DNA from: Anaerolineae bacterium | GTDB taxonomy: Bacteria > Chloroflexota > Anaerolineae > Anaerolineales > RBG-16-64-43 | Assembly: GCA_003141675.1 (NCBI GenBank) | Contig: PLND01000072.1 | Span: forward strand, 7,904 to 65,150 | Reading direction: 5' to 3' | Length of the DNA: 57,247 nucleotides | Part shown: in pieces, positions 1 through 57,247 of the stretch | How the letters are laid out: every line of letters begins with the position of its first letter | Numbering within the stretch: position 1 is the stretch's first letter | Program-made: the position numbers and the translations under genes | Notes under the pieces: model-generated | Told to the model about the DNA's origin: nothing | The model's database searches: none | What the model saw: only the letters and a program-made list of their open reading frames with translations

Positions 1-126
1 AGCGTGCTGGTGTCCGGCACGGCGGGCGCGGGCAAGACGAGCCTGGCGGCGCATTTCGCCTACGCGGCCGCCGCGCGCGGCGAGCGGTGCATGTGGTTTG
101 CCTTCGAGGAATCGTCCAGCCAGATC
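1..126 (+). CDS. KaiC/RAD55-family ATPase fragment (both ends missing)
   Basis: Frame 1 reads straight in from the window edge. It shows a Walker A loop, GTAGAGKTS, followed by LAAHFAYAAAARGERC and then FAFEESSSQI. This order (P-loop, helix, small-residue-rich RGE.C, FEES..QI) is the N-terminal core of KaiC-type RecA-fold ATPases. After about base 126 the frame loses all resemblance to the family and becomes the antisense of the neighbouring beta-helix gene. The gene is therefore cut on the left by the window edge and on the right by an abrupt junction. It is either a real deletion scar or a chimeric assembly end. Family assignment is fairly secure; function in this cell cannot be inferred. 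Confidence 0.6.
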
Positions 127-1115
127 CCGAACAACTGGTTGGCGGAGATGATGTTTCCGTCGTTGATTCCGCCGATTTGCACCGCTCCCAATCCAAAAAC
201 ATACACCCCGCTCATTTGGTTGCCCACTGGAACCGTTCCCGAAATGTCGGTTCCGATGAAATTCCTCTGCACTTCATCGGAGTCGGAGTTGATCCGGATC
301 CCGTTGCCGATATTCCCCGAAATGATGTTCCTCGCCTCCGGGACGCTTCCGCCGACCATATTAATATTTCCGTCGATGGTGACGCCGTTTCCCTGGTTGC
401 CAAGCGCCGCGGTTCCCGCAGCATTGAGACCGATCAAGTTGCCTTCGATGGAGTTCAGAGCGCCGCTGATCATTACGCCGTCGCCGTGGTTGCCGGAGAT
501 CACATTTCGGGTGTGGAGGAAGTCCGTCCCGCCGATCGTGTTATTGTCGCTGGCCACCACGATTCCGCTGGCCTGGTTTCCCGCTGCCGCGCCATACATA
601 TTGATTCCGATATAGCAGCCTTCGATAGTGTTGCTTCCGGGAAAGCTAATCAGGATTCCGCGCCCGCTGAAATTGATGATCGCCAGGCTCTTCACGGTGC
701 TGTCTCCGCCGCTGAGAACCAAGCCGTCCACGGAACCGCCGCCCACCATGCTTCCGTCCAATTCGATCAGCGGCGAGGTACCATTAAAAAATGGCTGAGA
801 GGTGCCGTCGATCACTACCGGAACGGTGACATCCGGCAACGCGGACGAGGTCTTGATGGTCCTCGGGCCCCCTCCGCCGATATTGAACTTAATCGTGATG
901 GTTCCCGGCAGCGTGTTGGCTTTATTAATCGCTTCGCGCAGGCTGCAGTGCGCGGCGTTGCATGTTCCATCATCAGCGTCGTTGTTCGAATTAACGGTCA
1001 ACGCGCCGAGAGGCGGTAGAGTGGGGACTGGACTTCCTCCACCGCACGAAGCGAGAATCGCTCCGATGGCCAGAACGGATAACGGGATGAGCAATCGAAT
1101 CGGAAGGGATTTCAT
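60..1115 (-). CDS. CSLREA-type parallel beta-helix lipoprotein, C-terminally truncated
   Basis: The start at 1115 is preferred because AGGAGAAG lies just upstream; an earlier Met is possible. A lipoprotein signal ends in the lipobox LASC, followed by a Gly/Pro-rich stretch. A CSLREAI motif near residue 55 is typical of secreted beta-helix proteins. About seven degenerate coils follow, with the recurring patterns N.ISGN.G.GV.I and GN.IG.(N)..GT. This is a right-handed parallel beta-helix of the NosD/pectate-lyase-like superfamily, likely on the outer face of the membrane. The last natural-looking residues are around GIWLDDSS. The tail after that (SKANHMHRS..) is antisense to the KaiC-like fragment, so the true C terminus is missing. 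Substrate or ligand is unknown. Confidence 0.7.
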   Translation of the reverse strand: MKSLPIRLLIPLSVLAIGAILASCGGGSPVPTLPPLGALTVNSNNDADDGTCNAAHCSLREAINKANTLPGTITIKFNIGGGGPRTIKTSSALPDVTVPVVIDGTSQPFFNGTSPLIELDGSMVGGGSVDGLVLSGGDSTVKSLAIINFSGRGILISFPGSNTIEGCYIGINMYGAAAGNQASGIVVASDNNTIGGTDFLHTRNVISGNHGDGVMISGALNSIEGNLIGLNAAGTAALGNQGNGVTIDGNINMVGGSVPEARNIISGNIGNGIRINSDSDEVQRNFIGTDISGTVPVGNQMSGVYVFGLGAVQIGGINDGNIISANQLFGIWLDDSSKANHMHRSPRAAAA

Positions 1116-1493
1116 GGCATCTTCTCCTATCGAACCGGAATATTTATCAAAAACGGAAATGTACGGCAATCCTCAACATCGATTGGACCGTCCGATTTTG
1201 GTTCTCTCTATGTCCGGAGACCACTCCAGCCAGGCCTATCCCCGATTCCGATGCCGGGGAACGAATCGGCTGTTCAGATTGGATTATACGGATCACCTAC
1301 CGGTAAAACCTCCAGAGAATCTACATACAATCTCCGGGGTGGTTCCACGAACGCGTTTCCCGGATTGGCCACGGGAGAAAATTCAGAAATCGCCGGCCGA
1401 CTGGGGAACGGCCCGCCGCAAGAAACTCGGAATAAGTATAGACGAAAAACCAAAATCGAATTTTTTCGGAGTGTAAAACGGGGGCAGCCAACC
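1116..1493. other. Intergenic, no gene recognised
   Basis: These 378 bases separate the beta-helix lipoprotein from mutY, both on the minus strand. I see the lipoprotein ribosome-binding site (about 1121-1128) and AT-rich stretches near 1140 and 1430-1480. I found no convincing ORF, RNA gene or strong terminator. Confidence 0.5.
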
Positions 1494-2573
1494 CTATCGG
1501 AGACCGGTAATCCGTTCCGCCGCAATCCGGTCGGCCTTGCCCATCGGATACGAACGGAGCTGGGAAATACCCACCCAGCGCACCTCCGCGACACCGATCG
1601 GCCGCGGTCTACCGCGCATCCGATCGCAGAAAAACACATGCAAGGTTATCCGAAAGTGAGTGAACGCGTGTTTCACCGCAATGAGCTTTTCCCGTACGCG
1701 CACGTCCACTCCCAGCTCTTCGCGCAACTCGCGCCGCAGACAAGCCGGCAAAGTTTCGCCACGCTCGCGCTTTCCGCCGGGAAATTCCCACATCCCTCCA
1801 AGGATCTTCCCTTCGGGACGGCGCGCCAACAGCGCCTTGCCCGATCGTAAAATTGCTGCGGCCGTTACGTCGTAATGCGGAATACGCGCCGCTTTCGCCC
1901 TCACCGGCAGCCGGTTCTGGATCCCCCGCTTTCTGGATTCGCAGCGAGAAATCACGGGACACTCGGCGCACAACGGCCGCCGCGGCAGACAAACGAGCTG
2001 CCCAAGGTCCATCATCGCTTGGAAGAAATTTCCCGGCGCGCTCCTGCCTCGTGCGCTTTGAAAACATTCCATCAGATCATGTTCGGCGCGCGCATCCCGG
2101 ACTTCGCGCCGGTAGGCAGACATCCGCGCGAGGATCCTGCGGGCGTTCGCGTCGAGCGCAATCGCACGCTCGCCGTTCGCAAGCGAGGCGATTGCCGCCG
2201 CGGCGTATCTTCCAATGCCGGGGAGCTGCTCCCACTCCGACGCGCTTTCCGGTAATCGACCATCCGCACGGCCGACGACTTGCTTTGCGGCCCGGTGCAG
2301 ATTCCGGGCGCGCGCGTAATAGCCAAGTCCTTCCCAGATCTTTAAAACGCTTTGTAAATCAGCCCGTGCCAGATCCTTCACGTGGGGGAATCTATATAAA
2401 AAAGACCGGTAATATGGGATGACCGTTTCCACGCGCGTTTGCTGCAGCATAATCTCGCTGACCCAGATGCGGTATGGATCGCGCGCAGCTCGCCAGGGAA
2501 GATGCCGGTTCCGGCGTCGGGACCAGCGAATAAGAATCGCTCCGATGGGTGTTTTGTTTGCGGGGGCAGGCAT
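1494..2573 (-). CDS. mutY: A/G-specific adenine glycosylase MutY
   Basis: MutY removes adenine mispaired with 8-oxoguanine in base excision repair. The 359-residue protein has the expected layout. The N-terminal HhH-GPD fold carries SEIMLQQTRVETV (catalytic Glu) and a hairpin LPGIGRYAAAAI followed by the catalytic Asp in ALDANARRIL. The four cysteines of the iron-sulfur loop are spaced C-x6-C-x2-C-x5-C. The C-terminal Nudix-like 8-oxoG recognition domain has WEFPGGKRERGE and RELREELGV. The ATG shares one base with the sbcC stop (TGATG), so translation is probably coupled as the last gene of sbcD-sbcC-mutY. All key residues are visible. Confidence 0.95.
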   Translation of the reverse strand: MPAPANKTPIGAILIRWSRRRNRHLPWRAARDPYRIWVSEIMLQQTRVETVIPYYRSFLYRFPHVKDLARADLQSVLKIWEGLGYYARARNLHRAAKQVVGRADGRLPESASEWEQLPGIGRYAAAAIASLANGERAIALDANARRILARMSAYRREVRDARAEHDLMECFQSARGRSAPGNFFQAMMDLGQLVCLPRRPLCAECPVISRCESRKRGIQNRLPVRAKAARIPHYDVTAAAILRSGKALLARRPEGKILGGMWEFPGGKRERGETLPACLRRELREELGVDVRVREKLIAVKHAFTHFRITLHVFFCDRMRGRPRPIGVAEVRWVGISQLRSYPMGKADRIAAERITGLR

Positions 2574-4669
2574 CAGACCACGCGGACTTGCGAGCCACCG
2601 GCGGTCTTGGTGACTTCGATGCGGGCGGGGAAGGCGTCGCGCAGTTCGTCGAGGTGCGTGATGACCAGGATCCGGTCGAAATCGTTTTGCACGGATTGAA
2701 TGGCGGAGATCAGCCGCTCGCGCCCGGCGGCGTCCTGCGTGCCGAAGCCCTCGTCGATAAAGAGCGCCCGCAGTCGGGATCCCGCCCGGCGGGCGAGCAG
2801 CTTGGAGAGCGCGATGCGGATGGCGAAGTTGATCCGGAAGGCTTCCCCGCCGGAATACATTTCGTAGGCGCGCGTCCCGAGCTCGTCGGAAATTTTTATC
2901 TCGAGCGTGTCGCGCGCGTCGCCGGTTTTGGTCTCGCGCTGGGTCTCCATGCGCAACCTCATCCTCCCCCCGCTCATCTCCCCCAACAGGCGGTTGGCTT
3001 CCCGTTCGACCTCGGGGACGGCCGTTTCGATGACCATGGTCGGAATCCCGCGCTTGCCGAACGCCTCGCGCAGCTCCTCGAAAACCGACAGTCCGCGCCG
3101 CGCCGCGTCCAGTTCCGTGCGGCGCTCCTCGCGTTGGCGCGCGATTTCCTCGAGTGCCGCCAGAGTCTGGCGCGCGCCGCCCACCCGTTCGTCGGCAAGT
3201 CGTTTCTCGAGCCGCGCCCGATCCAGACGGACGCGCAATTTTTCGGCGTCCGCCAATCCGGCGCTGGCCTCGCCCATTTGATCTTGGATCTTTCGCCGCG
3301 CGGCGTTCTCATCGTCAAGCGTCTTGAGCCACCGGCTTGCCCGGGATTGCGCGGCGGGGATTTTCTCCCGCGCGCCACTCGCAGCTCCGAGCGCGGCATC
3401 CGCTTCGGCCAGTTTCCGTTCGAGGGCGGGAAGCGATTGCAATGCAGCTTGCAAAGCAGAGGCGTCCTTTTGCAGAGCATCGATCTCTGCGGCGAGGTCC
3501 TTGAGGCGCGCGGCGTTGGTTTTAAATTTTTCGCGGCGCGAATCGATTTCGCGCGCCAGTTCCTCCATTACACGTTTGCGGTGTTCCGGTGTAAGCGGCT
3601 GGCCGCAGGTCGGGCACTCCGGCGCGGTGGAGGTTTCCAGCGTTTCCAGCCGTTTCTTGATTGGTTCGGTTTGCGGGGCAAGCGCGTCGTTTTCGCCGCG
3701 CAACCGACCCGCCATACCGATCAGCTCGCGGATCTGCGAGAGATCCCGCTCCAGCTCCGGCTGCCGCGCGGCGAGCGCCGTCCGCCGGACGCGCAGATCG
3801 GCTGCTTCTTTTTCCGCTGCCGCATCGTCGGCGCTCTTGCCGAGAGCGTCAAGTTCGGCGCGCGCTTCTTTTAATTCCCGTTCGGCTGCCTGTTCGCGCC
3901 GCGCGGCCTCCTCTGCCTGGCGTTCGAGTTCGGCCCGGGCCGCGCGCCGCTGCTCGATCGCCGTCCAGGAGGCTTCGAGTTCGGCAAGGCTCCCGGCACT
4001 GGAAGCCGCATCCCGCAGGGCCTGCCGCAACTGCTCCTCATACTCGTTCCGGCGGACAAGCTCCCGCTCCATCTCGGAGAGCCGCTCCTCGACGCGTTGA
4101 ATCTTCTCGCGGCTCTGGCGGATTTTTTCCTTGGCGCGGTCCTCGAAGAGCGCCCAGCGGTCCAGCCCGAGGATGGCGGCGAGAATTTGTGTGCGCTGGA
4201 ACGGTGGTTTGGCGGTGAATTCATCGGCCCGCCCCTGCGCCAAGAACGCGGAATTGACGAACGTGTCGTAATCCAAGTGCAACAGTCCGTCGATGCGCTC
4301 CTGCGTGGCGCGCATGGTCGGCTCGGATAGGCCGCGCCACTCCCCGACCGCCGGATCCCATACCTGCAGTTCCAGGAGCGAAAGCGTGGTTTTCTTCTCG
4401 ATGCTCCGCTGCCGGATCACCAGGTAGCGCGCGTCGCCCATCTCGAATTCCAAAGCCACCCGCGTCTCGCGAAGGTTCTGATAGATCAGATCATCGGCCG
4501 AGGCGGAGCGCGCCTTGCCCCACAAGGCCCAGGTGATCGCGTCCAGCAGCGAGGATTTTCCTGCGCCGTTCTCGCCGGAAATGCAGGCGATATGAATTCC
4601 CTCGAAGCTGAGGGGATCCGGGTCGCGGTACGCTAAAAAGTTATGGAGTTCTAGTTTAACCGGAATCAT
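2573..4669 (-). CDS. sbcC: SbcC-like nuclease ATPase subunit (Rad50 family)
   Basis: This is the SMC-like ATPase partner of SbcD, forming the Mre11-Rad50-type complex that processes hairpins and double-strand ends. The start at 4669 (MIPVKLELHNFLAY) has AAGGA upstream; an in-frame Met at 4723 lies in repeat sequence and is unlikely. Walker A is ISGENGAGKSSLL near residue 35. The middle is a long Arg/Glu-rich coiled coil interrupted near residue 345 by the zinc-hook motif CPTCGQPL. The C-terminal lobe has the signature YSGGEAFRINFAIRIALS and Walker B LRALFIDEGFGTQD. At 698 residues it is shorter than the roughly 1000-residue E. coli protein because the coiled coil is short. It lies downstream of sbcD and is coupled to mutY. 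Confidence 0.93.
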   Translation of the reverse strand: MIPVKLELHNFLAYRDPDPLSFEGIHIACISGENGAGKSSLLDAITWALWGKARSASADDLIYQNLRETRVALEFEMGDARYLVIRQRSIEKKTTLSLLELQVWDPAVGEWRGLSEPTMRATQERIDGLLHLDYDTFVNSAFLAQGRADEFTAKPPFQRTQILAAILGLDRWALFEDRAKEKIRQSREKIQRVEERLSEMERELVRRNEYEEQLRQALRDAASSAGSLAELEASWTAIEQRRAARAELERQAEEAARREQAAERELKEARAELDALGKSADDAAAEKEAADLRVRRTALAARQPELERDLSQIRELIGMAGRLRGENDALAPQTEPIKKRLETLETSTAPECPTCGQPLTPEHRKRVMEELAREIDSRREKFKTNAARLKDLAAEIDALQKDASALQAALQSLPALERKLAEADAALGAASGAREKIPAAQSRASRWLKTLDDENAARRKIQDQMGEASAGLADAEKLRVRLDRARLEKRLADERVGGARQTLAALEEIARQREERRTELDAARRGLSVFEELREAFGKRGIPTMVIETAVPEVEREANRLLGEMSGGRMRLRMETQRETKTGDARDTLEIKISDELGTRAYEMYSGGEAFRINFAIRIALSKLLARRAGSRLRALFIDEGFGTQDAAGRERLISAIQSVQNDFDRILVITHLDELRDAFPARIEVTKTAGGSQVRVV

Positions 4670-4703
4670 CGCTGTTTCGGATTGTTCCTTCTTCCAAGGC
4701 GGA

Positions 4704-4863
4704 GACCATAGACCATCGACCATGGGCGATTGTCGATGGTTTGAATTTGATCGCTCCCGTTAGCATACGCCCTACATATCCCATTTCAATCGCGAACCAC
4801 GAACAATGGAGTGCAGATCATGAAAAACCATCAACATCGAACCATCGGCGATGGTCTATGGTC
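4704..4863. repeat. Inverted repeat with GACCATAGACCATCG arms between sbcD and sbcC
   Basis: A 15-base arm at 4704-4718 is perfectly repeated in inverse orientation at 4849-4863, about 130 bases apart, and the right arm reaches the sbcD stop codon. Inside the left arm a second hairpin is formed by ACCATCGAC (4712-4720) and GTCGATGGT (4732-4740) with an 11-base loop. The ACCAT/GGTCTATGG units look like a degenerate short tandem repeat. It could be a REP-like element or an mRNA processing site that separates sbcD from sbcC. Confidence 0.6.
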
Positions 4864-6101
4864 TATTGTCCATCGTCTTCTTGGATGATCTCCTCCGCCG
4901 CCTGCAGCAATTCTGCGATTCGGTTTTCTTCGACGGCCTTCGCACGGAAATATCTATCCAATAGTTCCAGCGGGGTGAGTGATTCGGCGCTATCGGTGCC
5001 GAGACGGGTGCGGACTTCCTGGCGTATTTCGAGTTGAACGTCCAGGTGGGACGCGCTCTCCGCCGCCTTTTGCACGGCGCGTTCATCGAGAAGAGCGCTT
5101 TGCTCGCCGCTCATGGAAATGATGATCCGGACGACGGCGTCCCGGATCTCCGCCTTGCGCAACGCGATCGCGTCGAGCACCGCCGGCGTGGGTTGATCCT
5201 CGGTCTTTACGTCCACCCGGATGGTGTGAAACGGACGTGCGCGATCGGGGACGAACTTCCACTCGGTTTTACCTCGCGAAATTTCCGCGAAACAAAAACC
5301 CTTCGGTTCGCTTTCCTCGCCAAAGTCAATCCGCTCCAGCGACCCGGCGTATACCACCGGCGGCAGTCCGGTTTCCCCCGCGGTGAGATTCTGATGCTTG
5401 TGGATGTGCCCGAGCGCGACGTAATCCCACGCCGTCTCGGCCACCACGCTTTTCATCACGGCCACGTCGCTTCCGAGCATGACCGTGCGCTCGGAACCGA
5501 AAGCCGCGCCGGAGACCGTGAAGTGCCCGGCGAATATCCGCGGCGCATCCTGTTTCGCGGCCTGCTCCGAAAGTTCCCGGATATATTGGGCGACTTTATC
5601 GCGCAGGATCTGCTCCAGTTCGGGCAGCGATTTGCCCTTGTACTCCTCGTCGAGGAGTAATCGGTTGCGGGCAGGGTACGGCATCCAGGCGAGGTATACC
5701 GGGCCGTGCGCCGTTTGTACCAACTGGGAATCGGGTTTGTATCCCACGATCACGTTGGGGATATCCAGCACGTGGTAGATATCCAAACTGGTGGCCTTGG
5801 AGACCGTCCCGGGAAGATCGTGGTTCCCCACCAGGAGCAGGGTCGGGATTTTATCGGCAAGTTTTTTAATTCGGCGCGCGAACTCGCGCTGCTGGGTGGG
5901 TTCCGGGTCGCGAGTCTTGAATGCGTCGCCGGCGAAAATCGCCAGGTCGGCTTTGTGGTCAAGCGCGTAATCGACCACTTCGTCGAGCCGGTCGAGAAAA
6001 TCCCGTGTACGGGAGGAGGTTCCGGTGGCGGGGTCCAGCCGGCCGTAGTTTTCCATGCCCACGTGCAGGTCGGCGAAATGAACGAGGCGGATGGGCGGCA
6101 T
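4863..6101 (-). CDS. sbcD: SbcD nuclease subunit (Mre11 family)
   Basis: This is the calcineurin-like phosphoesterase nuclease of the SbcCD complex. The metal-binding motifs occur in order: HFADLHVG near the N terminus, FAGDAF, VGNHDLPG, AGHFTVSG and LGHIHKHQ. The C-terminal third is the capping and SbcC-binding region, rich in Glu and Arg. At 412 residues it matches the family. It is first in the minus-strand run sbcD-sbcC-mutY; about 190 bases with an inverted repeat separate it from sbcC, longer than usual for this pair. Confidence 0.94.
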   Translation of the reverse strand: MPPIRLVHFADLHVGMENYGRLDPATGTSSRTRDFLDRLDEVVDYALDHKADLAIFAGDAFKTRDPEPTQQREFARRIKKLADKIPTLLLVGNHDLPGTVSKATSLDIYHVLDIPNVIVGYKPDSQLVQTAHGPVYLAWMPYPARNRLLLDEEYKGKSLPELEQILRDKVAQYIRELSEQAAKQDAPRIFAGHFTVSGAAFGSERTVMLGSDVAVMKSVVAETAWDYVALGHIHKHQNLTAGETGLPPVVYAGSLERIDFGEESEPKGFCFAEISRGKTEWKFVPDRARPFHTIRVDVKTEDQPTPAVLDAIALRKAEIRDAVVRIIISMSGEQSALLDERAVQKAAESASHLDVQLEIRQEVRTRLGTDSAESLTPLELLDRYFRAKAVEENRIAELLQAAEEIIQEDDGQ

Positions 6102-6774
6102 GGGGAGATTGTATCAAGATTATCGGGGAGAGTTGCGATCAATCTACCGGCTCCCGGCCGGTTTTCCGGGCCAATCTCCAGGCTCCGCGACCCGGAAAAA
6201 AACACCAACTTCCTCCAACAGACCGGGGATTATGGTCAGGAAGTTATCTCAAACCATCGATAGACGGGAATGTACTAAGGCAAACCCGGTGCGTTGACCC
6301 CCGCACATACAAACCATTCCCGTCATTCTGCCTATGGGGGAATGATCCAAACGAACTTTTCCGGCAGGAGAATTATCAACGCAAGGGCGAAATGGATGCC
6401 GATCTTTCCCGACGGAAAGAAACCCAAAGTGTATAGAGATAGAAAAAATGGCCAGTAGGATCCAGAGCACACTCAGCGGGCAATGGGTGATTGAATTCGA
6501 TGGTCGATATAGTTCAATTCCAACGATTCGGACAAACGATGCGGCCGGATCATGAGTCGGCCTTTCGATCCGATAGTTGCTCGAAGCGTTCCCTTCGGAT
6601 ACAATGGCCAAAACATTGCAATTGCCATAGGATCAGATTGGTTGCGGGTTGATGGGCTTTTCGGAAATTTTATTCATTTTCCCATTGGAAAATTGACGCG
6701 AGGGGAATTGAATCGGCACAGGAGGCTTTTCGCCTCTCACCGCCCAATCGGCTCGGCAGCATATTCACCCATCC
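6102..6774. other. 673-base gap without recognisable gene
   Basis: This region lies between divergently oriented sbcD and the glycosyltransferase. Short frames on both strands have no family resemblance and no good ribosome-binding sites. No tRNA, terminator or clear promoter was recognised. It must carry the promoters of both flanking genes, but I cannot place them. Confidence 0.4.
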
Positions 6775-8148
6775 ATGCAGAGAATATTCCGTTCCGGCAT
6801 TTCTTATTTGGCAGGCGCCGCCTGGCGCAGGTATCTGGTTTTGTTCCTTTTGGGATTCCTCCTGCGCCTGCCGGTGCTTTTCTTGGCGTTGACCAATCCC
6901 GCGCGCGCTATCCCGCCAGGGGACGCACCCGGCTACTATCAACTCGCGATCAACCTATTTCAGCACGGAGTCTTCTCCCCCTCTCCCGCCGCCCCCTTTC
7001 AACCTGACCCATTTCGAACTCCCGGATATCCGCTTTTCTTGGCGCTGATTTTCTTCCTCGCCGGCTCCTCAACACTGGCGGTTGTGTTTGCGCAATCCCT
7101 GCTGCATGCGGTTACCGGCCTGGTTATCGTCCGATTGGGAGAAAAGGCGTTGGGTTCCTTACGCATCGGGGTTATTGGATGTGTGCTTTGGATGATCGCT
7201 CCGCTGCCAGCCGTCTTCGCCGGACTCCTTCTTTCCGAAATTCTCTTTACTGCATTTTTCTTGGTTCTGCTGCTGGTATTAACTGAAACTCGCTTGGTGT
7301 ATTCGGCTTTGGGGGGAACGCTTTTGGGAGCGGCGATTCTGATCCGTCCCATCGGGATTTTCGTTTGGCCATCCCTGATCCCCGCATTGTGCCTTGGCAC
7401 CGGGTGGCGTCGTGCCATTGCAAAATGCACGCTGTTTAGCGCTATGGTTGCGGCGGTTATCGCCCCATGGCTCTATCGCAACTATCTCATTTTCGGACGG
7501 GTAACATTGGAAACAGTACAGAGCAACCTTTTGTATTACAACGCTGCCGGATATATCACATGGCGGGATGGCTTAACCCTTGGAGAAGCACGAGATGCGG
7601 CGACTCGGTACTACCAGCAATACTTGGCTGAAAAAGGATTGCATCCCGCGACAGCGGCTGAGGAATCCGACGCCATGTACTCTGCGGCGATGCGCATGCT
7701 GCTTGCGGATCCGTTCCGGGCAATTTGGTTTAACGCGCTCAACAGTCTGAATGGTCTTCGGCCGGGGGCTTCCTATTTGATAATGTATCTCGAACTGGGA
7801 AAGATAAATCCGGACTCTGTGACAAATGGGGAGTTATCCCCGGCAATTTCGAACATTGGCCAGCCGGAGATACTCCTTGTTACGGTCGTCCTATCGGTGT
7901 TCTATGGATTGCTTTACCTGCTTTCAGCAATCGGCATTCTGCAACTTCTCTGGGAGAGGAAATGGATGGCGCTAGCCCTGCTGGTGGTTCCGTGCATTCT
8001 GATAATGTATATCCCGGCGCTCGCTAGTAACGCCCGGTTCCGGATCCCCATCGAACCCATCCTATGTTTGTTAGCCGCCTTGGCTCTTTGCAAGGCGATC
8101 CCGTCTTTTCTTGAATATTTTTCAAAGCGTACTCCCCTTTCTCAATAA
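6775..8148 (+). CDS. GT39/PMT-like membrane glycosyltransferase
   Basis: This 457-residue integral membrane protein has about ten hydrophobic segments. After the first one comes PPGDAPGYYQLAINLFQHG, an acidic-residue loop typical of polyprenyl-phosphate-sugar-dependent glycosyltransferases of the GT39/ArnT/PMT clan. Further on, RTPGYPLFLALIFFL is also typical. Such enzymes transfer a sugar from a lipid-linked donor on the outer face of the membrane. The C-terminal third has a second group of membrane helices. There is no obvious operon partner, so the acceptor is unknown. Class is well supported; precise activity is not. Confidence 0.75.
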   Translation: MQRIFRSGISYLAGAAWRRYLVLFLLGFLLRLPVLFLALTNPARAIPPGDAPGYYQLAINLFQHGVFSPSPAAPFQPDPFRTPGYPLFLALIFFLAGSSTLAVVFAQSLLHAVTGLVIVRLGEKALGSLRIGVIGCVLWMIAPLPAVFAGLLLSEILFTAFFLVLLLVLTETRLVYSALGGTLLGAAILIRPIGIFVWPSLIPALCLGTGWRRAIAKCTLFSAMVAAVIAPWLYRNYLIFGRVTLETVQSNLLYYNAAGYITWRDGLTLGEARDAATRYYQQYLAEKGLHPATAAEESDAMYSAAMRMLLADPFRAIWFNALNSLNGLRPGASYLIMYLELGKINPDSVTNGELSPAISNIGQPEILLVTVVLSVFYGLLYLLSAIGILQLLWERKWMALALLVVPCILIMYIPALASNARFRIPIEPILCLLAALALCKAIPSFLEYFSKRTPLSQ

Positions 8149-8344
8149 AAACGCGGCCGGTAAAGTCCAGTAAGGCCGCACGGTCATCGAGCGCTTCCTC
8201 CGTCCCTACGTTAATCATTTTCCGCAAACCAATTATTCGACCGCCTTTCAGATAGGCAACCGGCTCCGATGTTGGCCGATTGGGATTGGCTCGATGGAAA
8301 TTTCCCATTTCCAGAAATTTCGCAGCAGTTTTTCGGTCGGCTTG
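8024..8344 (-). pseudogene. Remnant ORF, conserved-looking fragment of unknown family
   Basis: Immediately after an in-frame TAG at 8345-8347, the minus strand reads QADRKTAAKFLEMGNFHRA, then EPVAYLKGGRIIGLRK, then ALDDRAALLDFTGRVFIEKGEY. The composition and block pattern look protein-like, unlike most antisense frames. There is no usable start context, and the stop upstream blocks a longer gene. The last 40 codons run antisense to the glycosyltransferase tail and are probably meaningless. I read this as a decayed gene fragment; it could also be chance. Confidence 0.28.
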
Positions 8345-8573
8345 CTATGTAGATGAATTGCCCGGCCGCTCTTTGGAGGTTTCCGTTGGGTCCTTGAACA
8401 TTCAGGCCGTTGAGTCTATCGGATCCTTGGCCATGCCGCCTCCTGAACCATTTTCTCCGGAGGAATTTTAATCATTACGATTTCCGTGGGTGATCACGAA
8501 AAGTATGCCGCACATCCTGTGGAACGAAAAATCCCCATGGCAGAATCCTGCGGAAAATGAGATCCTCGAAAAA
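8149..8573. other. 425-base gap between convergent genes
   Basis: Apart from the possible gene remnant on the minus strand (8024-8344), I see no gene, strong terminator or RNA here, although two convergent transcription units end into it. Confidence 0.4.
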
Positions 8574-9308
8574 TTAATTTCCGTTGGGATTGGAATCTGC
8601 AAGACAGTGCGGCGGACCGTATTGGCCCGATTCCGTGTTGAGCGGCATCCCGAAATATGGCGAGGGATCGAGTGTATTGGCGATATCGGTCTCGTTGCGG
8701 AACCCTCCCTGGCCGTCGCCGAGCACGATCGAAAGGTGCAAGTGCACACCGCTGGGGTTGGCTGGATCGCCGGAGTAATTCCCTTGGAAACCAAGCCTCT
8801 GACCCATCCTCACCGGCTTCTCCATCGTGCCCGGCGGAAATCCCGCGTCGATGAACGAATTGCCCTGCGGGTCGGCCATGTGGGCGTAGTAAATCCAGAT
8901 CGTGCGACCCGGCGCGAGCGGATCGTCCGGCACGCGGATGATCACGGCACTCTTCCAATCCGCGAGGCGGGTGAGAAAACCATCGGATGCGGAATAGACC
9001 GGGGTTTGGCCGAGGGGCAGGTTCCCGAAGACATCGATTCCCTGGTGCCGCTCGAGCGGCTGGAATGTGCCGCCCCAAAGGTAGCCGATGTAGCCGTCGG
9101 TCGGAAACGCAAACAGCGCCCCCTCGCAGCGTGAATTTGCGCGCGTCACCCAGTCCGGATGCGCGGCGGGAGAGTGCAAATATTCCCACACCAGCGCGTT
9201 GCGTTTCGGATCGCCCAACCGTCCGCGGAGGATCAGATACGCCAGGACCGCTGCTGCGACCAGCACGGCGAAGAGGATCAAACCCAGCGCCGGAAGGAGC
9301 GGGTTCAT
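8574..9308 (-). CDS. Membrane-anchored M23 (LytM-like) peptidase
   Basis: This is a 244-residue protein if started at 9308, where the ATG overlaps the upstream stop by four bases (ATGA). Residues 1-25 form one transmembrane anchor (LLPALGLILFAVLVAAAVLAYL). The remainder matches an M23 fold: the metal motif HQGID in ERHQGIDVFG (H-x3-D) and the paired histidines in GVHLHLSI (HxH), with Gly/Pro-rich strands between and a conserved IYYAHMAD segment. M23 enzymes cleave peptide cross-bridges in peptidoglycan, or act as scaffolds if inactive. Here the visible metal residues are intact. It is coupled to the HExxH protein upstream. Confidence 0.8.
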   Translation of the reverse strand: MNPLLPALGLILFAVLVAAAVLAYLILRGRLGDPKRNALVWEYLHSPAAHPDWVTRANSRCEGALFAFPTDGYIGYLWGGTFQPLERHQGIDVFGNLPLGQTPVYSASDGFLTRLADWKSAVIIRVPDDPLAPGRTIWIYYAHMADPQGNSFIDAGFPPGTMEKPVRMGQRLGFQGNYSGDPANPSGVHLHLSIVLGDGQGGFRNETDIANTLDPSPYFGMPLNTESGQYGPPHCLADSNPNGN

Positions 9309-10954
9309 TCGACGCGCAACCAGGTTCCGCCGGTTCGTTGCCAAATCTGTGCTCCCTTCTCCAAACCGCCGAAAGGCCGAACGGCCACTTCGGCGCGGCC
9401 GCTTTCCAGGAAGATATCCAACGGTTCGTACCCGCTGCGGAGCACGGCGCTGGTGAGTCGGCGGTAGCCGTCCGCCAGCGGAGAAACAAACGCCGGATCG
9501 GGTGCGCGCCGCTGTCTGGCAGTGAGCACCTGTTCGATGGCGCCGAGATTCTCCCAGGCTCCGTTCCAATCATGCTCGCCTGCCTGCCGTCGCGCCACGC
9601 GGAACATCGTTTCCAGGGCGATCGATTCGGCGATTTCAGGCGAGGCGAGGTAATCGGCCGTCATCCCCCGCTTCCGCGCGGCGGGGAGATCCGGAATCCA
9701 TATGTCGGAGACTTCGCTGCCGGGCGTATAAAGATCCTGATATCTTCTCAGATCGTCAAAAAAGTTGATGGTGAATTTTACATCCTCAACCTGTTCGGAG
9801 TCCGGCGCGCGCACCCGGAGTGTGTCCAGCCATTCCGATTCGCAGTCGGCCAAATGCGATTGCAAGTGTGCATTCAGCATCGAATCCAGTGCTGCGCTCG
9901 GCGGTTGGACGCTTGCGGGATCGCGAAACATGGCATAGACCCGGTCCCAACCAAACCGATCAATCAGAAATTCCACGAACGCCCCGGCTTCGATATAGGC
10001 CGTCTCATGCTGGGTCGAAATAAAAGAATCCGCCAATGTGGCAAGCGGGATGTAATCGCCGGATTGAACCACAACCGCCGCCCGGTCTTCGAGCGGTTCC
10101 GGCGTGTGGTAATGCCCGCCGGTCATATACACTGCCCAACCTTCGCTAAGCATCGCGGGCGGGTAGCGGTTCGGCGGGAAATTCGCACCGGCGACGAGGT
10201 GAACCATCTCGTGGGTGAGCACCACCGGAAAATCCGTTCCGGTGGCGTTCCGGTCCATATAGGAAAGGACTCCTTCGCCGTCGGCCAATCCGCCCTGGCC
10301 ATAAAGTCTGGGAAGAAAAACAACGGTGAGCTTCGACGAACTGGCCAGCATCCTGGTAATGATTTCGCGGTAGGCCTGTTCCGTTAATTTCATTAATTCG
10401 GCGAGGTCGCGTTCGCTTTCGGTTCCGGTCAGATAATAGTAATTACAGCAAGTGCCTGCCGCTTCCCGCCAAACCGTATTCTGCCGCAACACGGGCCGCA
10501 GAGCGGCGGGCAGGATCCGCACTGGGTATTGCAGCAAGGTCGCATTATTTAAAGGATCGGTTCCGGTCCCGCCGGCCGGGTTGACGAAAAGCGTATGCCA
10601 CCCGCTCTCGTCGGCGGAATTCCAGATCCACGGCCATTGCGCGAGCCAAAAAACGCCCATCCGGTTGCGGGGAAGATTCCCCTCGACCAAGGGGGAAGCG
10701 TTGGGAGAATCCAGATGCACCTGCAGTTGAGTATTTCCAGGGGTTGAATCCGTCTGCGCCTCAACCCCCAACCAATCCCCGTCGTACATGGCGCCGTCGG
10801 GGAAAACCGATAACCGATACGGGGTGGCGTCCTTCGTCCCGGACCAGTCGGCCGGCAAGGGACGGATTTCCGACCGGTGCGGCGCATTCCACAGTGTCGC
10901 AACCGCCAGAATCAGCACCAGCCCGGCCGAATAAGCGATCCGGCGATCAATCAT
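9305..10954 (-). CDS. Membrane-anchored gluzincin metallopeptidase (HExxH...E)
   Basis: This 549-residue protein has an N-terminal signal anchor (AYSAGLVLILAVATLW). An all-beta region of about 150 residues follows, then a helical metallopeptidase domain containing VVLTHEMVHLVAG and, 17 residues after the second His, LSEGWAVYM. The HExxH plus downstream Glu pattern is that of gluzincins, related to the M1/peptidase MA-like domain. A second long helical region ends the protein. It is probably exported and membrane-tethered. Substrate is unknown. The stop overlaps the ATG of the M23 peptidase, suggesting joint translation and perhaps a shared role at the cell surface. Confidence 0.7.
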   Translation of the reverse strand: MIDRRIAYSAGLVLILAVATLWNAPHRSEIRPLPADWSGTKDATPYRLSVFPDGAMYDGDWLGVEAQTDSTPGNTQLQVHLDSPNASPLVEGNLPRNRMGVFWLAQWPWIWNSADESGWHTLFVNPAGGTGTDPLNNATLLQYPVRILPAALRPVLRQNTVWREAAGTCCNYYYLTGTESERDLAELMKLTEQAYREIITRMLASSSKLTVVFLPRLYGQGGLADGEGVLSYMDRNATGTDFPVVLTHEMVHLVAGANFPPNRYPPAMLSEGWAVYMTGGHYHTPEPLEDRAAVVVQSGDYIPLATLADSFISTQHETAYIEAGAFVEFLIDRFGWDRVYAMFRDPASVQPPSAALDSMLNAHLQSHLADCESEWLDTLRVRAPDSEQVEDVKFTINFFDDLRRYQDLYTPGSEVSDIWIPDLPAARKRGMTADYLASPEIAESIALETMFRVARRQAGEHDWNGAWENLGAIEQVLTARQRRAPDPAFVSPLADGYRRLTSAVLRSGYEPLDIFLESGRAEVAVRPFGGLEKGAQIWQRTGGTWLRVE

Positions 10955-10987
10955 CCTCCGGATTATACCGGGAGCGGGCTTGCAGTT

Positions 10988-10996
10988 TGGTATAAT
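10988..10996 (+). promoter_or_regulatory. Extended -10 promoter of rpsO
   Basis: TGG immediately precedes a perfect TATAAT (10991-10996). There is no convincing -35, so recognition probably relies on the TGn extension. The resulting leader of about 75 bases before the rpsO start is long enough for the S15 autoregulatory structure known from other bacteria, but I cannot prove a fold. Confidence 0.65.
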
Positions 10997-11076
10997 CTCC
11001 CACTCCTGACTAGACCCCCCGGAGGCAAATAGCTACCGGACGGGCGACCTGCAGGAAAGAAAAGGACGCAGAAGTC

Positions 11077-11352
11077 ATGCCTCTTCCAAAGGACCAAAAA
11101 CAGAAAGTCATGGGCCAGTTCCGCCGAAAAGAAGGCGACACTGGCTCGCCCGAGGTGCAGATCGCGGTGCTGACCGCGCGCATCAACCAGCTCAACGAGC
11201 ACCTCAAGAAAAACAAGCACGACGAATCCTCCCGGCGCGGGTTGCTGAAAATGGTGGGACAGAGACGCCGCCATCTGGCGTATCTGGGCAAAACCAACCC
11301 GGAAAAATACCGCGAGGTGACGGAAAAACTTAATTTGCGTCAAACCCAATAG
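11077..11352 (+). CDS. rpsO: 30S ribosomal protein S15
   Basis: This is a 91-residue primary 16S rRNA-binding protein of the small subunit platform. The family hallmarks are clear: [46 protein letters not shown] and a Tyr-rich C-terminal helix. Length equals the usual 88-91. It is monocistronic here, with its own extended -10 promoter and a very strong terminator immediately downstream. Unlike many bacteria, pnp is not next to it. Confidence 0.97.
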
Positions 11353-11357
11353 GCGCA

Positions 11358-11395
11358 AAAACCGCCTCTCCCAATAGGAGAGGCGGTTTTCTTTT
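11358..11395 (+). terminator. Intrinsic terminator of rpsO
   Basis: A perfect 14-bp stem (AAAACCGCCTCTCC at 11358-11371 against 11377-11390) with a 5-base loop is followed by TTTTCTTTT. The adjoining A-run could make it work weakly for the convergent ssb transcript as well. Confidence 0.92.
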
Positions 11396-11513
11396 AAGCC
11401 CCGCTTTCGTTATCCGATGGGTAGGTTTGAAACAACCTTGGGGTTAATCCCATCGGGTTTGCCGATCTCCCATTCCTTCAGGAAGAACTGCGTAACGATC
11501 GGCGAAAGCGGTG

Positions 11514-11894
11514 TCAGGCAGCGGTTTCCTCTTCGGCTACCGCAGCCACCTCGGGCTCTTCCGGTTTCCGGTCCAGGATTTGCATGACCCCGCCGACCAC
11601 TTTTGTGCGCGAACGCGGATCCCCCTTGTCATCCTGCCAGTGATCGGTTTGCACGCGGCCTTCCACGTAGACCAGCCGCCCCTTGGAGAGATACTGGTTG
11701 CAAATCTCTCCTAACCGTCCCCAGATTTCGACGGGGAACCATTCGGTGGCTTCCTTGATTTCGCCGTTTCCGTTTTTCCAACGGCTGTCCACTGCGAGCG
11801 AGAAGGAACAGACTTTCTTTCCGGAAGGCAACGCACGCGTTTCCGGATCCTTCCCCAACCGACCGATTAATTGAACACGATTCAGTGCAGGCAT
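11514..11894 (-). CDS. ssb: Single-stranded DNA-binding protein
   Basis: This 126-residue protein has an OB fold. The family features are NRVQLIGRLGKDPETR at the start, VCSFSLAVDSRW, EWFPVEIWGRLGEIC and GRLVYVEGRVQTDHW. SSB coats single-stranded DNA in replication and repair. It is shorter than the typical 150-180 residues because the Gly/Gln-rich linker is nearly absent. The acidic tail ends in EEETAA instead of the usual D-D-I-P-F-like tip that recruits partner proteins. It stands alone, not next to rpsF or rpsR, so it may be a second SSB. Confidence 0.93.
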   Translation of the reverse strand: MPALNRVQLIGRLGKDPETRALPSGKKVCSFSLAVDSRWKNGNGEIKEATEWFPVEIWGRLGEICNQYLSKGRLVYVEGRVQTDHWQDDKGDPRSRTKVVGGVMQILDRKPEEPEVAAVAEEETAA

Positions 11895-12037
11895 AGTATC
11901 CCCCTTTAGATTGTCGGGCCTCAGCCCGGAATAAGTGAAAAAACTATATCATATTTCGGCGCCGTCTGCAACCGGCAAGACGATGGAAAAACTTACCCTT
12001 AGCGGCATCTCCCGATTTGCCGGAGGATGGATTCCAG

Positions 12038-13255
12038 TCAGATCCCGGCGTCATTCAGGTAATATTTTTCGTCAGTCGGGGTCTTGCCGGACGGGTCGAA
12101 CACACTCACCCAGGTTCCCTCCGGAGCCCAGTTATACAACCAATGCCCATCGGCCACGGGTACATTGACGCATCCGTGGGAATGCCGGCCGCCCAGATTG
12201 TTGTGCCAGTATTCCCCGTGAATGGCGCGAGCTCGGTCGAAATACATCACCCAGGGCACATCCCCCACATAGTAATAATCCGATTTGTCCACTTCGAAAC
12301 TGCCGCTCATCGTCTGGATGTCATATTTCTTCTGGATCTGAAACAGGCCGGGGCGGGTCCAATAACCGGGCAACCCGCTGGCGACGAGCGTGGCAAAAAC
12401 CATCCGGTCGCCCTCGTATGCCGCCAGGCTTTGCTCAAACAGGTTTATGCTGATCCATTTCACCCCGGCGGGAATCCCATCCGGACGGACGGTATCCGGG
12501 AACACCAATCCCAAACTCGTTTGCACGATCCACTGGTTGATCCCAACCATGTACCAGGTTGTTTGATCGACCTTTTGGGAATCGAACACCTCCACCGGTG
12601 TGTATCTCGGATAGAAAACGGCATGTTTATCGGCCGACCCGCCCGGCGTCCGGGAGGGATACACGCCTTCGTAGGGCAGCACCCACCCGAAGGGGTGATC
12701 GGGGGTTTGCGCGAGCGCAAAGCCGTTAAACTGGTCTTTGTTGGTGATCGGAGTTAAGTCGTCGCCCCGGACGATCCATCCGTCGCCGGTGCGAAAGAAG
12801 GTTCCTTCGTCGCGGACGATCCTTTGCACATAAGAGACGTACACAAAGCCCTTATAAATCGAGTGGTTGGCATTCCCCGAAATGGCGTCCTCGACGCTGG
12901 AGTAGAAATTCAATTTCGCGTCTTTCCCCGCACGGGCGTAGGAACGATCCAATTGACTCAGGCTGGGGTCGAGCGGCAGGGCGGGCAACGGCCGCCGGGG
13001 AAGCAAGCCTGCCTGCCAGTAATCTACGCGCACAGCGCCCGGACCCGAGTTGGAGCAAAGATCCGGGTAATCCATTTGCGATTCGACGGTGCAGATCACC
13101 CCGGTTGGCTCGCCGGCGGACGCGCGCCATGGGGCTCTCGCTGCGGCGAACGCCGTGAGAAAAAAGACCGGGAGGATTCCCAAAATCGATACACGAAACA
13201 CGCGTATTATCTGGGGATTTCTTTTCGCCAACACGTGTAAACTAACCCTATCCAA
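12038..13255 (-). CDS. L,D-transpeptidase (YkuD domain), membrane-anchored
   Basis: This is a 405-residue protein. A signal anchor covers about residues 18-42. A long N-terminal part of SH3-like strands follows, and a YkuD catalytic domain occupies the C-terminal third. The catalytic motif H-x(n)-SHGCVNV is seen in IHGEYWHNNLGGRHSHGCVNV, with Cys as nucleophile and His in SHGC. Such enzymes make 3-3 cross-links in peptidoglycan or attach proteins to it. It is monocistronic, following the HtrA gene on the same strand after a hairpin. Strongly supported as a family; the exact cross-link type is not shown. Confidence 0.9.
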   Translation of the reverse strand: MDRVSLHVLAKRNPQIIRVFRVSILGILPVFFLTAFAAARAPWRASAGEPTGVICTVESQMDYPDLCSNSGPGAVRVDYWQAGLLPRRPLPALPLDPSLSQLDRSYARAGKDAKLNFYSSVEDAISGNANHSIYKGFVYVSYVQRIVRDEGTFFRTGDGWIVRGDDLTPITNKDQFNGFALAQTPDHPFGWVLPYEGVYPSRTPGGSADKHAVFYPRYTPVEVFDSQKVDQTTWYMVGINQWIVQTSLGLVFPDTVRPDGIPAGVKWISINLFEQSLAAYEGDRMVFATLVASGLPGYWTRPGLFQIQKKYDIQTMSGSFEVDKSDYYYVGDVPWVMYFDRARAIHGEYWHNNLGGRHSHGCVNVPVADGHWLYNWAPEGTWVSVFDPSGKTPTDEKYYLNDAGI

Positions 13256-13290
13256 TCTTATGGAAAAAAGGATCTCAATGAAATATCAAA

Positions 13291-13309
13291 GGCCCGTTCA
13301 TCACGGGCC
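13291..13309 (-). terminator. Weak terminator after the HtrA-like gene
   Basis: A 7-bp GGCCCGT/ACGGGCC stem with a TCATC loop lies between the HtrA stop and the L,D-transpeptidase start. Reading the minus strand, it is followed by TTTGATATTTC, a poor T-tract, so termination is probably partial. Confidence 0.45.
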
Positions 13310-13392
13310 AAATGATACTCCCATCCGTGGGTTTTTTATCGAACGGTGAAATCAACGCTTTTTAACCGGCAATTGTCCAACCTCCGGACGCC

Positions 13393-14562
13393 CTAAGCGG
13401 ACGGACGGGATCCCAAGGTTACCGGAACATCGACGGTCCCTCCGTCACGGTAAACGGTAAAGGTTACGGTGTCCCCCGGTTTATTGTTCATGACGATATA
13501 GGAGACCATGTCGCCGAAACCGTTTACTTTTTGGCCGTTGATAGCGATGATCAGATCGCCGCCTTTTTTCAGGTCCGTGACGTTCGGGATATCCACGGTT
13601 CCCGCGCGTAATCCCCCCGTGTCGGCCGGACCACCCGCTACTACGCTGATGATGTAGACGCCGTAAGTATAGGGCAAACCAAGTTCCTGTTGGATCTGGA
13701 GGTGGATTTCACTCAGACTGCCAAGCCCGAGGTACGGGTAATCGTATTTTCCGGTAGCAAGCAAATCGGGCAGAATCCGTTGGACCAAATTGCTCGACAC
13801 GGCAAACCCCAACCCCGTATTGCTCGCAGTTCCTCCCTGGCCGGTGGACGGGGAGAGAATCGACCGGTTGATCCCGATCACTTCTCCCCGCATGTTGAAC
13901 AATGGACCTCCCGAGTTGCCCGGGTTGAGCGCGGCGTCGGTTTGAATCATATCTCCGATAAGATAGAAACTGCTGTCGCTTGTGGAGGAGAGGGATTCGT
14001 CGGTGCGCCCTTTTGCCGAAACAATGCCGAACGTCAGCGTGTTGTACAGTGCAAAGGGGTTTCCAATCGCGACGACCGGGTCGCCGATTTTTACCTTGGA
14101 GGAATCGCCCATCGTCAGCGGATGCAACTCGCTAGCCGGAGCATCCACGTGAATCACGGCGACATCGGAATCCGGATCCTTGGCCGCTATGGTGCCTTGG
14201 GTCATGAACCCCGAGGGAAAATCCACTTCGATCTGCGTCGCGCTGGCGATGACATGCATGTTGGTCAGGATGTCTCCTTTGGTATCGATGACAAACCCGG
14301 AACCCAGCGCGTCGTTTCCGCTGCCTGCGGGGCCGTACGCAATAATCGTCACCACGCCCGGGTTGACCTTATCATACAAAGCCGCCAGCGAGCCGTCGGC
14401 TCCGACCAGGCTGGTGGCCGGGGCGGAGGTCGGTGTAGGTAAGGGCGTCTGGGTTGCCGTCGCGACGGCGGTTGTCGGAGTGGCTTTCGTCACCGGCAGC
14501 AGCCCGGAACACGCCATCGCCAAAACGCCGAGCACTACCAGAACCATCAGTATTCTCTTCAT
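13393..14562 (-). CDS. HtrA-like serine protease, lipoprotein, with PDZ domain
   Basis: This is a 389-residue S1C protease. The start at 14562 has AAGGAG about eight bases upstream; the ATG at 14568 is too close to it. A lipoprotein signal ends in LAMACSG, followed by a Thr/Pro-rich linker (about residues 25-55). The catalytic triad is His in LTNMHVIAS, Asp in DPDSDVAVI and Ser in NPGNSGGPLF. One C-terminal PDZ domain starts near YLGLG and includes KKGGDLIIAINGQKV. HtrA proteins degrade misfolded proteins outside the membrane. Here it appears anchored by a lipid rather than a helix. Confidence 0.9.
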   Translation of the reverse strand: MKRILMVLVVLGVLAMACSGLLPVTKATPTTAVATATQTPLPTPTSAPATSLVGADGSLAALYDKVNPGVVTIIAYGPAGSGNDALGSGFVIDTKGDILTNMHVIASATQIEVDFPSGFMTQGTIAAKDPDSDVAVIHVDAPASELHPLTMGDSSKVKIGDPVVAIGNPFALYNTLTFGIVSAKGRTDESLSSTSDSSFYLIGDMIQTDAALNPGNSGGPLFNMRGEVIGINRSILSPSTGQGGTASNTGLGFAVSSNLVQRILPDLLATGKYDYPYLGLGSLSEIHLQIQQELGLPYTYGVYIISVVAGGPADTGGLRAGTVDIPNVTDLKKGGDLIIAINGQKVNGFGDMVSYIVMNNKPGDTVTFTVYRDGGTVDVPVTLGSRPSA

Positions 14563-14676
14563 TGTCATCTCTCCTTGAGAAGCGTCCGATCCATTCCCTT
14601 TGGAAGATGAGAACTTCCGCCAAGGCAGCGTTCCCATCCGATCCAAAGGCCGGCCGCTTCGTCATCCGTTGCAGCA

Positions 14677-15633
14677 TTAAACTTGCTTATTCCTCAGTCG
14701 AACGAATTCCTCCAGCAGCTTTCTTTCCGGATCATTCAACCGGGTTGGAATTTCAGCGCGCACTTTCACATACAAATCACCCCGCGCCAAAGGGTTATGC
14801 AGGCGAGGCATCCCCAATCCGCTCAACCGGATCGATTGCCCGGAATTGGTTTCGGGGGGAATTTTCAACAAAATGGATTTCGCGTCGATTGTCGATACAC
14901 GCACTTCGCCCCCCAGGATCATCGTAAACACGTCCACGGGAACCTCGGTGGAGAGATCATCCTCCCGGCGCTCCCAACGCGGGTCATCGGCCACTTGTAC
15001 CTTCAGGTACAGATCGCCCGCGGACCGTCCGGCAACCGCATTGCCTTCACCCGCCAACCGGATTCGCGTTCCAGTTCCGGCCCCCAGCGGGATTTTAACT
15101 TCCAACCTTCGGTTGCCAATTTGCACGATTCGCGTGGATCCACGGAACGCCTCTTCCAACGTGATCGGGACGTCCACATCCGGAAGATTCCGGGGGGATG
15201 CTCGCCCGGTTTCCGGCCGTGCCCGTTGCCCGCGGGCGAAGGTATCCGATTGTTGGATCGGAATATCCCCGAAGATGGATTGGAAGAAGTCGGAGAAATT
15301 GCCGAACATATCGGACAAATCCGCGTATTCGACCCGGCTCCCGCCCTGCGGCATGCCGCCCGCATACTGCGACCAGTCGAACCCGCCCTGCGTTCCGGAA
15401 CGCTGCCATTGCTGGTAATCGCTCCCCACCTGGTCGTAGCGGGCCTTTTTCTGCGGATCGCTGAGGACCTCGTAGGCCTCGTTGATCTCTTTAAATTTTT
15501 CCTCGGCTGCGTGGTTGCCGCGATTGCGATCCGGATGAAATTGCTTGGCCAGCTTACGGTAGGCCTTGCGGATCTCATCGTCATGGGCGCCTCGCGAAAC
15601 CCCGAGCGTTTGATAGTAGTCTTTGTATTCCAT
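14677..15633 (-). CDS. CbpA-type DnaJ co-chaperone
   Basis: This 318-residue J-protein has an N-terminal J domain starting MEYKDYYQTLGVSR, with the essential HPD in KQFHPDRNRG. A Gly/Phe-rich stretch contains MFGNFSDFFQSIFGD. The two C-terminal beta-barrel substrate-binding domains start DVDVPITLEEAFRG. It lacks the four CxxCxGxG zinc modules of classical DnaJ, so it is CbpA-like. It stimulates the DnaK ATPase and delivers clients. It lies just upstream of the HtrA-like protease on the same strand, separated by about 110 bases, so the two may be co-transcribed as protein-quality-control genes. Confidence 0.9.
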   Translation of the reverse strand: MEYKDYYQTLGVSRGAHDDEIRKAYRKLAKQFHPDRNRGNHAAEEKFKEINEAYEVLSDPQKKARYDQVGSDYQQWQRSGTQGGFDWSQYAGGMPQGGSRVEYADLSDMFGNFSDFFQSIFGDIPIQQSDTFARGQRARPETGRASPRNLPDVDVPITLEEAFRGSTRIVQIGNRRLEVKIPLGAGTGTRIRLAGEGNAVAGRSAGDLYLKVQVADDPRWERREDDLSTEVPVDVFTMILGGEVRVSTIDAKSILLKIPPETNSGQSIRLSGLGMPRLHNPLARGDLYVKVRAEIPTRLNDPERKLLEEFVRLRNKQV

Positions 15634-15829
15634 AGTGAAATTGCCTGTCCGGAAATGCGCGAATTTTTCTTTCGATCATTTCATTCTAAGTCGTCGCCGG
15701 ATGAGCGTCAACGCTTTCCACGGCTTCTTACGAAGCTCTAACGAAACTCTCTCCTCTTTCCAAGGAAGTTGGATTTCCCCGGTGAAATGACCGCCTCCCC
15801 GCCGCAAACGACCGTATTAATCGTTCGGT

Positions 15830-15859
15830 TTGCAGGCTTGCGGGCCGGTATGCTATAGT
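15830..15859 (+). promoter_or_regulatory. Promoter of the pseudo-receiver/histidine kinase operon
   Basis: TTGCAG (15830-15835), an 18-base spacer and TATAGT (15854-15859) with a TGC extension form a good sigma-70-type promoter. It lies 80 bases before the 15939 start in a 305-base gap (15634-15938) that otherwise shows nothing. Confidence 0.65.
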
Positions 15860-15938
15860 AGGAACGCAAATTTACCGTGTGACTCGATGTGGAAAATTCG
15901 ATCGCGGAGATTCATTCCGCGAAAGGGCATCGATTGCC

Positions 15939-16910
15939 ATGCCTGGTCCATCCGAAAAAATTCTCATCGCCGATGAAGATCCGGATGTTTTGGATCTGCT
16001 CGCGCGGCAAACCCTCGGACCGTTGGGATATCAACCCTCCATGGCTTCTGACGGCCCGGCCACCATCCACCAGATCCATGTCGTCCATCCGGATATCGTC
16101 ATCGCCAGCCTTACCCTGCCGGGACTAACCGCAAAAGAAGTCCTCATCGTACTGCGCGCGCAGGGATTGGATCCTCTCGTCATCGTCACCGCGCCGGAAG
16201 GTCAGGAAAAGCTGGCCATCCAGGCTTTCCGTTTGGGCGCCAAAGACTATCTCTCCAAGCCGTTGCGGGAAGCCGAGGTGGTTTCCGCCGTGGAACGCGC
16301 GCTCACGGAAGTGCGTTTGCGAAAAGAGCGCGAAGCGCTCACCCGGCGCCTGTCTGAAATGAACCAGGAACTCGAACGCCGCGTCAAGGAACTTAGCCTG
16401 CTGTACGGGATTGGAAAAGCCGTCATCTCGCTCAACCACCTGGACCGGCTGTATGACCGTCTGTTGGAAGGAGCCCGGTACGCAACCGACACCGAGGTGG
16501 CCTGGCTATTGCAGCTGGACGATTCAGGAAAACAGCTGATGCTCCGCAGCCAATACGGATTGCCCCAGGTCCTAGCCGCGAAGGTGAACCAGCCGTGGGA
16601 CGACGGCGTCTCGCCGCTGGTCATCGCCTCGGGCGAGGGGCTGCGTCTGATGGGTAAAAGTCTTCAGCAGTTTAAAATCGCCCAGGTCTGCCAATCGGTC
16701 ATGGTGGCGCCGATCAAAGCCAAAAACGAGTGTTTGGGGGTGATCTCGGTCGGCCATAAAGAGGCCAGGGAATTCCTGCAACGCGATCAGGCGATGCTCG
16801 ACGCCGTGGCCGACTATGCCTCCATCGCGATGATTAATGCCCGTCTCTTCCGGGCGCTGGAAAGCCGCACCGCCGCCAGAAAAACCGACCCGGCTCAAAC
16901 CGATGCCTGA
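15939..16910 (+). CDS. Degenerate receiver plus GAF-domain protein
   Basis: This is a 323-residue soluble protein. The receiver-like domain (about 5-125) keeps the acidic pocket (IADEDPD), the Thr (VIVTAPE) and the Lys (DYLSKPL), but the phospho-acceptor Asp position in PDIVIASLTLPG is Ser. A short coiled coil (ALTRRLSEMNQELERRVKEL) leads into a GAF domain (about 155-310) with VMVAPIKAKNECLGVISVG. It therefore cannot take up phosphate in the usual way. It overlaps the start of the histidine kinase gene by eight bases, so the two are translationally coupled and probably interact. The start at 15939 removes an unconserved 20-residue extension. Confidence 0.8.
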   Translation: MPGPSEKILIADEDPDVLDLLARQTLGPLGYQPSMASDGPATIHQIHVVHPDIVIASLTLPGLTAKEVLIVLRAQGLDPLVIVTAPEGQEKLAIQAFRLGAKDYLSKPLREAEVVSAVERALTEVRLRKEREALTRRLSEMNQELERRVKELSLLYGIGKAVISLNHLDRLYDRLLEGARYATDTEVAWLLQLDDSGKQLMLRSQYGLPQVLAAKVNQPWDDGVSPLVIASGEGLRLMGKSLQQFKIAQVCQSVMVAPIKAKNECLGVISVGHKEAREFLQRDQAMLDAVADYASIAMINARLFRALESRTAARKTDPAQTDA

Positions 16911-18783
16911 CTCTTCCGTTCTCTTCATCGATCCAAACCGGATGTTTCTTCCGTCCCTCGAAGAAATTCTGGCGCGTCAGCGGAATTTCAAGGTTATCCC
17001 TGCGAATTCCATTGCCGATGCCCTAGCGGAGCTGGAAAAAACGACTCCCCGGGCGGCCATTCTCGGCCTGCCCACCGGACCGGAAGCACTCGACGCCGCA
17101 ACCAAAATCCGCGCCTTCCGGCCGGGCCTGGCCATCATTCTTCTGCTCCCGAAGTCTGTCGGCAAATCGTTTGCCGACGTGCTGCGCGTGCGCGCCGATG
17201 AATTGCTCGCCGAACCGGTGCGCCCCGCCGACTTGCTGGCCGCCCTCGACCGGCATTTCGACCGGGGTACCACCTCGCCCATCCACATGCGCGTGCGCGA
17301 GTTGGAAACCCTCGCCCAGTTGGGCAAGACTATCACCCGCCATTTGGACCTCGATCAGGCGCTTGCCAGCATCGTTGACGCCGCCGTACGGCTCACCGGC
17401 ACGGAAGAGGGCAGCCTGATGCTGGTCGACGAAGACACCGGCGAACTGTATATACGCGCCTCGAAAAATTTTGACGACGAGTTTGTGAACACGTTTCGCA
17501 TGAAGGTGGAGGATTCCTTGGCGGGCGATGTGATCCGGACGGGAGAGCCGATCCTTCTGGACGGCGAGAGCCCACGGAAAATTAAAACCTCCTACCTGGT
17601 GCATTCCCTGATCTTCGTCCCCCTGCTGCTGGAAGGGAAGATCGTAGGCCTGCTGGGAGTGGATAACCGCACTGCCCGCCTGCCGTTGCACGACAGCGAC
17701 CTTTCCCTGATGCAGGCGCTGGCGGAATACGCGGTGATTGCCCTGGAGAACGCACGCCTCTACGAAACCACTCAGGCCCATCTGCATCAACTGGAGACCG
17801 TTATCCAGCAGGTGGAAGACGGCGTGCTCATCACCGATCTGGAAGGCCGGATGCTTCTAGCCAATCGTACGATCCGCGGACTGTTCAGCCTGGATAATGA
17901 GCCATTGGACGGGCGCCTCCTCAAAGAGGTATTCCCCAACCCCGAACTGCAATTCCTTTTCTCACGGCGCCACTCCGCCTCCCCCGCCCAGCGACGGACG
18001 GAGATCACCCTGGCCGACGACCGGATCTTTAACGCGCATCTGACCCCGATCGAGGGCGTCGGGTACGCAATGGTCATGAACGACATCACCCAGTTGAAGG
18101 AATTGGACCGCCTCAAAAGCGAATTTGTCTCCACGGTCTCGCATGATTTGCGCTCGCCGCTTACGACCATCCTGGGGTATGTTGACCTGATCGAGCGCGC
18201 CGGCCCGGTCACCCGCCAGCAGAAGGATTTCATCACGCGGATCCAGAACAGCGTGGGATCCATCACCACGCTAATCTCCGATCTTCTTGACCTGGGAAAA
18301 ATCGAATCCGGGATCGATTCCCAGAAGGAGACCGTACTGCTCAACACCCTGGCGCGCAACGCGCTGGAAAGCGTCCGCCCCCGTGCGGACGCCAAACACA
18401 TCCATCTGGTGGTTTCGCTGGATGAACATATTCCATCCCTGAACGGAAACCCCATCCGGCTGCGGCAGATGATTTCCAATTTGCTCGATAACGCGGTGAA
18501 GTACACTCCCGAGGGCGGAAGCGTCAATCTTTCCACACAGCGCGAGCAGGGCCAGATCCTGCTGCGCGTCTCCGACTCCGGAATCGGAATCCCATCCACG
18601 GAAATTCCGTACGTCTTCAATAAATTTTACCGGGCATCCAATGTGCAAAATACCGCCGGAACCGGGTTGGGGCTTTCCATCGTTAAATCGGTGACCGAAT
18701 TACATGGCGGCCGTGTGTGGGTGGATTCGACGGATGGCAAAGGAACAAAATTCACCGTGGTCCTGCCCCTCCCCAAAGAATAG
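16903..18783 (+). CDS. Cytosolic hybrid-like histidine kinase: pseudo-receiver, GAF, PAS, HisKA, HATPase
   Basis: This is a 626-residue kinase without membrane segments. The N-terminal receiver-like domain (about 3-122) lacks the acceptor Asp: AAILGLPTG has Gly there, and the Lys of the active site is Glu in LLAEPV. A GAF domain (about 135-305) is followed by PAS (about 310-395, MVMNDITQLKELDRLKSEF). The H-box is STVSHDLRSPLTT with His414, the N-box NLLDNAVKYTPEGG, and the ATP lid DSGIGIP and GTGLGLSIVKS. It should autophosphorylate on His414. No response regulator with an intact Asp is nearby, so it is an orphan. It is encoded with, and coupled to, the preceding pseudo-receiver gene. Confidence 0.88.
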   Translation: MPDSSVLFIDPNRMFLPSLEEILARQRNFKVIPANSIADALAELEKTTPRAAILGLPTGPEALDAATKIRAFRPGLAIILLLPKSVGKSFADVLRVRADELLAEPVRPADLLAALDRHFDRGTTSPIHMRVRELETLAQLGKTITRHLDLDQALASIVDAAVRLTGTEEGSLMLVDEDTGELYIRASKNFDDEFVNTFRMKVEDSLAGDVIRTGEPILLDGESPRKIKTSYLVHSLIFVPLLLEGKIVGLLGVDNRTARLPLHDSDLSLMQALAEYAVIALENARLYETTQAHLHQLETVIQQVEDGVLITDLEGRMLLANRTIRGLFSLDNEPLDGRLLKEVFPNPELQFLFSRRHSASPAQRRTEITLADDRIFNAHLTPIEGVGYAMVMNDITQLKELDRLKSEFVSTVSHDLRSPLTTILGYVDLIERAGPVTRQQKDFITRIQNSVGSITTLISDLLDLGKIESGIDSQKETVLLNTLARNALESVRPRADAKHIHLVVSLDEHIPSLNGNPIRLRQMISNLLDNAVKYTPEGGSVNLSTQREQGQILLRVSDSGIGIPSTEIPYVFNKFYRASNVQNTAGTGLGLSIVKSVTELHGGRVWVDSTDGKGTKFTVVLPLPKE

Positions 18784-19070
18784 AAATCTCAAAAACTGAG
18801 AAAACTGTAAAACCTCATTCACCCATGTCTAAAAACCCCATCCTTATAAAAGCATCCGGCTTGTTCCACCTTATCCTATGGCTGTCTGGATGATGGATCG
18901 CCGGATTCGGGATTGATCCGGTGTATTCGAAAAGCGAGTGTTTTTATTCCTCAACCTACGGGTCTTATCAGCGGTTTCAATTCGATAAATATCTACCTCA
19001 ATAAAAAACAAGAGGAATCCTCCGGAAAAGAGCGGGGATATTAGATAATTATTGTCCAATATCAATTTTC

Positions 19071-19099
19071 TTGACACAGAACGATTGTTCGTGTACGAT
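19071..19099 (+). promoter_or_regulatory. lexA promoter
   Basis: A consensus TTGACA (19071-19076) and TACGAT (19094-19099) are separated by exactly 17 bases. The upstream interval 18784-19070 is AT-rich and shows no gene. Confidence 0.85.
19079..19090 (+). promoter_or_regulatory. LexA operator (Cheo-type box GAAC-N4-GTTC)
   Basis: GAAC GATT GTTC, a perfect dyad, sits between the -35 and -10 of the lexA promoter. This matches the operator of Gram-positive-type LexA (CGAACRNRYGTTYC core) rather than the E. coli CTG-N10-CAG. Its position implies direct promoter occlusion and autorepression. Confidence 0.85.
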
Positions 19100-19144
19100 T
19101 GTCGGAGTGATCGCGGGGTGAATTCGATCGCAGGAGGTGTTTTA

Positions 19145-19801
19145 ATGCGGGAAACTGGAATTACCGAACGTCAAGCGAGAATGAAAACCTTTATCGAGGC
19201 CTATTTTTCCGACCACGGATATGCCCCGACTTACCGTGAGATCATGAAAAACGTCGGGATTCCTTCCCTCTCCGTCGTTCGCTATAATCTTGAACGCCTA
19301 CAGAAGGAGGGCCTGATAGAAAGAGACCCCCGCGTGGCGCGAGGAATCCGCCCGCAGAAACCGGGTTTGCGACCAATTCGAATCTGGGGATATATTCAAG
19401 CCGGCGAACCCACTCCGGTTCCGGGGATAAACGAACCCGTGTTTGGCGCCGACGAGGCGCTGGCCATCTCCCAAGACCTGCTCCCGCGGGATGAAAACCT
19501 GTTCGCCCTTATCGTCCGGGGGGATTCAATGATCGACGCCATGGTGCACGACGGGGATTATGTAATTCTTAAACCCCAGCAGGAGGCGCGGAACGGCGAG
19601 ATGGTCGCCATTTGGCTGAAGAACCGTGAAGAGACGACCTTGAAATATTTCTTTTTCGAGAACGGCAAGGTGCGCCTCCAACCCGCCAACCCCACCATGC
19701 AACCCATCATTATCGATGATCCGGACGAAAACCTGGAAGTGCGCGGTAAGGTAGTCATGGTGATCCGCCCGCTCGAAAAACGGCTCCCCTTGGCGCAATA
19801 A
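19145..19801 (+). CDS. lexA: LexA SOS repressor
   Basis: This is a 218-residue self-cleaving repressor of DNA damage genes. The start at 19145 has GGAGGTG upstream. The N-terminal winged helix carries the recognition segment PTYREIMKNVGIPSLSVVRYN. The cleavage bond is Ala86-Gly87 in GYIQAGEP. The catalytic dyad is Ser128 in VRGDSMIDAMVHDGDYV and Lys167 in TTLKYFF. All hallmarks of S24 LexA are present. It is autoregulated through the operator in its promoter and ends in a strong terminator, so it is monocistronic. Confidence 0.96.
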   Translation: MRETGITERQARMKTFIEAYFSDHGYAPTYREIMKNVGIPSLSVVRYNLERLQKEGLIERDPRVARGIRPQKPGLRPIRIWGYIQAGEPTPVPGINEPVFGADEALAISQDLLPRDENLFALIVRGDSMIDAMVHDGDYVILKPQQEARNGEMVAIWLKNREETTLKYFFFENGKVRLQPANPTMQPIIIDDPDENLEVRGKVVMVIRPLEKRLPLAQ

Positions 19802-19820
19802 TCCATCCCTCTCACCGCAG

Positions 19821-19854
19821 ACAAGCCCGGGCTTCCTCGGGCTTGTTTTTTTTT
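19821..19854 (+). terminator. Intrinsic terminator of lexA
   Basis: ACAAGCCCG (19821-19829) pairs perfectly with CGGGCTTGT (19838-19846) around an 8-base loop and runs into nine T residues. Confidence 0.92.
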
Positions 19855-19898
19855 GGACCAGTATTTGATACACTGCGCGGTTGGAGCCGGAATTCCAT

Positions 19899-20459
19899 AT
19901 GACATTTTTCGAAGTGCTATTGATCGCCGTGGGATTATCCATGGATGCGATGGTCGTTTCCCTTTGCGCCGGAGCGGGAGGCTATACCACGTCGCTTCGG
20001 CCCGCTCTGCGGATATCCTTTGCCTTCGGGTTTTTCCAGGCGATCATGCCGGTGCTGGGTTGGTTTGCGGGGAGCGTGGTCTCCGCCTGGGCTGCGGGGA
20101 TCGATCATTGGCTGGCATTTGGCCTGCTTGCGTTCGTGGGAGTTCGCATGATCCGTTCCGGTTTGCGGGCGGACGAACTCGACCCGTCCTGCGATCCCAC
20201 CCGCGGGTCGACGCTGATCGTCCTTTCGATCGCCACAAGCATCGACGCACTCGCCGTGGGTTTTTCGATCGCCCTGCTGTCGGTCCCGATCCTTCTTCCG
20301 GCTCTCTTGATCGGCGCGGTGACTTTCTCACTTTCCTTTCTTGCGACCCACATGGGCCGGCGGCTCAACCGCCGGTTCGGGAAACGGATGGAGATCGTCG
20401 GCGGACTGATGCTGGGGCTGATCGGTTTGCGGATTCTCCTTGCGCATCTCTTCGCGTAA
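19899..20459 (+). CDS. mntP: Manganese efflux pump MntP
   Basis: This 186-residue membrane protein has six hydrophobic segments. The two DUF204 repeats each carry the conserved acidic motif: LLIAVGLSMDAMVVSLCAG in the first and LSIATSIDALAVGFSIAL in the second. MntP exports Mn2+ and prevents manganese toxicity. The ATG at 19899 is preferred (GGAG 12 bases before). Only about 45 bases lie between the lexA terminator and this start, so there is no room for the yybP-ykoY manganese riboswitch that often precedes mntP. Confidence 0.9.
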   Translation: MTFFEVLLIAVGLSMDAMVVSLCAGAGGYTTSLRPALRISFAFGFFQAIMPVLGWFAGSVVSAWAAGIDHWLAFGLLAFVGVRMIRSGLRADELDPSCDPTRGSTLIVLSIATSIDALAVGFSIALLSVPILLPALLIGAVTFSLSFLATHMGRRLNRRFGKRMEIVGGLMLGLIGLRILLAHLFA

Positions 20460-20461
20460 TC

Positions 20462-20483
20462 GGCGGGGATCAAAGACCCCGCC
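20462..20483 (+). terminator. Hairpin after mntP without T-tract
   Basis: GGCGGGG (20462-20468) pairs with CCCCGCC (20477-20483). The following CGGTTGCGTT is a poor T-run, so it may slow or partly stop transcription rather than end it cleanly. Confidence 0.4.
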
Positions 20484-20550
20484 CGGTTGCGTTCCCCGCC
20501 TCCCGAGGCGCCGGTACGTCCGGTCACTGGCGGATTCAATTCGCCAAACG

Positions 20551-20556
20551 TATAAT
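20551..20556 (+). promoter_or_regulatory. Possible -10 before the NERD-like gene
   Basis: A perfect TATAAT lies 27 bases before the ATG at 20583. There is no clear -35, so support is moderate. Confidence 0.4.
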
Positions 20557-20582
20557 CTTTTACGGAGCAGCGAGAATCCGCA

Positions 20583-21533
20583 ATGAAAATAATCGACCTC
20601 TCCCTCCTGGGGGAAGCAACCGGAAAGAACCCGTTCACCGCCTGGCTCAGCAAGACTTTCGGCGAAGGGCGGCATGGTCAATCGGAGCTGGACGCCCAGG
20701 ACCAGGTGATATTCCGCCTGGAGAGGACTCTGGGGAACGAGTTCACCCTCATCCGCGAGATAAAACTTCCGGGCCTGAGCACGCCGATTCCGATGGTCTT
20801 GGTTGGGCCGTCAGGGGTTTTTGTTTTTTACGCCAGTTCGGTGAAAGGATCGTTTCGCGCACGCGGGGACACTTGGTTGAAATTGGATAATTCGGGAAAT
20901 ATGCACGTCTCCAACCCCAACCTCCCCCATCGGACCCGGCTATATTCCGAAGCGGTGCGGAAATTTCTCTCCCAAAACAGCATGCCCGTCACGGATATCG
21001 AACCGGTGTTGCTTTTCTCCCAACCGGAAGCCTTCGTCGAGAACATCAAGGCGCCCATCCGCATGGTCATGTGCGACGGCCTGGAGAGCTACGGTGGAAG
21101 CCTGCGGCTGCTCAACACGATTTTTTCGCCGGAGGAGTGCGCCAATATTGTCCGGTTGCTTTCCAATCCCGAGGGAAAACCGACCGTAGCGGAGGAGATC
21201 TCCGCCGAGGCCCAGGAGATTTCCGCACAGCCGGTCATTATGCCATCCGGCGAAACGCCCATGGCGGAACCGGTGCAGGAGACGAACTTCCATCCGGAAG
21301 ATTCATTGCGCAACGCGTTCGGCGAACCGTACGCCCCGGAACTCATTCCCATCCCTCCGGTCATTGAAGAAGCCGTGGAGCAGCCGCCGCAGGCTTCCTT
21401 TTCGATCAGCGCCCTGCTGGCCCGGACGCATATGAAAACCAGCCAGCTCACGTTTCTAGGCGTTGCCGCCATGGTGGATCTGTTGGTTATCTGCGGGTTG
21501 CTGGCGTTCGTTCTCATGCGAATGATCCGGTAA
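20583..21533 (+). CDS. NERD-like domain protein with C-terminal membrane anchor
   Basis: This is a 316-residue protein of uncertain function. The region 55-110 (MVLVGPSGVFVFYASSVKGSF and TWLKLDNSG) resembles the core of nuclease-related (NERD) domains, in which a strand-turn-strand ends in a Lys. The usual catalytic Asp/Glu set is not clearly visible. Residues 200-285 are acidic, Pro-rich and low in complexity. Residues 290-314 form one transmembrane helix (AAMVDLLVICGLLAFVLM), giving a tail-anchored or type II topology with the NERD-like part in the cytosol. It precedes a GT2 gene on the same strand. The NERD link is an inference from pattern only. Confidence 0.5.
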   Translation: MKIIDLSLLGEATGKNPFTAWLSKTFGEGRHGQSELDAQDQVIFRLERTLGNEFTLIREIKLPGLSTPIPMVLVGPSGVFVFYASSVKGSFRARGDTWLKLDNSGNMHVSNPNLPHRTRLYSEAVRKFLSQNSMPVTDIEPVLLFSQPEAFVENIKAPIRMVMCDGLESYGGSLRLLNTIFSPEECANIVRLLSNPEGKPTVAEEISAEAQEISAQPVIMPSGETPMAEPVQETNFHPEDSLRNAFGEPYAPELIPIPPVIEEAVEQPPQASFSISALLARTHMKTSQLTFLGVAAMVDLLVICGLLAFVLMRMIR

Positions 21534-21570
21534 TCCTGCAGAAGGATTGCCCGCCCGAATCTCTATCACC

Positions 21571-22335
21571 GTGTCCAATCTTTCCCCATCGCCGTGGCTC
21601 TCGGTCATTATTCCCGCCTACAACGAGGAACGGCGTCTGCCCGCCACGCTCGAGAAAGTCCAGGCATATCTTTCCCGGCAATCGTTCACATACGAAATCT
21701 GGGTCGTCGATAACGGCAGTACGGACCGGACGGCCGATCTAGTCCGGGAATACGGGCGCCGCTTTCCGGCCATCCAGCTGGCGCAAACCCCCCTTCGCGG
21801 GAAAGGTCTTGCGGTTCGGACGGGCATGCTCCGGGCCGCGGGCCGGTACCGTTTTTTCTGCGACGCCGATTTATCGATGCCCGTGGAGGAATTCGAACGG
21901 TTTTATCCCCCCCGGTTGGCCGATGCGGATCTGGCCATCGGATCGCGCGAAGCCAAGGGCGCGCGCCGATTTGATGAACCCCCATACCGGCATTTCACCG
22001 GCCGGATTTTTTCCCTTGCCGTCAAACTGCTCATCCTGCACGGCTACGAAGACACGCAATGCGGATTTAAATGTTTCCGCGACGCCGCCGCGGAAGATCT
22101 GTTTTCCCGGCAGCGATTCAACGGTTGGTCCTTCGATGTGGAGGTGCTCTATTTGGCCCGCCGGCGCGGGTACCGCATCCGCGAAGTTCCCATCTCCTGG
22201 CACTACCAATCCGACAGCCGGATCCGCTTGGTGGGCGATTCGCTTCGGATGTTTACCGACCTGCTGCGCATTCGCTGGAACGGCATGCGAGGGATCTATG
22301 ACCGACCCAACCCGCAGGCGATACCCAAACCTTGA
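21571..22335 (+). CDS. Family 2 glycosyltransferase, dolichyl-phosphate glucosyltransferase-like
   Basis: This GT-A fold enzyme starts VSNLSPSPWLSVIIPAYNEE. It shows VVDNGSTDRTADLV, the DxD-type CDADLSMPVEEF and a late QCGFKCFRDAAAEDLF. The VIIPAYNEERRLP plus DTQCGFK pattern resembles Alg5-like enzymes that load glucose or another hexose onto a polyprenyl phosphate. It lacks membrane helices. The start is uncertain: GTG at 21571 lies 24 bases after AGAAGGA, whereas TTG at 21547 abuts it. Its 3' end overlaps the rnhB start by 38 bases. It might supply a lipid-linked sugar to GT39-type enzymes such as the one at 6775. Confidence 0.85.
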   Translation: MSNLSPSPWLSVIIPAYNEERRLPATLEKVQAYLSRQSFTYEIWVVDNGSTDRTADLVREYGRRFPAIQLAQTPLRGKGLAVRTGMLRAAGRYRFFCDADLSMPVEEFERFYPPRLADADLAIGSREAKGARRFDEPPYRHFTGRIFSLAVKLLILHGYEDTQCGFKCFRDAAAEDLFSRQRFNGWSFDVEVLYLARRRGYRIREVPISWHYQSDSRIRLVGDSLRMFTDLLRIRWNGMRGIYDRPNPQAIPKP

Positions 22336-22954
22336 CAAGGAACGCCGCCTACTGCGGAACGGGTTTTTCCGGGTGGCGGGCCTGGATGAAGCAGGCCGGG
22401 GCGCATGGGCGGGACCGCTCGCGGCCGGGGCAGTCATCTTACCCCTCCATCTTCCCTCGCTTCGAACCGAACTGGCCGCTGTGCGCGATTCGAAACTGAT
22501 GACTCCCTTGCAGCGGAAAGCCGCCGCCGTCCGGATTCGATCGATCGCGACGGCCTGGTCGGTGGGCAGCGCCTCCGCCGAAGAAGTGGACCTCCTCGGC
22601 CCGCTCCAGGCCACCCGGCTGGCCATGCTCCGCGCAATCCATGAATTGCCGACCGATCCAGACCATCTCTTGATCGATTTTTTGATCCTGCCTGGGTCCC
22701 CACTGCCCCAAACTGCGGTCACCCACGGCGACCTGCTCTGCCTATCCATCGCCGCGGCATCGGTCCTTGCCAAAACCTGGAGGGACGAACAGATGGTCGC
22801 CCTGGAGCGGATATATCAAGGATACGGATTTGCCCGTCACAAAGGATACGGCACCCGCCAGCACGCCGAAGCGCTTTTCCGTCTAGGTGCCTGTCCGGAA
22901 CATCGGCAGTCGTATGCTCCGCTCCAGCGTATCTCCGAACTCCCTCCGGTATAA
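22298..22954 (+). CDS. rnhB: Ribonuclease HII
   Basis: RNase HII removes ribonucleotides from DNA and RNA primers. The active-site motif VAGLDEAGRGAWAGPLAAGAVIL (first Asp-Glu pair) is near the N terminus. DSKLMTPLQRKAAAVRI and DHLLIDFLILP (third Asp) follow, then AAASVLAKTWRDEQM (fourth acidic residue) and YGFARHKGYGTRQHAEAL. The start at 22298 has GAGGG five bases upstream and lies inside the GT2 gene, giving 218 residues, which is normal for the family. Confidence 0.92.
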   Translation: MTDPTRRRYPNLDKERRLLRNGFFRVAGLDEAGRGAWAGPLAAGAVILPLHLPSLRTELAAVRDSKLMTPLQRKAAAVRIRSIATAWSVGSASAEEVDLLGPLQATRLAMLRAIHELPTDPDHLLIDFLILPGSPLPQTAVTHGDLLCLSIAAASVLAKTWRDEQMVALERIYQGYGFARHKGYGTRQHAEALFRLGACPEHRQSYAPLQRISELPPV

Positions 22955-22973
22955 TGCGCTCAACCCAATTCCC

Positions 22974-23843
22974 ATGACCCCACGCGATCCGAACGACCTG
23001 TCGATTGAAGAACTGGAACGGCTGCTGGCGGCCAAACGCCAAGCTGCGAGGAAAGACCGGATCCGGCGCTTCGTGCACTCAGGCCGCGCGGTATTGGCCG
23101 AGCCGACTATGCCGCCAAGCAGCTCTCCGGCCGCCGCGCCGGTTTCCCCGCCGCGCGTCAAAAACCCGCTGGACCGAGTGCTCCTCTTCCTGGAAATCGG
23201 CGCGGCGATCGTATTGGGATTTGTCGTTCTGCAATTCATCTTCCGGCTTCAGGAAATCAACCGCGAATCCATTGCGCTTGTTTTTTCCGGCACGCCGTCC
23301 GCCACTCCGCTGATCACCGCCGTCGTGCTGCCCTCTGGCCATACGCCACCGACCACACCCGGTGGAGCGGCGCCCAACGACAATGAAGTGCCGGCCAATC
23401 TGCGCCCGTTGCTGCAATCGTACCAATCCCTGGCCATCCCCACCCGCGGTCCGGAGCAACCCCTCCGACTGGATCTGCCCAGCCTAAATAAAATCAACAT
23501 GACGGTGGTGGAAGGCGACGGATGGGAGCAGCTCAAGCAGGGAGTCGGCCATCACATCGGCAGCGCCAATCCGGGGACGGCCGGGAATGTCGTGCTTTCC
23601 GCTCATGACGATATCTACGGGGAACTTTTCCGCGATCTGGACAAGATGAAACCGGGTGATGAAGCCGTTTTGTATACCGCCACCCAAAAATTCTATTATC
23701 GCGTCGTCATCGTTCAACTGGTCGAGCCAACGGATGTGTCTATCATGGGGCCCACGGTCCGTCCCACCCTGACGTTGATTTCATGCTATCCTTATATGGT
23801 GGATAACCAACGGATTGTGGTGACGGCGGAGTTGGCGCCCTGA
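22974..23843 (+). CDS. Sortase (class D-like)
   Basis: This 289-residue protein has a cytosolic N-terminal tail (about 1-65), one transmembrane helix (IGAAIVLGFVVLQFIF), a Thr/Pro-rich linker and a C-terminal sortase barrel. The catalytic residues are visible: His211 in LSAHDDIYGEL, Cys271 in TLISCYPY and Arg280 in NQRIVV. Sortases cleave sorting signals and attach proteins to peptidoglycan or to pilins. I saw no LPXTG-like substrate gene in this window. It starts 20 bases after rnhB, so it may be co-transcribed, or served by the TATAAT at 22950-22955. Confidence 0.9.
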   Translation: MTPRDPNDLSIEELERLLAAKRQAARKDRIRRFVHSGRAVLAEPTMPPSSSPAAAPVSPPRVKNPLDRVLLFLEIGAAIVLGFVVLQFIFRLQEINRESIALVFSGTPSATPLITAVVLPSGHTPPTTPGGAAPNDNEVPANLRPLLQSYQSLAIPTRGPEQPLRLDLPSLNKINMTVVEGDGWEQLKQGVGHHIGSANPGTAGNVVLSAHDDIYGELFRDLDKMKPGDEAVLYTATQKFYYRVVIVQLVEPTDVSIMGPTVRPTLTLISCYPYMVDNQRIVVTAELAP

Positions 23844-24104
23844 GCCTCCCCCAAAATACGATTTACCAAAGGATTTTTCTTTTCCCGAATGTTGAAAGAG
23901 AAATATCCGAATATTTCACCCCACCCGTATCGGTAGAGTTAACTTTCGCCCAAACACGGCGGTTGGTGCAATTTCAAAAGAATAATTGGAAGGAAAAATG
24001 TCCATTGGGGGTTGTAAATATTTCCAAAAGGATTGCATTTTTGCAGGATAAAGAATAAGGTTTTCCTTAGAATACAGCTTTTTTACACCCCCGACGGATT
24101 CTTG

Positions 24105-24113
24105 TGCTACAAT
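24105..24113 (+). promoter_or_regulatory. Extended -10 promoter before the 48-residue peptide/LCP genes
   Basis: TGC precedes TACAAT (24108-24113). A T-rich -35 region (about 24080-24086) is weak. The rest of the 23844-24241 gap is AT-rich and shows no other feature. Confidence 0.5.
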
Positions 24114-24241
24114 TCGCCCGGTTTCCCTCCGGCGAATAGGCCATTTCTCCACAGGATCCTCGTTCAACGTATCGTAGTGGAATCCGATCGCCCCGGGAGA
24201 AGGTATCTTTCGATGGAGAACCGAAAGGAAAAGGATTGTCA

Positions 24242-24388
24242 ATGAAGGAAAAAAGGTATCGCACCGCCGCGCGCGAGGATTTAAAAAATCCGGACTACAC
24301 CTATATCCGACGGGATTTGCGAAGAATCCTACTCATAGCTTCATCCTTTATCATCATTATGGTCATTCTTGCGCTCGTGTTTAAATAA
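24242..24388 (+). CDS. 48-residue single-pass membrane protein
   Basis: This is a short gene with an AAGGA ribosome-binding site seven bases before the ATG. The N-terminal half is basic and polar (MKEKRYRTAAREDLK and YIRRDLRR). The C-terminal half is one membrane helix (ILLIASSFIIIMVILALVF) ending in Lys. Positive residues on the N side predict an N-in orientation. It ends 20 bases before the LCP gene and probably forms an operon with it. No known family recognised; it could be a small partner of the LCP or sortase machinery. Confidence 0.7.
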   Translation: MKEKRYRTAAREDLKNPDYTYIRRDLRRILLIASSFIIIMVILALVFK

Positions 24389-24408
24389 ACCTGGAAAGCA
24401 GACAACGT

Positions 24409-25926
24409 ATGTCTTCCTATCTGCCAACGCCTAAATCCAAACAACCGAAAGTTCAAAAGCCGCCGGAACCGAAGCGAGAACCGGAGCCTGCGCCATCCTC
24501 CGAACCGTCGGCGCCTGTTCCTCCAGTAACCATTCGTCCCCGCGGGCTTCCGGAATGGGCCAAGGGCATGTTGGCCACCTTGCTTGTGGCATTCGTCGTC
24601 CTGGTGGGATTTGGTTCCTTTGGCCTTGTGCGTACGGTTATCGGCAGCGGAGGAACGAGCTTCAATCCCTTTAATCCCCCGCAAGTGGACAATACACCCC
24701 TCCCGGGAGTTACCCCGACTCAACTCCCGATCGTTCCAGAATATAAATCATGGAATGGCGTCGACCGGGTGACGATCCTAGCCATGGGGCTGGATGCCAG
24801 GGATATCGGGCCGGAATCCACAAGCACCGCCGCTCGCACTGATACCATGATCGTCTTGAGTCTCGACCCGGTGACGAAAGTCGCCTCGATGCTCTCCATC
24901 CCACGAGATCTCTATGTGGATATTCCCGGATATGGATTCGATAAAATTAATAAGGCCTATTTCGACGGCGAAGTAGACCGGTTGCCGGCAGGCGGCGCCG
25001 GCCTGGCCATTCAGACCGTTCAGAATCTGCTCGGGATCCCGATCGATTATTACGCTGTTCTCGACTTTAATTCCTTCACCGCATTTGTCGACACTATCGG
25101 CGGGATCGAGGTATACGTCCCCTTCGACAACATGGTCATCGACCCGGTGGGGCCGCACAACACTACGACGCTTAATTTCGGATGGAATCACCTCGACGGC
25201 GCGCTGGCGCTGGGGTATGCCCGGGCCCGTCACACGGCAAACGGCGATTTCGACCGGGCGGCCCGGACCCAACAGGTGATCCTCGCCATCCGCGATAAGG
25301 TTCTCAATCTGAACCTGCTTACGAGCCTGCTGCTGAAAGCCCCGCAACTCTGGAGCCAGGCCAGCAGCAGCATCAAGACTAATCTGACCATAGACCAGAT
25401 CATCCAGTTGGCGCTGATAGCCAAAGACATCAAACGCCAGAACATCCGCCAGGGAGTGATCGACAACGACCAGCTTTTGGCCATTGAGACCATCAATAAT
25501 GAAGACACCCTCATTCCAGACATGGAAAAAGTCCGGGAGTTGCGCGCCAAGGTCTTTACTTCCAACGGGGTGCTCGGCTACGCCACCCCACCCACCGATC
25601 TGACGTCCCTTGCCTTTCTGGAAAACGCCAGGATCGAGATCGTCAACGGCACCAATACCAGCGGGCTGGCCGGGGCGACCAAAACCTTCCTCATCAGCCA
25701 CGGCTTTTCCGACGCGAACATCACCACCCGGAGTGCCACGGCGGATGAAATTAGCGCTTTTCCGGCGAACACTCTGATTACCGACTTCAGCGGGATGCCC
25801 TATACGATCCGCTACCTGTCCAGCTTGATGAATCTATCCGCGGCGGATTTAGTGACCGATATCAAGCTGGACGCCAAAGTGGATATTCAAATTTTTCTGA
25901 AATATGATTGGACAATTCCGCAGTAA
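24409..25926 (+). CDS. LytR-CpsA-Psr (LCP) family protein with LytR_C domain
   Basis: This 505-residue membrane protein has a Pro/Lys-rich cytosolic tail (1-48), one helix (about 52-78), and an extracellular LCP domain from about 118. The LCP motifs are ARTDTMIVLSLDP, MLSIPRDLYVDIPGYG, KINKAYF and the Arg-rich LGYARARHTANGDFDRAARTQQV. A C-terminal LytR_C domain (about 395-480) starts ARIEIVNGTNTSGLAG. LCP enzymes transfer lipid-linked glycopolymers to peptidoglycan. This fits an envelope with wall polymers. It lies directly after a 48-residue membrane peptide and ends in a strong terminator. Confidence 0.92.
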   Translation: MSSYLPTPKSKQPKVQKPPEPKREPEPAPSSEPSAPVPPVTIRPRGLPEWAKGMLATLLVAFVVLVGFGSFGLVRTVIGSGGTSFNPFNPPQVDNTPLPGVTPTQLPIVPEYKSWNGVDRVTILAMGLDARDIGPESTSTAARTDTMIVLSLDPVTKVASMLSIPRDLYVDIPGYGFDKINKAYFDGEVDRLPAGGAGLAIQTVQNLLGIPIDYYAVLDFNSFTAFVDTIGGIEVYVPFDNMVIDPVGPHNTTTLNFGWNHLDGALALGYARARHTANGDFDRAARTQQVILAIRDKVLNLNLLTSLLLKAPQLWSQASSSIKTNLTIDQIIQLALIAKDIKRQNIRQGVIDNDQLLAIETINNEDTLIPDMEKVRELRAKVFTSNGVLGYATPPTDLTSLAFLENARIEIVNGTNTSGLAGATKTFLISHGFSDANITTRSATADEISAFPANTLITDFSGMPYTIRYLSSLMNLSAADLVTDIKLDAKVDIQIFLKYDWTIPQ

Positions 25927-25950
25927 TGACCACTGGAGTGGATAACGATG

Positions 25951-25985
25951 AAGCAGGGAGCGGAAACCCGCCCCCTGCTTTTTTT
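25951..25985 (+). terminator. Intrinsic terminator of the LCP gene
   Basis: AAGCAGGG and GCGG pair with CCGC and CCCTGCTT across one A/C mismatch and an AAAC loop, then run into seven T residues. It overlaps the end of the convergent purA gene. Confidence 0.88.
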
Positions 25986-27273
25986 AATTCCAGGGGATGA
26001 TCTCTTCGCGATTCGATCCCACCGATACAAGCGACACCGGAACATCCGTCTCGCGCTCGATCTTTTCCACGTACTTTCTCGCAGCGCCGGGGAGCTCCTT
26101 GCGGGTTCTCGCCTGGCGGATATCCCCCTCCCAGCCCGGAAGGTCCTCGTACACCGCTTCGAATCCGTCCAGCCGGGACGCCCCCATCGGAAGATCCCGG
26201 TAGTCGCGGCCGGACCCGCGGTAGGCATTGCACACGCGGATGGGATTCAATCCGCTGAGAATGTCCAATTTCGTCACCACGAATTCGGTGATGCCGTTAA
26301 GCCGTGTGGAATATCGGAGCAGGACCAGATCGAGCCAGCCACAGCGCCGTGGTCGGTGCGTGGTGGTTCCGAATTCATCCCAGGGCAGCGATCCGTCCCC
26401 GCGCAACCGGTTGCCGATGTCCCCCGTCTCCTCGGTGGGAAACGGGCCTTCCCCGACTCGCGTTTGGAACGCTTTGACCACGCCGATGATCCGTCCCAGC
26501 GATCGGGCTCCGACGCCCAAGCCGCCCAAAGCTCCGGCTACCCCGGTGCTCGAACTGGTGACGAACGGATACGTCCCTTGATCCAGGTCCAGGAGAGCAC
26601 CTTGGGCGCCTTCCGCCAAAACCGTCTTTCCGTTTCGCAGAGCCTCATCCACAAGCCAGAGCGTATCGGCCACGTACGGCCCGAGGATTTGCGCGTATCG
26701 ATAGAACTCAGCTGCAATCGCGTCCGCAGAGAGCGGCGGGCAGCCATAGAGTTTTTCCAGCATCTCATTCCCGCGCAGGATGTGGGCTTTTATTTTATCG
26801 GCGCACTCCTCGGGCTGCGCCATCGCTTCCGCGCGGATTCCGCGCCGGTAACTTTTTTCCGCATACGCCGGGCCGATCCCGCAACCGGTGGTTCCGATCC
26901 GCTTGGCGCGGGAGGCTTCCTCGGCCTTGTCCAGGGCGATGTGCATCGGGGTCAACAAATGAGCGGCGGGGGAAATTTTAATCCGCTCTGGATCGCACGC
27001 TACTCCCTGCGATCGGAGCTGCTCCATCTCCGCCAGCAGGCGCTGCGGATTGATCACCATGCCGCTTCCCAAAACACATACGGGGCGGGGATGGACGATC
27101 CCCGACGGAATCAAATGCAGGCGGAAAATTTTTCCGTCGGCTGTTACCGTATGTCCGGCGTTGTCGCCGCCGGAATAGCGGGCCACAATGGCTGCTTCGG
27201 ATGCGATGGCATCCAGGATGCGCCCTTTTCCTTCGTCGCCCCATTGTGCGCCAAGAATCACATGCATCGGCAT
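25984..27273 (-). CDS. purA: Adenylosuccinate synthetase
   Basis: PurA converts IMP, aspartate and GTP to adenylosuccinate in AMP synthesis. The 429-residue protein begins with the signature ILGAQWGDEGKGRILD, containing the catalytic Asp and the GTP loop. IARYSGGDNAGHTV (catalytic His) and GPAYAEKSYRRGIR follow, then GAQGALLDLDQGTYPFVTSS, and the TTHRPRRCGWLD/KLDILSGL base-recognition region. Length is typical. GGAG lies in front of the ATG (GGAAGGAGAGTGATCT). A leader with a short ORF and hairpin precedes it. Confidence 0.96.
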   Translation of the reverse strand: MPMHVILGAQWGDEGKGRILDAIASEAAIVARYSGGDNAGHTVTADGKIFRLHLIPSGIVHPRPVCVLGSGMVINPQRLLAEMEQLRSQGVACDPERIKISPAAHLLTPMHIALDKAEEASRAKRIGTTGCGIGPAYAEKSYRRGIRAEAMAQPEECADKIKAHILRGNEMLEKLYGCPPLSADAIAAEFYRYAQILGPYVADTLWLVDEALRNGKTVLAEGAQGALLDLDQGTYPFVTSSSTGVAGALGGLGVGARSLGRIIGVVKAFQTRVGEGPFPTEETGDIGNRLRGDGSLPWDEFGTTTHRPRRCGWLDLVLLRYSTRLNGITEFVVTKLDILSGLNPIRVCNAYRGSGRDYRDLPMGASRLDGFEAVYEDLPGWEGDIRQARTRKELPGAARKYVEKIERETDVPVSLVSVGSNREEIIPWN

Positions 27274-27308
27274 AGATCACTCTCCTTCCGGACCGGGGCC
27301 GCCTTTGT

Positions 27309-27395
27309 TCAGGCGCTAAACGAGGGCGTCGTGCAACGCCCTCGCCGTCGGACCGGACCGATATTCCTCGGGTTCTCTTGGGTTAAGTATGCCAT
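27309..27395 (-). CDS. 28-codon leader ORF upstream of purA
   Basis: On the minus strand GGAGGTG stands five bases before an ATG that opens a 28-codon frame (MAYLTQENPRNIGPVRRRGRC, then TTPSFSA) and closes 36 bases before the purA ATG. The Shine-Dalgarno is stronger than that of purA itself. A 9-bp hairpin lies inside the last third of the frame. It could be a leader peptide controlling purA, or an unrelated tiny basic protein. Coding status is an inference. Confidence 0.5.
   Translation of the reverse strand: MAYLTQENPRNIGPVRRRGRCTTPSFSA
27321..27344 (-). promoter_or_regulatory. Leader hairpin before purA
   Basis: CGAGGGCGT and ACGCCCTCG form a perfect 9-bp stem with a 6-base loop. On the minus strand it is followed by TTTAGCG. 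A second small stem (CGCCT with AGGCG, 27300-27316) follows, then the purA ribosome-binding site, so alternate foldings could gate translation or transcription. Confidence 0.5.
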
Positions 27396-27489
27396 AAAAA
27401 CACCTCCTCTGCATCCCCCATTTTCCTTCCGCTTCTCCCCTCAAACGGATTTATGAAAGATGCGTATATATCCTAGGAAGCGAAACCCG

Positions 27490-28404
27490 ATGCTTTTCTC
27501 TCCTTTGCTCCGGGAGGTGCGATACAATACGCAAAAGGATTTTCCGCCGTTGGAATCCCGTCTACCCGAACCCGCCACCCCTGTTAAAAAAACCGCTCTT
27601 CGAATCGGAATCACCCGATTTGGGCGTTGGCTGATATTAATCGCGTTTTTTACGGTCCTGCTGTTCGGACTGTGGGCGACTCCCCCGGGATTGCTTGGCA
27701 AAGCGGACGCAATCGGTTATGCCGTCTGCCACCGGATCGATCTGCGTTCCTTCCATCTTGGAGACCGGCAGCTTCCATTGTGCGCGCGCTGCACGGGAAC
27801 TTTTCTGGGCGTCATTATCGGGGTGGCAATTCTGATCGTTTTCGGACGCGGCCGCTCCATCGCCTGGCCTCGAAGGTCGTTGTTCGCAGTGCTGGTTCTA
27901 ACCGCCGTTCCGTGGGGCTTCGACGGGGTAAATTCCTATCTTTACCTTTTTCCAGGGTTGCCTCACCTGTACACGCCGCAGAACTGGTTGCGTCTGACCA
28001 CGGGAACTTTTCTGGGATTGGCCATGGCGGCGGTTTTTCTTCCGGCGGTAAATCAGAGCCTGTGGAAAACCGGCTCGCCGGTTCCGGTTCTGAAAAATTT
28101 CCGCGAGCTGGTGCTGTACTTCCTGGCGGCGCCGGTGTTGATCATTCTGGTGCTTCTGGAAAATCCCATCATCCTCTACCCGCTCGCCCTGCTGAGCACG
28201 ATGGGCGTCCTGTATTTGCTGACGGGAGTCTATACATCGATCCTGTTGATGTTGTTCCGGAAGGAAAATTTTGCCGAGACGATTCACGACGCCTGGCCTG
28301 TTCTCGTGGCCGGATTGACGATTGGCTTGCTCCAGATCATGGCGATCGACATCGTCCGTTTCTATTTCACCCACACCTGGGGCGGTTTCAACCTGGGCGG
28401 ATGA
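27490..28404 (+). CDS. DUF2085 membrane protein
   Basis: This protein of about 304 residues has seven or so membrane helices. The hallmark of DUF2085 is the paired segment VCHRIDLRSFHLGDRQLPLCARCTGTFLG, with Cys-His and Cys-x2-Cys near residues 80-110, perhaps a metal or redox centre. The rest is hydrophobic. No biochemical role is established for the family. The start at 27490 has AGGAAG upstream; an ATG at 27460 is also possible. It is followed on the same strand by the DUF4126 gene. Confidence 0.8.
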   Translation: MLFSPLLREVRYNTQKDFPPLESRLPEPATPVKKTALRIGITRFGRWLILIAFFTVLLFGLWATPPGLLGKADAIGYAVCHRIDLRSFHLGDRQLPLCARCTGTFLGVIIGVAILIVFGRGRSIAWPRRSLFAVLVLTAVPWGFDGVNSYLYLFPGLPHLYTPQNWLRLTTGTFLGLAMAAVFLPAVNQSLWKTGSPVPVLKNFRELVLYFLAAPVLIILVLLENPIILYPLALLSTMGVLYLLTGVYTSILLMLFRKENFAETIHDAWPVLVAGLTIGLLQIMAIDIVRFYFTHTWGGFNLGG

Positions 28405-28473
28405 AGCAACGGACGGCGGGGGAAAAACCGAGGCGCGTTTCTGCCCTGACGACAGCCCCGCAGGAGGTGAGGA

Positions 28474-29034
28474 ATGGATATTTTTTCGGCGTTCGGATTA
28501 TCGGTCAGCGCAGGATTGAACGCCTACATCCCGCTGCTCGTCGTGGGATTGCTGGCTCGCTATACCGGTACGATTAAACTCAGCCCGCCCTGGGACACGC
28601 TGACCGACCCTTGGGTGCTGCTGGTACTCGCCGTTCTACTGCTGGTGGAAATTCTCGCCGACAAGATTCCGGCCGTAAACCATGCCAACGACGTCGTGCA
28701 GTCGTTCATCCGTCCCGTGGCCGGGGCCATCGTGTTTGCCGCCAGCGCCCACATAATCGCCAATGTCCATCCGGTCATCGCTATGATCTGCGGATTGTTT
28801 GTAGCCGGCGCGGTGCACGGCGCCAAGGCGCTGGCCATCCGCCCGGCCGTCACGGTCACCACAGCCGGCGCCGGCACACCGGTCGTGAGCACCGTGGAAG
28901 ACGTTCTCGCCACTGTGCTTTCCGTCGTCGCCATTTTGGTGCCCGTGGTACTGGGGGCGTTGATTTGCATCGCGGCCGCATGGATCATCTGGATGATATG
29001 GCGCAGGATCAACCGCGAAGCCAATAAAGCCTGA
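28474..29034 (+). CDS. DUF4126 membrane protein
   Basis: This 186-residue protein has four to five membrane helices, starting MDIFSAFGLSVSAGLNAYIPLL, a typical DUF4126 opening (Gly-rich helix with LNAY.P). A conserved acidic loop follows (EILADKIPAVNHANDVVQSFIRPVAGAI). GGAGG precedes the ATG. Function is unknown. It probably shares a transcript with the DUF2085 gene 70 bases upstream. Confidence 0.8.
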   Translation: MDIFSAFGLSVSAGLNAYIPLLVVGLLARYTGTIKLSPPWDTLTDPWVLLVLAVLLLVEILADKIPAVNHANDVVQSFIRPVAGAIVFAASAHIIANVHPVIAMICGLFVAGAVHGAKALAIRPAVTVTTAGAGTPVVSTVEDVLATVLSVVAILVPVVLGALICIAAAWIIWMIWRRINREANKA

Positions 29035-29223
29035 TCGTGCCGCGAGGGTATACCACAATCAACGTCCGAACCGGATGAACGAACCATCGCAGTCAGTCGA
29101 CGGGACCCCTCTCTCAACCGGTTTTGGCGCCAGCCCAGGCGACCTGGATGCGCTTTTCCGGGATATCAGGTACAATGAGAACCATCCGCTCTATGATCAT
29201 CATCGTTCGGAGGAGGATATTCC

Positions 29224-29388
29224 ATGGTACAGCAGACGCCGGTTCCAGCTAAAAAATCCAACAACTCTCGCAATATCGTCATTATCGTAATCGTCGTTGT
29301 TCTTATCCTCTGCTGTGTTTGCATCGGCGGAAGCTTCCTCTATTTCTGCGGTGATCTGATCACCGGCGCCGGTAACTGCGGCATTTAG
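29224..29388 (+). CDS. 54-residue Cys-rich membrane protein
   Basis: This is a short gene with GGAGGA eight bases before the ATG and its own terminator. It has a polar N terminus (MVQQTPVPAKKSNNSRN), one very hydrophobic helix rich in Val/Ile with a CCVC cluster (IVIIVIVVVLILCCVCIGG), and an outer tail with two more cysteines (FLYFCGDLITGAGNCGI). A possible -10 (TACAAT, 29171-29176) lies about 48 bases upstream. It is not in a family I recognise. The five cysteines could anchor a lipid or metal or form disulfides. Confidence 0.65.
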   Translation: MVQQTPVPAKKSNNSRNIVIIVIVVVLILCCVCIGGSFLYFCGDLITGAGNCGI

Positions 29389-29426
29389 TTTGGCACGTTC
29401 TTTCCATTAATAAGGAATACACTATC

Positions 29427-29459
29427 GGGCGGCCTTTTTTCGGCCGCCCTTTGCTTTTT
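29427..29459 (+). terminator. Intrinsic terminator after the 54-residue membrane protein
   Basis: GGGCGGCC (29427-29434) pairs with GGCCGCCC (29442-29449) around TTTTTTC and runs into TTTGCTTTTTA. It also separates the convergent thiQ-like gene. Confidence 0.9.
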
Positions 29460-30498
29460 ATTCCACGAGCCATGTCCCTTTGGCTGGAATCCAAACCAGT
29501 TGCTCCTCTTCGGGGAATGGTTCAGCGGATGAACATGCGATTTCCCGAGACGAATCGTCCACCAAGAGAACCCGATACCCCTCCTCCCGCCGGATGGATT
29601 CCCTCACCACTCCCCGGATTCCCTTTTGAGCGCCCGTCGTTCGGCGGGTAAACGCACCCCCTCCGGGACGAAGAAGAATCCATCCTTCTTTTCCGATGGC
29701 CGGCAGGCGTTCCGGACTCTCCGCCGGAAATTCGCCCAGGGAGGTTTCGATCCGCAGCGGGCGTCCGGAACGCACCCGGCCGGGAAGGATATTCCCCAGA
29801 CCCAGGAATTTCGCGACCCAAACCGAAGCCGGCCGCGCGACAAGCTCTTCCGGAGATCCCACTTGCACTATCCGCCCGCCGTGCAGAATCGCCACGCGCG
29901 CAGCCACCGCGAAAGCCTCTTCCTGATCGTGCGTGACGTACAGGGATGGGGTCCGCATCGATTTCAGCACGCGGCGGATTTCTTCGATTAATTCTTCCCG
30001 TAACGCGCGGTCCAGCGCGCCGAGCGGCTCGTCGAGCATGAGCAATCCCGGCCTGGGAGCCAGCGCACGCGCCAGAGCCACTCGTTGCTGCTCCCCGCCG
30101 GAAAGTTCCGCCACGCGTCGATGCTCGTAGTGCGCGAGGTTGACCCGCGCGAGCGCCTCACGCACTTCGTTCTGGATGCGATCGCGGGGCAGCTTTTTCA
30201 TGCGCAGCCCAAAGGCGACATTTTCCCCCACGTCCAAATGCGGAAACAACGCGTAATCCTGGAACATCAACCCGAAACCGCGAAGGTGAACCGGCATCCG
30301 TGTGATCGTCTCTCCGTTCCAGAGCACCTCTCCACGATCGGGCGATTCCAATCCCGCGGCGATTCTGAGAAGGGTGCTTTTCCCGCTTCCCGAGGGGCCG
30401 AGCAGGCAAACCGTTTCGCACTCGCCGATTTGCAGCGAGACGTTCTCCAATAGGGGGTTTCCCTCGTACGATTTTCCAATGTCCCGCAATTCCAGCAT
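29458..30498 (-). CDS. thiQ: ABC transporter ATPase, thiamine importer (ThiQ-like)
   Basis: This is a 346-residue ATP-hydrolysing subunit. Walker A is LLGPSGSGKSTLLR, the Q-loop GLMFQDYALFPHLDVGENVAFGL, the signature ELSGGEQQRVALARAL and Walker B GLLMLDEPLGALD, with His-loop SLYVTHDQEEAF. A C-terminal extension (about 240-346) forms a TOBE-like regulatory domain, making it longer than E. coli ThiQ. Role assignment rests on its place as last gene of the TPP riboswitch operon with ThiB- and ThiP-like genes. By sequence alone it could also serve iron, spermidine or sulfate uptake. Confidence 0.85.
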   Translation of the reverse strand: MLELRDIGKSYEGNPLLENVSLQIGECETVCLLGPSGSGKSTLLRIAAGLESPDRGEVLWNGETITRMPVHLRGFGLMFQDYALFPHLDVGENVAFGLRMKKLPRDRIQNEVREALARVNLAHYEHRRVAELSGGEQQRVALARALAPRPGLLMLDEPLGALDRALREELIEEIRRVLKSMRTPSLYVTHDQEEAFAVAARVAILHGGRIVQVGSPEELVARPASVWVAKFLGLGNILPGRVRSGRPLRIETSLGEFPAESPERLPAIGKEGWILLRPGGGAFTRRTTGAQKGIRGVVRESIRREEGYRVLLVDDSSREIACSSAEPFPEEEQLVWIPAKGTWLVE

Positions 30499-30531
30499 CC
30501 CGATCCTCCCCGTCTCCGATTCCAGCGTTCC

Positions 30532-32259
30532 TCATTCGCGCGTCCGCTCAATGGTTGTTACTGCGACGGCGCACAGCAGCATGAGCAGCGTCGCCATCGC
30601 CATCGCCTGGCCGTAGTTCAGCCCGCCGGGTTGCGAGAGGAACCGGTAAATCGCAACCGGCATCGTGGGAAAATCCGGCCGGACGATAATCGTTGTGGCG
30701 CCGAACTCGCCGAGTGAAACGGCGAAGGCGAACGCCGCCGCCGAGAGCACCGCCCGCGCCGCGATCGGAAAATCAACCGCTTGCCAAACCCGGAAAGGCG
30801 AAGCCCCCAGCGCGGCGGCGGCTTCACGCAACCGGGCGGGAATCCCTGCCAAGGCCGGTTTCAAACCGCGCACCACAAACGGCAGCGCGATCAGGCTGTG
30901 TGCAACCGGAAGCAAAAGCGGGGAGCGAATGAGATCAAGCGGTGGGCGGGAGAGCGCTACCAGCATCCCCAGTCCCAGCGTGACCGCCGAAGTTCCAAGC
31001 GGCAACAGCAGGAAAGGTTCGATCAAGCGGTCCAATCTTCCGGGCCGGGATAGCAGCATCGATGCCGGAATTCCCATTCCGAGCGCGATGACCGTGGTCG
31101 CCACTGCCACCAGCAGCGAATTGCGGGCGGACTCGATCGGCGTGGCGAAGAAGGCGGCCTCCTTGCGATTGATGAACAGCTCGCGATAATAATCCAGGGT
31201 AAATCCGGTCTGCACCGCGGTCCGTTCCCCGCGGGCGGCTTCCGTCCGCAGGAACGACGACGCGACCGGGGAAATCAGCGGCATGAAAAACAACGCCCCC
31301 AGCAGGCAGAGAACCGCGGCGAGCGATAATTTCTCCGCCGCGGAGACCGGCTTGCGGGCAGTTCGATATCCCACTTTCAGGGTTGCGGATTCGGCCCGCT
31401 GCGCGAGCCGCGTGGAAATGACAACCAAGGCCAGAGTGCAGCCAATCTGAACAATGGAAAGCAGCGAAGCCGCCGGCAGGTTAAATGCCTGCAAGGCCTG
31501 AATATAGATTTCCGTTTCCAATGTGGAAAAGCCCGGACCGCCCAGGATCAGGATGACGCCGAAGGATGTGAAATCGAACAGGAAAACAAGCGCCGCCGCC
31601 GCAAGAAGGGAGGGAACTAGAAGCGGAAGCGTGACCCTACGGAAAGCCTGCCACCGGCTGGCGCCCAGCACCCGCGCGGCCGCCGGAAGATTCGAATCCA
31701 ACCGTTCCCAGGCGCTGCCCACCAACCGAAGGACGATCGAAGTGTTATAGAAAACGTGGGCCAGCAGTATCGCTCCGACCGAATGCAGGAACGGAAGGGG
31801 CTGGCGGATCAAACCGGCGCCCTCGAGCGCCAGATTGACCCAGCCGCCGGGTCCAAGCAGCGACTCAAAACCCGCCGCCACCACAACCGTCGGCAGGATG
31901 AACGGGACGATCAGAAACGCGCGCAACAACCGCTTGAGGGGGAATTCATACCGGGCAAACACATATGCGCCCGGCAATCCCACGATCACCGTAAGCAGGG
32001 TTGAAAGAGCCGCCTGATAAAAGGTAAAACCTGCCGCATTGAGAATCGTCCGTGCAGAAAAGGCTCCCAATCCCACACGTAACGCCGCGCCGGCTCCCAT
32101 GCGGAGGATGGACAAGAGCGGAATATAAAAGAAGATCCCGACAAACGCGACGGGAAGAATCCACAGCAGCGCCCTTCCGCCGGAGAAGGATTTACGCGGT
32201 ATCGGACCGATTTCCATCCGGCCTACGGCAGCATCGTCTCTTTCCATCGGTTCATCCAT
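30532..32259 (-). CDS. thiP: ABC transporter permease, fused two-domain (ThiP-like)
   Basis: This 575-residue permease has twelve or so membrane helices in two homologous halves. Each half carries an EAA-type coupling loop, the first around AARVLGASRWQAFRRVTLPLL and the second around EAAAALGASPFRVWQAVDFPI. This duplicated design is typical of ThiP and of Fe3+ permeases. The gene overlaps the thiB-like stop, and several starts (32259, 32247, 32217) are possible. It forms the membrane channel for thiamine in this operon. Confidence 0.85.
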   Translation of the reverse strand: MDEPMERDDAAVGRMEIGPIPRKSFSGGRALLWILPVAFVGIFFYIPLLSILRMGAGAALRVGLGAFSARTILNAAGFTFYQAALSTLLTVIVGLPGAYVFARYEFPLKRLLRAFLIVPFILPTVVVAAGFESLLGPGGWVNLALEGAGLIRQPLPFLHSVGAILLAHVFYNTSIVLRLVGSAWERLDSNLPAAARVLGASRWQAFRRVTLPLLVPSLLAAAALVFLFDFTSFGVILILGGPGFSTLETEIYIQALQAFNLPAASLLSIVQIGCTLALVVISTRLAQRAESATLKVGYRTARKPVSAAEKLSLAAVLCLLGALFFMPLISPVASSFLRTEAARGERTAVQTGFTLDYYRELFINRKEAAFFATPIESARNSLLVAVATTVIALGMGIPASMLLSRPGRLDRLIEPFLLLPLGTSAVTLGLGMLVALSRPPLDLIRSPLLLPVAHSLIALPFVVRGLKPALAGIPARLREAAAALGASPFRVWQAVDFPIAARAVLSAAAFAFAVSLGEFGATTIIVRPDFPTMPVAIYRFLSQPGGLNYGQAMAMATLLMLLCAVAVTTIERTRE

Positions 32260-33326
32260 TCATCGCGGTGAGCGGTAATCTCCTCCGGCGCCAGCGTTGC
32301 GGGCCGGGAGGGAATGGGAGCATATTTTGCGAACGCGTCGGGGAGCGCGGCGCCGCTTTTCACCGGGTACATGCTCATCTGCATCGGGATGTCTTCCTGA
32401 AAGGCGGAGTTCAGCATGAAATCGACGAACTTTTCTGCCGGCGCGCGGTTGTGCGTGCCGGCGAGAATGCCGACAAACTCGATCTGATGAAAGCACATAT
32501 CCGGCCCTTCGAGCGCGGCGATGGGCGGCGCGGAGAGCGGCGGATCGGCATAGATCATCTCATACGCCGGATCGGTAGCGTAGGAGACCACCATCGGTTG
32601 CGGTCCCTTGCCGCTCGACCCGCTGAAATTGGTGTAATACGCCGTCTCCCAACCATCGACGATCGCCACCCCGTCGGCCTTCAAGGATTTCCAATAATCG
32701 AGGTAACCGTCCGGTCCAAAATGGGCAACTGTAGCCAATAGAAAGTCGAACCCGGGAGAGGACGTCAACGGATTTTCCACCACCAACAGCCCTTTGTACT
32801 CCGGGCGGGCAAGATCCTCCAATGTCTTGGGCGCGTTCAACCCGCGCGATGCGAACCAGGCGATGTCGTAATTGACGCACACGTACCCATGGTCCACCGG
32901 AAGGGCGCGGTTCTGCGGGTCGAGCCGAAACTCCGGCGGAATGGAACCGAGCTCCGGGGAGGTGTAGGGGATAAAAATTCCTTCGTTCAATGCGCGGGTT
33001 AATAACGTATTGTCCACTCCATACAACACGTCCGCCAGCGGCGCTTGTTTGGTCAGGATCGCTTTGTTCAGCATCTCCCCCGCGTCACCGCCTTTCAAAA
33101 CGGCCACTTGGATCCCCGTCGATTGCTCGAATTGCTTCAGGACCGAGTCGCTGACGGCGAAAGAATCGTGCGTCATCACCGTCAGGGTATATCCGCTCTG
33201 CGGATTCAAGATTTGGCAACCGGCCAGGATCGGCAGAACGAAAAGCAACCCCAAAAGGCGGCTGAAGTTTTCTCCCCTCGCGCCGCAAATTCCCCTTACT
33301 GGTCGATGGACCGCGTATGGATGCAT
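32223..33326 (-). CDS. thiB: Thiamine-binding lipoprotein (ThiB-like)
   Basis: This 367-residue solute-binding protein has a lipoprotein signal ending LPILAGCQ. The mature part starts YTLTVMTHDSFAVSDSVLKQFEQ, closely matching the opening of ThiB/TbpA proteins, followed by VLKGGDAGEMLNKAIL, PLADVLYGVDN and a late TAHRDEWMNRWKETM. In a cell with one membrane it would be tethered outside by lipid. It is second in the TPP riboswitch operon, overlapping the kinase gene end by 31 bases. It captures thiamine, perhaps also thiamine phosphates. Confidence 0.9.
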   Translation of the reverse strand: MHPYAVHRPVRGICGARGENFSRLLGLLFVLPILAGCQILNPQSGYTLTVMTHDSFAVSDSVLKQFEQSTGIQVAVLKGGDAGEMLNKAILTKQAPLADVLYGVDNTLLTRALNEGIFIPYTSPELGSIPPEFRLDPQNRALPVDHGYVCVNYDIAWFASRGLNAPKTLEDLARPEYKGLLVVENPLTSSPGFDFLLATVAHFGPDGYLDYWKSLKADGVAIVDGWETAYYTNFSGSSGKGPQPMVVSYATDPAYEMIYADPPLSAPPIAALEGPDMCFHQIEFVGILAGTHNRAPAEKFVDFMLNSAFQEDIPMQMSMYPVKSGAALPDAFAKYAPIPSRPATLAPEEITAHRDEWMNRWKETMLP

Positions 33327-33949
33327 AGCAATACTCCTCGCTCAAGGGAAATTTCCGCCTGGCTCTCCGACATGCGATTGCTCACTCCGCGCGTCCGGCT
33401 GGGAAGCAAGGTTTCTTCCCGCAGGGGATATTGCAGCCCCTTGGTCACCACGCCTTGGGCGGCCATCCCAAACGGAATGAGCGAAACGACGTCTCCGGCT
33501 GCGCCGTGCAGTATGGCGCTCTCCCGCACGCACAACGCTTCCTCGCGTCCATCGTCGATCCGGATGTCATACTCGCGGAGCGCGGGATCGGCCAGCAGCG
33601 AAAGATTGGCCAAGGTCTGATCGGTCCTCCCGCCCAGACCGCCGACGATCAAAATGGAAGAAAATTCCTCCCGGAGGGCGAACCAGACGGCGAGTTCAAG
33701 GTCGGTTTCGTCCTTTTCGGCGGGATGGATTTGCATATTGGTACCTGCGCGCTCGAGGAATTCGCGTACCGGATCCGGCAGCGAGTCCAAGTCGCCGATC
33801 AGGAGATCCGGCGCGCGGCCGCACTCGAGCGCATGCCTGGATCCGCCGTCGGCGGCGATCCAAAAATCATCTTCCCGTAGGAGTTGCCTCGCGGCATTCA
33901 GGTCCGGGAGTGTGCCATTGGCAAAGATCACCGCGCGTCTTTTCTGCAT
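33296..33949 (-). CDS. Thiamine pyrophosphokinase
   Basis: This 217-residue enzyme forms thiamine pyrophosphate from thiamine and ATP. Characteristic stretches are RAVIFANGTLPDL, WIAADGGSRHAL (nucleotide loop), DLLIGDLDSLPDPVREF (metal Asp residues), HPAEKDETDLELAVWFAL and VGGLGGRTDQTLANL. The C-terminal beta domain includes SLIPFGMAAQGVVTKGLQYPL. The start at 33949 lies after the riboswitch terminator. Longer frames upstream read through the aptamer and are excluded. It is the first gene of the thiamine operon and is directly controlled by TPP. Confidence 0.93.
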   Translation of the reverse strand: MQKRRAVIFANGTLPDLNAARQLLREDDFWIAADGGSRHALECGRAPDLLIGDLDSLPDPVREFLERAGTNMQIHPAEKDETDLELAVWFALREEFSSILIVGGLGGRTDQTLANLSLLADPALREYDIRIDDGREEALCVRESAILHGAAGDVVSLIPFGMAAQGVVTKGLQYPLREETLLPSRTRGVSNRMSESQAEISLERGVLLCIHTRSIDQ

Positions 33950-33952
33950 AAT

Positions 33953-33981
33953 AAAAATCACCCTCCGCAGGCAGAGGGTGA
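33953..33981 (-). terminator. Riboswitch-controlled terminator before thiamine operon
   Basis: On the minus strand TCACCCTC (33974-33981) pairs with GAGGGTGA (33958-33965) and runs into TTTTTATT only a few bases before the kinase ATG. Together with the aptamer immediately upstream it forms a transcription-attenuation riboswitch. Confidence 0.88.
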
Positions 33982-33989
33982 GGATTTGC

Positions 33990-34082
33990 AGCATCATCCC
34001 TTCGCCGGCATTATCCGGAGCAGGTTCTGCGGGTCGAAGGCTATGCGCCTTCCTCTCAGCCCGTGCACGGGCTCCCCGTTCA
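33990..34082 (-). ncRNA. TPP riboswitch (THI element)
   Basis: The minus strand shows the conserved THI-box order: GGGGAGCCCGTG, then GGGCTGAGAGG, a variable hairpin (AAGGC..GCCTT), then CGACCCGCAGAACCTG, CTCCGGATAATGCCGGCG and AAGGGATG. The CUGAGA and ACC.GAACCUGAUC-like blocks bind the pyrimidine and pyrophosphate of TPP. It is followed by a terminator and then the kinase-ThiB-ThiP-ThiQ genes, so TPP binding should switch the operon off. Confidence 0.95.
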
Positions 34083-34092
34083 TCCGCGGAAT

Positions 34093-34121
34093 ATTTTAAA
34101 TCCGTCCCGCGAGCCAGTCAA
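34093..34121 (-). promoter_or_regulatory. Promoter of the thiamine operon
   Basis: On the minus strand TTGACT (34121-34116), a 17-base spacer and TAAAAT (34098-34093) put the start about ten bases before the TPP aptamer. It lies in the short gap after the tsaD stop. Confidence 0.75.
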
Positions 34122-34160
34122 TCCCCGGGTGTTGAAGCGACGGGTTTCAGGAGACGGACG

Positions 34161-35216
34161 TCAATCCTCCGCCAAGTCCCAATCCGGCACGACGTCCAGA
34201 TCGAGCGTATCCCGCTGCCCGGACTGGAAACGGAAATATCCGGCGGCGGCCACCATCGCGGCGTTATCGGTGCACAATTCCAGCGGCGGCATGCGCACCG
34301 GGCAAGGTGCGTCGCGCTGTAACGCTTCGCGCAACGCTTGATTGGCTGATACCCCGCCAGCCACCAGAATTTCCCCGGCCTGGAATTCCCTGGCCGCGCG
34401 AACGGTTTTTTTTGTCAGCACGTCCACCACGGCCGCCTGGAAGGAAGCAGCCAGGTTCTCGACGGGCAGACCCGGTTCCGGCGGGTTGATTCCCGCCGCC
34501 AGATTCGGCTGCCTCCGGCGCACCTCGCGCAAGACGGCCGTTTTCACTCCGCTGAAGGAAAAATTCCACGAATCGTCCAAGAGCGCGCGCGGGAAGCGTA
34601 CGAACTCCGGATTGCCGGAGCGGGCGGCCGCCTCGATCGCCGGACCGCCGGGATACGGCAACCCCAGCAGCCGGGCCACTTTGTCAAACGCCTCGCCGGC
34701 CGCATCGTCGAGCGTCCCGCCCAATCGCCGGTACTGGCCGTGACCGCTCATGACATAAAGATCGGTATGCCCGCCGGAGACGATCAAGCACAACGCGGGG
34801 AACCGCTCCGGGCTTTCTTCCTGAGACAGCCATAATGAATAAATATGCGATTCCAGATGATGGATTCCCAGGATTGGCAAACCGGCGGCCAGCGATAACC
34901 CCTTGGCCGCGTTCACCCCCACCACCAAGGAACCCGCCAATCCCGGGCCGCGGGTCACCGCCACCGCGTCCAATTCCTCCACGCTTAAATGCGATTCCTC
35001 CATCGCGCGGCGGATGGCGGGCTCGATCGTTTCCACGTGGCTGCGCGAAGCCATCTCCGGGAACACGCCGCCGTATTGGGCGTGCAGTTCCCCCTGCGAG
35101 ATCAGGATGTTGGAGAGGATCCGGGTTCCGTTCTCGACAACGGCCGCTCCGGTATCGTCGCAAGAAGTCTCGATGCCAAGGATGCGGACGTCAGGCGGGG
35201 AGGTTTTCGGCGTCAT
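34161..35216 (-). CDS. tsaD: tRNA N6-adenosine threonylcarbamoyltransferase TsaD
   Basis: TsaD transfers the threonylcarbamoyl group to A37 of ANN-decoding tRNAs. The 351-residue protein has the ASKHA motifs LGIETSCDDTGAAVV, the metal site HHLESHIYSLW (His-x4-His equivalent), CLIVSGGHTDLYVM and GAVSAN-like AGGVSANQALR, with FPEMASRSHVE near residue 50. The ATG overlaps the upstream M24 peptidase stop by four bases (ATGA). All essential segments are present. Confidence 0.96.
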   Translation of the reverse strand: MTPKTSPPDVRILGIETSCDDTGAAVVENGTRILSNILISQGELHAQYGGVFPEMASRSHVETIEPAIRRAMEESHLSVEELDAVAVTRGPGLAGSLVVGVNAAKGLSLAAGLPILGIHHLESHIYSLWLSQEESPERFPALCLIVSGGHTDLYVMSGHGQYRRLGGTLDDAAGEAFDKVARLLGLPYPGGPAIEAAARSGNPEFVRFPRALLDDSWNFSFSGVKTAVLREVRRRQPNLAAGINPPEPGLPVENLAASFQAAVVDVLTKKTVRAAREFQAGEILVAGGVSANQALREALQRDAPCPVRMPPLELCTDNAAMVAAAGYFRFQSGQRDTLDLDVVPDWDLAED

Positions 35217-36562
35217 CGGACCTTCTTTCCGCTCTGGCGGATTTTTTTTCGGCTGCGCATCGGAAGGCGGCCGGTTTTCCGCTTGGTGCTGGAGGCTTTC
35301 TTCCCAATCGACGCAGTCTTGGTTTTGGATCCGCGCCCGACCGGAAGAACCAAGTCCAGCGGATACGGTGCAATCACTTCAACCCTTCCATCCGGCCGCA
35401 TCCACAGGGTGTTCTCCAATCGAACTCCCATCTTGCGGTCGGGATAGTACAGCCCCGGCTCGAGGGTGAATACCGCGCCGGATTGCAGCGTATCGGAGTT
35501 GGTTTCCGCGTTCGAAAAATACGGCGACTCATGCACGTCCAGCCCAACCCCGTGGCCAAGGCTGTGCACGTAGCCGCACTCCGTTTGCGGATCGCTTTGG
35601 ACCGTCGGATGCCCCATCGACTCAAACAACCGGCAGACGGACATTTGAACTTCCTTGGCAGGCATCCCGGGGCGGATTTTTCTTTCGGCCTCGGTATAGG
35701 CACGCAACACCTGTTCATGCAATAGCTCAACATCCTCGGGGGCATATCCCAGGCACCAGGTGCGGGTGATGTCGTAGAAGTAGCCTCCTCCCACTTCGCA
35801 AGGAAAAAGGTCAAATACGATCGGTGTTCCCAGAAGGATCGGGTCTTGGTCGATTCCGGTCGAATGGGGAATGCCGGCATCGCGTCCCGGTGCGAAGATG
35901 AGCCCTTCGGGAGACTCCCCGCCGCGCTGGGCGAGCTTCGTGCGAATGAAGGCTTTCACCCGGCCGACGGTGAGCGGATTGCCGTCGCGGCCGACGAGAA
36001 AATCTCCCTTCGATGCATGGGACGACAGAAATTCGGCTGTCTCGCCGATCACGGCGGTCGAAGCCAATCCGATCGAGCGGATATGTTCGATTTCCTCGGC
36101 GCTTTTCGTGGATCGGGCGCGGGTTAATGCCGGGTCCGCACTGTCGCTGACAAGTTGGATGTCCGGCGCCTGAGAGGGAAGCTCGGCCATCACGGCGTAC
36201 GCCGAGGATAATTCCACCGTCCCTCCGACCGCGACCCGGCCGCGCACGCCAAGTTCCCGGAACATGCGGGCGATGCGGATCGCTCCGGCGCGGACGGCGT
36301 CCCCCTGCGCCTCCTTGAGGATCTGGTCGAGTTTGAATTCGTTGAGGTTCCGGCAGCGCAGGCCGGTCCGGGCCGCCTCCTCCCGCTCCATGGGATAGTG
36401 GAAGAGCACCGGCGGCTCGTTGCGTTTTTTGATCAGATCCGTCCGGGTGATATTTGCGACGCCGGTGAAATAAACCATCGCCGGATTGTGGTTTGCCGGT
36501 CCGGTGATCCACAGTGCGTCCAAATCGCGATCGGTCATCAGTCGGTCCAGGTCTTGTTTCAT
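35213..36562 (-). CDS. M24 family Xaa-Pro aminopeptidase-like, with basic tail
   Basis: This 449-residue protein has an N-terminal creatinase-like domain (1-180) and a pita-bread catalytic domain. The five metal ligands are visible: Asp in IVFDLFP, Asp in YDITRTWC, His in HSLGHGVGLD, Glu in TLEPGLYY and Glu in RLENTLW. It probably cleaves the N-terminal residue before proline. The last 40 residues are unusually rich in Lys and Arg (TKTASIGKKASSTKRKTG and RSRKKIRQSGKKVR), a feature not part of the family. The gene is coupled to tsaD. Confidence 0.9.
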   Translation of the reverse strand: MKQDLDRLMTDRDLDALWITGPANHNPAMVYFTGVANITRTDLIKKRNEPPVLFHYPMEREEAARTGLRCRNLNEFKLDQILKEAQGDAVRAGAIRIARMFRELGVRGRVAVGGTVELSSAYAVMAELPSQAPDIQLVSDSADPALTRARSTKSAEEIEHIRSIGLASTAVIGETAEFLSSHASKGDFLVGRDGNPLTVGRVKAFIRTKLAQRGGESPEGLIFAPGRDAGIPHSTGIDQDPILLGTPIVFDLFPCEVGGGYFYDITRTWCLGYAPEDVELLHEQVLRAYTEAERKIRPGMPAKEVQMSVCRLFESMGHPTVQSDPQTECGYVHSLGHGVGLDVHESPYFSNAETNSDTLQSGAVFTLEPGLYYPDRKMGVRLENTLWMRPDGRVEVIAPYPLDLVLPVGRGSKTKTASIGKKASSTKRKTGRLPMRSRKKIRQSGKKVR

Positions 36563-36638
36563 GGAGATCTCCGTTCCCGGGGCGAATCTTCCAAAGCCGT
36601 TCGCCCCCTCCTTCGGCCGCGCTTAAAAATATATGGAG

Positions 36639-36647
36639 ATTATAGCA
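36639..36647 (-). promoter_or_regulatory. Extended -10 promoter for the M24 peptidase-tsaD operon
   Basis: On the minus strand TGC precedes a perfect TATAAT (36644-36639). No good -35 is visible. It is 77 bases before the ATG at 36562. Confidence 0.55.
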
Positions 36648-36718
36648 GTGGCAGGCGATATCGGCTTCATCCGAACCCACAATTCGCGGAGGGCCGCCGC
36701 GGATGCCTCCTGTAATCG

Positions 36719-36727
36719 TGGTATCAT
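36719..36727 (+). promoter_or_regulatory. Extended -10 promoter for the 113-residue gene
   Basis: TGG precedes TATCAT (36722-36727), 17 bases before the ATG at 36745, giving a very short leader. It is divergent from the M24 promoter. Confidence 0.45.
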
Positions 36728-36744
36728 TTTGCCGCGAAACGGAT

Positions 36745-37086
36745 ATGAGCGAGCAACAGAAAATCACTATTATCGAAGGACCGCCGCCGGTGTTCGAGGA
36801 CCCGGGAGAAGCCTGGCCCGCCAGCCTAGGCGACAGTATCCGGCCGTTCCGGTCCGCCCTGACCCGCATGCGCACCTTCAACGGGCCGGCGCTGGTCGAA
36901 CGCTGCTACCACGCCTGGAAAAACCGCGATCCGATTGTGCTCGAATTCCGGGCGCCCGACGGACGGATCACCCAGGCCCCCATTCAAGCCGCGCGGTTCG
37001 TTCCCACGGTGGAAGGGCAATTGCTGATGTTGTGGGTGCGGCTGAACCCGGAAGAAGTGGAAACCGAAAAAGGCTCCGAGGAATAA
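36745..37086 (+). CDS. Hypothetical 113-residue acidic protein
   Basis: This small soluble protein starts MSEQQKITIIEGPPPVFED. It contains SLGDSIRPFRSALTRMRTFNGPALVERCYHAW and a strand-rich end with MLWVRLNPEEVE. Composition is natural and codon use matches the neighbours. No motif recognised. It starts a plus-strand pair with the membrane protein at 37102, with 15 bases between them, so they are probably co-expressed. It may be cytosolic and partner that membrane protein. Confidence 0.65.
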   Translation: MSEQQKITIIEGPPPVFEDPGEAWPASLGDSIRPFRSALTRMRTFNGPALVERCYHAWKNRDPIVLEFRAPDGRITQAPIQAARFVPTVEGQLLMLWVRLNPEEVETEKGSEE

Positions 37087-37101
37087 TCGGGGAGGTCTGG
37101 A

Positions 37102-37590
37102 ATGCTTCCGTCCGACGTCGATATGGAACGGTATCCGGGATTGAAGCGCTGGGTGATCGGCTGCTTCTCCGGCCACAAGAAAGTCAACGACATCATCTAT
37201 CAATTATGCCAGCAGACCGGATGGGATTGGAACCAGGCAAAACAGTTCGTCGATCAGGTCGCCCGGGAAAACCAAAAGGAAATTCACCAACGCCGGATGC
37301 CGTTGCTCCTGGGAATCGGCCTGCTGATGATGGCCAGCGGCACCATCGCATTCGTATCCGCCTTTCCCGACTTGCAAACCACCCTCTCGCAAATGGAGCC
37401 CCCGTTGGATCTCAGCCGGGTCGTCGAATACATTTTCCTCGGGCGCAGCGGATACCTGCTGGCCGCGAAGCTGGTGACCGGAACGGCCATGGTCATCGGA
37501 GGCGGCATCGGAACCTTGCGCGCTGTGACGGCGGCCATGACCGGCGCGGGTGAAGATCTCCTGAAAAATCCCTCCCGTAGACCGCAGTGA
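37102..37590 (+). CDS. Hypothetical two-helix membrane protein
   Basis: This 162-residue protein has a soluble N-terminal segment (1-65, ERYPGLKRWVIGCF and NQAKQFVDQVARENQKEI), then two or three membrane helices (LLLGIGLLMMASGTIAFVSAF and LLAAKLVTGTAMVIGGGIG). GGGGAGG precedes the ATG. No family recognised. It is paired with the 113-residue gene upstream. Confidence 0.65.
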   Translation: MLPSDVDMERYPGLKRWVIGCFSGHKKVNDIIYQLCQQTGWDWNQAKQFVDQVARENQKEIHQRRMPLLLGIGLLMMASGTIAFVSAFPDLQTTLSQMEPPLDLSRVVEYIFLGRSGYLLAAKLVTGTAMVIGGGIGTLRAVTAAMTGAGEDLLKNPSRRPQ

Positions 37591-37705
37591 TCAGGCACAT
37601 CGGCCTGCTTACTTTGTGCAGGATCGCGGTGGAGAATCCATAGTGTTCCACGCTCTTCCCGCGCCGTTTCCCTAAGCGCCCGGAAAACTAAAAAGGAAAA
37701 ACTTC

Positions 37706-38173
37706 ATGAATAGTAAATCCATGCTCATCGCGGCGGGCGTTGGCGGGTTGATCATGCTCGTCCTGACAAAGATCCCGTTGATCAGCTGTCTCAACTGTTT
37801 GTTTTGCATTAGCTACTGGGGCAGCGGAATCCTGACGGTTTGGTTTTACCGCCAAATGGAAAAAGACCAGCCGGGTTTGGATATCGGCCAGGGAATCATA
37901 CTCGGGCTATTGGCCGGCGTAGCAGGAGCCGTCCTGGCGTCGCTCTTCGGCGCTATTTTTGCGGGGACCGGCGCATTGTCTGCGGTAAATGCGATCCGGA
38001 ACGTCCCCGGCCTTTCAGAGAGGTATCCCGCGCTTTCCGGAGATTTGTTGCGGCAAGCGACATCCTTCGGTGGGGGGCTTTTCGGCGGGTTACTATGCAA
38101 CTTGGTTCTATATCCGGCGTTCGGAGCCATCGGCGGGGCGATTGCAACCGGAATCATTTGGAAAAAGAAATAA
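37706..38173 (+). CDS. Hypothetical four-helix membrane protein
   Basis: This 155-residue protein has Cys-rich LISCLNCLFCISYWGSG between the first helices and Gly/Ala-rich later helices (GLLAGVAGAVLASLFGAIFAG). It ends IIWKKK. AAAGGAAAA precedes the ATG. It resembles small DUF4190- or DUF5518-like membrane proteins in style only. Function is unknown. The gene is followed by a hairpin. Confidence 0.6.
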   Translation: MNSKSMLIAAGVGGLIMLVLTKIPLISCLNCLFCISYWGSGILTVWFYRQMEKDQPGLDIGQGIILGLLAGVAGAVLASLFGAIFAGTGALSAVNAIRNVPGLSERYPALSGDLLRQATSFGGGLFGGLLCNLVLYPAFGAIGGAIATGIIWKKK

Positions 38174-38202
38174 CTTTTTATTTGCCATTTTTCCTAAGGC
38201 TA

Positions 38203-38243
38203 CGGCCGGATATCCCGAAACGGAATCCGGCCGCGGTTGTTTT
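38203..38243 (+). terminator. Terminator after the four-helix membrane protein
   Basis: CGGCCGGAT (38203-38211) pairs with ATCCGGCCG (38225-38233) around a 13-base loop and is followed by CGGTTGTTTT. It stands between convergent genes. Confidence 0.6.
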
Positions 38244-38280
38244 AACACTATGGAACCATCCGATCGTAACGGTTGCGGGG

Positions 38281-38583
38281 CTATTCTTCCACGAACGTGC
38301 CGCCGTGAATTTCCTTTTCTTTCAAGGTCCGGTGGGAATCAAAGTGAAGAACGACCTCGATCGTCTGGAAGCAGCGGCCGTTGCCCTGGACGATTTTCCG
38401 GCAGGAGTATGACTGCGGGGACCCGGAAGGACTATATTCCACGCTTAGGTCGTTGGCCAGATTAACCGTGCCGGTCAGGATTTCCCCGCACCGGTTGCAC
38501 TTCACCTTGACCGGATACAGCATGGATCCCCCCGTCCCGCTTCCGCCAGAAAACACGTTGAGGATCCTTTGCAGCAGACTCAT
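38281..38583 (-). CDS. Small zinc-ribbon-like protein
   Basis: This 100-residue protein starts MSLLQRILNVFSGG (start with GGGAGGAT seven bases upstream) and contains KVKCNRCGEILTG (Cys-x2-Cys). A second cysteine pair lies about 35-45 residues later (SCRKIVQGNGRCF), as in a zinc ribbon. The rest is strand-rich with FVEE at the end. No known family recognised. It stands directly downstream of the GGDEF gene on the same strand. Function could be RNA or protein binding. Confidence 0.6.
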   Translation of the reverse strand: MSLLQRILNVFSGGSGTGGSMLYPVKVKCNRCGEILTGTVNLANDLSVEYSPSGSPQSYSCRKIVQGNGRCFQTIEVVLHFDSHRTLKEKEIHGGTFVEE

Positions 38584-38657
38584 GGGATTATCCTCCCGGA
38601 AATCCTGCGAAATTTTTTCAGCCTGCGGTTTCAGGCATGCAAATTCCGAGTGAAAAT

Positions 38658-39515
38658 TCAATCCGGCATGATTTGAGAAAGAATGCCGTTTTTTCCGGAC
38701 CGTTTCACCTTATACATCAGATCGTCCGCAACTTGAATCAATTCGTCGGCGGTACAAAGTTCATCCTGGCATGTCGACAATCCGACGCTGAAGGTCAGGG
38801 GCCAATGGTTCGCGTTCATTTCCCTGACCATATTCTCCTGCGCCCTTTCGGCGATCGCGCGGGCGGCCTCTTGCTCGGTCTCCGGCAGGAGGACGGCAAA
38901 CTCGTCGCCGCCAAACCGCGCGACAATATCCGTCAACCGGACGGAATTCTTCAACGTGCCGGCGACGATCGCCAGTGCGGAGTTTCCAGTCTGATGGCCA
39001 AGCGTGTCGTTGATCGTTTTAAAATTATCCAGATCCAGATATATGAGCGAGATGGGACGTTTGTATCGGCGGCTGCGTTCGATTTCCTTTTGCAAAAAAT
39101 CAAAAAAGGCGCGCGTGTTGTACACTCCCGTCAGGCTGTCGGTCATGGCCATCTTGCGGATGGATTCCATGCTCCGATGCAATTCTGCCACCAACCAGAC
39201 CGTAACCAGAAAAAAAACCAACCGCGAGAGGATGGCCCAGGCTCCGATCATGAAGTCCCGGTAGATCAGCCCCGACATCACCTCGGAATCGTAGGCGGCC
39301 AATACTCCGCCTACCAGGGAAACCGCCACCCCTGCGCTCTCGTTGACGAACCAAGTGGCGACGACAATGGGAACCAGATAAAAGACGGTCAGCGCCACTT
39401 CCGTTCCCATTTGCAGATCGATCCAACCCAAACCAAGGATCAGGAGGATGCTGAATAGGAACAGCAACCCCTTTTGGACATTTCGGGAAGGATGGGGAGA
39501 TAACCTGATACTCAT
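38658..39515 (-). CDS. Membrane GGDEF-domain diguanylate cyclase
   Basis: This is a 285-residue protein. Four membrane helices (about 12-125, a MASE-like sensor) precede a GGDEF domain (about 130-280). Motifs are SLTGVYNTRAFFDFL, YLDLDNFKTINDTLGH and RLTDIVARFGGDEFAVLL. The active site GGDEF is intact, and an RxxD inhibitory site (RLTD) sits five residues before it, so it should make cyclic di-GMP and be feedback-inhibited. It is the only c-di-GMP enzyme in the window. Confidence 0.92.
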   Translation of the reverse strand: MSIRLSPHPSRNVQKGLLFLFSILLILGLGWIDLQMGTEVALTVFYLVPIVVATWFVNESAGVAVSLVGGVLAAYDSEVMSGLIYRDFMIGAWAILSRLVFFLVTVWLVAELHRSMESIRKMAMTDSLTGVYNTRAFFDFLQKEIERSRRYKRPISLIYLDLDNFKTINDTLGHQTGNSALAIVAGTLKNSVRLTDIVARFGGDEFAVLLPETEQEAARAIAERAQENMVREMNANHWPLTFSVGLSTCQDELCTADELIQVADDLMYKVKRSGKNGILSQIMPD

Positions 39516-39652
39516 GCGAAAGCTTTTTCCTCGCGCGCAGCCGCCCAACCGATTATATTCTTATTTCGCCGCGAACAAGGTTTTCCCGCGACTGTCTTCC
39601 CCCTTGCAGTCAAACGCGGTCATTGGGATAATTCCCCCAGCCGGAGAGTAAC

Positions 39653-41062
39653 GTGTCAAAAACCCGCACCGAATTCGTCTGCCAACAATGCGGCTATTCC
39701 AGCCCGCGCGGATTGGGGCGCTGCCCGCGCTGCAATGCGTGGAATTCGATGGTCGAGCAGGTTTCCGCCGCGCCGTCCCGGAGCGAATCCTTCTCCGGAC
39801 CGGCCGCTTCGCACCCGCGGCGGCTGCGGGAGGTTGACGGCAGCGAGGAGAGCCGCCTCCCGCTTCCGATCGAGGAATTCTCGCGTGTACTCGGCGGGGG
39901 CGTGGTCCCCGGATCGATTATCCTCGTCGGCGGTGATCCGGGGATCGGGAAATCCACCCTTATGCTGCAGGCTTCCTGGGCTCTGGCCGGTAAGTCCGGC
40001 CCGGTGCTGTACGTTTCCGGAGAAGAATCCGAACGGCAGATGAAAATGCGCGCCATCCGGCTGGCCGAAGGCGCGGATCCGGCGGGGAAGGGGCGGATCG
40101 AACCGGGGCAATATCCGGAGGATCTATTCCTCGTCACCGAGACGCGGCTGGACGCCATCCTGCAGCACGTGCAGTCGATTTCCCCCAGAATATTGGTCGT
40201 GGATTCCATTCAGACGGCATACCTGCCGGAACTAACTTCCTCCGCGGGTTCGGTCTCGCAGGTCCGCGAATGCGCCTCCCGATTGCAGGCGCTGGCAAAA
40301 TCATCCGGCTTGGCGGTATTCCTCATCGGCCACGTAACCAAAGAGGGAGTCCTGGCGGGTCCGCGGGTACTCGAACATATCGTGGATACCGTGCTCTATT
40401 TGGAAGGCGACCGCTTCCAAAGTTACCGTCTTTTGCGGGCGGTGAAGAACCGCTTCGGCGCAACCTCCGAAGTGGGAGTGTTTGAAATGCGCAGCACCGG
40501 TATGGTGGAAGTGCGCAATCCGTCGGAAGCATTCCTGGCCGAGCGGGCCTCCCAATCGCCGGGGTCGGCGGTGGCTGTGATCATGGAGGGAACCCGGCCG
40601 TTGCTGGTGGAGCTGCAGGGTCTGACCAGCCCGGCGACTTACGGAACGCCGCGCCGCACGCCCAACGGCGTGGATCTTTATCGGCTGCTCCTAATCTCGG
40701 CGGTGCTCACCCGCCGGGCAGGACTACGCGTTTCCGAGGAGGATATCTTCGTCAACGTCGTCGGCGGCCTCCGGGTAAGCGAACCCGCCGCGGATCTCGC
40801 CATGGCCGTCGCCATCGCTTCCGCGGCCCGGGATCGCCCGGTATCTGCGGACCTGGTGCTCATCGGCGAAATCGGACTCTCGGGAGAATTGCGGGCTGTA
40901 AGCCAGACCACCGCCCGTTTGCGCGAAGCATCCGCCCTGGGGTTCCGACGCGCGGTCGTTCCGCGCACGGTCCGCCCCGGGGATCCGCCTCCGAAGGATA
41001 TCGAACTCGTGCCTTGCCGGACCCTGCGCGAAGCCATCGAAAAATCCCTGGTGGCCGAATGA
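39653..41062 (+). CDS. radA: DNA repair protein RadA
   Basis: This is a 469-residue RecA-like branch-migration factor that helps recombination. It starts at GTG 39653 with GGAG upstream. The N-terminal zinc finger CQQCGYSSPRGLGRCPRC is intact. Walker A is VGGDPGIGKSTLM, and the KNRFG motif is seen in VKNRFGATSEV. The C-terminal Lon-protease-like domain lacks need for the Ser-Lys dyad (VNVVGGLRVSEPAADLAMAV). The stop overlaps the ATG of the M14 peptidase gene (ATGA). Confidence 0.96.
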   Translation: MSKTRTEFVCQQCGYSSPRGLGRCPRCNAWNSMVEQVSAAPSRSESFSGPAASHPRRLREVDGSEESRLPLPIEEFSRVLGGGVVPGSIILVGGDPGIGKSTLMLQASWALAGKSGPVLYVSGEESERQMKMRAIRLAEGADPAGKGRIEPGQYPEDLFLVTETRLDAILQHVQSISPRILVVDSIQTAYLPELTSSAGSVSQVRECASRLQALAKSSGLAVFLIGHVTKEGVLAGPRVLEHIVDTVLYLEGDRFQSYRLLRAVKNRFGATSEVGVFEMRSTGMVEVRNPSEAFLAERASQSPGSAVAVIMEGTRPLLVELQGLTSPATYGTPRRTPNGVDLYRLLLISAVLTRRAGLRVSEEDIFVNVVGGLRVSEPAADLAMAVAIASAARDRPVSADLVLIGEIGLSGELRAVSQTTARLREASALGFRRAVVPRTVRPGDPPPKDIELVPCRTLREAIEKSLVAE

Positions 41063-42057
41063 ACGACACCAAATTGCTGACCCGAGTGGTAATTTTTGTC
41101 TGGGGAACGGTCGCCGTGCTCATCCTCGGTTTTTTGGCGTACCGCAGCGGTCTGGCGACGGCGGCTCTGTCTATTATCATTCCCGATACGCCCACCCCCA
41201 TCTGGACGCCCACATCCACCTTTACGCCCACCTACACTTCCACGTTCACGATCACCCTCACACCGACCGCAACGATTACGACGACTCCCACGGAGACCTT
41301 CACTCCCTCGTTGACACCGACGGTCACCCTCACTCCAACCGAGACCCCGCTTCCATACGCTTCCGGCCCGATGGTGATCGGCACATCGGTCGGCGGACGC
41401 CCGATCGAGGTTTATCGCTTCGGCAACGGTCCCGTGGAGCGCCTGACGGTGCACGGCATTCACGGCGGGTCCGAATACAATACAATCGACCTGGCAGATC
41501 AATTGATCGCAGCGCTTACCGCTCATCCGGAAAAAGTCCCGGCGCAGGTGACGCTTTACATCGTGCGTTCCCTCAACCCCGACGGCGACGCGCGCGGGCA
41601 CAGTTCGCGGGGACGGGTCAACGACAACGGGGTGGATTTGAACCGGAACTGGGACGCCTACTGGAAACTCCAATGGAATTTGGACGGTTGCTACATCCTC
41701 ACGCCCGTCACCGGGGGCCCCAATCCGTTTTCGGAACCCGAGACGATCGCACTCCGCGATTTCATCCTGGCCCATCATTTCAGCGGCCTTATCGCGTATC
41801 ACAGCGCAGCGCTCGGAATTTTCGCCGCCGGCCAGCCGCCCTCTCCGAAGTCTGTCCGCCTGGCGAAAGCCATCGCCGCGGTATCCGATTACCGGTATCC
41901 TCCGGTGGATACAGGCTGCCAATATACGGGAGACATGAGCGATTGGGCTGACTTACAGGGAATACCGTCGATTGATTTGGAATTGAACACCCACACGGAT
42001 CCCGACTTCGCAATCAATTTAAAAGTAATAGAGACCTTCTTAAACTGGAATAGGTAA
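41059..42057 (+). CDS. M14 family zinc carboxypeptidase-like, membrane-anchored
   Basis: This 332-residue protein has an N-terminal membrane helix (about 8-40) and a very Thr/Pro-rich linker (about 42-100, repeats of TPT/TFTPT/TLTPT). An M14 domain follows with HGIHGGSEYNT, the NR motif in VDLNRNWDAYW, GLIAYHSAALGIF (second His) and SIDLELNTH (catalytic Glu). The first metal motif has H-x3-E spacing (HGGSE) rather than H-x2-E. It is likely an outward-facing carboxypeptidase acting on peptides or murein. It is translationally coupled to radA, an unrelated partner. Confidence 0.85.
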   Translation: MNDTKLLTRVVIFVWGTVAVLILGFLAYRSGLATAALSIIIPDTPTPIWTPTSTFTPTYTSTFTITLTPTATITTTPTETFTPSLTPTVTLTPTETPLPYASGPMVIGTSVGGRPIEVYRFGNGPVERLTVHGIHGGSEYNTIDLADQLIAALTAHPEKVPAQVTLYIVRSLNPDGDARGHSSRGRVNDNGVDLNRNWDAYWKLQWNLDGCYILTPVTGGPNPFSEPETIALRDFILAHHFSGLIAYHSAALGIFAAGQPPSPKSVRLAKAIAAVSDYRYPPVDTGCQYTGDMSDWADLQGIPSIDLELNTHTDPDFAINLKVIETFLNWNR

Positions 42058-42059
42058 AT

Positions 42060-42644
42060 TTAGAAAAGAAACGGGATCAACCTGGCGACTTTTTTCCGGT
42101 AGCGCAGATACTCTTCACCGAATTGGACGATCAAACGGCGTTCTTCCAGTTCACTGCCGATGAGAATATACAACGTAATCGCGGCATCAAACGCCAGCGT
42201 ACCCGTGGTGAGAATGGGAAAACACCACAGAATCAATAATCCGGTCAAATACAACGGATGGCGCGCTATCCCATAGGCTCCGGTAGTGGTCAGCCCCGCC
42301 GTGGACGGCGCACTTCCCAATTGTCCGAATCCCATAAAAAAGGCCGGATCGGAATGCTGGAAGGTATACGCCATGAGCATTAAGGCGGCCAATTCTATTG
42401 TTACCAGGATCGCCCAGCCGGGCCACGGGACGGCAACCAGTACCGGGCCGATATTCGCCGCCAGCAGCCCGAGCACCGGGAGCAACGTAATCCCCGCCGC
42501 GAAATTAAATCCCAGACGGTACCAATGGTCAGCCGAAGGGCCAAACATTTTTCTGGCGGCCGCTTTAACGCCCAGGCTGGCTAGCAGGCTGTGCACAGCG
42601 CCGTACACCAGAGTGGAGCAAAATATTAAAATCGCGCCCAACAT
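42060..42644 (-). CDS. Isoprenylcysteine/phospholipid methyltransferase-like membrane protein
   Basis: This 194-residue protein has five or six helices. The C-terminal pattern TTGAYGIARHPLYLTGLLILW followed by SELEERRLIVQFGEEYLRYRKKV is the hallmark of ICMT/PEMT-type and NnrU-like methyltransferases, which use AdoMet at the membrane. Substrate cannot be told. It converges with the M14 gene with only three bases between them. Confidence 0.8.
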   Translation of the reverse strand: MLGAILIFCSTLVYGAVHSLLASLGVKAAARKMFGPSADHWYRLGFNFAAGITLLPVLGLLAANIGPVLVAVPWPGWAILVTIELAALMLMAYTFQHSDPAFFMGFGQLGSAPSTAGLTTTGAYGIARHPLYLTGLLILWCFPILTTGTLAFDAAITLYILIGSELEERRLIVQFGEEYLRYRKKVARLIPFLF

Positions 42645-42818
42645 TGTCGAATCTCAAAAGTATTGTAAACGCGAATCAAACGGCGCGCTTGGTTGCATCT
42701 CCCCACGGTTTGACGGATAATCCAAAATAAAGAAACATGCCTTCCTTCGCCTAAAGGGCGGAATGATCCTCTGGGGACGCCTTAGGACCGATATCGCCAT
42801 CATCGTCGGAGCAGATCC

Positions 42819-44882
42819 ATGACCACAATCAAATGGCAACACCTCCTATCCGATTGGATGGAAATCCGGCAATCCGACAGGGCGGAACGCTGGCGCGGAC
42901 AGCTGCTGACTTTATTTCTTCTCGGCGGCATTTTCGTTCTATTGCCTGTTTTTGTAATCAATCTGATCCTTTGGCTCCTCTCCTTCTCCGAGGAATCGCG
43001 ACTGTTCATCCAGGTCGATGCCTTCAGCATTGTGATGGTCTGCGGATTGTGGTGGATAAACCGGACAGGCAGGAACCGCCTTGCCTCGATCCTGTTTCTG
43101 GGAATAACCTCCCTAACCGTATTCCTTTCCGTTCCGGGTACGGAATACGAAAGCGTACTGATCATTTCTGCGATCCCAATAATCTCTTCTTCCTTCCTGC
43201 TGACCCCGGCCGCTTCCTTTATCGTGCTGGTTATCCAAATCCTGCTTTATACGGAGGTTTTTTTTCGCACTGGCGGCGCGGTTCCCTACAATTATTTATC
43301 CATCCTGGGTATGGGGTTTCTGGCATTCATCTCCTGGATTTGCGCATCCTGGTTCCAATCCACTCTGGCGCAGGCGCAATCCTCACAAAACCTGCTGCAG
43401 ATGGTCACCGGAAATATGGTGGATGTGATCGGCCACATTGACGCCAGGCGCACCCTGGTGTATGCCAGCCCTTCTGTCCGGAGAATGTTCGGTTGGGATC
43501 CGAACGATCTGGAAAGAAAGTCGGCTTTCAAATATGTTCATCCCGGCGATATTCACGCCTTGTTGGATCAGGTCCGAAAAGCGCTTGCAGAAAAATCTTC
43601 ATCCATCCGGCAGGAATTTCGATTCCGCTGTCTGAACGGGGATTATTTGTGGGTCGAATCGGAGACCCGGCTGCTCTATGATCACACCGGTCTTTTCGAA
43701 GGCGCAGTTTTTGGAATCCGGGATGTTTCCGGGCGGCGGAAAGCGGAGACGGCCCTGCGGGAGAGCGAAGACAAGTACCGGCGGCTGGTGGAATTCTTCC
43801 CGGATTGCATTTTTATACACCAAAACGGCCGGGTCGTTTTTGTCAATCAGACGGCGGTCCACACCTTCCGAGCATCCGAACCCTCGGAGATTATAGGAAA
43901 AAGCATCATGAGTTTTGTCCATCCCGAGTATCAAACGCTGGTGCGGGATCGCATGGCAAGGATGGCGGAAGCTAAATCACAATTACCGGTCCTGGAGGAG
44001 AAATTCGTCCGCAGCGACGGTTCGCCGCTGGACGGAGAAGTGACCGCCATCCCGTTTGTTCTGGACGGTGAGATGGCCGTTATGGATGTCGTCCGCGACA
44101 TCACGGAACGGAAGAAGGCGGAAGAAGAAATCCACCGGTTGAATGCCGAGCTGGAGAGGCGGGTGGAGGAACGCACGGCGCAACTGGAAGCCGCGAACAA
44201 GGAATTGGAGGCCTTTGCCTATTCCGTTTCGCACGACCTGCGCGCGCCCCTGCGCAGCATCGACGGGTTCGGCCAGGCCCTTCAGGAGGATTACGCCGCC
44301 GTTCTGGACGATCAGGGGTTAGATCATCTGCAGCGTATCCGCAGCGCCAGTAAACGAATGGGCCACCTCATCGACGATCTGCTTAATCTTTCGCGCCTGA
44401 CCCGCGGCGAAATCCATCCCCAGAGTCTCGATCTGACCGCAATCGCCCGAACGGTCCTGGAGGATTTGCGCCGCATGGAACCGGACCGGTCCGTGGAATG
44501 CATTCTTCCGGACAAACTGCAAGCCCGGGGGGACGAACGCCTGATGTATGCAGTATTGGAGAATCTACTAGGGAACGCCTGGAAATTTACTTCCCGCCGC
44601 AAACAGGCCCGGATCGAATTGGGAACCGCGTCGACTCCGGAAGGGGAGACCGTTTTGTTCATCCGCGATAACGGCGCCGGCTTCAGCATGGACCACGCCG
44701 ATAAACTCTTTCACGCCTTCCAGCGGCTGCATACGGTCCAGGAATTCCCCGGGAACGGCATAGGTCTCGCGACCGTCCAGCGGATCATCCACCGTCACGG
44801 CGGCAGGGTCTGGGCGGAGAGCGAAGTGGAAAAGGGTGCGACGTTCTATTTCACTCTACCCGCCGAACCCCCGGCCGGATAG
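42819..44882 (+). CDS. Membrane PAS-PAS sensor histidine kinase
   Basis: This is a 687-residue kinase. Four to five membrane helices (about 25-185) are followed by PAS (about 200-310, VRRMFGWDPNDLERKSAF), a second PAS (about 320-435) and a coiled linker (AELERRVEERTAQLEAANKELEA). HisKA is AYSVSHDLRAPLRSIDGF (His472), and the HATPase has NLLGNAWKFTS, RDNGAGF and GNGIGLATVQRI. The H-box and F-box pattern are like phytochrome-family kinases. No response regulator is adjacent, so it is an orphan. Signal unknown. Confidence 0.92.
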   Translation: MTTIKWQHLLSDWMEIRQSDRAERWRGQLLTLFLLGGIFVLLPVFVINLILWLLSFSEESRLFIQVDAFSIVMVCGLWWINRTGRNRLASILFLGITSLTVFLSVPGTEYESVLIISAIPIISSSFLLTPAASFIVLVIQILLYTEVFFRTGGAVPYNYLSILGMGFLAFISWICASWFQSTLAQAQSSQNLLQMVTGNMVDVIGHIDARRTLVYASPSVRRMFGWDPNDLERKSAFKYVHPGDIHALLDQVRKALAEKSSSIRQEFRFRCLNGDYLWVESETRLLYDHTGLFEGAVFGIRDVSGRRKAETALRESEDKYRRLVEFFPDCIFIHQNGRVVFVNQTAVHTFRASEPSEIIGKSIMSFVHPEYQTLVRDRMARMAEAKSQLPVLEEKFVRSDGSPLDGEVTAIPFVLDGEMAVMDVVRDITERKKAEEEIHRLNAELERRVEERTAQLEAANKELEAFAYSVSHDLRAPLRSIDGFGQALQEDYAAVLDDQGLDHLQRIRSASKRMGHLIDDLLNLSRLTRGEIHPQSLDLTAIARTVLEDLRRMEPDRSVECILPDKLQARGDERLMYAVLENLLGNAWKFTSRRKQARIELGTASTPEGETVLFIRDNGAGFSMDHADKLFHAFQRLHTVQEFPGNGIGLATVQRIIHRHGGRVWAESEVEKGATFYFTLPAEPPAG

Positions 44883-44887
44883 GAGCC

Positions 44888-45454
44888 TCATGAAATCTTC
44901 TTCTCCATCAGCCAGGCGGGTTCCGATACCTCCTGGCGCTTCCCCAGGTGGTCGATATAGGACCAGCAACCGGCATCTTCCGCAATGATGCGATAACCTT
45001 GCCGTTCGTAGAGGGAACGCGCATCGCGGTTGTCTTTCTCCACCCCAATCGACGCCGTATCCATTCCGCGTTGCCGTAAAATTTCTTCCGCTGCATCCAT
45101 CAACCGCGTGCCCAGACCGCGTCTTTGGAATGCGGGTTTTACCCGCAGGGAATACAGATAACCACGCCGCCGCCCGTCGGCAAAGCGCGGATCACTGCTG
45201 TTCCACTGGAGGAAGATCTGCCCGACGATTTCACCGCTTGGCCGGTGTTCCATCACCAGCAACAGCCTTGTCCCCATGCGCATATCCTCAAACGCCTGAA
45301 GAAACAGGTTGCGGAAATGGAGGAACTCACCGTTCCATTCCAAGGCTGGGAGGTCCCGCTCTTCCAATCGCCGGACGATGAATTCTTTTTCCGCAACTGT
45401 TCCGCCTTCGGCAATCCGGGGCGGAATCTGCATCTCATCCTGTATGGATGTCAT
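44888..45454 (-). CDS. GNAT family N-acetyltransferase
   Basis: This 188-residue protein contains the acetyl-CoA loop VKPAFQRRGLGTRLMDAAEEIL and the later DNRDARSLYERQGYRI, both diagnostic of GNAT enzymes. Substrate is unknown. The ATG overlaps the stop of the large DHH-CBS-PAP gene by four bases (ATGA). Confidence 0.88.
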   Translation of the reverse strand: MTSIQDEMQIPPRIAEGGTVAEKEFIVRRLEERDLPALEWNGEFLHFRNLFLQAFEDMRMGTRLLLVMEHRPSGEIVGQIFLQWNSSDPRFADGRRRGYLYSLRVKPAFQRRGLGTRLMDAAEEILRQRGMDTASIGVEKDNRDARSLYERQGYRIIAEDAGCWSYIDHLGKRQEVSEPAWLMEKKIS

Positions 45455-48084
45455 GATCCACTCCCGGTTTCCGGCCCCCGGACCGGCATTTCGGATAGAA
45501 GCTCATCGAGCATCCGCGTCTCCTCTTGGGCGGATCCAATCCGCCCGTCGAGCCGCGCGGCCCGTAGGGCGCGAAGAATCTCCCCATACCGCGGGCCGGG
45601 TGGAAGCCCGCGCCGTCGCAGCGTTTCACCATCGGTCTCAGGTTGAATGATCCGCCAGCGGGCAAGGTAATGGCTCAGCCGTTCGCGTGAAACGCCGGTC
45701 GAATTGACGTACGCTCCCACCAATGCCGGTTCGGGGATGTCTTCCAGTGTATCGGCGATCCGGCTGGGAGGTGCGTCTCCCGCCAGGCTGTCGAGCGCAT
45801 CGAGCGCCTGGCGCGCAACCAGGAGCAGTTCGGCATCACGGCGGGGAAAGTTCAGCCGTACGAGAACCCCTTCGAGCACTGGTTTCGGGTGATCCAGGAG
45901 CCACGCATTCATCGGGGAAGGAAGGCTCCGTCCGTCGGAGGCAAGGGCCCAAAACGGATCGGGGGTAAAGGCGCGTGCCGCACCGACGTGCTCCGCGTGC
46001 AATGAACTCCATTCCAGCCCCGGATAAATTCCACCCAGGACGTTTAATTCACGCAGGCGCCCAAGCGCATCTCCGGGTGTGGGCTCATCAAAGATCGCTT
46101 CCAATTCGTGCCGGATTCGGTCGCCGCTCACCCGGTGGAGGAGCGGCAACGCCAAGGCGATCAGATCGCGCGTGCGCGGTTCGATCCGGAAACCCAACCG
46201 TTGCTCCAAACGGACGGCCCGCAGGATCCGCGTCGGATCATCAATGAAGGAAATCGAATGCATCACCCGGATCTGTTTTTCCTCCAGATCGCGCAACCCT
46301 CCCCAGTAGTCATATACCTCGCCGAAGTGGGCCGTGTTGAGCGAAAGCGCGAGCGTGTTGATCGTGAAATCGCGCCGGTGCAGATCAAGCTTGAGGTTGC
46401 CGCGTTCCACTTCCGGAAGCGCCGATGGATGCGCATAGAACTCGGCCCGGGCAGAGACCAAATCCAGCGATTCCGGCATCGAAGCATCCTCAGCCGCAGG
46501 CAGACCAAGCGCCGCGGGGTCCACCTCCCGGAGAAGCCACTTCGCGGTTCCAAAGCGTTCGTGGCTGCGAACGCGCCCACCGTACTCGTCGGCCACGTCT
46601 AGCGCCAACGCGATCGCGTCGCCCTCCACAACCAGATCCAAATCATAGGAAGGAATCTTCAGTAGAAGATCGCGAACCACACCGCCCACCAAGTAGAGGG
46701 GGATGTGCTGCCGGTCTGCCACGGCGGCAACCGCATGGAGCAGGGCGAGCCGCGACGCGGGGAATCCATGTTCGAGCCGGTCCCTCAGATTGAGACGGCC
46801 CGCGGAAGGGCCCGGCGCGAGCGCCTTAAGCAGGTCGGTCCGGGTGACAATTCCCACCACGCGATCTCCTTCGGGGGAGACCACCGGGATTTGACCCCAT
46901 CCCCGATCCACCATCAACCGCTGCAAATGACTCACGGAATCCCCCAGCTGAACCGTCACCGACCCGCCTTCCATGACGCTTTCCACCTGTGCGTGCTGCA
47001 TGCCATGCGCCAGCGCCCGATCCACCGCCCTGCGAGTGAGCAATCCGACGACTTTGCCGTCCCGCACAACCGGAAAACCCTCGTACCCATAGCGGGCCAT
47101 CCGCTCCGCGGCATCGGCGATGGTCAGATTGGCTTCCACGACCTTGGGCCGCGGCGAATAAATTTGCGCCACCTGCATCGGCGGGGTGATGCTCGCGGGA
47201 AGCGCATCCAAGAGTTCCCGGCGGACTTCGTCGAGCGTGCGGCCCCGGATCAGCGCGGCGGCGGCGCGGTTATGCCCGCCACCGCCGAAACGTGCGGCGA
47301 TTTCCGAAACATCCAGATTGTCGGTGGCGGAACGCGCCACCAACTGGAGATGCGTACCGAGATCCACAACAACGAACAGGCCATCGGGCTCGAACAGGTC
47401 CCGCAATTTATGCGCGATGGTGGAAATCTCTTCGACGCCGGTGTCTGCGACGGCTTGCGCCAGTACAATCCGTTGCCCCTGGATAACGAGTGACTCCACG
47501 CTTTCCAGCAGCCGGTTATAGAGCTCGCGTTGTCCGGTCGAGAGCGGGCGGTTGAGGAATTCCGTCGTGAGCGCCAGACTGGCGTTTTGCTCCAGAAGCC
47601 ACGCCGCAGCCCGGACATCGCGCGGCGAGGTTCCGGCGTAGGAGAGCGAACCCGTATCCTCGTAAATCCCCAGGAGCATCAGGGTGGCCGCTTCCACCGT
47701 CAGCGGGTTGGAAAGAGTTTGTAGAGATTCGACCAGCAGGGTCGTCGCCGCGCCCACCATATCGATGGCGGAGGTCCATCCCGGCGGAAGCGGTTTGTGC
47801 AGCGGATGGTGGTCCACCACGTGGATGCGCGTGGCTTCGCCGACCCCGTGGACCGTCGGCATCGTCTGCGTATCGACCAATGTCACCCGGTCCACCCGGT
47901 CCCGCGGAAGATCCTCCAAGGCGTCCAGGGGAAGTTCCTCGCCGTAGAGCGTCAGGTAATCGCGCACGTTCCGGTTTATCCTGTGCGGAATCACGGCGCA
48001 CGAAGACGGTTCCAGCAGGCGAGCGGCCAGCAGGGAGGCCATCGCGTCGAAATCGGCCTGATCGTGCGTAAGAATCAGATGCAT
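45451..48084 (-). CDS. DHH phosphoesterase, tandem CBS and poly(A) polymerase/tRNA nucleotidyltransferase fusion
   Basis: This 877-residue fusion starts with a DHH nuclease domain (HDQADFDAMAS, the VVDHHP motif, DHHA1 glycine stretch ARFGGGGHNRAAAAL) over about 1-310. Two CBS domains (about 315-445) follow. The class II nucleotidyltransferase head (LYLVGGVVRDLLLKIPSYDLDLVVEGD, about 465-600, with RRDFTINTLALSL) and RNA-binding arm end the protein. The design is known in several thermophiles and deep branches as a CCA/A-adding enzyme. Such fusions may repair and proof-read tRNA 3' ends with nucleotide sensing through CBS. It is coupled to GNAT. Confidence 0.9.
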   Translation of the reverse strand: MHLILTHDQADFDAMASLLAARLLEPSSCAVIPHRINRNVRDYLTLYGEELPLDALEDLPRDRVDRVTLVDTQTMPTVHGVGEATRIHVVDHHPLHKPLPPGWTSAIDMVGAATTLLVESLQTLSNPLTVEAATLMLLGIYEDTGSLSYAGTSPRDVRAAAWLLEQNASLALTTEFLNRPLSTGQRELYNRLLESVESLVIQGQRIVLAQAVADTGVEEISTIAHKLRDLFEPDGLFVVVDLGTHLQLVARSATDNLDVSEIAARFGGGGHNRAAAALIRGRTLDEVRRELLDALPASITPPMQVAQIYSPRPKVVEANLTIADAAERMARYGYEGFPVVRDGKVVGLLTRRAVDRALAHGMQHAQVESVMEGGSVTVQLGDSVSHLQRLMVDRGWGQIPVVSPEGDRVVGIVTRTDLLKALAPGPSAGRLNLRDRLEHGFPASRLALLHAVAAVADRQHIPLYLVGGVVRDLLLKIPSYDLDLVVEGDAIALALDVADEYGGRVRSHERFGTAKWLLREVDPAALGLPAAEDASMPESLDLVSARAEFYAHPSALPEVERGNLKLDLHRRDFTINTLALSLNTAHFGEVYDYWGGLRDLEEKQIRVMHSISFIDDPTRILRAVRLEQRLGFRIEPRTRDLIALALPLLHRVSGDRIRHELEAIFDEPTPGDALGRLRELNVLGGIYPGLEWSSLHAEHVGAARAFTPDPFWALASDGRSLPSPMNAWLLDHPKPVLEGVLVRLNFPRRDAELLLVARQALDALDSLAGDAPPSRIADTLEDIPEPALVGAYVNSTGVSRERLSHYLARWRIIQPETDGETLRRRGLPPGPRYGEILRALRAARLDGRIGSAQEETRMLDELLSEMPVRGPETGSGS

Positions 48085-48129
48085 GCGGTCCTTCCGGTTC
48101 GATTATACTTCCGGGAGAAATCCGCGGAG

Positions 48130-48351
48130 ATGGATAACGGGAAAACAATGGAACCCGAAGAGCTGTGGGAACACCTGCTTTCGGAAAAAACCGCATTGAT
48201 CCTGCGCGCCTGGCAAACGATAAACTCTGAAGAACGGGCGGCCGTAAAACTTCATTTGCAGGCCATGTCCCGTGAAACCGATTGGCATCCGAGTCAGCGC
48301 CGTGCGGCCGGCGCCGCGCTGCAGTGCATTGAGGAACTGGAAGAAAAATAA
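48130..48351 (+). CDS. Hypothetical 73-residue protein
   Basis: This short gene is divergent from the DHH-CBS-PAP gene. It starts MDNGKTMEPEELWEHLL (or at the second Met, 48148) and is helical and charged, with SEERAAVKLHLQAMSRE and a C terminus IEELEEK. GGGAGA precedes the first ATG. A possible -10 TATACT lies at 48104-48109. No family recognised. Confidence 0.55.
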   Translation: MDNGKTMEPEELWEHLLSEKTALILRAWQTINSEERAAVKLHLQAMSRETDWHPSQRRAAGAALQCIEELEEK

Positions 48352-48378
48352 ACCGCCGCATCGCGCGGCAGGTTTTCC
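48349..48378 (+). terminator. Hairpin after the 73-residue gene
   Basis: AACCGCCGC pairs with GCGGCAGGTT (one bulged A) around ATCGC and is followed by TTTCCC. It is a modest terminator candidate. Confidence 0.4.
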
Positions 48379-48445
48379 CTTGTCGGGATTGGCCGAATTC
48401 CGGCAAGGGGGAGGGAGCGAAACAGGATCCATCCGGGAGACATAC

Positions 48446-49450
48446 ATGACGATTGAATTCCTCCGTGATATCGATACCTGGAGCCGAATGGAATCGGAAT
48501 GGAACGCCTTGCTCGCCCGCAGCACGGCGAATTACCCCTTCCTCCGGTATGAATTTCAACGCGCCTGGTGGGAACATCTCGGGGGCGGGGAATGGCCGTC
48601 GGGGGAACTTCGAATCGCCGCTTGGAGGGAGGACGGCGTTCTGCGCGGGGTCGCTCCGCTCTTTCAAAGCACGCGCGGGGGGGAAATGCGATGGTATTTT
48701 ATCGGCAGCGTGGAAATATCCGACTACCTGGATGTGATTGTAGAAGGCGAACATCATTCCGCTTTTTGCACGGCGTTGCTCGACGCGCTCGGATCTCTGC
48801 CGGATTCGGAATTTCGCGTGTTGGATCTCTTTAATTTGCGCACAGCCTCGCCCACCGCATCCATATTGGAAGCCGGCGCCGGGCGCCGAGGCTGGAAGGT
48901 AGACCGCGAAACGCTCCAGATCTGCCCCGTTCTGGCTCTGCCGGAATCCTGGGAGGAATATCTCGCGGCGTTGGATAAAAAGGATCGCCATGAAATCCGT
49001 CGCAAGCTGCGCCGCAGCGAGGGTTCGGAAGAACCGATGGAATTAAAACTCGCCGACGCCGGCGCGATGGAGGATTTTTTCTCCTTGATGGCAGCCGATA
49101 AAAATAAGGCCGGTTTCCTTACGCCGGCTATGCGCGATCAATTCCGGTCCATCGCCCGGTCGATGGAAGCGGCGGGTTTGCTTCAGCTTGCGTTTCTGCA
49201 GGCGCAAGGGCGCAACGTTGCCGCATTTTTCAATTTCGATTACGGCAACCGAATCTGGGTCTACAACTCCGGCATGGATCCGCAATATGCCGCCTCCTCG
49301 CCCGGCTGGATCCTGCTGGCTTTGCTGGTCCGGCGCGCCATCGAGCAGGGGCGGGAGGCGTTCGATTTCATGCGCGGCAGCGAATCGTATAAATTCCAAT
49401 GGGGCGGGGTGGGCGAACAAATTCACCGCTTGACGATTCGAAAAGTTTGA
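48446..49450 (+). CDS. FemAB/BioF2-like acetyltransferase (GNAT fold)
   Basis: This 334-residue protein starts at 48446 with GGGAG upstream. It contains GELRIAAWREDGVLRGVAPLF and the later RIWVYNSGMDPQYAASSPGWI, then a helical REAFDFMRGSESYKFQWG. The last pattern (D.mrG.e.yK..w) is typical of the CelD/BioF2-like N-acyltransferases, which attach acyl or amino acid groups to cell-surface molecules or amino-sugars. The first half has a separate GNAT-like fold. Substrate unknown. Confidence 0.75.
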   Translation: MTIEFLRDIDTWSRMESEWNALLARSTANYPFLRYEFQRAWWEHLGGGEWPSGELRIAAWREDGVLRGVAPLFQSTRGGEMRWYFIGSVEISDYLDVIVEGEHHSAFCTALLDALGSLPDSEFRVLDLFNLRTASPTASILEAGAGRRGWKVDRETLQICPVLALPESWEEYLAALDKKDRHEIRRKLRRSEGSEEPMELKLADAGAMEDFFSLMAADKNKAGFLTPAMRDQFRSIARSMEAAGLLQLAFLQAQGRNVAAFFNFDYGNRIWVYNSGMDPQYAASSPGWILLALLVRRAIEQGREAFDFMRGSESYKFQWGGVGEQIHRLTIRKV

Positions 49451-49743
49451 CCGTTGCAATATGCAATCTGATTTTTGATTGAACTCAATCCGTTTTAGAA
49501 TGAAAACCGATATTCATTTGTAGATTGGAAGGTAATTTCGTTTTATACTTGCGATAATCCCAATTAGTATTGGTTACAAAATTGATCAATTTGCTCTTTC
49601 TCCGGTTGTGGATAACTGACCAAAAAATGTGGAAAACCGGGGAAAAACAGCCGATATTTGTAGAAAAAGCTTCCTTTTTTGTGGATAAACCTTTGGAAAA
49701 ACAAGTCTTTTTAGTGGAGAAATACTGGATAGATTGTGGATTA
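49451..49743 (+). other. Candidate replication-origin-like DnaA-box array
   Basis: The gap is AT-rich, clearly more than the surroundings, and holds DnaA-type boxes all in one orientation. Perfect TGTGGATAA occurs at 49607-49615 and 49680-49688, TGTGGAAAA at 49628-49636 and TGTGGATTA at 49735-49743. Weaker ones are TGTAGAAAA (49659) and AGTGGAGAA (49713). Start-to-start distances of 21, 31, 21, 33 and 22 bases are close to multiples of a helical turn. The left part (49451-49606) could be a DNA-unwinding element. No dnaA is present in the window. Confidence 0.6.
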
Positions 49744-50649
49744 CCCGGCCCGGATTAAAAAAATAGTTGCAGCCCATAATCCCGCTGCCACTGCGCACGC
49801 CGTGATCCAAAGGGCATAGGCGGCCAGCCGCTGGTCGGTTCTCCAGGCCCGCCATCCCAGAATCGCGTTTAGGAGCCACACCACTCCCCCGGTGAGAGGC
49901 AGAATCAGCAACCTGGTCGGATTTCCCGGGCTGGACGGCAGGCCGGAAGGAGTGAATCGAAACGGCTGATCCGGCGGCATGCCGGATTGGAAGGCCAATA
50001 AGAAAACGCCGAGCGATATGATAAGGATCCATCCGCCAATAAGGGGCGCAAGCGCGGATCTCGTTTTTAGAATATCCAGAATGAACGGAGGATGCTGATC
50101 GGATATCGGGTCGACTTTCTCGAGGTTTCCCCGAGCCGAAAGGTCGGCTACTTTCTGAGCGAAGCCGGCCGGATCCGAGGGCGAGATCGCCCAGCGACGG
50201 TGTTTGGCGATCAACAGGAGCAATGATCGTCCCCGGTCAGTGGCGGTCCATTCCGCGGTTTCCTCCCCTTCAGCAGCCGCCTGCCCCTGCCAGGATTCCA
50301 GCCAACCCGGACCGGCTTTCCGCAGGGCGTCGGAGATTCTTCCCCCGGAACGTATTTCCTCTATCTCCTCGAGCGGTATAACTTCCCTCCGCGATCCAAA
50401 CCGGATATTCAACGCCCCCGCCGGGGTGATTCCATAATATGCGGTCAGGAGCAGATAGATGCGATACGCACCGGCCGGCATCAGGATCGATACGGCCGCC
50501 AGGATCGCCAGCCCTGCGGCGGAAAGCATTCCGGAAGGAAACGCCAGCAGGAGATAAACGGAGATTCCACCGAGGAGTATGCACACGGCGGCCAGCAGAA
50601 GATGGCCGATCAACAAACGGCCGCGAACAATCGGAAAACGCAGCATCAT
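49741..50649 (-). CDS. Membrane protein with PH-like domain
   Basis: This 302-residue protein has two N-terminal membrane helices and a strand-rich bacterial PH-like segment (AYYGITPAGALNIRFGSR and PLEEIEEIRSGG). A polar middle and three C-terminal helices follow. The YYGIT.. plus strand pattern is what bPH domains in membrane proteins show. Function is unknown. Its stop overlaps the last DnaA-like box. The last helices have a natural Leu/Ile-rich profile. Confidence 0.65.
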   Translation of the reverse strand: MMLRFPIVRGRLLIGHLLLAAVCILLGGISVYLLLAFPSGMLSAAGLAILAAVSILMPAGAYRIYLLLTAYYGITPAGALNIRFGSRREVIPLEEIEEIRSGGRISDALRKAGPGWLESWQGQAAAEGEETAEWTATDRGRSLLLLIAKHRRWAISPSDPAGFAQKVADLSARGNLEKVDPISDQHPPFILDILKTRSALAPLIGGWILIISLGVFLLAFQSGMPPDQPFRFTPSGLPSSPGNPTRLLILPLTGGVVWLLNAILGWRAWRTDQRLAAYALWITACAVAAGLWAATIFLIRAG

Positions 50650-50764
50650 GGAATGGGCAGCAAACGGGAATTTACCGGTCTACGGCCGGATTGGGAAACC
50701 GCACCCCGTCCGGATTTCGGCAGAAGATCGGATCGCCGGGGAAAAGGCAACGCGCGTCGGTCGA

Positions 50765-51703
50765 TCAACCATTTAAGGGACCCGGATAGATCGGGACGTT
50801 CCAGGCGCGGAACTTGGGTTCCATCCCCCGGACGATGCGGAAATACAGGTCGCGCAATTTGCCGACGAACGGGCCCATCTTTCCATCGGCAACTGGCCGC
50901 TTATCGATATTGGAAATGGCGCAAATCTGCACACCGGTTCCACAGAAGAACGCTTCTTCCGCCAGGTAGACCTCCGTCCGATCGATTGGGCGTTCCACGA
51001 CCGTCATTCCCAACTCCTCGCGCGCCAATTGGATTACCGTCCGACGGGTGATGCCTTCCAGGATGTTGTCGGTTACCGGTGGGGTGACCAGCACGCCCCC
51101 GCGCACCATGAAGAAGTTTTCCGCGCTGCCTTCGGAGATATGCCCGTCGGCGTTGAGCACGATGGCCTCCTCATAACCGGCTCGAATCGCGTCGGTTTTA
51201 ATGAAGGCCGAATTGACGTATGAACCGATGATCTTTCCCCGGGCGGGAATGCTGTTGTCGTCGATCCGGCGCCAGGAGGAAAACGTTGCCGAAGACCCCT
51301 CCTCGCTTTCGATGTACCGGCCCATGGGAATCGATACGATCGAGATGTCCGAATGCAGATCATGAAGCCGGACGCCGATCTGTTCGTCCGGCACGAACGC
51401 CAGCGGCCGGACGTATGTATCCTCGCTGCGCGCTTCCTTTCGCAGCAATTCGACGGTGACCTCGGTTAATTTCTCGGGCGTGTGCGGAAGCTCCATGCAC
51501 AACAGCCGGGCGGAATTGAGAAAGCGCTGGAAATGGTCCAGCGGACGAAAGAGGTACAACTGCTTGTCCGCCTCATTCCAATACGCCCTCAGCCCGCCGA
51601 AGACTCCGGTTCCATAATTTAGTGTATGCGTAAGTACGCCGACTTTCGCCTGATCGTAGGGGACGATCTGACCTCGGAAGTAGGCAAAATTTGGCAGCGT
51701 CAT
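50765..51703 (-). CDS. ilvE: Branched-chain amino acid aminotransferase
   Basis: IlvE is a PLP enzyme that forms valine, leucine and isoleucine from their keto acids. The start at 51703 has GGAGGG upstream. The 312-residue protein shows the class IV pattern: NYGTGVFGGLRAYWNEADKQ, the lysine in IGSYVNSAFIKTDAIRAGYE and AIVLNADGHISEGSAENFF, then RRTVIQLAREELGMTV and EAFFCGTGVQI. Length is usual. It stands alone, upstream of an unrelated membrane protein. Confidence 0.95.
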   Translation of the reverse strand: MTLPNFAYFRGQIVPYDQAKVGVLTHTLNYGTGVFGGLRAYWNEADKQLYLFRPLDHFQRFLNSARLLCMELPHTPEKLTEVTVELLRKEARSEDTYVRPLAFVPDEQIGVRLHDLHSDISIVSIPMGRYIESEEGSSATFSSWRRIDDNSIPARGKIIGSYVNSAFIKTDAIRAGYEEAIVLNADGHISEGSAENFFMVRGGVLVTPPVTDNILEGITRRTVIQLAREELGMTVVERPIDRTEVYLAEEAFFCGTGVQICAISNIDKRPVADGKMGPFVGKLRDLYFRIVRGMEPKFRAWNVPIYPGPLNG

Positions 51704-51769
51704 CTCTTCTTCCCTCCATATTATTCCGTAGAGCAGCCCGGGCGGAATGGCTCTCATTATATCCCGGCC

Positions 51770-51798
51770 TTGACGTCTTGATTTTCCCGGTCTACACT
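51770..51798 (+). promoter_or_regulatory. Promoter before the esterase leader
   Basis: TTGACG (51770-51775) and TACACT (51793-51798) are 17 bases apart, one of the better promoters in this window. Transcription should start near 51805, directly in front of a strong stem-loop. Confidence 0.75.
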
Positions 51799-51813
51799 AA
51801 CCGCAACAGGCGC

Positions 51814-51860
51814 CCCCGTCTGTCCGCGAGGTGTGTTCCTCCCGGGCGGGCGGGGTTTTT
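51814..51860 (+). terminator. Strong leader attenuator or sRNA terminator
   Basis: A 13-bp stem (51814-51826 with 51843-51855, G-U pairs allowed) carries an inner GAGG/CCTC stem in its loop and runs into TTTTT (51856-51860). It lies only about 10-15 bases after the predicted start and 60 bases before the esterase ATG. Either it attenuates the esterase, or the transcript is a stand-alone RNA of about 55 nucleotides. Confidence 0.65.
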
Positions 51861-51920
51861 CAAACCGGATGATTTGCGGAGATTCGGAATGCTGTTTCAC
51901 GGAGTTCGATAAAGGAACCA

Positions 51921-52829
51921 ATGAACCATCCGGCGCGGTTTTTCGGTCGCAGATTATTCCTGGCCGCATGTTGCCTATGGCTGGCATCCTGCGCTATCGC
52001 CGGCCGTCCATTGAAACGGGCGCGTATGGCCACGGCCGTTCCCAGCCCGACGATCACTCCTTTGACGGCGCCATTCCGGTCCACTGGGATCTTACCCTCC
52101 CCGCCGGACGGGACACCCGCTCCGGTTTCCACCCCGGTTTGCTCCGAGGACGGGGGAACAGTAAAACCCGAGAGCCTTTCCAATACAGTATCCGGACAAA
52201 CGCTTGGTTACTTCATTTATCTTCCGCCCTGCTACGAGTCCGACGGCCAAACCCGATATCCGGTCCTATTCCTTTTCCATGGATTGGGAAGAACTCCCGA
52301 ACAATGGCTCGATCTTGGGCTGGTGAATGAGGCCGACCGGTTAATTCTATCCGGACAAATCCCATCCCTGATGATCGTGCTGCCCTATATTACGGGGGAG
52401 GATTCGGACGATGCGGTCATGCTGGGGGATATGCTCCCTGCGATCGACAAGGAGTACCGCACGCAAACCGATCGCAATCACAGAGCGGTGGGAGGGATTT
52501 CCCGCGGCGCGGAATGGGCGCTTCGTCTGGCATTGCGACGTGCGGACCTGTTCGGCGCCGTCGGTCTACACAGCCTATCGCCCAGCCAGAACGCGACGGT
52601 GGACATATATCAATGGGCCGAAGCAGTCCCTGCGAACATGTGGCCTAGGGTCTACTTCGATGCCGGATATTCCGATCCCCAATTACCGCAAATGCTTGCA
52701 ATCCTGCAACTCTTTGATATTTTGAAACGCCCATACGAAAAACACATCCCTCCCGGCGATCACAGCGACGAATATTGGAGCGAACATCTGGGGGATTATC
52801 TGCAGTGGTATAGCGAGGGCTGGAGATAA
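51921..52829 (+). CDS. Lipoprotein esterase (alpha/beta hydrolase, esterase D-like)
   Basis: This 302-residue protein has a lipoprotein signal ending LASCAI, a Thr/Pro-rich linker, then an alpha/beta hydrolase domain from about 95. Features are FLFHGLGRTPEQW (oxyanion region), the nucleophile elbow GGISRGAEWAL (GISRG, Ser), and the His in PPGDHSDEYW near the end. An Asp in VYFDAGYSD could be the third residue. It resembles Fes/EsteraseD-like secreted hydrolases. It is outward-facing, substrate unknown, and expression may depend on the strong attenuator in its leader. Confidence 0.85.
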   Translation: MNHPARFFGRRLFLAACCLWLASCAIAGRPLKRARMATAVPSPTITPLTAPFRSTGILPSPPDGTPAPVSTPVCSEDGGTVKPESLSNTVSGQTLGYFIYLPPCYESDGQTRYPVLFLFHGLGRTPEQWLDLGLVNEADRLILSGQIPSLMIVLPYITGEDSDDAVMLGDMLPAIDKEYRTQTDRNHRAVGGISRGAEWALRLALRRADLFGAVGLHSLSPSQNATVDIYQWAEAVPANMWPRVYFDAGYSDPQLPQMLAILQLFDILKRPYEKHIPPGDHSDEYWSEHLGDYLQWYSEGWR

Positions 52830-52834
52830 AAAAA

Positions 52835-52868
52835 ACGCCCGCCGGATTGCCGGCGGGCGTTTTTTTTT
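52835..52868. terminator. Bidirectional terminator between convergent genes
   Basis: A perfect 11-bp stem ACGCCCGCCGG/CCGGCGGGCGT with an ATTG loop is flanked by A-run and T-run, so both the esterase (plus) and the small membrane protein (minus) transcripts can stop here. Confidence 0.93.
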
Positions 52869-53172
52869 ATTTGCCTACGGGTTCCTTTTTCTTCGGTTGA
52901 ATGCTTCGTACACCGAGCAAAATCACGGCCACCCCGGCTCCAATCGCGAACAAACCCGTCGTTCCCGCGCCGGAAAAAATGTTCAGGGTGACGAAGGCGC
53001 CCAACAGCCCGAGGAAAATGGCGATCTTGAGCTGCCATTCCTTGTCCTCATCCAGGAAAGTTGTCGCGGTTAGCCAACCGGTCGCGGCACCCAATAACAA
53101 ACCGCCGATCGGACGAATCAGGGTTCCAACAACATAGGCCAATTGCTGCCATGTGGAAACAAATTGTTCCAT
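52867..53172 (-). CDS. Hypothetical 101-residue membrane protein
   Basis: The protein starts MEQFVSTWQQLAYVVGTLIRP (GGGAGGGC upstream) and has two or three helices (IGGLLLGAATGWLTATTFL, LKIAIFLGLLGAFVTLNIF, FAIGAGVAVILLG) ending in a Lys-rich tail. Gly-rich first helix resembles GlsB/YeaQ-like proteins, but this is weak. It is divergent from the GntR gene. Confidence 0.65.
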   Translation of the reverse strand: MEQFVSTWQQLAYVVGTLIRPIGGLLLGAATGWLTATTFLDEDKEWQLKIAIFLGLLGAFVTLNIFSGAGTTGLFAIGAGVAVILLGVRSIQPKKKEPVGK

Positions 53173-53297
53173 AAAGCCCTCCCACACATAGATTCCCGCG
53201 GGTGCACGGGTGTTGCAGAGTGTAAACCCGAATTCCGGACATGACAAGTTGTCTTGAATTCGCCGAGAATCCACATCTCCGATGGGCCTTCGCTCGC

Positions 53298-53325
53298 TTG
53301 ACAAAAGCCCTTCTGGATATACAAT
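53298..53325 (+). promoter_or_regulatory. Promoter of the GntR/SPFH genes
   Basis: TTGACA (53298-53303) and TACAAT (53320-53325) are 16 bases apart. Downstream TGATAC-ATTT-GTTACA (about 53335-53350) is an imperfect dyad that could be the GntR operator. Confidence 0.8.
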
Positions 53326-53355
53326 TAGTTCTATGATACATTTGTTACAAGAGGC

Positions 53356-53748
53356 ATGAGCGTGCAGCTCCGATTGGATTTCCACCAGCGCGAACCGATC
53401 TACCTGCAAATCGTCGAGCAGGTGAAAAGCATGGTCGCCTCGGGGGTACTGAAACCGGGCGACCAGCTTCCCACGGTGCGCGAGGTGGCGGCGGATTTGC
53501 GCATCAATTTCAACACCACCGCGCGCGCCTATCGGTTACTGCATGAAGAAGGGGTGATCTCAACCCAACAGGGGCGCGGCACGTATGTCCTAGAGGTTCC
53601 TCCCGCCGCGGAATCCAAACGGTTAAAGCGGGATCGCCTGCAGGCCATGGTCGAGGGTTTGCTCGAAGAAGCGAAACGGTTCGGGTTTACACCCGAGGAA
53701 GTGAACAAGGTCTGGCAAGATGTTTTCCACAGGGGAACGCGGGATTGA
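53356..53748 (+). CDS. GntR family regulator, YtrA-like
   Basis: This 130-residue regulator has an N-terminal winged helix (REPIYLQIVEQVKSMVASGVLKPGDQLPTVREVAADLRINFNT in two parts) and a short helical C-terminal dimerisation tail, the architecture of the YtrA subfamily. YtrA-like proteins usually repress a neighbouring ABC transporter operon. Here the next gene is an SPFH protein, with an ABC pair 1.2 kb further. Autoregulation is likely through a dyad overlapping its start. Confidence 0.9.
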   Translation: MSVQLRLDFHQREPIYLQIVEQVKSMVASGVLKPGDQLPTVREVAADLRINFNTTARAYRLLHEEGVISTQQGRGTYVLEVPPAAESKRLKRDRLQAMVEGLLEEAKRFGFTPEEVNKVWQDVFHRGTRD

Positions 53749-53798
53749 GCCGCGGGCCTCTCGCACGCCGAATTTTTTCGTAGGAAAAGGAGACCAAC

Positions 53799-54740
53799 AT
53801 GATTCCAAACATAGTACCTTCTGCGAAATCCGGAAAATACGATCCGATCGCGCTGCATCAGGTCAGTCCGATCGGTCTTTTCATCTTCGTCGTGATCATG
53901 ATCCTCATGGTGATTGCGACGGCCGAGATGAATTCCCATCACGTCTCTGATACGATCATCACTGCCGTCGCCGTTTCCGTGACGCTGCTGGCTCTCTACA
54001 TCCTCTTCGCGTTGAAAATGGCCAGCCAATGGGAAAAGGCGGTTGTGCTGCGCATGGGTAAATTCCAGACCCTTTCCGGCCCCGGCATGTTCTGGATCAT
54101 CCCGATCATGGATTCCGTCACTTCGTGGATCGACCACCGCGTGATGGTCACGCCGTTCAATGCCGAGAAGACCCTGACCAAGGACACCGTGCCGGTGGAC
54201 GTGGACGCCGTGCTGTTCTGGATGGTCTGGGACGCGCAGAAGGCCGCGCTTGAGGTGGAGAATTACCGCTCCGCCATCACCTGGGCCGCCCAGACCGCGC
54301 TGCGGGAGATCATCGGCCAGATGGCGTTGGCCGATATCCTTATCGGGCGGCATAAAATGGATGCTGACCTGCAGAAAATCATCGACGAGCGCACAACCCC
54401 CTGGGGCGTCACCGTGCAATCGGTGGAGATCCGCGACGTGGTGATCCCGAAGGACCTGGAGGACGCGATGTCCCGCCAGGCGCAGGCCGAACGCGAGCGG
54501 CAGGCGCGGGTGATCCTTGGGGAATCCGAACGGCAGATCGCCGCTTCCTTCTCGGAAGCATCGAAGGCATATATCGATAATCCCACCGCGCTCCATCTGC
54601 GAGCAATGAACATGCTCTTCGAAGGACTCAAGCAGAAAGGCGCGCTCGTGATCGTTCCCTCCAGCGCGGTGGACACCATGAATTTGGGCGGGCTCTCCGG
54701 TTTGGTCGCAATGGGGGAAAACCTCGCCAAGAAGGAGTGA
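53799..54740 (+). CDS. SPFH/Band 7 (slipin-like) membrane protein
   Basis: This 313-residue protein has two membrane helices (about 25-45 and 55-75). The SPFH domain contains EKAVVLRMGKFQTLSGPGMFWIIP, VPVDVDAVLFWMVWDAQKAAL, and a helical RQAQAERERQARVILGESERQ. A C-terminal segment ends LGGLSGLVAMGENLAKK. Such proteins organise membrane microdomains and modulate proteases. AAAGGAGA precedes the ATG. It follows GntR after 50 bases and is probably under its control. Confidence 0.92.
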   Translation: MIPNIVPSAKSGKYDPIALHQVSPIGLFIFVVIMILMVIATAEMNSHHVSDTIITAVAVSVTLLALYILFALKMASQWEKAVVLRMGKFQTLSGPGMFWIIPIMDSVTSWIDHRVMVTPFNAEKTLTKDTVPVDVDAVLFWMVWDAQKAALEVENYRSAITWAAQTALREIIGQMALADILIGRHKMDADLQKIIDERTTPWGVTVQSVEIRDVVIPKDLEDAMSRQAQAERERQARVILGESERQIAASFSEASKAYIDNPTALHLRAMNMLFEGLKQKGALVIVPSSAVDTMNLGGLSGLVAMGENLAKKE

Positions 54741-54916
54741 CCGGCCCGGCTGGCGCTTCATCCCGGTGTTGGGCGTTTTATTTTCCAATTCAAGATTAAT
54801 AAAATAAGTTTATATTCCGATACAAGGAAGCTTGTGCAAGTGTAGAAATCAGGAAATGTTAATCTCTGGAGGAAGAATACCTAAACCAAGCTCCTCAAAT
54901 CTGCAGGAGAAAGGAT

Positions 54917-55855
54917 ATGATTAAACATTCAAGTACAAGCGTAATAACGGTGTCGCATCTTAAAAAAACCTATGGCAATGTTATTGCGGATGAAGATGTT
55001 TCATTTGTGGTGAACGAAGGCGAAATATTCGGATTGCTCGGTCCGAACGGGGCCGGCAAAACAACCACCGTCGAATGCATAACCGGCTTGCGACGCCCCG
55101 ATGGGGGCACTATTTCCGTGCTGGGTCTTGACCCGCAGGTCGACCGGGACGCACTTCATCCAGTTGTCGGTGTCCAGTTGCAATCCAGCACTTTCCCCGA
55201 CAGGTTGAAAGTCTGCGAGATTCTAGACATGTATCAGTCCTTCTACCTTAATCCGGCAAATCCAGAAGAGCTAGCTCAGGCGCTTGGGCTCGGCGAGAAA
55301 CTGGGCAGCTACTATAAAACACTGTCCGGTGGGCAGAAGCAACGGTTGGCGGTCGCTTTGGCGCTCATCGGCCAGCCCAAGGTGGCGGTGCTCGACGAGA
55401 TGACGACCGGCCTTGACCCGCAGGGCCGGCTCGACACCTGGGAACTTATAGAAAAAACGCGCGACCGCGGGACTACCGTTATATTGGTTTCTCATTACAT
55501 GGAGGAGGCCGAACGGCTTTGTGATCGGGTGGCCTTGATCGACCACGGGCGCATCATAGCGCTCGACACGCCTTACGGGTTGGCTGAAAAAGTTACCGGT
55601 GGCAAGCAAGTACTTTTCTTGCCATCACAACCGTTCAATGACGGCTTGCTTACAACCTTGCCGGAAGTGAAAACCGTTGAACACCAGGGAAAGCGTGTCA
55701 AAGTCGTGGGCTCCGGGCAGCTCGTCAATGCCGTTATTCTGACCTTAGCCAAAAACGGTATTGAAGCGCTGGATATCCAGTCGGAAGGAGCAACGCTGGA
55801 AGACGCTTTCGTCAAGCTGACCGGTCGGCATATACACGAAAATAAAGAGGTTTAA
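54917..55855 (+). CDS. ABC exporter ATPase (DrrA-like)
   Basis: This 312-residue ATPase has Walker A LLGPNGAGKTTTVECI, a signature TLSGGQKQRLAVALALIG and Walker B KVAVLDEMTTGLDPQGRLDTW, with Met in place of the usual Pro after the catalytic Glu as in many antibiotic/polyketide exporters, and SHYMEEAERLCDRVALIDHG. It pairs with the ABC-2 permease five bases downstream. The surrounding DNA is noticeably more AT-rich than the rest of the window. Substrate unknown. It may be carried on a mobile cassette. Confidence 0.92.
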   Translation: MIKHSSTSVITVSHLKKTYGNVIADEDVSFVVNEGEIFGLLGPNGAGKTTTVECITGLRRPDGGTISVLGLDPQVDRDALHPVVGVQLQSSTFPDRLKVCEILDMYQSFYLNPANPEELAQALGLGEKLGSYYKTLSGGQKQRLAVALALIGQPKVAVLDEMTTGLDPQGRLDTWELIEKTRDRGTTVILVSHYMEEAERLCDRVALIDHGRIIALDTPYGLAEKVTGGKQVLFLPSQPFNDGLLTTLPEVKTVEHQGKRVKVVGSGQLVNAVILTLAKNGIEALDIQSEGATLEDAFVKLTGRHIHENKEV

Positions 55856-55860
55856 TCAAC

Positions 55861-56628
55861 ATGAACAGCACCAGAATAAAAACACCCCGCGCCGCCTTTG
55901 GCAAACTCCTGCTCAACGAAAGCAGGTTGGCTTGGCGGATTCCAATAGGCCTGGGGACTGGGCTTGGATTACCTTTATTGCTGCTCGTTATTTTCGGCAG
56001 CATCCCGGCGTTGAGCCAAGTGAGCAGTGACCTCGGCGGTTTCTCATATTTTGCACTTTCTTTTCCGATACTCCTCGATGTGACGGTACTGACGCTTAGT
56101 ATCATGTTGCTGCCCCGCAGCCTGATCAAATACCGGGAAACGGGAATCCTGCGGCGTCTTTCCGTCACGCCCGTGCCGCCGTCGTGGCTGCTTGCCGCCC
56201 AAATCGTGATCAACCTGGCAATCGTCGTAGTCGGAATCATCCTATTGACCGCAGCCGGGGTAACGGCCTTCGGTCTTGAACCCCCCAAAAACATCCTGGA
56301 GTTTTTGTTGGCCAACGGGCTTACCATGGCTTCTTTGTTCGCCGTGGGACTTTGCATCGCCGCGGTTGTCCGAAGTGACGCGGTGGCTCAAGGGATTGGG
56401 GCACTTCTGTTTTTTGCGCTGATGTTTTTCGGCGGCATATGGATACCGCGTCCCCTTATGCCGGCCGTTTTACTCAATATCAGTAATTGGACGCCGCTTG
56501 GTTCATCGGTAGATGCAATTCAAAGGGCAATGCAGGGGTTGTTCCCTTCGCCGCAATCAATCCTGGTACTAACTGCTTACACGCTGGTTCTCGGCTATCT
56601 GGCGGTGCGCTACTTTAAATGGGAATGA
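55861..56628 (+). CDS. ABC-2 type permease
   Basis: This 255-residue permease has six membrane helices, typical of ABC-2 exporters. It has the conserved LIKYRETGILRRLSVTPVPPSWLLAAQI segment and FFGGIWIPRPLMPAVLLNISNWTPLGSSVDAIQ near the end. It works with the ATPase encoded just before it, probably in drug or lipid export. Confidence 0.9.
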   Translation: MNSTRIKTPRAAFGKLLLNESRLAWRIPIGLGTGLGLPLLLLVIFGSIPALSQVSSDLGGFSYFALSFPILLDVTVLTLSIMLLPRSLIKYRETGILRRLSVTPVPPSWLLAAQIVINLAIVVVGIILLTAAGVTAFGLEPPKNILEFLLANGLTMASLFAVGLCIAAVVRSDAVAQGIGALLFFALMFFGGIWIPRPLMPAVLLNISNWTPLGSSVDAIQRAMQGLFPSPQSILVLTAYTLVLGYLAVRYFKWE

Positions 56629-56810
56629 CGAGCGGATATCCCATGGGATTCGGTCAATGCAATCCCAAAGATGCCGAAATTGATTCTAGAATCTCAAAAT
56701 GGTTAATGCCAGGATGTCTTTTTTCCTTTTTCGCCAAGCGCATTTTTTTAGTTTTGTCTTTCTAGGTATATTTATCTAAATGTAAAATAATCCATAATTA
56801 TGGAAAAATG

Positions 56811-56946
56811 AACGACCGCGCGGCAAGCCGCGCTGTATCAAAGTACGCAACTCGCAAGAACAGCGCAGCAAGCCCCGCTTTCTACATCTATTACAAATAA
56901 AAAAAGCGGGGCAAGCTGCGGGGTATTCATCCCGCGAAAGCGGGAT
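56811..56946. repeat. Cluster of three palindromic hairpins with GCAAGC-type units
   Basis: GCGCGGC/GCCGCGC (56818-56833), GCCCCGCTTT/AAAGCGGGGC (56872-56912) and ATCCCGC-GAAA-GCGGGAT (56929-56946, a GNRA-type tetraloop) lie in a row, with recurring (G/A)GCAAGC(C/T)(G/C)CG units (56823, 56867, 56910). The first part of the 56629-57128 gap (56629-56810) is AT-rich and holds nothing else that I recognise. The units look like REP-type repeats. The second hairpin might also terminate the ABC operon but lacks a T-run. Confidence 0.6.
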
Positions 56947-56956
56947 AAATTACAAC

Positions 56957-57087
56957 GCCCAACCTGCGGCTTAAGCCAACTTGGCCTGAGGTTGCGAGAG
57001 GCAGGCTAATTGTGTTGTTGATGTTTCGGGTAAAATGAATCAGGTGCTGTACATTCGACCAAGCGGCTTAACCGCCGAGCGTTGGGC
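56957..57087 (+). mobile_element. Integron attC-like site (59-base element type)
   Basis: R'' GCCCAAC (56957-56963) and R' GTTGGGC (57081-57087) match RYYYAAC and GTTRRRY and are inverse complements of each other. Inside, TTAAGCC (56971-56977) pairs with GGCTTAA (57065-57071) as L'' and L'. Seven- and nine-base unpaired spacers lie between the boxes, and total length 131 bases is within the attC range (57-141). No integrase gene is visible in the window. Confidence 0.55.
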
Positions 57088-57128
57088 AGAACCTATTAGC
57101 ACACAGGCCGGGAACGAAAAATAACGTG

Positions 57129-57247
57129 ATGAACACGGCGACCGAAGCGAATTCTCTGCGTCGCGTTTTTAAAGATAAAGAGGCCGTCGCCGAGATCAGT
57201 TTCCAAGCGCAACCGGGGGAAATCTTCGGCCTGCTCGGCCCGAACGG
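57129..57247 (+). CDS. ABC transporter ATPase, 3' end cut by window
   Basis: The frame opens MNTATEANSLRRVFKDKEAV and continues AEISFQAQPGEIFGLLGPNG, the start of a Walker A loop, and is cut by the window edge. The opening strand and EIFGLLGPNG match the ABC exporter type encoded at 54917. An in-frame GTG lies one codon earlier (57126). It begins 41 bases after the attC-like site. Confidence 0.85.
   Translation, partial: MNTATEANSLRRVFKDKEAVAEISFQAQPGEIFGLLGPN

Follow-up and report, generated by a model that had tools for sequence, protein, structure and literature searches.

Clusters of DnaA boxes that lie outside the replication origin have been described in several bacteria, and they offer the closest parallels for the locus considered here. 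In Bacillus subtilis and Streptomyces, such clusters restrain initiation (PMC5295017, PMC5742627), and their removal causes early initiation (PMC5295017). According to one review, the B. subtilis clusters, six in number and described as oriC-proximal, contribute only modestly to the control of initiation (PMC5295017). The datA locus of Escherichia coli is a DnaA-box cluster in non-coding DNA outside oriC whose essential boxes all share one direction, an arrangement that the review authors read as head-to-tail ATP-DnaA (PMC5742627). datA is reported to be crossed by tRNA read-through transcription (PMC10950094). The locus also needs an IHF site that bends the DNA between its boxes. DARS1 and DARS2 of E. 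coli are intergenic box clusters as well, which change the nucleotide state of DnaA and have a core in which box I is opposite to boxes II and III (PMC5742627). Recent work supports titration on the E. coli chromosome (PMC12371093). The literature searches made for this analysis found nothing on DnaA control in the Anaerolineae.

The DNA analyzed here, referred to as the window, is a stretch of 57,247 nucleotides from a draft Anaerolineales genome of 105 contigs (G000, family f1). It contains an array of DnaA boxes between two convergent genes, with the features given below. Offsets are counted in bases from the start of box 1, and G001 and G003 are relatives from the same family.

48449 to 49450, plus strand: FemAB-like/GNAT gene (PF13480), the convergent neighbor in G000, G001 and G003
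49451 to 49606, no strand: AT-rich gap, 32.7% GC, from the FemAB-like stop to box 1
49607 to 49615, plus strand: DnaA box 1, TGTGGATAA, perfect; offset 0, kept in G003 and G001
49628 to 49636, plus strand: DnaA box 2, TGTGGAAAA, one mismatch; step of 21, at an equal offset in G003 and G001
49638 to 49646, plus strand: half-site, CGGGGAAAA, offset 31; two mismatches with A/T free at position 7
49659 to 49667, plus strand: weak DnaA box 3, TGTAGAAAA, two mismatches; offset 52
49680 to 49688, plus strand: DnaA box 4, TGTGGATAA, perfect; offset 73
49692 to 49700, plus strand: half-site, TTTGGAAAA, offset 85
49713 to 49721, plus strand: weak DnaA box 5, AGTGGAGAA, two mismatches; offset 106
49735 to 49743, plus strand: DnaA box 6, TGTGGATTA, one mismatch; offset 128, overlapping the bPH_5 stop codon
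49741 to 50649, minus strand: bPH_5 membrane-protein gene (PF10882, E=4.6e-10), the conserved neighbor of the array

The original prediction had described six boxes on one strand (two perfect, two with one mismatch and two weaker) in steps of 21, 31, 21, 33 and 22 bases, and all of this was confirmed. It had not included the additional half-sites at offsets 31, 85 and 117, which are roughly in helical phase. Its claim that the array does not arise by chance also held, because the observed box count and grouping were never reached in shuffled sequences. When a box was defined by one mismatch with A/T free at position 7, none of 5,000 local dinucleotide shuffles reached six same-strand boxes in 137 bp (maximum 3), and 60 shuffles of the whole window likewise gave a maximum of 3. 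The window as a whole holds 18 matches at no more than one mismatch, compared with 6.07 expected, a count reached by 0 of 100 shuffles. Throughout the genome, two copies of TTWTCCACA spaced 8-16 bp apart occur at only two places, which are the array and the dnaA locus.

Comparison with relatives indicates that it is the boxes that have been kept. The steps of 21, 31 and 21 recur in G003, whereas G001 keeps the boxes at offsets 0, 21 and 73 and has a degenerate third box. At offset 52 the sequence in G003 is TGTAGATAA, and at offset 73 its box has two mismatches. Both relatives carry GGGAAAA at offset 31, which matches the position of the half-site in the window. Identity is 83-92% in box columns versus 46% in other columns. 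With a search that used the neighboring bPH_5 protein, the array was found to follow this gene in four families (f1, f4, f7 and f8). In 17 genomes of f1, f4 and f7, the 2,890 bp after bPH_5 contain 46 sense and 0 antisense boxes, against a background at the same loci of 6 sense and 7 antisense boxes in 60,206 bp, and 22 of 29 steps measure 21-22 bp; since these genomes were picked from families in which boxes had already been seen, the counts gauge strength and orientation rather than family frequency. In f8, all six genomes with a located bPH_5 gene (G036, G048, G059, G077, G085 and G093) have the array, there of only two or three boxes. A similar array exists in G024, where the search did not locate bPH_5. 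The loci examined in f2, f3, f9, f10 and f13 have no boxes at one mismatch or fewer after bPH_5.

These properties can be set against the described systems. The array shares with datA its position outside oriC, its non-coding setting and the single direction of its boxes, and differs in the spacing of its boxes by two or three helical turns. With such spacing, same-facing boxes would line up DnaA protomers along a single face of the helix, which head-to-tail oligomers require. A three-box core with a reversed box I, as in DARS, is absent, with all boxes after bPH_5 facing one way. Like the clusters of B. subtilis and Streptomyces (DBC-type), the array is a conserved cluster outside the origin. 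Unlike the oriC-proximal B. subtilis clusters, it is a single array tied to one gene, and in the f1 relatives it is apparently not close to oriC. No known structured RNA was found at the locus at Rfam gathering thresholds, nor any tRNA family, in contrast to the tRNA read-through at datA. Elsewhere in the window, a TPP riboswitch (RF00059, 62 bits) lies at 33981-34088 on the minus strand.

The original prediction had also considered an origin possible. An origin, or a second origin, at the array would agree with the AT-rich segment that borders the boxes in G000 and G001. The AT-rich segment that the original prediction reported is certainly present in the window (32.7% GC, compared with 35% in the array and 57.9% in the window overall), but it is not conserved, being missing in G003, G002, G004 and f8. 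Similarly, dnaA is indeed absent from the window but not from the genome, where it is located on contig C49 with a DnaA-box cluster of its own. That cluster, like the array, includes a TTATCCACA pair 21 bp apart; unlike the array, it spreads boxes of both orientations across about 300-400 bp, sits at dnaA and coincides with the turn of the skew in relatives.

The skew evidence is largely unfavorable to an origin at the array. Cumulative GC skew on a contig of about 130 kb in G001 (C15) forms a clear V, a descent of 70 kb and an ascent of 50 kb meeting at the dnaA cluster, and on contig C45 of G003 the minimum is at dnaA, about 5 kb from the contig end. At the array in the window, G003 and G001, the skew stops falling, as might be expected of an origin, but over the 8-14 kb available it is flat on the other side rather than rising. 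The three contigs concerned (G001:C129, G003:C6 and G000:C65) each end 8-14 kb past the array on the same side, and Rfam found no rRNA in their examined parts. Over flanks of 1.5 kb, an origin-sense skew change occurs at all four dnaA clusters tested (G000, G001, G002 and G018), but a positive change occurs at only 8 of 17 bPH_5-linked arrays; around the other clusters in f4 and f7, skew likewise covered 1.5 kb on each side. The closed genome G059 shows no turn at the array, where its skew continues to fall, although the skew of this genome is disordered, and neither G059 nor G014 gave a clean single turn in sampled whole-genome skew. Skew at third codon positions, split by gene strand, was too noisy to be informative.

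Thus, the array has the box cluster of an oriC and has neither the cumulative skew minimum, which in the close relatives assessed lies next to dnaA (an outcome that the original prediction had named as refuting it), nor a conserved AT-rich unwinding element beside its boxes. The origin of family f1 is at dnaA, which for the genome analyzed is based on the C49 cluster and on relatives. In neither G001 (128 kb and 55 kb covered) nor G003 (201 kb covered) does the dnaA contig carry the array, which puts it more than 128 kb from oriC on one side and more than 201 kb on the other if these genomes are collinear there. On this evidence, an origin at the array is very unlikely, and the oriC part of the original prediction is set aside.

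Origins distant from dnaA do occur in the order, which lends the idea of an origin at the array some general plausibility. In two f13 genomes with nearly whole-chromosome contigs (G324 and G312), the skew turns at arrays that are separated from dnaA by about 300 kb (G324:C1, about 2,120,894-2,122,000; G312:C1, about 326,600). A deoxynucleoside-kinase-like gene and a nucleotidyltransferase-like gene, named by eye from sequence, are found near the array in both. In many f13 genomes the contig with this pair also holds another two-turn pair, about 20-35 kb away, for instance at G324:C1:2,146,885 and similarly in G063, G296, G029, G088, G284 and G262. Several genera of f11 (G110, G117, G039, G078, G051 and G086) share a conserved box pair near TGTTGATAACTNCTGATTTTCTGTGGATAA. 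Two matches to the DnaA C-terminal domain were noted in G115 (C196 and C64), where a second dnaA or contamination is possible.

Because box clusters are linked to dnaA in f1, f3 and f15 and lie far from it in f13, origins have moved within the order. The array could in principle be the relic of a former origin, left without present function after such a move. This is highly improbable in view of boxes that are far better kept than the intervening bases and that persist in four families, including genomes in which no DUF92 gene was detected. The same retention implies selection on the boxes. In a DnaA tree f4 is outermost, followed by f1 and then by f7, f8 and the rest, and midpoint rooting puts f3, f10 and f15 on the opposite side. 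Judging from this tree, the array may date back to the common ancestor of f4, f1, f7 and f8, with losses elsewhere.

The gene context provides further clues. A tie to the FemAB-like gene was considered and rejected, the conserved link being with bPH_5. The array begins at the bPH_5 stop, or no more than about 75 bp from it, in every array-bearing family, always reading TTATCCACA on the bPH_5 sense strand, whereas the gene downstream of it varies. A DUF92 gene starts directly after the array in f8 and in several f4 and f7 genomes, and in f8 the boxes occupy the short gap between bPH_5 and DUF92. A search of 13 genomes detected no DUF92 in nine (G000, G001, G003, G099, G083, G115, G047, G035 and G058), an absence that is by search only in genomes of which several are drafts (completeness 80-99.7%). 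All nine keep the bPH_5-linked array, which was therefore rejected as an operator of DUF92 and is not kept for that gene. One gene at 45451-48084 on the minus strand of the window combines DHH, CBS and poly(A)-polymerase domains.

The constant association with bPH_5 makes a role in the expression of this gene the chief rival explanation, and it is retained because the array never leaves bPH_5 in these families. DnaA bound at the 3' end of the gene would block RNA polymerase, so as to form the transcript end or stop read-through, and would couple expression to the level of DnaA. Schaefer and Messer reportedly found that DnaA-box complexes of E. coli can block RNA polymerase in one orientation. 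The fixed orientation of the boxes and their nearness to the stop codon are in keeping with this, as is the convergent gap of the window, in which neither promoter-like nor terminator-like sites, including an intrinsic terminator, were found. Against it, the downstream gene varies and DUF92 is undetected in the nine array-keeping genomes, and in f8 a block in the gap would silence DUF92. Two-turn box pairs also occur elsewhere in families that lack the bPH_5 array, and an element that acts independently of position can stay linked to a gene merely by nearness to its stop codon. Overall, transcriptional control of bPH_5 seems unlikely, if a serious contender.

The reading favored here, with a probability of about 60%, is that the array is an extra-origin DnaA-box cluster that controls the availability or activity of DnaA. 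The proposal of a DnaA-titration site away from dnaA is strengthened by the conservation of boxes and spacing; DnaA binding at the array, formation of an oligomer and an effect on initiation are each steps that we infer. DnaA would bind head-to-tail at the strong boxes, which are spaced by two or three helical turns, and protomers held on one face of the DNA would then occupy the weak sites that are in phase. An oligomer formed in this way might remove free DnaA by titration or stimulate its ATP hydrolysis, as at datA. Lowered free or ATP-bound DnaA would in turn restrain re-initiation at the true origin at dnaA. The invariable position after one gene counts against this control of DnaA, as it would also fit a role in bPH_5 transcription. 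So do the box-free loci examined in f2, f3, f9, f10 and f13, the low number of boxes in f8 and the modest role assigned to the B. subtilis clusters.

Additional box clusters accompany the array in some families. Each of the seven f7 genomes examined carries, besides the bPH_5 array, a single further two-turn box-pair cluster. Among the f8 genomes, a second exact pair lies about 105 kb from the array in G085, and a pair with one mismatch lies about 111 kb away in G036. It is also conceivable, although doubtful, that the array is a putative lineage-wide equivalent of datA in the Chloroflexota, in which same-facing, phased boxes would replace bending by IHF and the oligomer would switch DnaA off.

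The restraint of initiation is little known in bacteria beyond the enterics and Bacillus. Prediction of origins should take into account that, in this order, they can sit about 300 kb from dnaA. An array that has stayed stable across families whose bPH_5 proteins are only about 30% identical provides a concrete locus to delete or footprint.
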